Positions 1-37,596 of a stretch of 37,596 nt of DNA are shown here, in pieces. The notes under the pieces were generated by a model, which was not told the DNA's origin, searched no databases, and saw nothing but the letters and a program-made list of their open reading frames with translations. Location: the NCBI GenBank assembly GCA_018897435.1, contig JAHIKI010000072.1, forward strand, positions 1-37,596, in the 5' to 3' direction. The position numbers were made by a program, and so were the translations under genes. Within the stretch, counting starts at the first letter, position 1. Each line of letters starts with the position of its first letter. The stretch comes from Acidobacteriota bacterium (GTDB lineage Bacteria; Acidobacteriota; Aminicenantia; UBA2199).

Positions 1-145
1 ATCTCGTATTGAACCCCAATATTTTATCATGATACCATCTTCTTTTGAAGCCCCGGCCAATCCCGGTGAAATCATTCCGTTTTAGACCAGTCCATATCAA
101 TTGTTTGCAGCCGCATCAATGTGGGAAGGAAATGGCCCGTATTCT
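1..145. other. Left-edge non-coding stretch
   Basis: This is the region downstream of the pyruvate kinase stop codon. I see no open frame that resembles a protein, no hairpin followed by a T-tract and no RNA gene in it. Confidence 0.4.
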
Positions 146-1585
146 CTATGCTTGCGGTGGGCGCTCAAGATCGATCATTTCCAGCCTGTAATTCGCTCCG
201 GGGTTCCTTGGCGATGGCCCCTCGATCAGAAGTACGATGTTTCCCTCCACTCCATGGCTTTGCAGCCAATTTCCGGCATAAGTCTTCCAATCCGCGGGCG
301 GATCGGCTTCATGCACGGGGTGGATGCCGTATGAAAATTGCATTTGCTGGCAGGTGCTTTCGTTGGGGCTCACGGCCGCAATCCAGAGAGGCAGCCGGAA
401 GCGGGAAATATTCCTGGCCGTGGCGCTGCTGAGTGTGGGCACCATGACGGCGGCCAGAGCGATCCCTTGCAGGATGGTTTCCATGCTTAAAGCGATCACA
501 TCCGTATGACTGGCTTTGCCCTGGCCGACTTGGGCTTGCAGGGTTTCCCGGGCGCGGGCGCCGGGCCTTTGCGGCTCGGTAACAGCGGCAATCTTTGCCA
601 GCATGGCAACGGCTTCGACAGGGTATTTCCCCATCGCCGTTTCTTCCGAGAGCATCACGCAGTCTGTCCCGTCCAGGATGGCGTTGGCCACATCCGTGAC
701 TTCGGCCCGGGTAGGTCGACAATTTGCGGTCATGGATTCCAACATTTGCGTAGCCGTGATGACCGGCTTTCCTAAAAGATTGGCCTGATAAACAAGTTGT
801 TTCTGCACCACGGCGATTTGTTCGATCGGAATTTCCACTCCCAGGTCTCCCCGGGCAATCATGATCCCGTCCGCCGCCTGAAGGATTTCCAAAATATTGT
901 CGAGGGCTCGCAAGCATTCGATCTTGGCGATGATAAAAGGATGATAACCCATGTGGGCTGCCGCCTGGCGAACGGCAATGATGTCGGCGGCCGATTCGAC
1001 AAAAGACAGGCCCAGAGCATCCAGCTGATGGGAAAAAGCAAAACGCAGCCAATCCGCATCCTTTTCGGTGAAAGCGTTGATGCCAAGTGCCTTGCCCGGG
1101 AGATTCAGGCCCTTGCGTGATCGCAGTTCGCCCCCGACCAGGACCTGGCAGTGGACGTCCTTGCGGTCTATTTCCAATACTCTGAGCTGGATGAAGCCAT
1201 CGCTTAAAAATATGATATCCCCCGGTTTTACAATTTGAGGGAGACGGTCAAAATTTACCGGGATCTTCACGACATCCCCGGCCGGTTTCCCGGTTGTCAG
1301 GATGGCATGGTCTCCGGTCTTCAAATCGAGCGGCTCCCTGGCCAAAGTACCGATACGAATCTTCGGACCCGGAAGATCGGCCAGGATGGCCAAGCGTCGC
1401 CCGCTTGAGCGAGCAACCAAACGAAGATTTTCAATGTTTTTTTCATGAACACCCGCATCGCCATGCGCTAGATTGAGCCGGGCCACATTCATCCCGGCCC
1501 CGATCATCTTTTCCATCACTTCGGGAGATTCCGACGATGGTCCGATTGTGCAGATGATCTTTGTTTTATTGGCAAAAAGTTTCAT
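146..1585 (-). CDS. pyk: Pyruvate kinase
   Basis: Cytoplasmic glycolytic enzyme that transfers phosphate from phosphoenolpyruvate to ADP. The 479-residue product has the usual family length. Seen in the sequence: the N-terminal TKIICTIGPSS strand, the ARLNLAHG substrate loop, IIAKIE, the metal-binding IARGDLGVEIP around residue 240, the TATQMLESM motif, and CVMLSEETAMGKYP, followed by a C-terminal domain. The start ATG is preceded by a purine-rich GGGGGAAG Shine-Dalgarno. It lies 34 nt downstream of the exonuclease gene on the same strand, so the two are probably cotranscribed. Nothing appears truncated. Confidence 0.97.
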   Translation of the reverse strand: MKLFANKTKIICTIGPSSESPEVMEKMIGAGMNVARLNLAHGDAGVHEKNIENLRLVARSSGRRLAILADLPGPKIRIGTLAREPLDLKTGDHAILTTGKPAGDVVKIPVNFDRLPQIVKPGDIIFLSDGFIQLRVLEIDRKDVHCQVLVGGELRSRKGLNLPGKALGINAFTEKDADWLRFAFSHQLDALGLSFVESAADIIAVRQAAAHMGYHPFIIAKIECLRALDNILEILQAADGIMIARGDLGVEIPIEQIAVVQKQLVYQANLLGKPVITATQMLESMTANCRPTRAEVTDVANAILDGTDCVMLSEETAMGKYPVEAVAMLAKIAAVTEPQRPGARARETLQAQVGQGKASHTDVIALSMETILQGIALAAVMVPTLSSATARNISRFRLPLWIAAVSPNESTCQQMQFSYGIHPVHEADPPADWKTYAGNWLQSHGVEGNIVLLIEGPSPRNPGANYRLEMIDLERPPQA

Positions 1586-1619
1586 TAACTTCCCCCATCA
1601 TAAGAAAGGTTGGCATGCC

Positions 1620-2213
1620 TCATTTTTTGACCCGATCTGCCATTTTTTCCAGAAACAGGAATAATTCCCGGCATACCCAGGCGTCGGTGGCGGCATACAG
1701 GGTCTGGGCCGGGGTCAGCTCTGAGCGCTCCCAGTTGGAGCACTGCGCCCCCTTGGAAATACGCAAACCCAGCAATTGGGCGGCAAGGGTGCGCACACCC
1801 ATGGCCTTGATCCCCTTCTTGGCCGCCAGCTTGCCGAGATCGATGAACCCGGCCGGGGTGAAGCGCATGACCTCGTGCAGCTTTTCGATATCGCCGCTCA
1901 CGGCCACGCCGGCCTTGATAATTTTGGGATCAGCAAATAATCCGGCCAGCAGGTGCAGTGAATGCAATTTTTTCAATTGCACCAGGAAAACTTTTTTTTT
2001 GCCTGCCATCTGCACCAGGGCGGGCGGGAAATGATCGCCGCACTTGAAGGTCGGCCTGACCTCGATGTCGAATCCCAGGACCCTTTCAGCCTTGAGATCC
2101 GGCAGCACTGTCATCAGTTGTTGGTCGCTGGAAATGATCTCAATCGCTCCCCAGTATTTTTTCAGAGGCAGCAGATTGATCTCCTGTTTGCTTAAGGACG
2201 GCGTGGGGTTCAT
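1620..2213 (-). CDS. RNase D-like 3'-5' exonuclease
   Basis: A 197-residue stand-alone DEDD-superfamily 3'-5' exonuclease domain. Visible motifs: ExoI as GFDIEVRPTF (Asp49, Glu51), ExoII with Asp108 in GVAVSGDIEKL, and ExoIII as YAATDAW (Tyr173, Asp177), which makes it the DEDDy type. The SNWERSELTPAQ segment just before ExoIII is typical of RNase D and WRN-type exonucleases. No HRDC domain follows, so it is a minimal form. The natural substrate, RNA or DNA, cannot be told from the sequence. It sits directly upstream of pyk. No clear Shine-Dalgarno precedes the chosen ATG. Confidence 0.9.
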   Translation of the reverse strand: MNPTPSLSKQEINLLPLKKYWGAIEIISSDQQLMTVLPDLKAERVLGFDIEVRPTFKCGDHFPPALVQMAGKKKVFLVQLKKLHSLHLLAGLFADPKIIKAGVAVSGDIEKLHEVMRFTPAGFIDLGKLAAKKGIKAMGVRTLAAQLLGLRISKGAQCSNWERSELTPAQTLYAATDAWVCRELFLFLEKMADRVKK

Positions 2214-2348
2214 GGAAGTTCACAATTGCGGATGTGGTTCATGGCTGATTGATTTTAACACAGGCAAGGATGAAGCGCTACTCTCACATTTTCCCTGGCT
2301 TCTCATCCCCGCTGGGACCTCAGGTTTAAAACAACGGATTGAAACGGT

Positions 2349-3251
2349 TTATCCAGGCCTTGATCCTTTCAGCCAGCCGATATACCTGCCGGAAAAACTG
2401 AATATCCTGGCTCCCAAACTGATGAAAATCTCCCTGATTTTTCTTTTGACCGGCAGACCGCTCCGTAAAACATACCTGCAATCTCCGGAAAACTTATAGA
2501 TCATGCCGCCCAGGGCCAGAAAAGCGCCTCCGAACAGGGCGCTGGCTTTATTGGAAAACTTTTTGGACGATCGGCCCACCCGGCATTTCAAGTTGAACAA
2601 TTCTTTCAGGGAATAATTGTGGGAATGCTGAACGAGCGAAGCCGGGGTATAGACCAATTTGTAACCGCCTTGCAGAACCCTGGCCGCCCAGTTTTGATCT
2701 TCGGCGATCAAGATCTCATCAAGAAAAGGATAAGCGCTCCAGATATCTTTCCTGATGGTGGCGCTGACGGTCGAAAACAGAAAATAATCGTGGCGGTCAA
2801 CCCGGGCTTTTTCCATTCTTTTTGCGGGCATCGATTTCTCAAGGTCCCTGGCCATATACAGATGGCAATCATTTTTGGGCACATGGCGGCTGTACACCCC
2901 GGCAATCTTTTTATCCCTGGCAAACTCATCGATGAGGGCGGAAAGCCAGTGATGATCGTGGGGAATGGCATCGGCGTTCAGGAAAACCAGGAAATTCCCT
3001 TTTGCCAGTTTGGCACCCAAGTTTCTGGTTTTGCCGTGTCCGAATTCATCAGGCCTGATTTCGACCAACCTGATATTTTTGTTTTCCTTGACAATGGCGA
3101 CCGTATCGTCTTGCGAGCCCGAATCAATGACGATTACTTCAAAAACATAAGAACATTCCTGGGCCATTACCATATCCAGGCATCTCCTGATATTTTCCCC
3201 TTCATTTTTCGCAGGGACAATGATGGATATGTCAATTTTCCGGGTCTCCAC
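2349..3251 (-). CDS. Family 2 glycosyltransferase
   Basis: GT-A-fold glycosyltransferase that probably transfers a sugar from a nucleotide-sugar to a cell-surface polysaccharide. The N-terminus reads DISIIVPAKNEGENIRRCLD, the canonical GT2 opening, followed by VIVIDSGSQDDT and FLNADAIPHD, which supplies the DxD-like metal site. The C-terminus has a hydrophobic segment near GGAFLALGGMIYKF. I chose the GTG at 3251, because GGTGGG lies just before it and because it follows the stop of the upstream gene. Upstream in-frame starts as far as 3311 would overlap that gene and lack a Shine-Dalgarno. With its GT4 neighbour it forms a two-gene glycan module. Confidence 0.9.
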   Translation of the reverse strand: METRKIDISIIVPAKNEGENIRRCLDMVMAQECSYVFEVIVIDSGSQDDTVAIVKENKNIRLVEIRPDEFGHGKTRNLGAKLAKGNFLVFLNADAIPHDHHWLSALIDEFARDKKIAGVYSRHVPKNDCHLYMARDLEKSMPAKRMEKARVDRHDYFLFSTVSATIRKDIWSAYPFLDEILIAEDQNWAARVLQGGYKLVYTPASLVQHSHNYSLKELFNLKCRVGRSSKKFSNKASALFGGAFLALGGMIYKFSGDCRYVLRSGLPVKRKIREIFISLGARIFSFSGRYIGWLKGSRPG

Positions 3252-3252
3252 C

Positions 3253-4347
3253 TTACCCACCCAAGGTCGATGCATATGTGTCATGCAAACCGGCAAGCAT
3301 TTTGGTAACACTGTAGTTGTTATTTACGAAATGATAGAAGTTGTCCGCATGGTAAGCGAGTTTGTATTCACCGTTCAGGGTCCTTTTGATTTTTTCAGCC
3401 AGATCGCGGACATTTTCATTTTCAAACATTACTCCCCTGGCTTGGCCCAGCAGTTCATTGTTGCCATAGGTGTCAGAGGCGATGACCGGTATCTTCAGCA
3501 GCCCGGCTTCGAGCAGAACGATCGGAAGTCCTTCCCACCTTGAAGGAAGGATTAAAACGTCCGCGGATTTCATCAGGCTGTACACATCTGTTCTTGTGCC
3601 AGAGAAACGGACCAGGTCGGCTACCTGCAGTTGTTCGGACATTTTTTTCATTTCGGGAAGGGTTTCTCCATCGCCGACCAGCAAAAACTTGGCGTTTTTC
3701 TCCTTGAGAAAATCCCTGATCAGGGCAATCGCCCGGATCAATACATCGTAGCCTTTCTGAAAATTAAAACGGGCAACGGTAATGAAGAGAATGCGTTTGG
3801 CCGGCAGTTGGAATTCATCGCCGATTTTCCTTTGGCTCTGCACTTCTTCAAGGCGGGAAGGATCGATGCCATTGGCGATATAACGGACATGATTCAATTT
3901 ATAGCGGTTCCTGATAAAATCCCGATCCGCTTTGGAAACGGCGATGACTTGATCGGCCCTGACAAACAGGTATTTTTCCAACACGAATCTCAATTTGTAT
4001 TTCAAGCGGTTCAAAACGCTGCACGGGAATTCATATTTGTGAATGTGCAGCCCATGAGCCGTATAAATGACCGGAACCTCATATCTTGCCAGAGGATTCC
4101 GATAAAATGCCAGGAGCGGGCGCAGGTGGTGGATATGGATCAAGTCCGGTTTTGTTTTCAGGACCAGTGCCGGGCTGTAGCCCCGGGAGCAGGTTTCGAC
4201 GTTGGCCAAGCCGGAAAATTTAGCAAGCATATCTCCCGCTCCGGCAAAGATCTTGAAATCCAGCTCAGGCAAGCCTTTCACAATCTGAAATATGTGTTCA
4301 ATGCCGCCGCCGGTTGAGAAATTGTCCGTTACAATGTGAACTAGCAT
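3253..4347 (-). CDS. Family 4 glycosyltransferase
   Basis: GT-B-fold retaining glycosyltransferase (GT4). The N-terminal domain opens with MLVHIVTDNFSTGGGIEH, the acceptor-side glycine-rich loop. The C-terminal domain has ILFITVARFNFQKGYDVLIRA, LLVGDGE and PSRWEGLPIVLLEAG, which contains the EX7E donor-site motif. The ATG at 4347 is preferred because AAAAAGGA sits 4 nt upstream; an in-frame ATG at 4362 has no ribosome site. The stop nearly abuts the GTG of the downstream GT2, so translation is probably coupled. The role in surface glycan or lipid glycosylation is inferred from family and pairing. Confidence 0.92.
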   Translation of the reverse strand: MLVHIVTDNFSTGGGIEHIFQIVKGLPELDFKIFAGAGDMLAKFSGLANVETCSRGYSPALVLKTKPDLIHIHHLRPLLAFYRNPLARYEVPVIYTAHGLHIHKYEFPCSVLNRLKYKLRFVLEKYLFVRADQVIAVSKADRDFIRNRYKLNHVRYIANGIDPSRLEEVQSQRKIGDEFQLPAKRILFITVARFNFQKGYDVLIRAIALIRDFLKEKNAKFLLVGDGETLPEMKKMSEQLQVADLVRFSGTRTDVYSLMKSADVLILPSRWEGLPIVLLEAGLLKIPVIASDTYGNNELLGQARGVMFENENVRDLAEKIKRTLNGEYKLAYHADNFYHFVNNNYSVTKMLAGLHDTYASTLGG

Positions 4348-4783
4348 TGTTCCTTTTTCCATTTCAGCAGGGGATATTTGCCGGACACTCGTGGGAATAT
4401 CGATCCCCTCTTTCAGGCGCTATTTTAAGGAATAAACGTGGCCATGTCAAACCCGAAGAACGAACGCTCCTAATATTCCGGCATCACCTCGTTTTTATGG
4501 CAATTCGCAGTTGGGGCGCTTCCGACATCCTCCCCCGCTGGGGACGCTTCGCAGCCTGAAGCGGCGTACGCAGCCCATTTTAAAGAAAAATGGGCGAAGT
4601 CGCTTCCCGTCCGGAATGCGGACGGGATTTAGCTGAAGGGGATGTCGGAAAAAGCCCCTTAGGCTGCATTCCTGGAATATCTTTATAAAAAATGGGGTGA
4701 TTCCAGTCCAGATTATTTTGAAATAAAGCTCCGAAAAGATACAATAACAGACAGATAAAAATAAAAATGAAAAAAGAGGATAA
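4348..4783. other. Divergent intergenic region with a multi-hairpin element
   Basis: The 436 nt between the GT4 gene and the antiporter hold no credible gene. Their main content is the branched palindromic element at 4513-4658. The stretch 4660-4783 is AT-rich and presumably carries the antiporter promoter and leader, with AGAGGA just before its ATG. Confidence 0.6.
4513..4658. repeat. Cloverleaf-like multi-hairpin element
   Basis: The ends pair: GGGGC (4513-4517) with GCCCC (4654-4658), and TCCGACATCC (4521-4530) with GGATGTCGGA (4640-4649). Four further hairpins lie inside: CCCC-GCT-GGGG (4533-4543), CGCTTC/GAAGCG (4545-4563), GCCCATTTT/AAAATGGGC (4573-4595) and CCCGTCCG/CGGACGGG (4606-4626). 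The closed, branched shape fits either a REP- or MITE-type non-autonomous element or a structured 5' leader RNA of the antiporter. I do not recognise a known RNA family. Confidence 0.65.
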
Positions 4784-6019
4784 ATGGAAACTATAAATAT
4801 CGCGGCCCTGCTGATCACCCTGGCGGCTGTTTTCAGTTATCTCAATTATCGTTTTATCAAGCTGCCGACCACCATCGGCATCATGCTGATCGCCATACTC
4901 ATGTCTTTAAGCCTGGTCCTGCTTGACTTCTTTAAAATAGTGAATGTCTACGACTACGCGAGCCTGCTTTTCAAAAGCATTGATTTCAACAAAACCCTGT
5001 TGCACGGGATGCTCAGTTTTCTTTTGTTCGCGGGAGCGCTGCATATCAATCTGAACGACCTGATCAAACACAAATGGGTCATTGGCGTTTTGTCAACGTT
5101 CAGCGTGGCCTTGAGCACGTTACTTGTCGCGATACTGGCATGGCTTGTTTTTGCTTTAATAGGCATAAAAATGCCTTTCATTTATTTTTTATTGTTTGGA
5201 GCTCTTATTGCCCCGACCGATCCCGTGGCCGTAATGGGCATATTGAAGACCGCCGGGGCAGCCAAAAGCTTGGAGACCAAAATAGCCGGAGAAAGCCTTT
5301 TTAATGACGGGGTGGCGGTGGTTGTTTTTCTCCTTTTTTTCGGAGTGCTGACAAAAGGAGAAGGGATCACTTTTGGGAATACCATTCTTTTGTTCGTCAA
5401 GGAAGCCCTGGGCGGAATTGTTTTTGGATTGACTGTCGGTTGGATAAGTTATCGCATGTTGAAAAGCGTGGACAATTACCAGGTTGAAATACTGCTTTCC
5501 CTGGCCCTGGTCATGGGCGGCTACGCCCTTGCCGACGCCCTGCACATTTCGGGCCCGATCGCCATTGTAGTGGCCGGGCTGCTGATCGGCAACAAGGGCC
5601 GTTACCTGGCCATGAGCGACACTACGCGGGAACACCTGGATTCATTTTGGGAGTTGGTGGACGAGATCCTCAACGCGGTTCTTTTTCTGCTAATCGGTCT
5701 GGAAATACTGGTTGTCACCATCGCCAAGCCCTATTTGTTCGCAGGCTTGCTGATCATCCCGGCCGTATTGCTGGCCCGTTTCATAAGTGTAGGCCTGCCG
5801 ATCATTCTAATGAGATCTTTTGTCAAGTTCAGCCCGAATGTAATAAAAATCATGACCTGGGGCGGCCTGCGCGGCGGGATTTCAGTGGCGCTGGTATTGT
5901 CTTTGCCCCCGGGCCCGGAGCGGGAAGCGCTTTTAACGGTGACCTATATCGTCGTTATTTTTTCCATCCTGGTCCAGGGGCTGACCATCAAACATTTGAT
6001 TTCCGGCAAGCTGAAATAG
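4784..6019 (+). CDS. Na+(K+)/H+ antiporter, CPA1/NhaP type
   Basis: Integral inner-membrane cation:proton antiporter of the CPA1 family, used for Na+ or pH homeostasis. The 411-residue protein is hydrophobic throughout, with about 11-12 predicted helices. Diagnostic motifs are APTDPVAV at about residue 143 and FNDGVAVVVF at about residue 173, the paired half-helix and Asp region of NhaP-like exchangers. A GGLRGGISVAL stretch near the C-terminus is also family-typical. There is no long cytoplasmic regulatory tail. The ATG is preceded by AGAGGA. It is divergent from the glycosyltransferases and convergent with the symporter. Ion specificity cannot be read from the sequence. Confidence 0.93.
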   Translation: METINIAALLITLAAVFSYLNYRFIKLPTTIGIMLIAILMSLSLVLLDFFKIVNVYDYASLLFKSIDFNKTLLHGMLSFLLFAGALHINLNDLIKHKWVIGVLSTFSVALSTLLVAILAWLVFALIGIKMPFIYFLLFGALIAPTDPVAVMGILKTAGAAKSLETKIAGESLFNDGVAVVVFLLFFGVLTKGEGITFGNTILLFVKEALGGIVFGLTVGWISYRMLKSVDNYQVEILLSLALVMGGYALADALHISGPIAIVVAGLLIGNKGRYLAMSDTTREHLDSFWELVDEILNAVLFLLIGLEILVVTIAKPYLFAGLLIIPAVLLARFISVGLPIILMRSFVKFSPNVIKIMTWGGLRGGISVALVLSLPPGPEREALLTVTYIVVIFSILVQGLTIKHLISGKLK

Positions 6020-6066
6020 CAAAGAACGGCAGCGAAAAAGGGTTGCGGACTCCCGAAAACTTCTAT

Positions 6067-7284
6067 TTATTTTCGCGCGGCGGACTCTCCTTCCAAACGG
6101 GAGATGATAACCGCTCCACAACTGTCACCCAATACATTTACCGTCGTCCGGAACATGTCTAATATCCTGTCCACCGCTAAAATAATCGCTACCCCCTCCA
6201 ACGGCAAACCCACCGCTCTCAAAATAATCGACATCATTACCAACCCGCTCATCGGCACGCTGGCCGCCCCGATCGATGCCAATAACGCCGTCAAAACAAT
6301 GACCAACTGTGCCGTAAAACTTAAAGGAATTCCATAAACCTGCGCGATAAATATCGTCGCGACACACTCATATAATGCGGTACCATCCATGTTAACCGTC
6401 GCACCAATCGGCAATACAAAATTTGCCACCCGCTGCGATGCTCCCGAATGCTCGGTTACCGCTTTCATGGTCAACGGCAGCGTCACTATGGTCGAACAAG
6501 TGGAAAAAGCCGTAATAAACGCCGGCATCATGCCCTGGTAATGCTTGACCGGGTTTATACCGCCTAAAAAACGTAATAATAACGGAAGCGTAATAAACGC
6601 ATGCACCGCTAATCCCATCAATACCACCAGGAAATAATAACCCAGCGAGTGAAACGCCTCGAAGCCGGTGGTGGCGACGATACGGGCAATAATCCCGAAT
6701 ACCCCCAACGGCGCACTCCAGACAATGAACCCCGTCATCTTCATCATAGCATCAAAAGCGGCCTGGAAAAAATTCCCCATCTGAACTTTTTGTTCCTGTT
6801 TCAGCCGCGTGATAAAGTAACCGAAAAGCAGCGAAAAGAATATTACCGGCAAAACATCACCCTGTGCCAATGCATGAAAAGGATTTTCAGGAATGATGCG
6901 AATCAACAAATCCCCAACATCATAACCGGCCGCCGGCACATGTTCCACCGCTTGCTTCAACCCCACCTGCGCGCCCTTACCCGGCTGCAAAATATTCACC
7001 AATACCTGCCCGGTAAGGATCGCCAGAATGGTAGTGGCGATATAGTAAACGAAAGTTTTTAAGCCCAACCGCCCCAGCCCCGCCGCGCTGCCTACACTCA
7101 CCACGCCACTGATGATGGATGTGACGATCAAAGGCAATATCGCCATACGCAAAAGACGAAGGAAAATATCAGCCAATACCTGCGCCAACGGAAGAATACT
7201 TTCCCCGAAAAGATAACCCGCAAGAATGCCCAGGAAGAAACCCACAAAAATAAATGTCGTTAATGATGCCTTTTTTTTATTCAT
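6067..7284 (-). CDS. Dicarboxylate/amino acid:cation symporter (DAACS)
   Basis: Inner-membrane secondary transporter of the SDF/DAACS family (GltP/DctA-like) that imports glutamate, aspartate or C4-dicarboxylates with H+ or Na+. The 405-residue protein shows the family signatures: NMDGTALYE around residue 296 (cation and substrate site), the serine/threonine-rich STCSTIVTLP hairpin segment, and the final DRILDMFRTTVNVLGDS helix with its conserved Asp, Arg and Asn positions. Length is normal. No Shine-Dalgarno precedes the ATG. The gene is convergent with the antiporter, 47 nt away, with no obvious terminator between them. Substrate is unresolved. Confidence 0.95.
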   Translation of the reverse strand: MNKKKASLTTFIFVGFFLGILAGYLFGESILPLAQVLADIFLRLLRMAILPLIVTSIISGVVSVGSAAGLGRLGLKTFVYYIATTILAILTGQVLVNILQPGKGAQVGLKQAVEHVPAAGYDVGDLLIRIIPENPFHALAQGDVLPVIFFSLLFGYFITRLKQEQKVQMGNFFQAAFDAMMKMTGFIVWSAPLGVFGIIARIVATTGFEAFHSLGYYFLVVLMGLAVHAFITLPLLLRFLGGINPVKHYQGMMPAFITAFSTCSTIVTLPLTMKAVTEHSGASQRVANFVLPIGATVNMDGTALYECVATIFIAQVYGIPLSFTAQLVIVLTALLASIGAASVPMSGLVMMSIILRAVGLPLEGVAIILAVDRILDMFRTTVNVLGDSCGAVIISRLEGESAARK

Positions 7285-7415
7285 TTTATTTATTTGCTTG
7301 TAGCCGAACGCGAAGGTGCATGGGTTTCGTTTTCGGGGTCAACCGCGCGCAGCAGCAGTAACTGACAGGAAAAACGATTTTCTCCATGATTGGATTTTAA
7401 GTAATTTTTATTGAA

Positions 7416-7658
7416 TTTGCAATGGAGAAAATCCCGAAACATCTGGTGACGGCACCCCTAGTCAAGAGGTCGAAGAATGGCAGCGCTACGGGAGCCCGTC
7501 ACCATGCTGAGGTCCGCCGAAGCATCTGGTGACGGCACCCCGCTTTGCGGGGGGTGGATGGTCGGCTGCTGCCGACCACACTGCGTGCAGCTCGCTACGC
7601 TCGCTGTCCCAATTCGCTGCTGCGAATTGGTCGAACCCCGGTTTAGTGACTGAGAATC
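7416..7658 (-). repeat. tRNA-Glu-derived hairpin mosaic, left copy
   Basis: Begins with TTTGCAATGG, as does the right copy. The piece 7478-7492 equals the 3' end of tRNA-Glu (complement of TGGCAGCGCTACGGG). The piece 7631-7658 is a 28-nt exact match to tRNA-Glu from the anticodon loop to the T-loop. A 138-nt insert separates the two pieces and replaces three T-arm bases. The insert carries hairpins at 7496-7535, 7560-7577 (GGTCGGC-TGCT-GCCGACC) and 7609-7630 (CCAATTCGC-TGCT-GCGAATTGG). The orientation matches the intact tRNA-Glu at 16.6 kb. It is a candidate remnant attachment site. Confidence 0.75.
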
Positions 7659-7752
7659 TGTTGTAAAAAGCCCAAAAACCCTGTATAGTCAAGCATGTTC
7701 ATGTTTTCGGGGGGATCCCCTGCCTGTCAAATCGTGTCAAAACGAGTTAAAA

Positions 7753-7771
7753 AAGCATTGCAAATTCGTTG
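7753..7771. repeat. CATTGCAA double motif, copy 1
   Basis: GCATTGCAAATTCGTTGCA: two CATTGCA-like heptamers 11 nt apart. The same arrangement recurs at 7856-7873 and 16255-16272, at both island edges. Function unknown; it resembles an iteron or operator. Confidence 0.45.
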
Positions 7772-7855
7772 CACCAAGAACTAAGACAGTAAAGGGTTTC
7801 CCCCGAAACTCCCCTACTCCGGGTATCACCTCGGGCAGTTAAACTTATAGATTCC

Positions 7856-7873
7856 CATTGCAAAATCATTGCA
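7856..7873. repeat. CATTGCAA double motif, copy 2
   Basis: CATTGCAAAATCATTGCA, directly upstream of the AT-rich region. CCATTGCAAA at 7855-7864 is also the inverted complement of TTTGCAATGG at 7416-7425, so these two bracket the left hairpin mosaic. Confidence 0.5.
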
Positions 7874-7911
7874 ACTTTAAATACCCAGTTTTTTAATTCG
7901 AACAAATATAT

Positions 7912-8250
7912 TTAAGGTTTTTTTACAATTACGCTTCTATCTGCAAGTGATTTTGCTTTGGATGGTGTTTTTTGCCCAAGAATGACACTATGAGAATGAT
8001 TATTTTTTGAAGGTCTATGAATAACATCCAATTTCATCTCGCGAGGAATTTTAGCCTTTATTGAGGCCAAGAAATATCCAGAATATCCTTTTAAACTTTC
8101 TTCTGGAGTCGAATATTTTGACCAATCTACCGATGTTTCAGGATCCCTAAAGGCGGCAGAACTAGGACGATTCTCTGTCTCGATATACCAGACACGTGGA
8201 ATTCTACGATAAACATTATCGTTATCAGGAATTATTTCAATTTCTGTCAT
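7912..8250 (-). CDS. Small conserved protein of unknown function (AT-rich cassette, gene 3)
   Basis: The product of about 112 residues has no characterised domain that I can name. Its layout, YRRIPRVW, then SSAAFRDPE, then SVDWSKYSTPEESL, then DVIHRP and HSHSVILGQKT, matches a sporadic family of small accessory-region proteins that I recall. The HRP and HSHS segments hold its conserved histidines. The ATG at 8250 overlaps the stop of the preceding gene by 14 nt; an alternative ATG lies at 8265. It is the last gene of a tightly overlapping three-gene AT-rich operon, so it probably acts with the two upstream products. No membrane segment or signal peptide is visible. Confidence 0.7.
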   Translation of the reverse strand: MTEIEIIPDNDNVYRRIPRVWYIETENRPSSAAFRDPETSVDWSKYSTPEESLKGYSGYFLASIKAKIPREMKLDVIHRPSKNNHSHSVILGQKTPSKAKSLADRSVIVKKP

Positions 8251-8935
8251 CCAAAAACCAACCATTAATTAAAAAAATTGCATCTTCAAAATTAAAAGTA
8301 TTTCCTTCTTTTTTAGTTTCGCTTAAACTTGTTTTTTCAATTTGTAAATACTCGATCGGACAAGCATCATCTTCGGGAATTGTAATAATTAATTCCTTAT
8401 AACAGCTATTCCATTCAAATTGAATGCCTCCATCTGATAAAGGGGCAATAAATGGAATTGGAATATAGCTTAGTTTTTTTAGAAATCGAGAATAAAGAAT
8501 TCTTGAAATAAAATCTATCCCTTTAGCAATAGTCGACCATTTTATTGGCACCGCTGAATAGGAATCCCAACCTTTTTGCAATGTAGCAAACATTTTCAAT
8601 CTTGAATAAATAGGTGAGGAAAAACCGAAAGTAAATTTTTCAATATATTCTGATTCCATGAGGTAATTTTCAGTTTTTGATTTTTCTTCAGAATTAATTT
8701 CATAATTTTGAAATGGAAATTCCATTGGATACAATGAAATAATTTTCCATATAAAAGGATTTGATTGATTATGAAATAAACGCTCAGGATAATTTGATGT
8801 AAAAATTGGATAATTATTAGAATGCGTTTGTTCAACTTTTGATTTCGAAAAATCATTCTTATCTTTATAAAAATCGAATAAATCTATAACTTTTGAAGAA
8901 TTCGCTTCTCTTTTTATTTCAAGTATATTATTCAT
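8237..8935 (-). CDS. Conserved protein of unknown function with GWD/GGIQFEW motifs (AT-rich cassette, gene 2)
   Basis: A soluble 232-residue protein with a lysine- and asparagine-rich N-terminal half that looks poorly conserved. The C-terminal half has LQKGWDSYSAVPI at about residues 119-131, then PIPFIAPLSDGGIQFEW and ELIITIPEDD. The GWDxxxAxP ... P ... GGxQxEW ... LxIxIxxD arrangement recurs, from memory, in an uncharacterised family of accessory-region proteins often next to the gene-3 family. It starts in a 4-nt overlap with gene 1 (ATGA at 8932-8935), so translation is coupled. GC content is far below that of flanking genes. The biochemical role is unknown. Confidence 0.75.
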   Translation of the reverse strand: MNNILEIKREANSSKVIDLFDFYKDKNDFSKSKVEQTHSNNYPIFTSNYPERLFHNQSNPFIWKIISLYPMEFPFQNYEINSEEKSKTENYLMESEYIEKFTFGFSSPIYSRLKMFATLQKGWDSYSAVPIKWSTIAKGIDFISRILYSRFLKKLSYIPIPFIAPLSDGGIQFEWNSCYKELIITIPEDDACPIEYLQIEKTSLSETKKEGNTFNFEDAIFLINGWFLDDRN

Positions 8936-9633
8936 TGAATTGGAAAATATTTTTGTAAAATCGAAATTTGCTCTTTATTGATTGAGTTTAAAAACTTCTT
9001 AGCATTTTTTTCATTAAAATCTAACTTATCAATTTCCTCTGCCAAAGTATTTATATCCTGTTCAATAAGTATAGCAGGTTGATTGTTGTTTATCAATCCA
9101 GAGTTACACTTTACCCAACTATTAATATTAAAATTTTCATATTTATACTTTTTATGCGATTGAATATTAAAAGTTTCAGGGCGATTGAAGGGTTCCTTTA
9201 ACCATCGCTCTTTGCAAAAATGATTTGCAAGAGCAAGGCCAGGGTTATCATTATAAATATATTTAGTCATTACAAGTGCTAGTCTTCCAATTTTTGCAGA
9301 GCAGCATTCGACATACTTTTTTTGAATAGTAATGGCAAAATTAAAAAACTCTGCTTCATCTATCGATTCTTCATCTGGAAGTATAAAATTAAAAAGATTG
9401 ACTCTATTTAATGCAATTTCCATTTTTAATTTTTTATCAGAACTAGTAAAAATTATTCTGGGAAATTCTTTTGGCGCATTATCAGGCAATGGAATAGAAG
9501 TGGTATTTCCATTAAATTCTTTCGAGAAAGAATTCATTATTTCACCCAGGATTTTATTCATAGAAAAAATTAATGCAGGAGTAAACATAGAATATTGAAT
9601 AGAAAATATTTTAAATTCTTTTGCCGAAATCAT
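8932..9633 (-). CDS. TIGR04255-like protein, first gene of AT-rich cassette
   Basis: A 233-residue soluble protein. The pattern APKEFPRIIFTSSDKK, then MEIALNRVNLF, then a C-terminal INSWVKCNSG...ILIEQDIN followed by FLNSINKEQISILQKYFP resembles the sporadically distributed TIGR04255 family. The match is by eye and tentative, and no function is known for that family. It is the promoter-proximal gene of the three-gene unit. No Shine-Dalgarno is present; instead TTGATT-17-TATTTT ends 6 nt before the ATG, which suggests a leaderless transcript. It is divergent from the DUF6429/nuclease operon. Confidence 0.7.
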   Translation of the reverse strand: MISAKEFKIFSIQYSMFTPALIFSMNKILGEIMNSFSKEFNGNTTSIPLPDNAPKEFPRIIFTSSDKKLKMEIALNRVNLFNFILPDEESIDEAEFFNFAITIQKKYVECCSAKIGRLALVMTKYIYNDNPGLALANHFCKERWLKEPFNRPETFNIQSHKKYKYENFNINSWVKCNSGLINNNQPAILIEQDINTLAEEIDKLDFNEKNAKKFLNSINKEQISILQKYFPIQ

Positions 9634-9639
9634 ATATAT

Positions 9640-9668
9640 AAAATAGCATAAATACTTAAGATAATCAA
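9640..9668 (-). promoter_or_regulatory. Sigma-70-like promoter of AT-rich cassette
   Basis: On the minus strand, TTGATT (9668-9663), a 17-nt spacer and TATTTT (9645-9640). The -10 ends six nucleotides before the ATG at 9633, so the expected transcription start falls at or next to the start codon. Confidence 0.55.
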
Positions 9669-9735
9669 ATTTTAATTATCCATAAAAAATAACATATCTA
9701 GGCTATATCGGCCAAAAATCCATAGGAGGAAAAAC

Positions 9736-10002
9736 ATGGAAAAAATGATTGTTGAACTCTGTCTGTTGCTCATGTACTTGACCGGCTGGGAGGAGGACTC
9801 CCGGCAGAAGCCCGACGAGAAGATCTTCAGGGCCTGGAAGGGATATCTGTTTGAGGTGCTGAACAAGCTGGCCGACGAAAAAATGATCGTCCAGTTCCAG
9901 AACACCAAGTCGGTGACCCTGACCGAAGCAGGCAAGCAAAAGGCCCAGCAGCTGAAGGATCAGTTCTTCAGCGAGAAAGGAGCAAACCATGACAAATGGT
10001 AA
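9736..10002 (+). CDS. DUF6429 family small protein
   Basis: An 88-residue soluble protein that fits DUF6429: an N-terminal ELCLLLMYLTGWEE helix, then RAWKGYLFEVLNKLADEKMI, then SVTLTEAGKQKAQQL. This looks like a compact winged-helix arrangement, so a DNA-binding or scaffold role is possible but unproven. A strong GGAGG lies 7 nt before the ATG. Its stop overlaps the start of the downstream nuclease fusion by 14 nt, so the two are translationally coupled. It is divergent from the AT-rich cassette across about 100 nt. Confidence 0.85.
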   Translation: MEKMIVELCLLLMYLTGWEEDSRQKPDEKIFRAWKGYLFEVLNKLADEKMIVQFQNTKSVTLTEAGKQKAQQLKDQFFSEKGANHDKW

Positions 10003-11662
10003 TGGGAAGACCATCCTGACAAATTCGGCCATCAACGCCTTTAAATCCTGCGCCCGGAAGTATTACTGGAGGTACGTCCGCGAGATCGAGGTCCTGGCAC
10101 GGCCGGAAGCGTTGTTGCTTGGCTCTGCCATTCACGGCTTTTTGGAAAGCCACTATCGGCAACTGCCCTACTCCATGCCCAGTGACTTAAATCCCAAGAG
10201 CCAGGCAATCTTGAAAGGGGTAGCTGAATTTTACCCAATTTTGTTCATGGATGATGCTGACCTGTTCGACCCAGTGGCCATAGAGAAGACCATTCATGGC
10301 GCGATACTGAACCCGCAATCGGGCCGGCCAGCCCGCGAATACGCCTACGGTGGTAAGATCGACGGACTGGTGGTATTGAAAAAAGATGTGGAGGATTTCA
10401 AGGCTGGCGATTTGCTGCTTTTGGAGCATAAGACCACCACCAAGGTCGATGAAAACTACTTTGACCGTCTGCAGCTGGATTCCCAGCTACGCCTCTATGT
10501 TCTCTTTTTGGCAAGGGAGCTGGGAGCGCCAGTCGCTGGCTGCCTGTTCAACGTGATACTGAAGCCACGCCTCAGGCCGCGTAAGAATGAAAGCGAAGAG
10601 GAATACGGTCATCGGTTGAGGCTGGAAATGAACTGGCCCGAAATGTACCACCGGCGCTACCTGCGTTTCTCTGACCAGCGGCTGCAGGAGATCCAAAAAG
10701 AACTGTGGGATGCCAAGACCCTTATCGCCAAGGCCAGGAAGGAGAACGTTTTTACAATGAACTCAGCAAGCTGTTTCGATTGGCATCGTCGGTGCGATTA
10801 TTTTGACCTATGTGCCAGCCAGGATCCCGAAACGGCCATCAAGGAAAGTGGGCTATTTCAGCACCAGGAAGCCCATGTAGAGCTTGTGACAGGTCCTGGT
10901 GAGGTTTTTTTTGGTCGAAGCGGCCGGAGAGCCGTTCTAGGAGGAAATATGAATGAAATAAAGCAATCTACGGGGAACAATAATCCCCATGTCATTTTAC
11001 TGTATGGCCAGAGCAAGATCGGCCTGAGTTCGATTGCGGCCCAGTTCCCGGCGCCACTTTTCCTGAACATCAACGACGATCTGGAGCAGATCAAGACCAG
11101 GTCACTAAGGGTCGGAAGCTGGGATGAGTTCCTGGAGCATGCCCTGGAGATCTCCAAAGGCAAATATGCGCCCCAGACCATTATCGTCTCGCACATCGAC
11201 GGGTTGTGGGATCTGGCCCAGGATTTTGTGGTCGAGAGCTTCAACAAGCTGAACGGGGCCAACGTCAAGGCCCTGGCCGATGCCAGTTATTCCTTATGGA
11301 AAGAAGCCCTTAAGCTATTCGAATCCAAGCTGGTCAAATTGAGCGGACTGGGCAACCTGGTCCTGCTGGCCCATGAGATCGTCGAGAACAGGAACTTCAA
11401 CGGCATCGAACGGTCGGTGGTGCAGGCCAACTTGGAGCGCTATGTTCAGAGCAAGGTGACCAACCTGGCCGACGCCATCGGGCGTGTGCTTCTCACCGAG
11501 TCCGGGGCAAGGCTGGTAACATTTCAGCCGGCGCCGCACCAGATCACGGGCTCTCGGCTGACCGAGTTGCTGCAAAAGCAGTATGTCATCGAGACCGGCA
11601 AGAAGCCTGAGTTCATCGATGAGTTGGAAAACCTCCAGCAAAAGGCGAAAAAAATCGCATAA
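9989..11662 (+). CDS. Cas4/RecB-like PD-(D/E)XK nuclease fused in frame to a RecA-like domain
   Basis: Residues 1 to about 290 are a RecB/Cas4-type nuclease: His49 (GSAIHGF), Asp125 (KIDGLVV), Glu146 and Lys148 (LLEHKT), and a downstream QLDSQ. Cys21 with Cys262, Cys269 and Cys275 gives the one-plus-three cysteine layout of Fe-S nucleases. Residues 320-557 resemble phage Sak4/AAA_24 RecA-like ATPases. There the P-loop reads GQSKIGLS (340-347), with Leu at the usual Lys position, and the Walker B region reads TIIVSHIDGLW, with Ser at the usual Asp. TAGGAGGA stands 4 nt before an in-frame ATG at 10949 (Met321), so a separate C-terminal product is likely. The linker just before it looks like a translated intergenic spacer. 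Related proteins are usually two adjacent phage recombination genes. Confidence 0.85.
   Translation: MTNGNGKTILTNSAINAFKSCARKYYWRYVREIEVLARPEALLLGSAIHGFLESHYRQLPYSMPSDLNPKSQAILKGVAEFYPILFMDDADLFDPVAIEKTIHGAILNPQSGRPAREYAYGGKIDGLVVLKKDVEDFKAGDLLLLEHKTTTKVDENYFDRLQLDSQLRLYVLFLARELGAPVAGCLFNVILKPRLRPRKNESEEEYGHRLRLEMNWPEMYHRRYLRFSDQRLQEIQKELWDAKTLIAKARKENVFTMNSASCFDWHRRCDYFDLCASQDPETAIKESGLFQHQEAHVELVTGPGEVFFGRSGRRAVLGGNMNEIKQSTGNNNPHVILLYGQSKIGLSSIAAQFPAPLFLNINDDLEQIKTRSLRVGSWDEFLEHALEISKGKYAPQTIIVSHIDGLWDLAQDFVVESFNKLNGANVKALADASYSLWKEALKLFESKLVKLSGLGNLVLLAHEIVENRNFNGIERSVVQANLERYVQSKVTNLADAIGRVLLTESGARLVTFQPAPHQITGSRLTELLQKQYVIETGKKPEFIDELENLQQKAKKIA
10940..10951 (+). promoter_or_regulatory. 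Internal ribosome binding site and start inside the fusion
   Basis: GGAGGA lies 4 nt before the in-frame ATG at 10949-10951. It could give a free product of about 237 residues containing only the RecA-like domain. Its perfect spacing argues that the two domains were, or still are, translated separately. Confidence 0.6.
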
Positions 11663-11697
11663 AAAATATAACGCTAATCCCGAAATGGGAGGTGCGT

Positions 11698-11787
11698 ATG
11701 TTTACAAAAATCCTGAAGATCATCTGGCTCTTGATCCCTGTCCTGATCGACGTCCTTGGACAGGATCAGAACGAAAGAGATGGATGA
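11698..11787 (+). CDS. Small hydrophobic peptide, 29 aa
   Basis: A short frame with GGGAGG 5 nt before its ATG, in the same transcription unit as the nuclease fusion. It has one hydrophobic segment (ILKIIWLLIPVLIDVL) and a polar tail, QDQNERDG. It lies just ahead of a terminator. It may be a holin-like or regulatory membrane peptide, or a leader remnant. No family is recognised, and the ribosome site is the only support. Confidence 0.4.
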   Translation: MFTKILKIIWLLIPVLIDVLGQDQNERDG

Positions 11788-11799
11788 TCACGCTTCGTG

Positions 11800-11833
11800 G
11801 GGGCAGGACCGGTTACTGGCTGCCCCTTTTTTT
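11800..11833 (+). terminator. Rho-independent terminator of the nuclease operon
   Basis: GGGGCAG (11800-11806) pairs with CTGCCCC (11820-11826), followed by seven T residues. It ends the DUF6429/nuclease transcription unit. Confidence 0.8.
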
Positions 11834-11902
11834 GGGATATCAATTGGGAAAAAAATAAACCTTTTCGATGCCTAATATCTTACCATTGCCAATTTCCGTC
11901 CT

Positions 11903-13036
11903 TCAATCCGGAATATTCGTCGTGCTGAGCTTGAATCCTCTCGGAAGATGTCCATTGGACAAAGCAATAGCATACTCCGCATTATTTAGCCAAACAGGAG
12001 CATTAGCACTACCACCAATATACGGCGAGACCTTTCCATCATAAGGATTATTATCGCCAGCATCCCACTGAATACCAGTACCACCATGATTAACACTCTC
12101 TTCCAAAACAGTACCTAAAGCTGCATCTGCGGGCGCCACAAAACCAGACCAATTAAAAGTATTAGAAGAAACATTGTTTGATCCTCCAGGAGAAACTTTT
12201 TTAACGACATAAGTCATACCATCAGAAAGCTTCTCAGTGACGATGCCAACATAAGTCCACTTGACTCGGTTATTAGGTATATTATTAAGGATGTCAAGAG
12301 CCCTCTTGAAAGTCGTGACTGTGAAATCAGTAGGATCCTGAGCATTCTCATCGGTGCCTTTCATTATAGCAGCATTCTTCTCAACAACACCGCTAATATT
12401 ACCATCAGAAGTATTATAATTCTGGATAGTACCATCGCCAAGATCTTTATTATCGACCTGATTGCCTACGCACTTGGCCAGAAGAACAGGATCGACAGCA
12501 CTGGAGATAAGCCTTACAAAGTACTGCTTGCCATCCTGAACAGTGAAGGACTTATTCATACCATTACGATCCTTGTAAGCAACAACATTACCTTCGGAGT
12601 CTGTGAATACAGCATAGCCGGTGTAATGGCCTGCGGCGTCAGTGACAACAATATCAGATATTGAATTAGAGCCTGAACACTTGAACTGGCCTCCGCTAGT
12701 GCCAGTGACCTGGGTGCCGTTGGCAAGCTTCACAAGAAGATTGCCGTTCACAGCAGCGTCGGTGACAACGTCCTTGTTCTGAATTGTGATGGTGTAGTCG
12801 CCGCCGCTGTTGTCATCGGTTTTCTTCTTGGTCAGGAAATAGACCCCCACCCCCACTGCCGCCACGCCCAGCAAAGCAATGAGCCAGGGGAACTTTTTAT
12901 GCTTCTTAACGATTGGCGTCCCCGCCTTCTCCTGGAACTGCGGTGAGCTCTGTTCCATGGCCCAGGTTACGCCTATCCCGATAAATGCGATCAACACCAC
13001 TACAGCGATAGTTTTTTTCCAGCTATGAATGCCCAT
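11903..13036 (-). CDS. Secreted or membrane-anchored protein of unknown function, intact paralogue
   Basis: 377 residues. The N-terminus (about 9-26) is a signal-type hydrophobic stretch, a basic VKKHKK patch follows, and a second hydrophobic helix (PWLIALLGVAAVGVGVYFL) covers about residues 50-68. The rest is polar, rich in Asn, Gly, Ser and Thr, and likely beta-structured. It ends in WLNNAEYAIALSNGHLPRGFKL. Four cysteines occur at most. The start is set by GGGAGGA 3 nt before the ATG. A second, broken copy lies at 14840-15618; the two share roughly the first 150 codons at high identity. The 3' two-thirds is more AT-rich than the 5' part. Function unknown; it is probably extracytoplasmic. 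Confidence 0.75.
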   Translation of the reverse strand: MGIHSWKKTIAVVVLIAFIGIGVTWAMEQSSPQFQEKAGTPIVKKHKKFPWLIALLGVAAVGVGVYFLTKKKTDDNSGGDYTITIQNKDVVTDAAVNGNLLVKLANGTQVTGTSGGQFKCSGSNSISDIVVTDAAGHYTGYAVFTDSEGNVVAYKDRNGMNKSFTVQDGKQYFVRLISSAVDPVLLAKCVGNQVDNKDLGDGTIQNYNTSDGNISGVVEKNAAIMKGTDENAQDPTDFTVTTFKRALDILNNIPNNRVKWTYVGIVTEKLSDGMTYVVKKVSPGGSNNVSSNTFNWSGFVAPADAALGTVLEESVNHGGTGIQWDAGDNNPYDGKVSPYIGGSANAPVWLNNAEYAIALSNGHLPRGFKLSTTNIPD

Positions 13037-13346
13037 TTATCCTCCCTGAAAAAGCATTATATGCAAAAATTACAAGAAATGGGAGGGGCACGGCGCGCCG
13101 AAAATCAATAATATTTCGCAACCTTTTTCTCTCCTCATTTCCCCCTTACTTGCTCTCACTATGATTTCAATCAGTTCTGTAAAATATTGAAATCATATAG
13201 TGAGACAACCCTCCGGCCAAGGGGGGACAAAGGGGGGATCCGCTATCGTTAAAACAAGAAATTATGTCAACCATTGCGGATCTAATTTGCACGTCGCCAA
13301 AGGGAGTGGAACGCCCTGGATTCCTCATGCAACAATATGCGAAATT
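13037..13346. other. Intergenic region with long palindrome
   Basis: Apart from the palindrome at 13155-13204, this contains a G-run stretch at 13221-13238 that resembles dispersed repeat debris. No coding frame is supported here. It separates the end of the DUF4143 ATPase from the start of the secreted paralogue, both on the minus strand. Confidence 0.5.
13155..13204. repeat. Long imperfect palindrome
   Basis: CTCACTATGATTTCAAT (13155-13171) pairs with ATTGAAATCATATAGTGAG (13186-13204) with a single 2-nt bulge and a 14-nt loop. No T-tract follows on either strand, so an operator or a mobile-element end is as likely as a terminator. Confidence 0.6.
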
Positions 13347-14666
13347 TCAGGACAGCCAGGAATGGTCCTTTATCAGGGCTTCAACGGCGTACAGGGGGAT
13401 GGATTGGATCTTCTGATCGGAAGCGAAACCGGATTCACAAATCCTGACGCCGCCGGTGCTTCTTTTCTGTTCCATAAAAAGCCGCAAGCTTTTCATCCGG
13501 CCCGTTGTTCCGCTCTTGACTTCCACCGGGATGATCCTTTCGTTGCTGCTGATGACGTAATCCACTTCAGCATTGCTGGATTTTGCCTCTCTATGCCAGT
13601 AAAACAGCGAGGGAGCCTGGCGGAAATCCACATAGGCGATCAGCTCGAGCCCGACAAAAAGTTCGGCCATCGTCCCATGATTCACACCCATCAGGTCCGT
13701 TTTCAAGAGCAAGCTTTTATAGTCCAGCTTCATCAGCCTCTGGGCCAAGCCGATGTCGAAAAGCAGAACCTTGAATTTGTCGGGATTCACCTCCGCGCCC
13801 AATGGTATCCCGTTGGCGCTGGTGTGACACACTTTGTAAGCCAGCCCGGCCATCTCGAGGAGAGTCAGCGCCTCCCGGTAAAACTTGCTGCGCGTGTCCT
13901 GGGAGATCCTGCTGTACTTGAATTTCCCCCCCAGCTGCAGGGGGATGGAATTGAACACCTGTTCCATGTATTTCAATTGGCTCTCCCTGGCGTATTTATG
14001 AAAGTCGGTCCGCAGAGTGTGCAGCATATCGCTCTGGATTTCCAGGCATTTTTCCAGCCCGGCGCCGTTGACATGGTTCTGCACCACTTCGGGCATCCCC
14101 CCTGTCATGCAGTAATTCTTGACCTCCGACAGGAGCTTTTCGTGGAATGGTTTCTGCAGGGGAACATAACGGTTCTCCAGCAGCATGTTGCGCATGCGGC
14201 CGTTTCCCCCAGCCTCCAGGAATTCAGCGAAGGAAAGGGGATATACCTGGATAACATGAATCCGGCCGACCGGGATCGCTATGTTGCGCAATTCGAATTC
14301 TAAAAGCGATCCGGCCGATATGACATGAAGCTCCGGCATCTCCTCATAAAAGTATCTGAGTGCAGTAATGGCTCTGGGGCAATTTTGGATTTCATCAAGG
14401 AAAAGGAGGGATTGACCCGGTTTGATCTCTTTGCCAAGATAATTGGCTAAATTCCGGCAGAGGGAACGCGGCTCCAGATCGCCCTGGAAAAGACCACAAA
14501 TTTCAGGATTCTTTTCGAAATTCACTTCGATATAGTTTGGGAAGGTTTTGCCAAATTCCTTGGCCAGCCAGGATTTCCCCACCTGACGGGCGCCGCGCAT
14601 CAGGATAGGCTTGCGGTTTGAACCGACCTTCCAATCCAGCAGGGCCTGAAAAATGTCTCTTTTCAT
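13347..14666 (-). CDS. AAA_14/DUF4143 family ATPase
   Basis: 439 residues, the standard size for this family. The N-terminal P-loop domain has Walker A GARQVGKS (25-32) and Walker B LLFLDEIQ (about 87-94), followed by the sensor-like VISAGSLLEF. The C-terminal DUF4143 region ends in a restriction-enzyme-like fold, seen as AEVDYVISSNERIIPVEVKSG (the D-EVK nuclease-type motif). GGAGGAG sits just before the ATG. These proteins are common, often transferred and sporadic; a toxin- or defence-like role has been suggested but none is established. It stands alone as a transcription unit between the two secreted paralogues. Confidence 0.93.
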   Translation of the reverse strand: MKRDIFQALLDWKVGSNRKPILMRGARQVGKSWLAKEFGKTFPNYIEVNFEKNPEICGLFQGDLEPRSLCRNLANYLGKEIKPGQSLLFLDEIQNCPRAITALRYFYEEMPELHVISAGSLLEFELRNIAIPVGRIHVIQVYPLSFAEFLEAGGNGRMRNMLLENRYVPLQKPFHEKLLSEVKNYCMTGGMPEVVQNHVNGAGLEKCLEIQSDMLHTLRTDFHKYARESQLKYMEQVFNSIPLQLGGKFKYSRISQDTRSKFYREALTLLEMAGLAYKVCHTSANGIPLGAEVNPDKFKVLLFDIGLAQRLMKLDYKSLLLKTDLMGVNHGTMAELFVGLELIAYVDFRQAPSLFYWHREAKSSNAEVDYVISSNERIIPVEVKSGTTGRMKSLRLFMEQKRSTGGVRICESGFASDQKIQSIPLYAVEALIKDHSWLS

Positions 14667-14839
14667 TGCTCCTCCCTCCTTTACAGAAAACTTACATTAG
14701 AATAGTAGCATAATTATTGCTATAAATCAATGTTTAATTATCAGTTTTTGTGCTAAATGGAAGGGATTTATTGATTTCCTTGATTTAACGGTAAATTAAA
14801 ATCGAAATTTCCGCCGAAATCTTTTTTCACTACCCCGTC

Positions 14840-15618
14840 CTATTCGGCCGGTTTTCCGCCCTTCAGATAAACCACCCAGCAGCGGCCCAGGCCAAGAATT
14901 TCCTCGATTGCCGGCTCGTAGCGCCCCGCGACGTCCACGACCGCCAGGCCGAACTTGTTGAAGAACGACTTGGCGGCGATGGTGCAGCCGAAGTGGGGTG
15001 CCGAGAGCTTCAATGCGCCGGGCTTCTTGCCGTCCCTTGTGAATTCCAGGATGAGGGCGTGGTTGCGCCGCGAGTAGTGCAGCCGCGCGTGGCTGCAGCC
15101 GGCAATCTCCCCCTGCGCCGCCCTGATGAACCCGCTGTTCAGGAGCAGGATGCCGCGCCGGCTGACTACATTGCCGTCAGAATCAGTGAACACAGCATAG
15201 CCGGTGTAATGGCCTGCGGCGTCAGTGACAACAATATCAGATATTGAATTAGAATCAGTGAGCTTGAACTGGCCTCCGCTAGTGCCAGTGACCTGGGTGC
15301 CGTTGGCAAGCTTCACAAGAAGATTGCCGTTCACAGCAGCGTCGGTGACAACGTCCTTGTTCTGGAGTGTGATGGTGTAGTCGCCGCCGCTGTTGTCATC
15401 GGTTTTCTTCTTGGTCAAAAAATAGATCCCCACACCCACCGCCGCCACGCCCAACAAAGCAATGAGCCAGGGGAACTTTTTATGTTTCTTAACGATTGGC
15501 GTTCCAGCCTTCTCCTGGAACTGCGGAGAGCCCTGTTCCATGGCCCAAGCCACACCCACCCCTATGAACGCGATTACCACAACTATGGTGATTTCTTCTT
15601 CCATCCCTGAACACCCAT
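14840..15618 (-). pseudogene. Broken, chimeric copy of the secreted protein
   Basis: Homologous to 11903-13036 over its 5' part, with AGGAGG before the cognate ATG at 15618. A single-base deletion about nine codons in (TGGAAGAAGAAATC, against TGGAAAAAAACTATC in the intact copy) shifts the frame and gives an early TAG. An ORF started further upstream reads on through the rest but has no ribosome site. After the shared YAVFTDS.GNVV the sequence switches abruptly to an unrelated GC-rich tail (14840 to about 15165) reading RRGILLLNSGFIRAA...ILEFTRDGKKPGALKL. That tail resembles the end of a different small accessory protein. I interpret it as a recombined duplicate. Confidence 0.7.
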
Positions 15619-15715
15619 GAGCCCTCCTGGAAAGAGCATTATCGCCGACCATTTTAAAAAAGGCAAATTAAAATCATTTAAGTCCTGCCCAAAAAGAGCA
15701 GGCAAGGAGAATAAA

Positions 15716-15820
15716 ATGACAGTTATTATCGCATCAACACCCACATCAAAAAAAATCACCAACAACCATGAACGGCTGGAGGCCATCTTCCATACTGTGG
15801 ATACGATATTTACAAGCTGA
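15716..15820 (+). CDS. Possible 34-aa small protein
   Basis: A short frame with AAGGAG 6 nt before its ATG. The peptide is polar (MTVIIASTPTSKKITNNHER...) with no membrane segment. It lies between the pseudogene and the nucleotidyltransferase. There is no homology that I recognise; it may be a remnant. Confidence 0.25.
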   Translation: MTVIIASTPTSKKITNNHERLEAIFHTVDTIFTS

Positions 15821-15858
15821 CGCAACCGGTATGGGAATTCAATAAAATCAGGGATTTA

Positions 15859-16179
15859 TCAGGCGGCGAAAACCACTTCGCCGTTACGCGCGAAATCAAC
15901 TATGAACGAATCGCCCTTTTCCCACTCGGCCCTGGTCATGGCCACGGCTTCAATCGGCTGGAAAACCTCGTAAATCGCAGCGGACAGCAGGTCTATCCGC
16001 TGCCAATAGCCCAAGCCTAAGAAATCGTTCGAAATGACGACCAGATCAATGTCGCTGCCTTCCCGCTGCGTGCCTGTAGCATATGAACCGTATAAAATTA
16101 GCCGCTCGATCTTTATCCCCTTTTTTTCAAGGACGTCCTTGAATTGCCCAATGATCTTTAATACTGCTGACTTATCCAT
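15859..16179 (-). CDS. Minimal nucleotidyltransferase (MntA/MNT-like), orphan
   Basis: A 106-residue DNA polymerase beta-superfamily nucleotidyltransferase. GSY at residues 31-33 and GSDIDLVV with Asp43 and Asp45 form the metal and nucleotide site. In HEPN/MNT toxin-antitoxin pairs such proteins adenylylate and silence a HEPN RNase. Here no HEPN-type partner (RX4-6H) is visible on either side: the neighbours are a broken gene and tRNAs. It is therefore either an orphan antitoxin or a stand-alone enzyme. A consensus promoter lies about 30 nt upstream. Confidence 0.88.
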   Translation of the reverse strand: MDKSAVLKIIGQFKDVLEKKGIKIERLILYGSYATGTQREGSDIDLVVISNDFLGLGYWQRIDLLSAAIYEVFQPIEAVAMTRAEWEKGDSFIVDFARNGEVVFAA

Positions 16180-16210
16180 GTCCGATAATGATCTCTTGCC
16201 ATATGATTAA

Positions 16211-16239
16211 TATATATATATCCAGGGAATAATTGTCAA
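16211..16239 (-). promoter_or_regulatory. Promoter of the nucleotidyltransferase gene
   Basis: On the minus strand: TTGACA (16239-16234), a 17-nt spacer and TATATA (16216-16211), about 30 nt before the ATG at 16179. Confidence 0.65.
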
Positions 16240-16253
16240 GAAAATGTAAGAGT

Positions 16254-16293
16254 CCATTGCAATTTCATTGCAGGTCAAATGACTTTGCAATGG
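16254..16293. repeat. CATTGCAA motif, copy 3, with inverted partner
   Basis: CATTGCAATTTCATTGCA (16255-16272) repeats the double motif seen at 7753 and 7856. CCATTGCAA (16254-16262) and TTGCAATGG (16285-16293) also form an inverted repeat, as CCATTGCAAA and TTTGCAATGG do on the left edge. Confidence 0.5.
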
Positions 16294-16611
16294 GAAAAAC
16301 CCCGAAACGCAGATGGCAAGTGGCAGCGCTACGGGAACGCATCGCTATGCCGAGGTTTTCCGAGGCATCGAGCGATGCCACCCCTTTCTTTGGGAGCCCG
16401 TCACCATGCTGAGGTCCACCGAAGCATCTGGTGACGGCACCCTTAGTCAAGAGGTCGAAGAGCAAATAGCTACGGGGGTGGATGCGCAACTGCTGTTGCG
16501 CACCCAAGGGGCAGCTCGCTACGCTCGCTGTCCCAATTCGCTGCTGCGAATTGGTCGAACCCCGGGAATTCTAAACCGGGGTTCTCATCCCCGAATACGA
16601 GCTCGAGGAAG
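16284..16611 (-). repeat. tRNA-Glu-derived hairpin mosaic, right copy
   Basis: A tRNA-Glu 3'-end fragment (16321-16335) is followed by four hairpins, then a T-arm fragment (16555-16565), an inverted T-arm fragment (about 16571-16584) and the intact tRNA-Glu. Hairpin 1 (16339-16378) and hairpin 2 (16398-16437) share an inner stem ATGCC/GGCAT or ATGCT/AGCAT and a 12-nt loop GAGGTNNNCCGA, but have unrelated outer stems (GCATCGC/GCGATGC against CCGTCACC/GGTGACGG). Hairpin 3 (16483-16502) is TGCGCAAC-TGCT-GTTGCGCA. Hairpin 4 (16533-16554) equals that of the left copy. Confidence 0.75.
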
Positions 16612-16686
16612 TGGCAGCGCTACGGGGATTCGAACCCCGGTTTAGTGACTGAGAATCACCCGTCCTAACCCCTAGACGATAGCGCC
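16612..16686 (-). tRNA. tRNA-Glu (anticodon CUC)
   Basis: 75 nt. The acceptor GGCGCUA pairs with UAGCGCU (one G-U pair), with discriminator G and an encoded CCA. The anticodon arm is GGUGA-UUCUCAG-UCACU, which gives CUC, decoding GAG. The T-arm is CGGGGUUCGAAUCCCCG. Fragments of this gene recur at 7.5 kb and 16.3 kb. It is probably cotranscribed with tRNA-Gln, which ends 59 nt upstream. Confidence 0.95.
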
Positions 16687-16745
16687 ACGAGGGTAAAAAA
16701 AGCGGAGTAAAAAAAGAAACAACCGCTTATTGCCAAGAAGAAAAA

Positions 16746-16819
16746 TGGCTGGGAAGCAGGGACTCGAACCCCGATTATACGATCCAGAGTCGCATGTCCT
16801 GCCATTGGACGACTTCCCA
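16746..16819 (-). tRNA. tRNA-Gln (anticodon CUG)
   Basis: 74 nt, starting with the U typical of tRNA-Gln. The acceptor UGGGAAG pairs with CUUCCCA, with discriminator G and encoded CCA. The anticodon arm UGCGA-CUCUGGA-UCGUA gives CUG, decoding CAG. It is first in the Gln-Glu pair behind a consensus promoter. Confidence 0.95.
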
Positions 16820-16830
16820 GCTCGAATGCG

Positions 16831-16859
16831 ATTATACCCGACTTCAAAATACATGTCAA
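16831..16859 (-). promoter_or_regulatory. Consensus promoter of the tRNA-Gln/Glu operon
   Basis: On the minus strand, TTGACA (16859-16854), a 17-nt spacer and TATAAT (16836-16831). Both hexamers match the sigma-70 consensus perfectly, and the tRNA-Gln 5' end lies 12 nt downstream. Confidence 0.9.
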
Positions 16860-16880
16860 ACGTTTTGATCAGATAGGTAC

Positions 16881-16900
16881 GGGCGAAAAATTTTTCGCCC
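16881..16900. repeat. 20-bp perfect palindrome after gntR
   Basis: GGGCGAAAAATTTTTCGCCC, perfectly self-complementary and flanked by near-symmetric GTAC and CTAC. It lies between the gntR stop and the tRNA promoter. It may act as a bidirectional terminator, and it resembles dispersed intergenic palindromes. Confidence 0.6.
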
Positions 16901-16915
16901 CTACAATTATTGTAA

Positions 16916-17605
16916 TTAACCCCTAGAACCAATTACCGGAGCATAATACTTACGGATGAACTTTTCCTGGACCGCGAACGACCAATGCACGTCGCGCAGG
17001 AAAAGCGCCGCCGATTGCGCGTCACCGGCTGCCAGGAAATCCACGATCTCCTGGTGCTCGCGAATGGACGATTCCTCCCATTCCTTGATCCATTGCCGCT
17101 GCTGGGGAAAATCGTAGAGCCGCTTTTTCAGGTTGCCGATAATGCGCATCAAGGTCTTGTTGCCGCTCAGCTCGATAAAAATGTCGTGAAAAAGCAGGTT
17201 TTTATGGTAAAAAAGATCAAAATCGTCATGATCGATGGCTTTCTGCATCTGGCGGTTCAATTGGTCCATTTTACGGATCCCCGACTCCCCGAGCCGGGAA
17301 AAGGCCGCTTGCAAGGCCGAACTTTCCAGGGCGCCGATCACCTGGTAGAATTCCCTGATCGCGGCCTGGGGCAATTCATTGACGAATATGCCGCGCCGCG
17401 GGCTGATGGTGACGAATCCCTCCATCTCCAGCTGGATCAGCGCGTCGCGCAAAGGCGTCTTGCTGATACCCAGTTTCTTGCTGGTGGCCTCCATGTTTAT
17501 CATCGCTCCCGGCTGCAGGCGGTGCTGCTGGAATTGTTGGCGCAGGTATTCGTAAACCTGCTCTTTCAGGGATTTCACTATGATCATGCCTTTGGCTTTT
17601 CTCAT
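16916..17605 (-). CDS. GntR-family regulator, FadR/FCD type
   Basis: A 229-residue transcription factor. The N-terminal winged helix (about 8-72) includes EYLRQQFQQHRLQPGAMIN, KKLGISKTPLRDALIQLEMEGFV and SPRRGIFV, all typical GntR. The C-terminal FCD all-helical effector domain carries metal-ligand-like positions (FHDIFIEL, IREHQEIVDFL). I start it at the ATG at 17605; a TTG 36 nt further up falls in the promoter. A -10 TATACT ends 6 nt before this ATG and there is no close Shine-Dalgarno, so a leaderless mRNA is likely. It is divergent from the glycyl-radical operon and probably controls it through the operator at 17823. Confidence 0.92.
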   Translation of the reverse strand: MRKAKGMIIVKSLKEQVYEYLRQQFQQHRLQPGAMINMEATSKKLGISKTPLRDALIQLEMEGFVTISPRRGIFVNELPQAAIREFYQVIGALESSALQAAFSRLGESGIRKMDQLNRQMQKAIDHDDFDLFYHKNLLFHDIFIELSGNKTLMRIIGNLKKRLYDFPQQRQWIKEWEESSIREHQEIVDFLAAGDAQSAALFLRDVHWSFAVQEKFIRKYYAPVIGSRG

Positions 17606-17611
17606 TCCGGC

Positions 17612-17641
17612 AGTATACTCCAGTAAAAATATTTTTGACAA
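17612..17641 (-). promoter_or_regulatory. Promoter of gntR
   Basis: On the minus strand, TTGTCA (17641-17636), an 18-nt spacer and TATACT (17617-17612). It ends 6 nt before the ATG. Confidence 0.5.
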
Positions 17642-17675
17642 GTCAGGAAAATGGAAGAATTAATAATAAGTTTTT

Positions 17676-17765
17676 GGTTATGGGTTATGGGTGATAGGTA
17701 ATAGGTGAACAGCGATCAGCGAAATCTTCTTACCCATGACCCATAACCTATAACCTATGACCTGA
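17676..17765. repeat. Inverted heptamer array (GGTTATG type)
   Basis: Tandem heptamers GGTTATG, GGTTATG, GGTGATA, GGTAATA and GGTGAAC start at 17676. The reverse-complement series (ACCCATG, ACCCATA, ACCTATA, ACCTATG, ACC) runs through 17732-17762. The arms can form a long imperfect hairpin in the gntR/activase intergenic region. They resemble short tandemly repeated repetitive sequences known from other genomes. Confidence 0.65.
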
Positions 17766-17804
17766 AGATCCATATTTAATAATCTGCAAATTTGCTGCCA
17801 ATCC

Positions 17805-17833
17805 TTGACTTTTGCCAGAACAACTGATATATC
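17805..17833 (+). promoter_or_regulatory. Promoter of the glycyl-radical operon
   Basis: TTGACT (17805-17810), a 17-nt spacer and TATATC (17828-17833), 12 nt before the activase ATG. The transcript would have a leader of only a few nucleotides. Confidence 0.5.
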
Positions 17834-17843
17834 AGATATCAGT
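17823..17843. promoter_or_regulatory. Probable GntR operator
   Basis: A 21-bp inverted repeat, ACTGATA-N7-TATCAGT, with perfect 7-bp half-sites. It covers the -10 hexamer and the expected transcription start of the glycyl-radical operon. Binding by the divergent GntR protein would block RNA polymerase. Confidence 0.6.
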
Positions 17844-17845
17844 AT

Positions 17846-18757
17846 ATGCAGCCGAAAGGAACTATTTTCTCGATCAAAAAATTCGCTATCCACGACGGCC
17901 CAGGCATTCGCAGCACGATTTTTTTCAAAGGCTGCCCCCTGCGCTGCACTTGGTGCCACAATCCCGAAGGCATTTCCCCGGCTGCGGAGATCATGGTTTT
18001 CCCCGACCGCTGCCTGAAAGAGTGTGCTGATTGCCTGGTTGCCTGCCCGAAAAATGCCTTAAAAAAAAGGGGCGGCACTATTTTCCTGGAGCGAAATAAA
18101 TGCGTTGGCTGCGGCCTTTGCGCCCTTAGCTGTCCTGCCGAGGCCCTGCAGCTGGCTGGAAGCCGGGTTACGGTCAACGAAGCCGTGTACCAGCTGTCCA
18201 AAGACACTGCCTTCTACCGTAACTCAGGCGGCGGCATCACCTGCTCGGGGGGTGAACCGCTGCTGCAGCCGCGTTTTTTGCAGGCGCTGCTGACGGCCTG
18301 CCGGAGGCAAAACCTGCATACCGCCGTCGACACCTGCGGCCATGCCCCTTTTAGCGATTTCGAAAAGATCCTGCCCCTGACCGATCTTTTCCTCTACGAT
18401 CTGAAGATCATGGATGAAGGCCAACACCGGCGCCTGACCGGCGTATCCAACCGCCTGCTCATAAAAAACCTGCAAAAACTTTCCCTGCTCGCTCCGCGCC
18501 TGGCCATCCGCATCCCCCTGATCCCCGGCGCCAACGATTCAGCGGCCGCCACGGCCGAATTGGCCGATTTCTGCGCCTCGCTTCCCAGGCGCCACTCCGT
18601 GCATCTTCTCCCCTATCACCGCGGCGGCCGCGCCAAGAACAAGCGCCTGGGCCAATTCGACTCCCTGGCGGAAACCCGGGTGCCGGCGCCTGCCGCCATA
18701 CAAAAAGCCGGGGAAATTTTTTTGAAACGAAAATTGACCGTCAAGATCGGAGGCTGA
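17846..18757 (+). CDS. Glycyl-radical enzyme activating protein (radical SAM)
   Basis: A 303-residue activase that uses S-adenosylmethionine and a [4Fe-4S] cluster to install the glycyl radical on the next gene's product. CPLRCTWC (Cys30, Cys34, Cys37) is the radical-SAM CX3CX2C motif. It is followed by a two-cluster ferredoxin insert (CLKECADCLVACP and CVGCGLCALSCP), typical of activases of the non-PFL classes, and by TCSGGEPLLQP. No Shine-Dalgarno precedes the ATG; the promoter's -10 lies 12 nt upstream. One nucleotide separates its stop from the enzyme start. Confidence 0.94.
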   Translation: MQPKGTIFSIKKFAIHDGPGIRSTIFFKGCPLRCTWCHNPEGISPAAEIMVFPDRCLKECADCLVACPKNALKKRGGTIFLERNKCVGCGLCALSCPAEALQLAGSRVTVNEAVYQLSKDTAFYRNSGGGITCSGGEPLLQPRFLQALLTACRRQNLHTAVDTCGHAPFSDFEKILPLTDLFLYDLKIMDEGQHRRLTGVSNRLLIKNLQKLSLLAPRLAIRIPLIPGANDSAAATAELADFCASLPRRHSVHLLPYHRGGRAKNKRLGQFDSLAETRVPAPAAIQKAGEIFLKRKLTVKIGG

Positions 18758-18758
18758 C

Positions 18759-21127
18759 ATGACCGAAAGGATCCGGAAACTTCGCGCCAGGAGCCTGAGG
18801 GCCAAGCCGAGACTCTCCAGTGAACGCGGCGTTCTGCTGACCCGCTTCTACCGCAGCGCCGCGGTCAACGGACTTTCCGTTCCCCGCCAGCGCGCCGCGG
18901 CTTTCGCCTATCTGCTGGCCCGCAAAAAAGTCGTGATCCTGCCCGACGAACTGCTGGTCGGTGAAAGAGGCCCGGCGGCCAAAGCCACCCCCTCCTACCC
19001 GGAGATCACCTGCCATTCGCTGCAGGACCTGGACATACTGGACAAGCGGCAGAAAACCCCTTTCCACGTCAGCGCCAAGACCCGCAGCGATTTCGCCAGG
19101 GAGATCATCCCGTTCTGGACCGGAAAAACCATGCGTGAGCGATTGTTTGCCCACATGTCATCGGAATGGCTCGAAGCCTACCGGGCCGGGGTGTTCACCG
19201 AATTCATGGAACAACGCGCCCCGGGCCACACGGTCTGCGGTGAAAAGATATACGGCAAGGGACTGTTGGACCTGCGCCAGGAGATCAAGGCGAGCTTGCA
19301 GGGCCTGGATTTTTTTAATGACCCGCAGGCGCTGGCCAGGCAGGAAGAGCTGCAGGCCATGGACACGGCCGCCGCCGCCATGATCGCTTTTGGCGGACGT
19401 TACGCCGCCAGGGCCAGAGAAATGGCAGGCAGAAAAAAAAATGCGGCCCGCAAACGGGAGTTGCTGCGCATCGCCACAGTATGCGGGCATGTTCCGGCGC
19501 AGGCGCCGCGCGATTTCCGGGAAGCCCTGCAGCACTATTGGTTCATCCACCTGGGGGTGATTAGCGAAGCCAATCCCTGGGACGCATTCAATCCCGGCCG
19601 CCTCGACCAGCACCTCCTCCCTTTTTATAGCCGCGGACTGGCTGACGGCAGCCTAACAAGCGAAAAAGCCCGCGAACTGCTGCAGGCATTCTGGATCAAA
19701 TTCAACAACCATCCCTCGCCGCCAAAGGTCGGGGTCACCGCCGAGGAAAGCTGCACCTACACCGATTTCGCCCTGATAAACAGCGGCGGCTTGAACGCCG
19801 AAGGCGAGGACGGCGTTAACGAAGTTTCGTTCCTGATCCTGGACGTGATCGAAGAGATGCGGCTGCTGCAACCCAGCTCCATGGTTCAGGTCAGCAAGAA
19901 AAGCCCCGACGCCTTCCTGCACCGGGCGCTTGAGATCGTGCGCACCGGGTTCGGGCAGCCGTCGCTGTTCAATTCCGAAGCCATCGTGGCCGAATTGCTG
20001 CGCCAGGGCAAATCCCTGGCCGACGCCCGGCGCGGCGGAGCCAGCGGCTGCGTGGAGACCGGCGCTTTTGGCCGTGAAAGCTACATCCTGACCGGCTATT
20101 TCAACCTGGTCAAGGTCCTGGAGATTACCCTGAACAATGGCCGCGACCCGCTGAGCGGTAAAAAAATAGGTCTGGAAACGGGCAATCCTGAGAAATTCGC
20201 CAATTTCACAGCCCTGATGGCTGCTTTTGAGAAACAATTGGGACATTTTATAGACATCAAGATCCGCGGCAGCAACGTCATCGACCGCTTATACGCCCGC
20301 GACCTGCCCGTGCCTTTCCTGTCGCTGCTCATCGACGACTGCATCGCCAATGGCCGGGACTACCACGATGGCGGCGCCCGCTACAACACCTCCTACATCC
20401 AGGGGGTCGGCCTGGGAACGATCAGCGACGCCTTGAGCGCTATCCGTCACCATGTGTACACTCGGAAGGATTTGGCCATGGGACAACTGCTTGAGTCCAT
20501 GCGCCTTGATTTCCGCGGCGCCGAGAAAACGCGGCTGCTGCTGCAAAACAAGACGCCGCGCTACGGCAACGACGACGACGCCGCCGATGACATCACCAGG
20601 GAAATATTCGAGATGTATTTCCGCGCCGTTGACGACCGGCCCAACATGCGCGGCGGCCGCTACCGCATCAACCTGCTGCCCACTACCGTGCATATTTATT
20701 TCGGCAAAAAGACCGGGGCGACCGCCGACGGGCGCCGGAGCGGAGAGCCGCTTTCCGAAGGAATTTCGCCGGTCCAGGGCGCCGACCGCCAGGGGCCGAC
20801 CGCGGTGCTCAAGTCAGCGGCCAAGATCGACCACCTGCGCACCGGCGGCACCCTGCTCAACCAGAAATTCACCCCCCAACTGCTGGCCGGGGAAGACGGC
20901 ATCGTCCGCCTCGGGCAGCTGGTGCGCACCTACTTCGCCATGAACGGCCATCACCTGCAGTTCAATGTGGTCGATGCCGCTACCCTGCGCGCCGCCCAGA
21001 AGCACCCTGAAAAATACCGCGACCTGATCGTGCGCGTGGCCGGCTACAGCGACTATTTCGTGGATTTGGGCCCCGCGACCTGCAGGAAGAGATCATCAGC
21101 CGCACCGGGCACCAGGAGTTCGGTTGA
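18759..21127 (+). CDS. Glycyl-radical enzyme (PFL2/dehydratase-size class), frameshift near the 3' end
   Basis: The active-site thiyl residue is Cys431 in SGCVETG, with Glu433 as the C-x-E base; the radical Gly762 is in RVAGYSDYF. The C-x-E signature excludes pyruvate formate-lyase proper. The 331-residue Cys-to-Gly spacing fits the compact diol-, glycerol- or hydroxyproline-dehydratase size class better than the longer hydroxyphenylacetate decarboxylases. The Thr after C-x-E, where many dehydratases have Pro, leaves the substrate open. In the annotated frame the protein runs to 21146 with an abnormal tail. One missing base (or two extra) in GGGCCCCGC near 21069-21076 restores GPRDLQEEIISRTGHQEFG and a stop at 21127. 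GGAGG precedes the ATG. Confidence 0.9.
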
Positions 21128-21142
21128 TCAATCAATTACTAC

Positions 21143-21243
21143 GTAATTCGTAAGTCGTAAGTCGTAATTCGAAACAACAATCTCAAAAGATATATCAATA
21201 TTCTTTTTCTTTTCTTACAAATCACGAATTACGAATCACGAAA
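21143..21243. repeat. Inverted heptamer array (GTAAKTC type)
   Basis: Four tandem heptamers, GTAATTC, GTAAGTC, GTAAGTC and GTAATTC (21143-21170). Inverted counterparts AAATCAC, GAATTAC and GAATCAC lie at 21219-21239. Together they form a hairpin between the convergent glycyl-radical and FAD oxidoreductase genes. It is the same architecture as the array at 17.7 kb but with a different heptamer. It could act as a bidirectional terminator. Confidence 0.65.
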
Positions 21244-21250
21244 GCTCGCT

Positions 21251-22654
21251 TTATTCCAAAAAACTCGCCAAAGAATCAATGGTCACGGGCTTGACCGGCG
21301 GCCGCACCACCAGCGGTGTCATGGCGGCTTGGGAACGGCCGGTCAACGCAGCCAGGATATCGTAGATGATCGGGCCGCAGGTGCGGCCCTGGCAGTCGCC
21401 CATGGCGGTGCGCAGGGCGATTTTCAAGGTTGCCGGCGTGTCGTAGCCGTTGGCCACGGCCTGGCGCAGCTCGCCCATGGTCACATCCTCGCAGCGGCAG
21501 ATCAGGGTTTCATCGGGAATGGCCAGATAGTCTTCGGCCGGGACGCGGTACAGCAGATTGAAATATTTGCCGAAGCGCAGGTGGCGGCGGCGGGCGGACA
21601 GCAGTTTTTTCAGGCGTGAGTGGAAAGCGGCCTCGCCCATCTTTCCCATTTTATTCAGGATGGCCAGGGCGGCGATCTCCCCTTCGTTGATCGACTTCAG
21701 GGCGCCGGCAATGCCGGTGATCTCACCGGCGGCATAAATGCCGGGAACCGATGTTTCGAGATCGGCGCCGGTAGTGGTCACCCAGCCGCCGCGCTCATCC
21801 AGAAATTCAATGTCGCAGCCGGCCATTTGCGCCAGCTCAACGTTGGCGGCGAAACCGTTAGAAACGGCCAGCAGCGGAATGGCGTAGGTTTTTTCCCGGC
21901 CAGGGATGATTTTTCCCGAGGCGTCCACTTTGGCGGCAACGACCTGCTCCAGCCGGCCGCTGCCGCGGGCCTCGAGCACGCGGTTGCGGAAGCGCAGCGC
22001 TACGCCGGAAAACAGGATCTTGCTTAAGAAACGGACCCCTTCGCTCAATTTTGGCAGCTGCAGCGGCAGCTGGGCGGCCAGCGGCAGCTTGTCCGCCACT
22101 CCGGTCCTTTCCAGCACGGCCCTGACACTGGCACCGGCCTTCAGGCATTCGTAGGCCACGGAAAACAGAAACAGTCCCGAACCGCCGATCAGGAGTTCTC
22201 TGGCCGGCAGCACGCCGCTGCCCTTTATCAGCACCTGCACGGCGCCGCCCGATATGACTCCGGGCATGGTCCAGCCCGGGAAAGGCAGGAATTTCTCTCT
22301 GGCCCCGGTGGCCAGGATGATGCGTTCGGCCTTCAGGGTATGGACTTTTTTTTCATTTTCCTCGATCAGCACTTCGCGTTCGGGATAGATGCCCAGAACC
22401 CGGGTACGGTTCATTACCGTGATCTTTTTGGACTTGACGCCGGCGATGAACCTTTGGCCGGCCTTTTTCACATAATCGGCATGGTTGGCTGCGCTGCCCA
22501 GCCGTTCGGGCAATTGGCGCAAAAGCTGGCCGCCGATGTGGATGTTTTCATCAAGCAGGACCACGTCCACGCCGGCAGCGGCCAGGCGGTTGGCGGCCAC
22601 AATGCCGGCAAAACCGTTGCCGATGATCAGTACGTCAGTCTGGGGGCGGTTCAT
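21251..22654 (-). CDS. FAD-dependent oxidoreductase with C-terminal [2Fe-2S] domain (HcnB/OoxA-like)
   Basis: 467 residues. The N-terminal Rossmann site is GNGFAG (12-17), with VDVVLLDEN. A second dinucleotide site is IGGSGLFLFSVAYECLKAGA. The C-terminal BFD-type cluster domain (from about residue 380) has CRCEDVT and GDCQGRTC, giving four cysteines. This architecture is that of the alpha subunit of opine oxidases, hydrogen cyanide synthase and hydroxyproline or proline dehydrogenases. Those normally work with a small [2Fe-2S] subunit, present upstream with a 20-nt overlap, and a DAO-type FAD subunit, absent here. The substrate, probably an amino acid or imino acid, is inferred. Confidence 0.9.
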   Translation of the reverse strand: MNRPQTDVLIIGNGFAGIVAANRLAAAGVDVVLLDENIHIGGQLLRQLPERLGSAANHADYVKKAGQRFIAGVKSKKITVMNRTRVLGIYPEREVLIEENEKKVHTLKAERIILATGAREKFLPFPGWTMPGVISGGAVQVLIKGSGVLPARELLIGGSGLFLFSVAYECLKAGASVRAVLERTGVADKLPLAAQLPLQLPKLSEGVRFLSKILFSGVALRFRNRVLEARGSGRLEQVVAAKVDASGKIIPGREKTYAIPLLAVSNGFAANVELAQMAGCDIEFLDERGGWVTTTGADLETSVPGIYAAGEITGIAGALKSINEGEIAALAILNKMGKMGEAAFHSRLKKLLSARRRHLRFGKYFNLLYRVPAEDYLAIPDETLICRCEDVTMGELRQAVANGYDTPATLKIALRTAMGDCQGRTCGPIIYDILAALTGRSQAAMTPLVVRPPVKPVTIDSLASFLE

Positions 22655-22973
22655 AGGTTTGGATCTCCATGTTGTCTTCCACTTCGGTCATGCAGGAACG
22701 CTGCTTGGGCACGCCGTTGATGGTCACCAGGCATTCGTAGCAGACGCCCATGCCGCAGAAGGGGCCGCGCGCTTCGCCGCGCACATTGCTTTTTTTCAGG
22801 ACCTTGAAACCGGCAGCGGTTAGAGCGGCCAGCACGGTTTCCCCCGGCGTGGCCTCGATTGAGCGGCCGTTGACTTGGATGCGGATGGCCGGCCGGCGCC
22901 TGATGGAGGTGACGCGCAGGTTTTCCGTAGGTCGGCCGGGGTCAATGGCCGGCGCTGTGTTTTTTTCGGTCAT
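22635..22973 (-). CDS. [2Fe-2S]-binding small subunit (HcnA/OoxB-like)
   Basis: A 112-residue ferredoxin-like subunit. Cys73, Cys78 and Cys81 (CGMGVCYEC) plus Cys94 (RSCMTEV) make a plant-type [2Fe-2S] site. The fold start IRIQVNGRSIEATPGETVLAAL is clear. It would carry electrons for the FAD subunit encoded next, whose start it overlaps by 20 nt. Its own ATG overlaps the stop of the upstream lipoprotein gene (ATGA) and has no Shine-Dalgarno, so it depends on coupled translation. Confidence 0.92.
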   Translation of the reverse strand: MTEKNTAPAIDPGRPTENLRVTSIRRRPAIRIQVNGRSIEATPGETVLAALTAAGFKVLKKSNVRGEARGPFCGMGVCYECLVTINGVPKQRSCMTEVEDNMEIQTYEPPPD

Positions 22974-23698
22974 TTTGGATTTGTCGTGTTCAGGGTGATG
23001 CCGCCGATGACCTTCGCGCCCTCGTCATCGCTGGCCGCAACCTTGATCTCGATGCTCTCGCCCAGCCGCTTTGCCGTCTCCTCGTCGATCTTCCAGGAAA
23101 GGGCGCCGGTCTGGGGGTCAAGGCCGATCCCCTGGTCCAGGGGCGAGATCAGCTGGAAAGATACCGAGTCGCCGTCGGGATCGACGGCCTGGAACCGGCA
23201 CTTTAACTCGCCCGGGACCTGGAAAGGTTCCAGGGGGGGGATCGTCAGCACGGGAGTGGAATTGGCGATGCGCACGAACTTCGAACGGACCTCGTCCCCC
23301 TTCCTTCCGGGCCAGGTCGGAACCACGCGGCAGGAGACCCAGGCCTTCTTTTTAAAGTGGCTCGGCTCGAGCACCGGACCGGTCACCTCGGAAACCTTCT
23401 CGTTGTTGACGACCCACTCGTAATTGAATACGATCTCCTCCGGGGGGACACCCGAGTAAACCGCTTCGGCCGTCACCGGCGTGGAGACGGTGGGGACTTC
23501 CGGGGTCAGGCGGATCTCCCGAACCTGGAACGCTGCCGATTCGGCGTCGGGCTCCAGGGCAGTCTCCGCGGCGGTCGCGGCCGATTGGACAAGAGGGCGG
23601 TCCTCGGTTTGCTTATTTTTTGCGGACGATCCAGCGCGATCTCCGCACGCGGTCGCGAGCAGCGACAAAACCAACACCATGCCCCATTGAACCTTCAT
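22970..23698 (-). CDS. Putative lipoprotein with Ig-like domain
   Basis: About 242 residues from the ATG at 23698, which has AAGGAGG well placed upstream. The N-terminus MKVQWGMVLVLSLLATACGD is a signal peptide ending in a lipobox-like ATAC. A low-complexity linker follows. There is then an Ig/PKD-like region (FNYEWVVNNEKVSEV, AWVSCRVVP) and a C-terminal putative-Ig module (VDPDGDSVSFQLISP, GIGLDPQTGALSWKI). It is probably anchored in the outer or inner membrane facing the periplasm. It overlaps the [2Fe-2S] gene by 4 nt. Why a lipoprotein is coupled to an oxidoreductase is unclear. Confidence 0.78.
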   Translation of the reverse strand: MKVQWGMVLVLSLLATACGDRAGSSAKNKQTEDRPLVQSAATAAETALEPDAESAAFQVREIRLTPEVPTVSTPVTAEAVYSGVPPEEIVFNYEWVVNNEKVSEVTGPVLEPSHFKKKAWVSCRVVPTWPGRKGDEVRSKFVRIANSTPVLTIPPLEPFQVPGELKCRFQAVDPDGDSVSFQLISPLDQGIGLDPQTGALSWKIDEETAKRLGESIEIKVAASDDEGAKVIGGITLNTTNPK

Positions 23699-23760
23699 TT
23701 GGCGCCTCCTTTCAGGAGAGATCATAGCGCCCCTCCCCACTTTTTGCAAGACACCCCGTA

Positions 23761-23799
23761 AAAAAAAACCGGGAAGCCCGTCCAGGCTTCCCGGCAAAA
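23761..23799 (-). terminator. Rho-independent terminator of the pilus operon
   Basis: CCGGGAAGCC (23769-23778) pairs perfectly with GGCTTCCCGG (23785-23794). On the minus strand eight T residues follow (23768-23761). It lies just after the PilY1 stop and separates that operon from the lipoprotein gene. Confidence 0.9.
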
Positions 23800-23815
23800 A
23801 TGGTCGAAATCAACC

Positions 23816-26800
23816 CTACTTTTTTATTTCCTTCCAGACCACCGGGCCGAAGATGTCGTCCAAAGTGATGGTTTCGGGATCTTTGATCTCGAAGCCGCCT
23901 GGAGTTGTGCCACCAAAGTAGGCTTTGTATTTACCCGAGGAGAGGAGACCGAAGCCGAGAATTTTACCGCCGAAATCGTAAACGCTGGGGATGGAGATGG
24001 TGTTGCCGCTGGCGGCCAATTTGAATTTGTATACTTGGTGAAAACCGGTGACAGGCGGAGTTTCACAGAGGTCTATCTCCCCCAATGGATCGGGGGGCGG
24101 CGTCCAGGGAGAGAAGGTGTTGAGGTACACAATATTGTTCAAAAACAATGGGCTCGGTTCGTAGAAGATTTCGTTTGCATAGGATTCAAAATTAAAGAAG
24201 AATCCTTTGTAGCTGGCCAGCGAGAAGGTGGTATCCGTGGGCAGGGTGGTGAACCAAGTGGTGATGTCTTTCAAATTGGTGTTGGTGTAAGGGGTAGCGG
24301 GAACCGAGAAATCGTCAATGAGGGCGACGAATTGGCCGCTGGGATTGGAGAATACCGTTGTATTGCCCTGCGTAGTGGTGTCGGTGATGTCGGGGCGGCG
24401 GCCGGTGCCGAATAGGGCCCAGAGGTGGTATTCCTTGTCGAAACCAAGGGTGGCTCCAAGGTATAAGGTCTGCGTATCGGGAGCCTGGTAGATCTTATTC
24501 GGAATCCATGTTGACGGATTCCCGAGCACGTTCATCCGCCACATCCTGCCGCCAGTGTCCTGGTTGGTATCTTGATAACTCCCGGTCTCAAAAAAGTAGA
24601 GCAAGTCGGCGATGCCGTCGTTGTTCTTGTCAAGCAGCGAGGGGGGAGCGGCGATCTGGTACATGAGTCCGGAGTGGGAATAGACGGGGACGCCACTCAC
24701 TGTGGTCACTCCGGTGGATGCACCGTAGGTGGTCTTTTGCAGCAACTCCCCAGTATAGGCGCGCAGGGTGAAGAGGGCCTGCCCCTCCAGGCGGGAAGTC
24801 GCCAGTTTTTCCTCCCAGACCGGTTTGGTCCCGACCTGGGACAGGTCGCAGGCGACGCCGCCTGAAAGGAACACTGCCGGCAAGGTTTCGGAGCCGGTGT
24901 GGATGTCAGCGAGGATCGGCCGGGCCTCGGTGCAACCCAGCAACGTATCGTTCAACTCCCACAGGAACTTGGGGCCGGTGGTCAAGGGATCGGCCGCATC
25001 GGGGTCGGGATCGGTGATGTCGAGGGCGCAGTAGGCCTTGCCGCCGGTCCCCATGCCGAAGATGAAGAGGGTCTTCCATTCTTTATTTGCGCCGATCTGC
25101 ACCTGGATGTCCTTGACGATCCCCTTGCCGTCGTTGAAGTAGCGGAAGTAATAGGGACGTTCGGCGGCATTTGTGACAGTCGTGAGATACTTGAGCCGGG
25201 GCAGGTGGCTGGGGGAGATGAAGGCCCAGAGTTCGGAGCCATCCTCGACCTTGAAGCAGTGGATCATGCCGTCGTTGGCGCCGACGTAGATCACCTCGGA
25301 GCGGGTCTGGTTGGCCTCGTAGAAGGTGTTGTAACTCGCGTCGAAGGCCCCCTTCCACTTAATGGGGACGCTCACCACCAGCGGGTTGAAGTGAAAGATG
25401 TCGCCCATCTTGTAGCCCGCCGGGGAGCCCGCCTCGTCATCGTAGGGATCCGTATACCCATTATTGCCGCGGATGAAACTGACAACCGTGTTGCGGCGGA
25501 CTTCGTTGGGGTCGAGGGGATTTGTATCGTCGTTATCGCTGGCGACATAGACGCCCAGGTCCTGGGGGGTGATATCGGTCGTGTTAAAGAGCACCAGGCT
25601 GCCCCCCTTGACCGTGTAGATCAATCGGCTGTCGGGAGATCTCGCGGCCAGCAGCTTGCCGGCGTCCCACACGTCCTCGGTGAGCGCCGGAAAATCACCG
25701 TTATCATCTAAGTCATAGGCCTTGAGGTACCCCTGCCAGACGGTCTTGCCGTTGCGCGGGGTGAAGGTGGCGATGTAACCGCGCTTGCCGTAAGTGAACG
25801 ACTGCTTGGGAGCGGCGAAGGTGGTGAACATCATCTCCGCTTCGCGGAGGCCGATGTCGGTGATGGCCGACTGCAGGGCATCCGAGAGTTCCTGGAAGTT
25901 GGAGGAGGTAAAGTATTTGCCGTCGCCGTTGATGGCGGTGCGGGCCAGCAAGTCGTTGTCGGCAGTGAAGCCGATGGTATACGTAACAATGTTCTGGTTG
26001 CCCGGCCAGCGCATTTTGACCTGCGAGTGATTGGCGGGATAGAGGTTGTCGGGGAACATGTCCTGGTGATTGATGAAATAGGCCACGTCGTCAAGGAGGT
26101 CGGTGCCGCCATTATCACGGTACCAGCATGTTTCGAAGGGACAGTAAGCTCTATCCGCGGAGGAGGGCGGCTTGAAACTCGTGAAATATGAGTAGTCATA
26201 AGTCAAACTGGGATTGGCCGGGTCCATCGGGTAATCGCCCCAGCCGTGATTGTAGTCCCACGTATAGACGGGGATGCCGTCCCCGGTGACCGGCTGATGG
26301 GTGCGCTTCACCGTCTTGGTGCGGAAAATCGAACCATTGTATGTAGAACCCATGAAGTTGTCGCTTACCGACTGGCCATCGGTAGCGATGATCACATAGT
26401 TCCCCTGGCAGTGGCTTTCCATTAAAGAAGTCGAAGGTTGGTATACGGCAGTAACAGGGAGATAATCTTTTCCACCCGAGGGGCCAGGCTTGAAGTCGTG
26501 CCAGATGGTAGCCAATGACTCGGCAAGCGGAGTATTGCTCTTGCCGATTATTCCTAACACCGCTTTTTTATAATTAGTGAGGCCTTGGGATTCTTGGGAC
26601 ATATCAGAGGGAGAATCAAGGCTTCGTGCCCCTTCGCTGTCGTCAGCGAAGATGTACAGGCCTAATTTTACGGTTTCTACGTTGTCCCCAGCGACCTTGC
26701 AGGTCACCTCGCGGGCGACCTGAATGCGCGTAAAGATCTGTTTTACAATAATAACACCGCTGCAATTGCAGTTGGAGGGATTGGCACTCGTGTCTGTCTG

Positions 26801-27619
26801 AGACGGTGTATCCAACATATTGAATGTGCCCCAATGAGAAAAATGGGAGATGACGTCCAATTGGGCCGTTGTCGCATTCAGGGCAAACCATCTGACATAG
26901 TTCGCGTCATAGAAGCAATGATAAGCCACATTGCGGTATCCTAACATGATATCTTCCGTACCGTAAAGGTAGACGGGGTAGAATGTGCCATTCGTTCGCT
27001 TCTGGTAGCTGAAAAGGGTTTCGCTGGCGCTGAACGTTCCCTGGACGTTGCTTACCGTCAGGTAGTACTTGTTCCCCTGAGTACTGCGTGCGGTGACGCT
27101 GGCGTAGGCGCCAGAGGTTTTCCCCTGGATCCAGCCGGGGAAGTAGGCTGAATCGTTCCAAGCACTGTAGGTGCCCAGGCTCACTTGGAGTTCGGTGGCT
27201 GAGCTGATCGCGGAAAGGGAGCCAACGTTATTGGGGAAGTAGGCGGACGCTGAACCCACGCGTACAAAACCGAACCAGCCCGGGTTTTTAAGTTTGAACC
27301 CCGGAGAAGATGAGCCGATCCAAGTGCCAACGCCGTCGTTTTCATTGATTACAGTAGAATTGTAAACATTTCCCGAATAAATGGCATCTGAATGGAAGCC
27401 GTCGCCGTCGATGTCATTCGCATGCCCGGCAGGGAAGCCGTCGGGCCCATTCCTGGGATAGCTGATGACGGCATTCATCGTTCCTGAACTGTCCATCAAT
27501 ATCACCACATTGGGTTTCAGGCGCATGGAGGATTGCTTGAACAACTCCTCGTCGTCCCAGGCGCGGAGCAAAAACACGAGCGACAGGATCGCTAGAATCA
27601 AAATAATTTTCTTGGTCAT
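23816..27619 (-). CDS. pilY1: PilY1-like type IV pilus tip/assembly protein
   Basis: A 1267-residue secreted protein. The signal peptide covers about residues 1-20. A von Willebrand A-like region begins with VVILMDSSGTM, whose MIDAS is DSSGT at 43-47, followed by a calcium-loop-like DIDGDG (69-74). The C-terminal half is the Neisseria PilC-type beta-propeller (GANDGMIHCFKVEDGSELWAFISPSHL; FGMGTGGKAYCALDITDP; LLDKNNDGIADLLYF, an EF-hand-like calcium site). It acts at the pilus tip or in secretion, countering retraction and mediating adhesion in known homologues. It is the last gene of a minor-pilin operon; GGGGAGG precedes the ATG. Surface adhesion or motility is inferred. Confidence 0.95.
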   Translation of the reverse strand: MTKKIILILAILSLVFLLRAWDDEELFKQSSMRLKPNVVILMDSSGTMNAVISYPRNGPDGFPAGHANDIDGDGFHSDAIYSGNVYNSTVINENDGVGTWIGSSSPGFKLKNPGWFGFVRVGSASAYFPNNVGSLSAISSATELQVSLGTYSAWNDSAYFPGWIQGKTSGAYASVTARSTQGNKYYLTVSNVQGTFSASETLFSYQKRTNGTFYPVYLYGTEDIMLGYRNVAYHCFYDANYVRWFALNATTAQLDVISHFSHWGTFNMLDTPSQTDTSANPSNCNCSGVIIVKQIFTRIQVAREVTCKVAGDNVETVKLGLYIFADDSEGARSLDSPSDMSQESQGLTNYKKAVLGIIGKSNTPLAESLATIWHDFKPGPSGGKDYLPVTAVYQPSTSLMESHCQGNYVIIATDGQSVSDNFMGSTYNGSIFRTKTVKRTHQPVTGDGIPVYTWDYNHGWGDYPMDPANPSLTYDYSYFTSFKPPSSADRAYCPFETCWYRDNGGTDLLDDVAYFINHQDMFPDNLYPANHSQVKMRWPGNQNIVTYTIGFTADNDLLARTAINGDGKYFTSSNFQELSDALQSAITDIGLREAEMMFTTFAAPKQSFTYGKRGYIATFTPRNGKTVWQGYLKAYDLDDNGDFPALTEDVWDAGKLLAARSPDSRLIYTVKGGSLVLFNTTDITPQDLGVYVASDNDDTNPLDPNEVRRNTVVSFIRGNNGYTDPYDDEAGSPAGYKMGDIFHFNPLVVSVPIKWKGAFDASYNTFYEANQTRSEVIYVGANDGMIHCFKVEDGSELWAFISPSHLPRLKYLTTVTNAAERPYYFRYFNDGKGIVKDIQVQIGANKEWKTLFIFGMGTGGKAYCALDITDPDPDAADPLTTGPKFLWELNDTLLGCTEARPILADIHTGSETLPAVFLSGGVACDLSQVGTKPVWEEKLATSRLEGQALFTLRAYTGELLQKTTYGASTGVTTVSGVPVYSHSGLMYQIAAPPSLLDKNNDGIADLLYFFETGSYQDTNQDTGGRMWRMNVLGNPSTWIPNKIYQAPDTQTLYLGATLGFDKEYHLWALFGTGRRPDITDTTTQGNTTVFSNPSGQFVALIDDFSVPATPYTNTNLKDITTWFTTLPTDTTFSLASYKGFFFNFESYANEIFYEPSPLFLNNIVYLNTFSPWTPPPDPLGEIDLCETPPVTGFHQVYKFKLAASGNTISIPSVYDFGGKILGFGLLSSGKYKAYFGGTTPGGFEIKDPETITLDDIFGPVVWKEIKK

Positions 27620-27632
27620 GGGTTACCTCCCC

Positions 27633-28124
27633 TTAATATTCGGGCGCGAACGCGGCCACGATCGACTGCAGTTCCTTGCGCGCGCTGCGGAGATTCTTGT
27701 TGCCGGCCGACGTGGTTCCCTCCGCCGATACGGTCAGGTCCCAGAGCACGATGGTGGCCCCCGTCTCCGAGCACTCCTCGATCGACATCCCCGTGGGCGG
27801 CGGGGCATTGAATCCCAGGAAAGCCTTGACCGGCACAGGGAGCGCCGGGGACGTCACATTGAGCTCCCCGCCCCGGTAAGTCATTTGTCCAAAGGGGATG
27901 GCGGGAAATACGATGTCCGGCGGGTAGTATTCGTTGTAAATGCGGCGGATCCCATCGCTAATCCCTGATTCGGCGGTGTAGAGCGCGGTCTTGTCGGCCA
28001 GGAACTGGCGGTTGGTCTTCGTTTCGAGGCTGGTGTTCTCGAGGCCGGCGAGGCCGATCAAGGACAGGAGCAACACCGCGATCAACACCAAAATCAAGGC
28101 CGAACCTCTTTCTGAATTTTTCAT
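27633..28124 (-). CDS. pilX: PilX-like minor pilin protein
   Basis: 163 residues. The N-terminus is ERGSALILVLIAVLLLSLIGLAGLENTSLETKTNRQ, the PilX N-terminal pattern: a hydrophobic helix followed by the conserved Glu and the LE..T...N segment. The processing site is less canonical than in the neighbouring prepilins. AGGAGA precedes the ATG. It sits between PilW- and PilY1-like genes, in the usual fimU-pilV-W-X-Y1 order, and probably joins the pilus priming complex at the inner membrane. Confidence 0.88.
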   Translation of the reverse strand: MKNSERGSALILVLIAVLLLSLIGLAGLENTSLETKTNRQFLADKTALYTAESGISDGIRRIYNEYYPPDIVFPAIPFGQMTYRGGELNVTSPALPVPVKAFLGFNAPPPTGMSIEECSETGATIVLWDLTVSAEGTTSAGNKNLRSARKELQSIVAAFAPEY

Positions 28125-28133
28125 ACTTGTCTC

Positions 28134-29237
28134 CTAAAACTGGATGGGGTAGTTGCGCAGCCCCACCTCGCGTGTCAAAAAATGGTAGTGGTAGCGCCCG
28201 GTCAAAATCTGCCCCGAGTCGGTGCTGTCGCCCATCACCGGCTTGCGGTAACTAATGCCGGACCCGCTCGTCTCAGTCGCTTCCTGGGTGCGGAGCAGCA
28301 TTTCGAAACGGATGGAGCGGACAGTCTTGTTCTGGATGGCAGCCCAGGCGGCAGGCCCACTGGGAACGACCGTTTCCACGCCGGTGGCTGGATCTATTTG
28401 GATGTAGCTGATCTGCAGGTCTTGAATGTTGGGCAGGATCGGCACTGGCCCGATCATCCGGTTGTCGACATCGTCAAAGGTGGGCGCTGTCGACAGGTCC
28501 GCGGCCAGGTTGGCCCCATTGAAGTCGTTGACCATGACCAGGGTGCGAGAACCGTCGGTTTTGCTTTGTATCAAAAAGATGGAAAAATTATCGAGGCGAA
28601 TAACCGGTGAGCCGGCAGGGTAGGTGCCGGTGCCGGCGCTGGTCGGATCGACGTAGTGGGTGGTGTTCAACAGCCCGGAGCGATAGGCGGGTAACGCGGC
28701 CACGGAAAGGCTGGTGTCGGAAGTCACGTCCGCATTCACCCGGAACACGTAGAAGCCGTCGGCGCGAGAAATTAAACCGAAATCGCCGGCATGCCAGGCC
28801 CGAACAATGGTGACGTCGACCGACTTAATATTGGTCGTAATCACCGACACCGTGCCTTCCCCGGCATTGAAATCCCCTGTCAGGCTGGTTATTGCGTTGG
28901 GGTCGCCTGAGGCGACCATTATTCCGTCGGGATAAGCCCCGAGGTTAGCGGGGTTGTAAAGGGGCAGGATGCCGTTGAATTGGGGCAAGGCGGCCAGAAA
29001 GGAGGTGGTGTTGAGCATGGTCAGCACTGCCCCGGCTTCGCGGCAGGGCTCTACCAGGAACTGGTCGATCCCCCGCCCGGCCTGGTTCATGTCGAGCCGG
29101 CGGTTCTCGGTGTTGTGGGTCCGCTGGGTGGCGATTATCACGCTGAAGATGGAAAGGAACACCAACACCGTCAGGGTAGAGGCGATCAAAACTTCGACCA
29201 GGGTGAAGCCGTGTTGGTTGTTTTGTTTCATATTCAT
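28134..29237 (-). CDS. pilW: PilW-like minor prepilin
   Basis: About 367 residues from the ATG at 29237, which forms an ATGA overlap with the PilV-like gene. A longer frame upstream is read-through of that neighbour. The class III prepilin signal MNMKQNNQHG is cut before FTLVEVLIASTLTVLVF, with the conserved Glu at mature position 5. The large globular C-terminal part (AGRGIDQFLVEPCREAG...) is as in PilW. GAGGG provides a modest ribosome site. It would be processed by prepilin peptidase (not in this window) and act in pilus priming. Confidence 0.9.
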   Translation of the reverse strand: MNMKQNNQHGFTLVEVLIASTLTVLVFLSIFSVIIATQRTHNTENRRLDMNQAGRGIDQFLVEPCREAGAVLTMLNTTSFLAALPQFNGILPLYNPANLGAYPDGIMVASGDPNAITSLTGDFNAGEGTVSVITTNIKSVDVTIVRAWHAGDFGLISRADGFYVFRVNADVTSDTSLSVAALPAYRSGLLNTTHYVDPTSAGTGTYPAGSPVIRLDNFSIFLIQSKTDGSRTLVMVNDFNGANLAADLSTAPTFDDVDNRMIGPVPILPNIQDLQISYIQIDPATGVETVVPSGPAAWAAIQNKTVRSIRFEMLLRTQEATETSGSGISYRKPVMGDSTDSGQILTGRYHYHFLTREVGLRNYPIQF

Positions 29238-29689
29238 AGCGAGGCCCTCACAACGGTGATCTCGATCGGCCAATGGTCGTTTAGGCCGCCCGCGTTGGTG
29301 CTTCCCCCCGTCCGCCAGGCGGCACGCGACCGGATGGTGCAGGATGTGGCGGTCCAGTTTTCCACGGTGATGATGCGGGTATAGTTGGCAAAGCCGGGGA
29401 TCTGGCCAAAGCTCTTCACATCGTTCATGCCGGAGAGGGTGTCGTAGGGCTGCCACATGCAGAACTCGATGCCGTTTTCAGCGAGCTGCACGGCGGTGGC
29501 GTAGTAGCGGTTGGACTGGTTGAACTTGATGTAGGCGGAGTTCATGGAAAGGACCCCGATGATCAGAAAGGCCATAAGGGAGACGGCGATCAGCAGTTCA
29601 ATGAACGAGAAACCGGCTTCCTTACCACTGCGGCCCGTTTGTGGCGCCATTGACTCAGGGTAGGTTGATCGACAATGATTTTTGTACAT
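29234..29689 (-). CDS. pilV: PilV-like minor prepilin
   Basis: 151 residues. A prepilin cleavage site lies at KEAG before FSFIELLIAVSLMAFLIIGV, with Glu at mature position 5. The leader is long (about 26 residues) if the ATG at 29689, with GGAGG five nt upstream, is used; a shorter start lies at 29650 without a ribosome site. It overlaps the GspH-like gene by 35 nt and the PilW-like gene by 4 nt. It is a component of the minor-pilin complex. Confidence 0.88.
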   Translation of the reverse strand: MYKNHCRSTYPESMAPQTGRSGKEAGFSFIELLIAVSLMAFLIIGVLSMNSAYIKFNQSNRYYATAVQLAENGIEFCMWQPYDTLSGMNDVKSFGQIPGFANYTRIITVENWTATSCTIRSRAAWRTGGSTNAGGLNDHWPIEITVVRASL

Positions 29690-30185
29690 TGAGGCCTCCG
29701 AAAGGATAGAAGGTGATCAGGACCCGGTCGCCGAAATCCCCCCCCTTGCGGTGGGGGTTGCGCACGTCGATGGTCTGTATGCCGGCCATGGTGAATGGCT
29801 GGGTGCAGGCGTCATCGGTCTGATAAACGTAGCCTCGGGAATCGATGGCCAGATCGAGGGTGTCGTTTTCCACAAAAACCGTACTCGTTGGCCCGAGGTC
29901 AATCGCACGGATGGGATCGGCCACCCACGAGAGTACCCCGCTGACCCGTTGGGATCGATACATCTCAAACCCCTGGGCGGAAAACTTCATCCGACAGGGG
30001 AGGTTTTCCTTGGCGGCGAGTTGTTTCAACTGCAGGAACGAGGTGGTGATGTCGCGGGCGAAGTCGCTCATCGTCCAGCGGTGGCGGACGTTGTAGTTGA
30101 TCCCGGCGGACACTATGACAATGATACTCATCAACGCCAGTACAACCAGCAATTCGACCAACGTGAAGCCCGTTCTTTTTCTCAT
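29655..30185 (-). CDS. GspH/FimT-like minor prepilin
   Basis: 176 residues and first gene of the minor-pilin operon. MRKRTG, cut before FTLVELLVVLALMSIIVIV, is a textbook type III prepilin signal with a very short leader. The GspH/FimT-type globular domain follows (DFARDITTSFLQLKQLAAKENLPCRM; VLITFYPFGGL). AAGGAG lies 9 nt before the ATG. A candidate sigma-54 element lies just upstream. Its role is as FimU/FimT in pilus initiation. Confidence 0.9.
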   Translation of the reverse strand: MRKRTGFTLVELLVVLALMSIIVIVSAGINYNVRHRWTMSDFARDITTSFLQLKQLAAKENLPCRMKFSAQGFEMYRSQRVSGVLSWVADPIRAIDLGPTSTVFVENDTLDLAIDSRGYVYQTDDACTQPFTMAGIQTIDVRNPHRKGGDFGDRVLITFYPFGGLNVQKSLSINLP

Positions 30186-30208
30186 TTGCAGTTTCTCCTT
30201 TTTAATAA

Positions 30209-30224
30209 AGCATTATTCATGCCA
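30209..30224 (-). promoter_or_regulatory. Candidate sigma-54 promoter of the pilin operon
   Basis: On the minus strand TGGCATGAATAATGCT: GG and GC are separated by exactly 10 nt, one mismatch from TGGCAYG-N4-TTGCW. The predicted start would be near 30198, at the edge of the ribosome site, which is tight and lowers confidence. Confidence 0.35.
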
Positions 30225-30241
30225 TAGTATTAAAATGAACC

Positions 30242-30286
30242 AAAAAACGGCCGGAAGTGGCTCCAAGCCGTCTGGCGGGACTTCCA
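30242..30286 (-). terminator. Probable terminator after the zinc-ribbon gene unit
   Basis: On the minus strand GGAAGT (30285-30280) pairs with ACTTCC (30258-30253). An inner GGC/GCC hairpin lies within, and six T residues follow after a short GGCCG. It is imperfect but well placed to end the kinase/folC unit before the pilin operon. Confidence 0.5.
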
Positions 30287-30388
30287 TCAAAGAAAAAACT
30301 GGGAGCAACTTGGCATTTAATTGGGTATTTTTTATACAACTATGATGTGTCATCCACATTCTCCATTCCTGACCCGGAATTGGCACCA

Positions 30389-30496
30389 TTATTTGTTTTT
30401 TTTGTTTAAAAACAGGAAAATAAGCGAAAAAAACAACAGGTTGAGGGCAATTGCCGCAAAAAGTTTGTAGAAATTGAAATTTTGCAGGATTTTCAA
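30389..30496 (-). CDS. Possible 35-aa membrane peptide
   Basis: Frame from a TTG at 30496 to TAA at 30389. The peptide is MKILQNFNFYKLF followed by AAIALNLLFFSLIFLFLNKKNK: one strongly hydrophobic helix with a basic tail, as in small membrane proteins. AGGGGGCGG lies upstream. It follows the zinc-ribbon membrane protein gene on the same strand. There is no family match; it may be chance in AT-rich sequence. Confidence 0.3.
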   Translation of the reverse strand: MKILQNFNFYKLFAAIALNLLFFSLIFLFLNKKNK

Positions 30497-30550
30497 TGCT
30501 TACCGCCCCCTTCACCGTTGCTGTCTGCTTACAACTCGAGGCATTTGCTT

Positions 30551-31282
30551 TCAGGACTTGACTTTAAAACGCAGGCCGCCGAAAACAAAGGCCAGGGCGT
30601 TATAAAACAGGCCAAGCAGAGCGGCCAGCAGTGCGCAGCCGATAAAGCCGGCTATGCCCCCTATGGCGCCGAAGAACAATCCGCCTTGGATCTTGCCCTG
30701 CATTTCCTGCAGCATCATCGGGAATTGGAATATCCAATCGCCGAAAATTTTGAAAATCCCGAAAGTGGCGCCGAAAATCACCCCGGCGACCAGGCCCAAG
30801 CCTCCGAAAAAAAAGATCAGGGAAAAGATACGCACCGACCTGATCAGCATCTCGCCTGCGCCGGGATGCTGTTCCGGCGCTTTGGCGGCCAATTTTTGGC
30901 TGGCTCCGCAAAATTTGCAATAGGCGTCATGCTCCCCCATGCGCGAATGGCAAAATTTGCAAAAAGTCTCGGATTTTTCGTCGGTCGGCTGCTGGTTTTC
31001 CCGGCCAGCGGCGGGAATTTTTTCCGCTTGCGCCAGCTCCGGCTGCAGCAGCAGCGGTGTATCTTCGTGGCCGTAGGGATTGGCGGCCTTCCAGGAGCTG
31101 CCATCATAGACATACCAGCCACCCGTTTTGCTGCCCAGCATCCAGTAGCGGTTTTCTTCGTCCCGGATCATCATTTTCTTCAATTCGGCCTTCATGTCAT
31201 CGCCGGATATCTCACCTGCGGCCTGGCGCTCTTTCAGATCTTTATAAAGGTCCTCAATCTCCCTGAATTTTTTTTCGTCCAT
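30551..31282 (-). CDS. Zinc-ribbon membrane protein of unknown function
   Basis: 243 residues from the ATG at 31282, which has GGAGG 8 nt upstream. Order of parts: an N-terminal helical segment (EIEDLYKDLKERQAAGEISGDDMKAELKKMM), a small aromatic module (YWMLGSKTGGWYVYDGSSWKAA), a double-CxxC zinc ribbon (CKFCHSRMGEHDAYCKFCG), then two or three transmembrane helices (SLIFFFGGLGLVAGVIFGATFG; AIGGIAGFIGCALLAALLG). The cytosolic ribbon and module may sense or bind a partner. It overlaps the end of folC by 29 nt. No specific function can be assigned. Confidence 0.8.
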   Translation of the reverse strand: MDEKKFREIEDLYKDLKERQAAGEISGDDMKAELKKMMIRDEENRYWMLGSKTGGWYVYDGSSWKAANPYGHEDTPLLLQPELAQAEKIPAAGRENQQPTDEKSETFCKFCHSRMGEHDAYCKFCGASQKLAAKAPEQHPGAGEMLIRSVRIFSLIFFFGGLGLVAGVIFGATFGIFKIFGDWIFQFPMMLQEMQGKIQGGLFFGAIGGIAGFIGCALLAALLGLFYNALAFVFGGLRFKVKS

Positions 31283-32564
31283 GTTTTTTGCCTCCAAGAG
31301 CGACGGTCCTCAATTCACCCACCAGAAACAGAGAACCGCATACAATTATAATTCTTTTCAGTTTTTTTGCAACTGCCAGGGCCCGGGAATAATTCCTTTC
31401 GATCTGGCAGTTCTTGTCGCGGAAAAAAGGCAGCAGCTTTTCGCATGGCAAGGCGCGCTCCGAGAGCGGTTCGCTTAAAATGACATTAGCGGCCAGCGGC
31501 GCCAGTTGCCGGGCCATGGCCGGATAATGCTTATCTTTTAAAACTCCGAAAATAAGTGTGCAGTCGCGGATGCCCTCCTCCCGCAAATACTCCACCAGGA
31601 CCTTGATGCCGGCGCTGTTGTGGGCGCCATCCAGGATCAGGGGCGGCCGGCCTTTGATCACTTCGATGCGGGCCGGGATGAACATGTTGCCTATGCCGCG
31701 GGCCACGGCCGCGGGACTGATCTCCCAGCCGCGCCGCTTCAGTTCATCTATGGCACGAACGGCCACGGCGGCATTAAGCGTCTGGTGCCGGCCTTTTTGA
31801 ACAACGCGGAAGCGGTATTCAGCAGAAGGCGCGCGGTAGCTGCACAAATAAGCCGCGCCTTTTTTTTCGACCCGCAGCGGCTGGCCGCTAAAAACTTCAA
31901 GCAGCGGCGTTTTTTTGGCTTGGGCCTCGGCGCGTATGATTCGCCCGGCGACCGAGTCGGGCGGACAGCCGCTGATCAGGGGCACGTTTTCCCGGGCGAT
32001 GGCGGCCTTTTCCCGGGCGATGGCGGCCAGGGTCTTGCCCAAAATATTGGTGTGGTCGCTGGAAATATTGGTGATAAGCGAAACTTCGGGAACAACCGTG
32101 GAAGTCGCGTCCAGGCGGCCGCCCAGTCCCACTTCCAGAACCGCCCAGTCGCAATTGCGCTTGACGAAATGAAAGAGGGCGGCCAGAAAGAGAGTTTCAA
32201 AAAAGGTGGGCAAATTGGCGATCACCCGGCTGCTGATCAGCTCCCGGCTTAAGGAGCGCACGGCACTGATTGCCCGGGCGAAATCTTTCCGGGAGATCGG
32301 CCGGCCGTCGACCTGGATGCGTTCGCGCACGTCCTGAAGGTGCGGTGAGGTGAATATGCCGACCCGCCAGCCGGCGTTCTGCAGAATGGAGGCGATGAAA
32401 TGGGCGGTCGAACCCTTGCCGTTGGTTCCGGCTACCTGGATGTATTTGACCGCAGCGGCGTCAAAGGGCAAGCGGGCGATGATGCGTTGGATGTTATCCA
32501 GGGATAACTTGCAGTTTTCTCCCTGGATTTTTTTTAAATATTCGCATGCCGCTGCATAGTGCAT
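31254..32564 (-). CDS. folC: Folylpolyglutamate synthase / dihydrofolate synthase
   Basis: 436-residue Mur-ligase-family enzyme that adds glutamate to folates and, in bifunctional forms, to dihydropteroate. Visible: the P-loop VAGTNGKGST, the folate-loop region TSPHLQDVRERIQVDG, LEVGLGGRLDATS, the second-domain ITNISSDHTNILG, and the C-terminal ILDGAHNSAGIKVL. The length is normal. The ATG at 32564 follows a weak GAGCGG; a TTG one codon earlier is less likely. It sits in an operon between a coiled-coil protein and a zinc-ribbon protein. Confidence 0.95.
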   Translation of the reverse strand: MHYAAACEYLKKIQGENCKLSLDNIQRIIARLPFDAAAVKYIQVAGTNGKGSTAHFIASILQNAGWRVGIFTSPHLQDVRERIQVDGRPISRKDFARAISAVRSLSRELISSRVIANLPTFFETLFLAALFHFVKRNCDWAVLEVGLGGRLDATSTVVPEVSLITNISSDHTNILGKTLAAIAREKAAIARENVPLISGCPPDSVAGRIIRAEAQAKKTPLLEVFSGQPLRVEKKGAAYLCSYRAPSAEYRFRVVQKGRHQTLNAAVAVRAIDELKRRGWEISPAAVARGIGNMFIPARIEVIKGRPPLILDGAHNSAGIKVLVEYLREEGIRDCTLIFGVLKDKHYPAMARQLAPLAANVILSEPLSERALPCEKLLPFFRDKNCQIERNYSRALAVAKKLKRIIIVCGSLFLVGELRTVALGGKKHGRKKIQGD

Positions 32565-32590
32565 CAACCGCTCGTCACAAAAAGGGCTGC

Positions 32591-32824
32591 TTAGTTTTCC
32601 TGACCTGCTTCGCCTTCTTCGAATTCGTTCTTGGCACCCAGGATGTTGGACGCTCCGTCATAGATCTGGCGAGTGGCCTTTTTCTGGTCCTGCAGCTGCG
32701 CGATGACATCCTTGACCCGGGCCAGCTCTTCTTCGATCTTGGCATCGATTATCTCAATCTGCTTTTTGGCTTCCCGGAACGTGGACTCGTAAAACGCTTT
32801 GGCCTCGATTTTTAGTTTTTCCAT
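32591..32824 (-). CDS. Small coiled-coil protein
   Basis: 77 residues, almost entirely helical and charged, with heptad-like spacing (AKAFYESTFREAKKQIEIIDAKIEEELARVKDVIAQLQDQKKATR) and an acidic tail. GAGGTGA lies 5 nt before the ATG. It starts 11 nt after the kinase-TonB gene, so it is probably cotranslated with it. It could be a small partner of that protein, which also has a long coiled coil. There is no named family. Confidence 0.7.
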   Translation of the reverse strand: MEKLKIEAKAFYESTFREAKKQIEIIDAKIEEELARVKDVIAQLQDQKKATRQIYDGASNILGAKNEFEEGEAGQEN

Positions 32825-32835
32825 GATTCACCTCG

Positions 32836-35800
32836 TTATTTTTTTATTGTCAGCGGAATGGTCTTCCATACTTTTACGCGGACGGAATTCTTCTGGGCCG
32901 GCGAGTATTTCCAGGTTTTGATCAGGTCGGTCAGAATGGTGTTCAATTGGCTGTTGTTGGATTTCTGCAGGATGCGCACCGTTTCCACGTCGCCGTTCTG
33001 GTTGATCAGCACGGTGAACATCAGGGTCTGGCTGTTGGGCATGCTGGAGAGGATAGTGGAAGGGATGTTCGGCGATGGAGTGGAAATGGCCACGGGCTGG
33101 ACATCGGCATCGTTCAGCGGGATGATGTCGCCCTCCTTGACCCTGGCTTGCTCGAGCCGCTTGAGCTCTTCAGCTTTTTTGCGGTCGGCTTCCTCTTTTT
33201 TCAACCGCGCCTGCTCTTCCTGCTTTATGCGGTCCGCCTCTTCCTGCAGCAGCCGGGCCTGCTCTTCCTGCTTTATGCGGTCCGCTTCCTCTTTTTTCAA
33301 ACGGTCGATTTCAGCCTGTTTTTTACGCTTTTCTTCCTGGAGCTTTTTCTTGTCCTCTTCTTCCTTGAGTTTTTTCAAATCCTCTTCCTGCTTCAGTTTC
33401 GCGTCATCCAGCATTTTTTGGGTGGCGTCGGGAACGGCGCCGGCTATAGGCGCCGTTTTTCCCAGCGCCTCCGGCTGCATGCCGGACATCTTCTCCTGAC
33501 CGGTCAACTGCGTCGACGCCGCTGCTTTCATCTCCTCGGCCGGCTTGCTGTCAACGGGAATGATCGGTGTTTCCGGCTTATTGAAAACAAAAAAATACAG
33601 GCCGGCGGCCGCAGCCACTATGAAAAGACTTAGCGCAGCAACCCAAGCGGGGAATTTCTTTTTTTCCCGGTCCAGTTCCTTGAAAATGGAATCGGGCCTG
33701 AAAACCGCTTTTGCGCCAAAGTCGGGTTTTTTCTCGGTCACGGCGATTTTGTCTTCATCAAAACTGATCCGCACCAGGCCCTCGGGTTCGGAAGGCTTGG
33801 CGGGAGGAGGTGGGGGCGGGACCGCGACGACTGGTTGTGGTTTTTCAAGCGGCGGCGGCGGGACCGCGACGGCCGGCTGCGGTTTTTCAGGCGGCGGTGG
33901 CTTGGGGATCTCACGGGGCCGCGGCTTGGGGGGCAGGGGTTTGAGATCCACCTTGATGCCTTCCCGCTGGATATCGGTTTCGAAAAGGCCATAGATAAAG
34001 TGGGAAAGATGCACCGGACCGGAGATGTGATCGTACTTTTTATGAATGAAGACCTCCAGGTCGGCGGTCATGGTCGCCGCGTTCTGGTAGCGCTTTTCGC
34101 GATCTTTGTTTAACGAGGTAAGGATGATCTTTTCCAGGGCCGGATCGATGTCCGGGTTGATCTCGCGCGGGTTGAGAATCTCCCCGTTCTGGACTTTCTT
34201 GAGTACCATCATTTCCGTGGTGTCAAGGAACAGCTTCTTGCCGGTCAGCAGCTCAAACAGGACCACTCCGGCCGAGTACAGATCGGAACGAAAATCGATG
34301 TCGCTCTCACCGCGGGCCTGCTCGGGGGACATATATAGCAGCTTGCCTTTGAGAGCCCCCGACAGGGTCTGGTGTATCTTGATCGTGGCCTTGGAGACCC
34401 CGAAATCGGTCAACTTGACGTCACCGCTGTAAGAAATAAGTATATTGGGCGGGGATACGTCGCGATGGACGATCTCCAGGGGCCGGCCGCGGCTGTCCTT
34501 GGCCTTGTGGGCGTAATTCAGGGCTTCAAGAATTTTGATGGTCAGGTACAGGGAGATCTCCTCGGGAAACCAGCTGTCCCTTTCACGCAACCTGGTCTGA
34601 ATCTCGCGCAGGTCCTTACCCAGAACATACTCCATGGCGATGAAATAATAATTGTCCTTGCGGCCCAGGTCGTAAATCTGAATGATGTTGGGATGCGAAA
34701 GTTCAGCCGCGATCTTGGCTTCGTCCACCAGCATTTCGATGAATTTGTCGTCTTCGCCATACCCGGACAGGATCTTTTTGATGGCGATCACTTTTTCAAA
34801 ACCCTTGACGCCTTTTTTCTTGGCTTTGTAGATCTCGGCCATGCCGCCGCGGGCGATCAAACCGAGCAGGACGTAGTCCCCCACTTCGTTGGGATTGTCC
34901 TGGGGCACGGCTTTTTCAGCAAGTTTGGTTTCTTTGCTTGCCGCACTCTTTTTGTCTTTAGCATCAGGTTCGGGCTCTTTGTCCTTTTGCAACGATTCCT
35001 CCCCCAATTCGATGATCTCATCCTCGAGTAGTTTTTCTTCTTCCTTGACGATGATTTTTTCGAGGGCTGCCGGCGCCGATTCCGGTTCAAGCTTCGCTTC
35101 AGGTTTGGGCGCCGCTTTTTCGCTGGGTTTGACCTGAGGTTCGCCGGGAGAACTGGGCGGGGCCGCGGGTCGCTTAGGCTTAAGCCCAAGCCCGGAGAGG
35201 GTGTCTTCGAAACGCCGGGCGATGTCGTCCTCGATCTTGCGCATCTTGTTTTCCGGCATTGACTTTTTTACAGTATGGCGCAGGCTGTCCAGGCTGTCGT
35301 TGATACTCTGGGCGCTGGCGGCGGCTTTCCTGCTCTCCTGGACCCGGCCTGTATCGCCGGGCGGGGTGGCAATAAGGGTTGTGCCTGGGTCCGGCTTTTT
35401 GATCTCCGGAACCACTTCGGGCTCCTTCTTCAACAGCACGGTTTGGGCCGGGTCGGCATGTCGCGGTTCTTCTTTTTTCGGCTGAATATTCGGGGCCGGC
35501 TGCTCGCCGCCCAGGTCGATCTTGAATTCGGGCACTTTCTCGATTTTTTGGATGATGTCTCCAAAGATATCAGCGGAACTCAACTTGCCAGATTCATCAT
35601 CAGCGAATTTCGGGGCCGGGATCTTGGCCGTATCAAACACCGGGATCTGGGTGGAGGCAGCCGAGGTGATCGTTCCCAGATCGCTGGCCGACAGGTTCAA
35701 CAGGTCCAGCACCCGATTTTTGAATTTTTCCTTTTCCAGGGGCTTTTCAAAAAAATCGTCGGCCCGATATTGGGTAATGGCTTGATGCTTGTATTCCACC

Positions 35801-36057
35801 CCTTTATAAATTGCGCTAATAATGATGATCTTTATGCCGGGATGATCCTGGGCCACGGCCAAAGCCAAGTTGAAACCGTGAAAACGAGGCAGCATGGCCG
35901 CAGTGATCATCAGATCGAATGGGCGGCTGTTCAGGAGCCGCTTGGCCATCTCGCCTTCGCTGGCCACCGCAATTTCAAATAGCGGCGGTTGAAAAAGTTC
36001 CTTTATGACATTTATGGTTGACTCGTCGTATTCCACCAGCAAAATGTTCTTGGTCAT
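32836..36057 (-). CDS. Receiver-like / Ser-Thr kinase / TonB C-terminal chimeric protein
   Basis: 1073 residues from the ATG at 36057, with AGGAG six nt upstream; the ATG at 36063 abuts that site. Order: a receiver-like domain (1-115) with Ala53 where the phospho-acceptor Asp should be and only part of the acidic pocket (VEYD); an acidic, Pro/Lys-rich linker; a Hanks-type kinase (about 390-660) with VIAIKK, HRDVSPPN and DFG; a Pro-rich repeat (LEKPQPVVAVPPPP); one transmembrane helix (about 803-825); a TolA-like Glu/Lys/Arg coiled coil (EEADRIKQEEQARL repeats); and a TonB C-terminal domain. Kinase and receiver are cytoplasmic, coil and TonB domain periplasmic. The HRDVSPxN form is known from myxobacterial and acidobacterial kinases. 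Confidence 0.92.
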   Translation of the reverse strand: MTKNILLVEYDESTINVIKELFQPPLFEIAVASEGEMAKRLLNSRPFDLMITAAMLPRFHGFNLALAVAQDHPGIKIIIISAIYKGVEYKHQAITQYRADDFFEKPLEKEKFKNRVLDLLNLSASDLGTITSAASTQIPVFDTAKIPAPKFADDESGKLSSADIFGDIIQKIEKVPEFKIDLGGEQPAPNIQPKKEEPRHADPAQTVLLKKEPEVVPEIKKPDPGTTLIATPPGDTGRVQESRKAAASAQSINDSLDSLRHTVKKSMPENKMRKIEDDIARRFEDTLSGLGLKPKRPAAPPSSPGEPQVKPSEKAAPKPEAKLEPESAPAALEKIIVKEEEKLLEDEIIELGEESLQKDKEPEPDAKDKKSAASKETKLAEKAVPQDNPNEVGDYVLLGLIARGGMAEIYKAKKKGVKGFEKVIAIKKILSGYGEDDKFIEMLVDEAKIAAELSHPNIIQIYDLGRKDNYYFIAMEYVLGKDLREIQTRLRERDSWFPEEISLYLTIKILEALNYAHKAKDSRGRPLEIVHRDVSPPNILISYSGDVKLTDFGVSKATIKIHQTLSGALKGKLLYMSPEQARGESDIDFRSDLYSAGVVLFELLTGKKLFLDTTEMMVLKKVQNGEILNPREINPDIDPALEKIILTSLNKDREKRYQNAATMTADLEVFIHKKYDHISGPVHLSHFIYGLFETDIQREGIKVDLKPLPPKPRPREIPKPPPPEKPQPAVAVPPPPLEKPQPVVAVPPPPPPAKPSEPEGLVRISFDEDKIAVTEKKPDFGAKAVFRPDSIFKELDREKKKFPAWVAALSLFIVAAAAGLYFFVFNKPETPIIPVDSKPAEEMKAAASTQLTGQEKMSGMQPEALGKTAPIAGAVPDATQKMLDDAKLKQEEDLKKLKEEEDKKKLQEEKRKKQAEIDRLKKEEADRIKQEEQARLLQEEADRIKQEEQARLKKEEADRKKAEELKRLEQARVKEGDIIPLNDADVQPVAISTPSPNIPSTILSSMPNSQTLMFTVLINQNGDVETVRILQKSNNSQLNTILTDLIKTWKYSPAQKNSVRVKVWKTIPLTIKK

Positions 36058-36089
36058 ATGCATCTCCTGTTAACCTTACCACTGCACAT

Positions 36090-36121
36090 TCCGCTACAGG
36101 CGGGTTTAAAATCCACCCCTA
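36090..36121. repeat. Short imperfect palindrome between kinase and membrane gene
   Basis: On the minus strand TAGGGGTGGATTTTAAACCC, then GCCTGTAGCGG: an imperfect inverted repeat that overlaps the stop codon of the upstream membrane-protein gene. Its shape recalls the palindrome at 16881. Confidence 0.4.
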
Positions 36122-36619
36122 CTGCATCCATTTCCCGGCGTATTTTTCAAAATTGCGTATTTTATCCTTGACCTTCCAGGGAATGGGCATCAGTATCATG
36201 GTCAGTAAAAAGGCGCTGACAAAGAAATGAAAAGTACGGGCAAAAGGCATGCCGAGAAAAGTGATGACCAGGCCGAAAATAGCAATGACTTCGGCAAATG
36301 ACAGCAGAACGATATCGATGGTCCGCCAGCGCTGCAGCAGGGCGGTAAGGGTGAAATCCTCCCGGACCAGCCGCGGAGAAAAATAAATGGTCTTGCGCAC
36401 GGCCAGAACCATGATGATCAGCACGATGGACAGGATATTCAAAACGTTCCAGGCTTCGCGGACTTCCCTGCTGGTCAGGAAACTGCCCTTATGCAGATAG
36501 GCGATCAAGGTATAGGCGACGATGGAAGCCAGCAGGGACAAGCTGACGATCATGGTCAGCCTTGACTCTTTGCGGATGACTTCCCTCTCCACTTTTTGTT
36601 TTTCAAATTCTGCGATCAT
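36119..36619 (-). CDS. Four-helix membrane protein of unknown function
   Basis: 166 residues with four hydrophobic segments (LTMIVSLSLLASIVAYTLIAYL; WNVLNILSIVLIIMVLAV; IDIVLLSFAEVIAIFGLVITFLG; FHFFVSAFLLTMILMPIPW) and charged ends. It resembles generic small four-helix inner-membrane proteins; no function is assigned. No Shine-Dalgarno precedes the ATG; TTGACA lies about 30 nt upstream with a weak TAAATC near the ATG, so it too may be leaderless. It is 61 nt upstream of the kinase gene, in one unit. Confidence 0.75.
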   Translation of the reverse strand: MIAEFEKQKVEREVIRKESRLTMIVSLSLLASIVAYTLIAYLHKGSFLTSREVREAWNVLNILSIVLIIMVLAVRKTIYFSPRLVREDFTLTALLQRWRTIDIVLLSFAEVIAIFGLVITFLGMPFARTFHFFVSAFLLTMILMPIPWKVKDKIRNFEKYAGKWMQ

Positions 36620-36659
36620 GGAATTGATTTACCATATAATTCCTGTATTTGTCAACAAT

Positions 36660-36809
36660 CCCCTTGATTAAAAAAAAGGGGCGAAATTTGTGCCGCGCCC
36701 GGAGCAATAAACTCACCCCGTCCCCATTCTCTTGGGAAGAAAAAGGGCAGGAGCTTTTCCCTCTTCCGCCTCCCCTCTCTTTCGAAAAGAGAGGGGTTGG
36801 GGGAGAGTT
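36660..36809. repeat. Nested inverted repeats upstream of purF
   Basis: CCCCTCTCTTT (36772-36782) and AAAGAGAGGGG (36786-36796) form a perfect 11-bp hairpin with a 3-nt loop. AACTCACCCCGTCCCC near 36710 is an imperfect complement of the stretch at about 36793-36809. A CCCCTT/AAGGGG hairpin lies at 36660-36681. It resembles dispersed palindromic intergenic repeats common in uncultured bacteria. Confidence 0.55.
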
Positions 36810-36814
36810 GGTCA

Positions 36815-36843
36815 TTGACTTTACAGCGATTTCACGCTATAAA
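36815..36843 (+). promoter_or_regulatory. Promoter of purF
   Basis: TTGACT (36815-36820), a 17-nt spacer and TATAAA (36838-36843). The -10 ends 10 nt before the purF ATG and there is no Shine-Dalgarno, so a leaderless or near-leaderless transcript is expected. Confidence 0.65.
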
Positions 36844-36853
36844 GTATGGCATC

Positions 36854-37596
36854 ATGTGCGGCTTATTGGGAATTTATTCGACGGACGCGGTGATCGGCAA
36901 ACTATATAACGGCTTGCTGACCCTGCAGCACCGTGGGCAGGATTCGGCCGGCATCCTGACCTACGACGGCCATTATCACTTGAAAAAAGGCAACGGCTTG
37001 GTGCGCGACATTTTCGATGAGCACAACACCGCCCGTTTGAAAGGCCATATCGGCCTCGGCCACACCCGCTACCCTACCGTGGGCGAGGGCTCGGTGGAAG
37101 ATGCCCAACCATTCTGGATCAACCACCCCTACGGTATTGCCGCGGTCCACAACGGCAATGTTATGAATTTTTTGGATTTGAAAAAAGAGCTTTTCGAAAA
37201 ATCCCATAAGATCATCAATTCCGATTGCGATGTCGAAGTGATCCTGAATATTTTCGCCGAAGCACTGGAAAAAACGAGCCGTCGGGACGTTTCTCCTGAA
37301 AGCGTTTTCAGCGCTGTCCGCCATGTTTTCAAGCTTGTGAAAGGAGCCTATTCAGTCGTGATCCATATCGCAGACAGGGGCATGGTGGCTTTTCGCGATC
37401 CTTATGGAGTGCGCCCCCTGCTGTTCGGCGTCGACCGCCAGCAGATCGTCCCCGACTACGCCTTCGCTTCCGAGAGCGTCACCCTGGATCTGCTGGGTTT
37501 TTCCGAGATCAGGGACGTGCAGCCCGGCTCGGCCATATTCATCGATCAGAACCGCAATATCCATGAAAAAAAACTACAGACGGCACCGTTCAAACC
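36854..37596 (+). CDS. purF: Amidophosphoribosyltransferase, 5' part (runs off the window)
   Basis: First committed enzyme of purine synthesis: PRPP and glutamine to phosphoribosylamine. About 247 N-terminal residues are present, without a stop. The start reads MCGLLGIYS, with the N-terminal nucleophile Cys exposed after Met removal; it fixes the ATG. LQHRGQDSAGI, LGHTRYPTVG, HNGNVMNFL and FRDPYGVRPL are standard class II glutaminase segments. The phosphoribosyltransferase half lies beyond the window. It is divergent from the kinase/folC unit. Confidence 0.96.
   Translation, partial: MCGLLGIYSTDAVIGKLYNGLLTLQHRGQDSAGILTYDGHYHLKKGNGLVRDIFDEHNTARLKGHIGLGHTRYPTVGEGSVEDAQPFWINHPYGIAAVHNGNVMNFLDLKKELFEKSHKIINSDCDVEVILNIFAEALEKTSRRDVSPESVFSAVRHVFKLVKGAYSVVIHIADRGMVAFRDPYGVRPLLFGVDRQQIVPDYAFASESVTLDLLGFSEIRDVQPGSAIFIDQNRNIHEKKLQTAPFK

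Follow-up and report, generated by a model that had tools for sequence, protein, structure and literature searches.

A candidate tripartite toxin-antitoxin-like cassette with a predicted ADP-ribosyltransferase-fold protein at a tRNA-Glu site of an Acidobacteriota genome

Organization and genomic context of the cassette

The stretch of DNA analyzed here (the window, 37,596 nt) carries at positions 7912-9633 three co-directional open reading frames (ORFs) on the minus strand, designated genes A, B, and C (Table 1). Genes A and B overlap by 4 nt, and genes B and C by 29 nt with the first ATG of C (8265) or by 14 nt with the second (8250), which would give a protein of 112 amino acids (aa). The second ATG is the more likely start in the light of the structure model of C, because residues 1-5 alone fall below pLDDT 50. 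The ORFs agree with the original prediction, made from the letters alone, of three genes overlapping by 4 and 14 nt, the latter corresponding to the second ATG. All three frames match their respective families without stops and none seems decayed; frame decay, which the prediction had named as an argument against the trio, was not seen. Promoter and terminator scans around the cassette stayed at chance level, and the RNA fold 3' of gene C had modest stability only (z -2.15).

The trio had a GC content of 0.290, compared with 0.526 for the median of the window (standard deviation 0.063, windows of equal size), making it essentially the lowest-GC stretch of its size in the whole window and bearing out the AT-richness relative to the flanks that had been noted at the outset. 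The cassette lies in an island with a tRNA-Glu fragment at one edge and an intact tRNA-Glu gene at the other (Table 1), and further repeats of 51 nt (98%) and 92 nt (86%) adjoin this repeat pair, in accordance with the predicted island edged by tRNA fragments. A genome of the same genus (G002) shares the tRNA-Glu/tRNA-Gln pair together with the genes on its right but differs on the left; the site at tRNA-Glu is therefore variable, and the cassette sits at it. No integrase was recognized among the scanned proteins between the repeats.

Other genes were observed nearby. Adjoining the trio, at 9736-11662, a DUF6429 gene overlaps the gene of a fused PD-(D/E)XK nuclease/Sak4-like AAA_24 protein, that is, phage-type recombination functions. 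At 11903-15652, an AAA_14/DUF4143 ATPase (PADLOC PDC-S01, E 3e-139) is located between two genes that share a common 300-nt repeat at 93% identity (12582-12881 and 15165-15464).

Table 1. Features of the cassette and of the island edges, in window positions. Residue counts refer to a 35-row alignment of gene C; two of its rows are the window sequence, and alignment was forced for the most distant ones.
Feature	Position	Strand	Basis or remark
28-nt fragment of tRNA-Glu, island left edge	7631..7658		Direct repeat, 100% identical to 16630-16657
Gene C (third gene), SSAAF protein, 117 aa, predicted ADP-ribosyltransferase-like toxin	7912..8265	-	ORF, model
His92 codon, gene C, candidate third triad residue, start of predicted strand 5 (92-96)	7990..7992	-	H in 35/35 rows
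Ser45 codon, gene C, candidate NAD-site residue, predicted strand 2 (43-48)	8131..8133	-	S in 34/35 rows, one gap
Arg20 codon, gene C, candidate NAD-site residue, predicted strand 1 (17-22)	8206..8208	-	R in 33/35 rows
Gene B (second gene), GWD protein, 232 aa, antitoxin position	8237..8935	-	ORF
Gene A (first gene), distant TIGR04255-like, 233 aa	8932..9633	-	ORF
Intact tRNA-Glu(CTC) gene, island right edge	16612..16686	-	ARAGORN; beside tRNA-Gln in relatives too

Conservation of the trio and of its first gene

With three GWD proteins from trio-type loci as seeds, 25 loci were recovered from a collection of 84,980 genomes, and in 23 of these, a share to be read as an upper estimate because seeds drawn from trios favor trios, genes for TIGR04255, GWD, and SSAAF proteins stood in the same order and on the same strand. 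At the gene junctions of these loci, neither overlaps nor gaps exceed 18 nt, and the trios belong to Acidobacteriota, Planctomycetota, Proteobacteria, Actinomycetota, and Myxococcota, so that the conservation in distant genomes for which the original prediction had proposed a neighborhood survey was found in five phyla. Two additional trios lay outside the scan (L022 and L109), and GWD proteins recovered in searches of the phylum adjoin TIGR04255 and SSAAF genes. Among the first-gene proteins of five sister trios, four exceeded the cut-off of the TIGR04255 model (L045, L034, L041, and L020; 59-84 bits) and one (L049) fell below it with 20 bits.

The first gene can be swapped while B and C are retained. 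In L021, PDC-M32A brings its own N-domain; in other loci, the place of the first gene is taken by DUF4209, a HEPN family (PMC3710099), on two Hymenobacter plasmids (L024 and L026), and in L047 by a protein of 190 aa in which no similarity to TIGR04255 was detected. The plasmid loci (L024:3965-6773 and L026:3931-6839) consist of DUF4209, GWD, and SSAAF-like genes, one of them near BrxA and BrxE. Homologues found mostly apart had been named beforehand as an observation against the prediction: GWD and SSAAF proteins occur mostly together, whereas TIGR04255 also occurs with many other partners. The trio is no local accident: it belongs to a family of toxin-antitoxin-like operons that is scattered widely and undescribed so far.

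TIGR04255 is sporadic: in the phylum, 29 of the 297 genomes searched have it. Two more TIGR04255 operons are found in the window's own genome, on C60 and C33. In the sampled TIGR04255 loci, which were taken from the phylum and own-genome searches irrespective of GWD, genes one and two usually share a few nt, and the gene in third place differs from locus to locus. The latter encoded PIN (L095, E 1.7e-11), PemK (L105, E 5.8e-19; more weakly L102, E 0.006), in a weak case HEPN (L099, E 0.009), DUF7689 (L100), small unassigned proteins, or an SSAAF-like protein after GWD. By profile, GWD was the second gene in six of the sampled loci (L097, L098, L101, L106, L107, and L109).

Two further arrangements were observed among these operons. 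In L057:4533-5958, L059:2915-4348, and L103:1517-2937, TIGR04255 is followed by two small toxin-like genes, overlapping or adjacent; HicA/HicB, an impression from the sequences of these partners, was set aside, as Pfam gave no confirmation. The operons of L060, L061, L090, L093, and L096 have a downstream protein of 185-285 aa with a conserved QDCDL-like motif (QTCDI in L093), and no Pfam family was found for those of these proteins that were scanned.

Relation of gene A to TIGR04255

Pfam and NCBIfam scans of the window proteins A, B, and C gave no match. Gene A had no match at E<=1 to the curated TIGR04255 model (NCBIfam, cut-off 30 bits) and was not recovered in a TIGR04255 search of the window's own genome, and its homologue L009 in genome G062 reached 21 bits, under the cut-off. 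It matched phrog_24110, a phage family of unknown function, at E 1e-9. In profile-profile comparison, gene A against 21 canonical TIGR04255 members gave E values of about 9e-4 (local) and 4e-4 (global); the comparison with the TIGR04255 proteins of trios only was negative, and the signal came from the wider canonical set alone. Gene A had originally been called TIGR04255-like, of which a distant similarity stands and family membership does not; at best, it would be a distant TIGR04255 relative in the same operon place. Among the papers searched, none mentions TIGR04255. Against sequences of solved structures, gene A gave nothing meaningful, and matches to lysozyme were dismissed as noise (E>=0.06).

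A-type relatives were detected in 3 of 396 genomes of the phylum, namely the window's own and two others (G062 and G260), and in none of 15 other genomes of the genus searched. Escherichia, Salmonella, and Klebsiella also have the A family, on small plasmids from about 3 kb upward; there the A-type gene is the first of two, and the second encodes a small protein with a hydrophobic stretch at its C-terminus. Loci L003, L004, and L005 are such plasmids of ~3-7 kb (E. coli, Salmonella, Klebsiella, and Rahnella), on which the small gene (127-163 aa) overlaps or abuts the A-type gene, an experimentally easy sister cassette. At L023:5094-6876, an A-type gene is followed by a 204-aa protein of unknown type and a 158-aa HEPN-like protein, with toxin-antitoxin-like genes adjoining.

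The structure model of a canonical TIGR04255 trio member (pLDDT 90) has two alpha/beta halves, and its best Foldseek matches were TATA-binding proteins (TBP), at E 5e-4 but with TM below 0.4. The strand order of the model had suggested a SecB-like chaperone; for TIGR04255 this was rejected, as the matches were of TBP type and SecB was absent from the top 50.

Gene B and the PADLOC candidate PDC-M32

Gene B has a conserved W123 and a GGIQ(F/L)EW motif, and the residues L119, W123, P165, G169, G170, Q172, E174, and W175 are invariant in the family alignment. Of 396 genomes of the phylum, 6 encode GWD proteins, one of them being the window's own; the five genus members in the phylum sample yielded no relative of gene B. 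Searches of sequences of solved structures with genes B and C gave nothing meaningful, and searches of viral contigs with genes A, B, and C returned one weak GWD relative and otherwise nothing.

In PADLOC, gene B matched PDC-M32A at profile positions 263-356 only, that is, in the C-terminal part (E 7e-7). Window gene C had no PADLOC match at E<=1; its relative L019 matched PDC-M32B at E 0.0013, and in L021 the gene after PDC-M32A matches the C profile. In both PDC-M32 and the cassette, the GWD domain, C-terminal in PDC-M32A, is followed by an SSAAF protein in a tight operon, and L021 has both. In contrast, the N-terminal half of PDC-M32A (about 375 aa) is absent in the window, where a separate TIGR04255-like gene comes first. 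These comparisons indicate that the GWD and SSAAF pair is homologous to PDC-M32, a candidate reported from a Sinorhizobium meliloti prophage (PMC12429752).

In addition, a TIR-TM gene adjoins one trio, and BrxA/BrxE genes are near one GWD and SSAAF pair. Among 100 flanking ORFs, many of them mechanical calls, 5 matched any PADLOC family at E<=1e-10, a count made without a control set and showing no clear enrichment of defense genes. The phage-defense side of the original prediction thus gained the PDC-M32 homology and these single neighbors and found no clear counterpart in the flanks at large; a phage-defense role of the cassette is weakly supported.

Predicted structure and candidate active site of gene C

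The AlphaFold2 model of gene C, built on 23 aligned sequences, had a pLDDT of 94. In a Foldseek search of the PDB, Tpt1/KptA occupied ranks 1-15, 17, and 18, with AvrPphF ORF2, an ADP-ribosyltransferase-fold effector, at rank 16; the best match had E 0.011, probability 1.00, and TM 0.52. RNA 2'-phosphotransferases, DarT, and PARP were among weak matches in a viral structure library. Conserved residues R20, S45, and H92 lie on strands 1, 2, and 5 of the model, the usual places of the ADP-ribosyltransferase triad residues, and the likeness of predicted fold and of these positions extends to Tpt1/KptA and to other ADP-ribosyltransferases (RES/ParT, DarT). No solved ADP-ribosyltransferase was matched by sequence, profile searches included, and the assignment of C to a predicted ADP-ribosyltransferase-like fold therefore rests on the model. 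Tpt1 has a separate RNA-binding lobe (PMC6333775), for which C, with just 117 aa and no detectable sequence similarity to Tpt1/KptA, has no room. At 112-117 aa, C would be an unusually small ADP-ribosyltransferase for this fold, given that Tpt1 among the matches has ~180 aa.

Proposed function and alternative explanations

Because some TIGR04255 operons end in PIN or PemK/MazF toxins, GWD (gene B) would be at the antitoxin position and SSAAF (gene C) at the toxin position. We propose that the cassette is a tripartite toxin-antitoxin-like system with a small ADP-ribosyltransferase-fold toxin, a reading to which we assign a rough probability of 0.55 and in which toxicity and NAD+ use of C, a function of B as antitoxin and of A as sensor or chaperone, and a purpose in defense are inferred. 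In such a system, C, as a minimal toxin of this fold, would modify a nucleic acid or a protein at the expense of NAD+ and stop growth or phage production. B would keep C inactive, and A might be a third component that stabilizes or releases the B/C pair, perhaps upon sensing infection, in the manner of the chaperone in toxin-antitoxin-chaperone systems. The toxin-antitoxin side of the original prediction is strengthened by the gene order shared across phyla, the TIGR04255-headed operons with PIN and PemK, and the predicted fold of C, the protein that would be toxic. Against this reading, the Foldseek E value of C is just 0.011, the model of canonical TIGR04255 resembles TBP-type two-repeat folds rather than SecB, and gene A fails the TIGR04255 model.

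By analogy, CmdTAC would be the closest functional counterpart. In this system, capsid protein draws the chaperone off, the antitoxin undergoes degradation, and mRNA is ADP-ribosylated by the toxin (PMC11618068); more generally, the third component of toxin-antitoxin-chaperone systems is common to several toxin families (PMC11618068, PMC5105189). CmdTAC and the cassette share three components, with an ADP-ribosyltransferase toxin in the former and a predicted one in the latter. Unlike the SecB-like third component of the chaperone systems, that of the cassette is TIGR04255-like, with a TBP-like canonical model, and the antitoxin (here GWD) and toxin families are different.

Other explanations were weighed on the same evidence. 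Polarity could be reversed, with C acting by ADP-ribosylation on another part, which it would restrain or modify, and with A, B, or DUF4209 as the toxic protein, just as MntA modifies the HEPN toxin HepT. The two plasmid loci that join GWD and SSAAF with the HEPN protein DUF4209 (PMC3710099), where DUF4209 itself could be the toxin, and the G062 locus with an A-type protein and a HEPN-like small protein would fit such an arrangement, which we nevertheless consider improbable, since most trios have no HEPN or other known toxin apart from C and since PIN and PemK toxins fill the third position of sister operons. A dedicated anti-phage system without toxin-antitoxin logic, with A (or the N-domain of PDC-M32A, or DUF4209) as sensor, B as adaptor, and C as effector, is conceivable though unlikely. 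It would be consistent with the homology of B and C to PDC-M32, reported in an S. meliloti prophage (PMC12429752), with the exchange of the first gene while B and C stay (L021, L024, and L026), and with the TIR-TM and BrxA/BrxE neighbors; PDC-M32 is, however, itself a candidate, PADLOC families account for 5 of the 100 flanking ORFs, and ordinary toxin families are found among the partners of TIGR04255.

The tRNA 2'-phosphotransferase as the nearest fold of C might also point to an enzyme module outside genetic conflict, for example in RNA repair or nucleotide metabolism with Tpt1-like activity. Such a module is quite improbable in view of the missing room for the RNA-binding lobe of Tpt1 in the 117-aa C (PMC6333775), the sporadic distribution (A-type in 3/396 and GWD in 6/396 genomes of the phylum), the foreign composition, and the location at a tRNA site. 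Very improbable is neutral foreign DNA without current function: the very low GC content and the absence of gene A relatives from the 15 other genus genomes would suit it, whereas the three intact frames and the retention of family-wide invariant residues speak against it.

Within the toxin-antitoxin-like reading, we tentatively extend the proposal, at somewhat less than even odds, to TIGR04255 as a general, so far unrecognized, non-SecB third component that serves PIN, PemK, HEPN-like, and other toxins, with C of the cassette as a new minimal Arg-Ser-His ADP-ribosyltransferase toxin under its control. The annotation of TIGR04255 currently goes no further than a sporadic family without known function, and if TIGR04255 is a swappable third toxin-antitoxin component, one assay would assign a function to this scattered family. 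If true, the proposal would also add a non-SecB class to the tripartite systems and explain the candidate PDC-M32.
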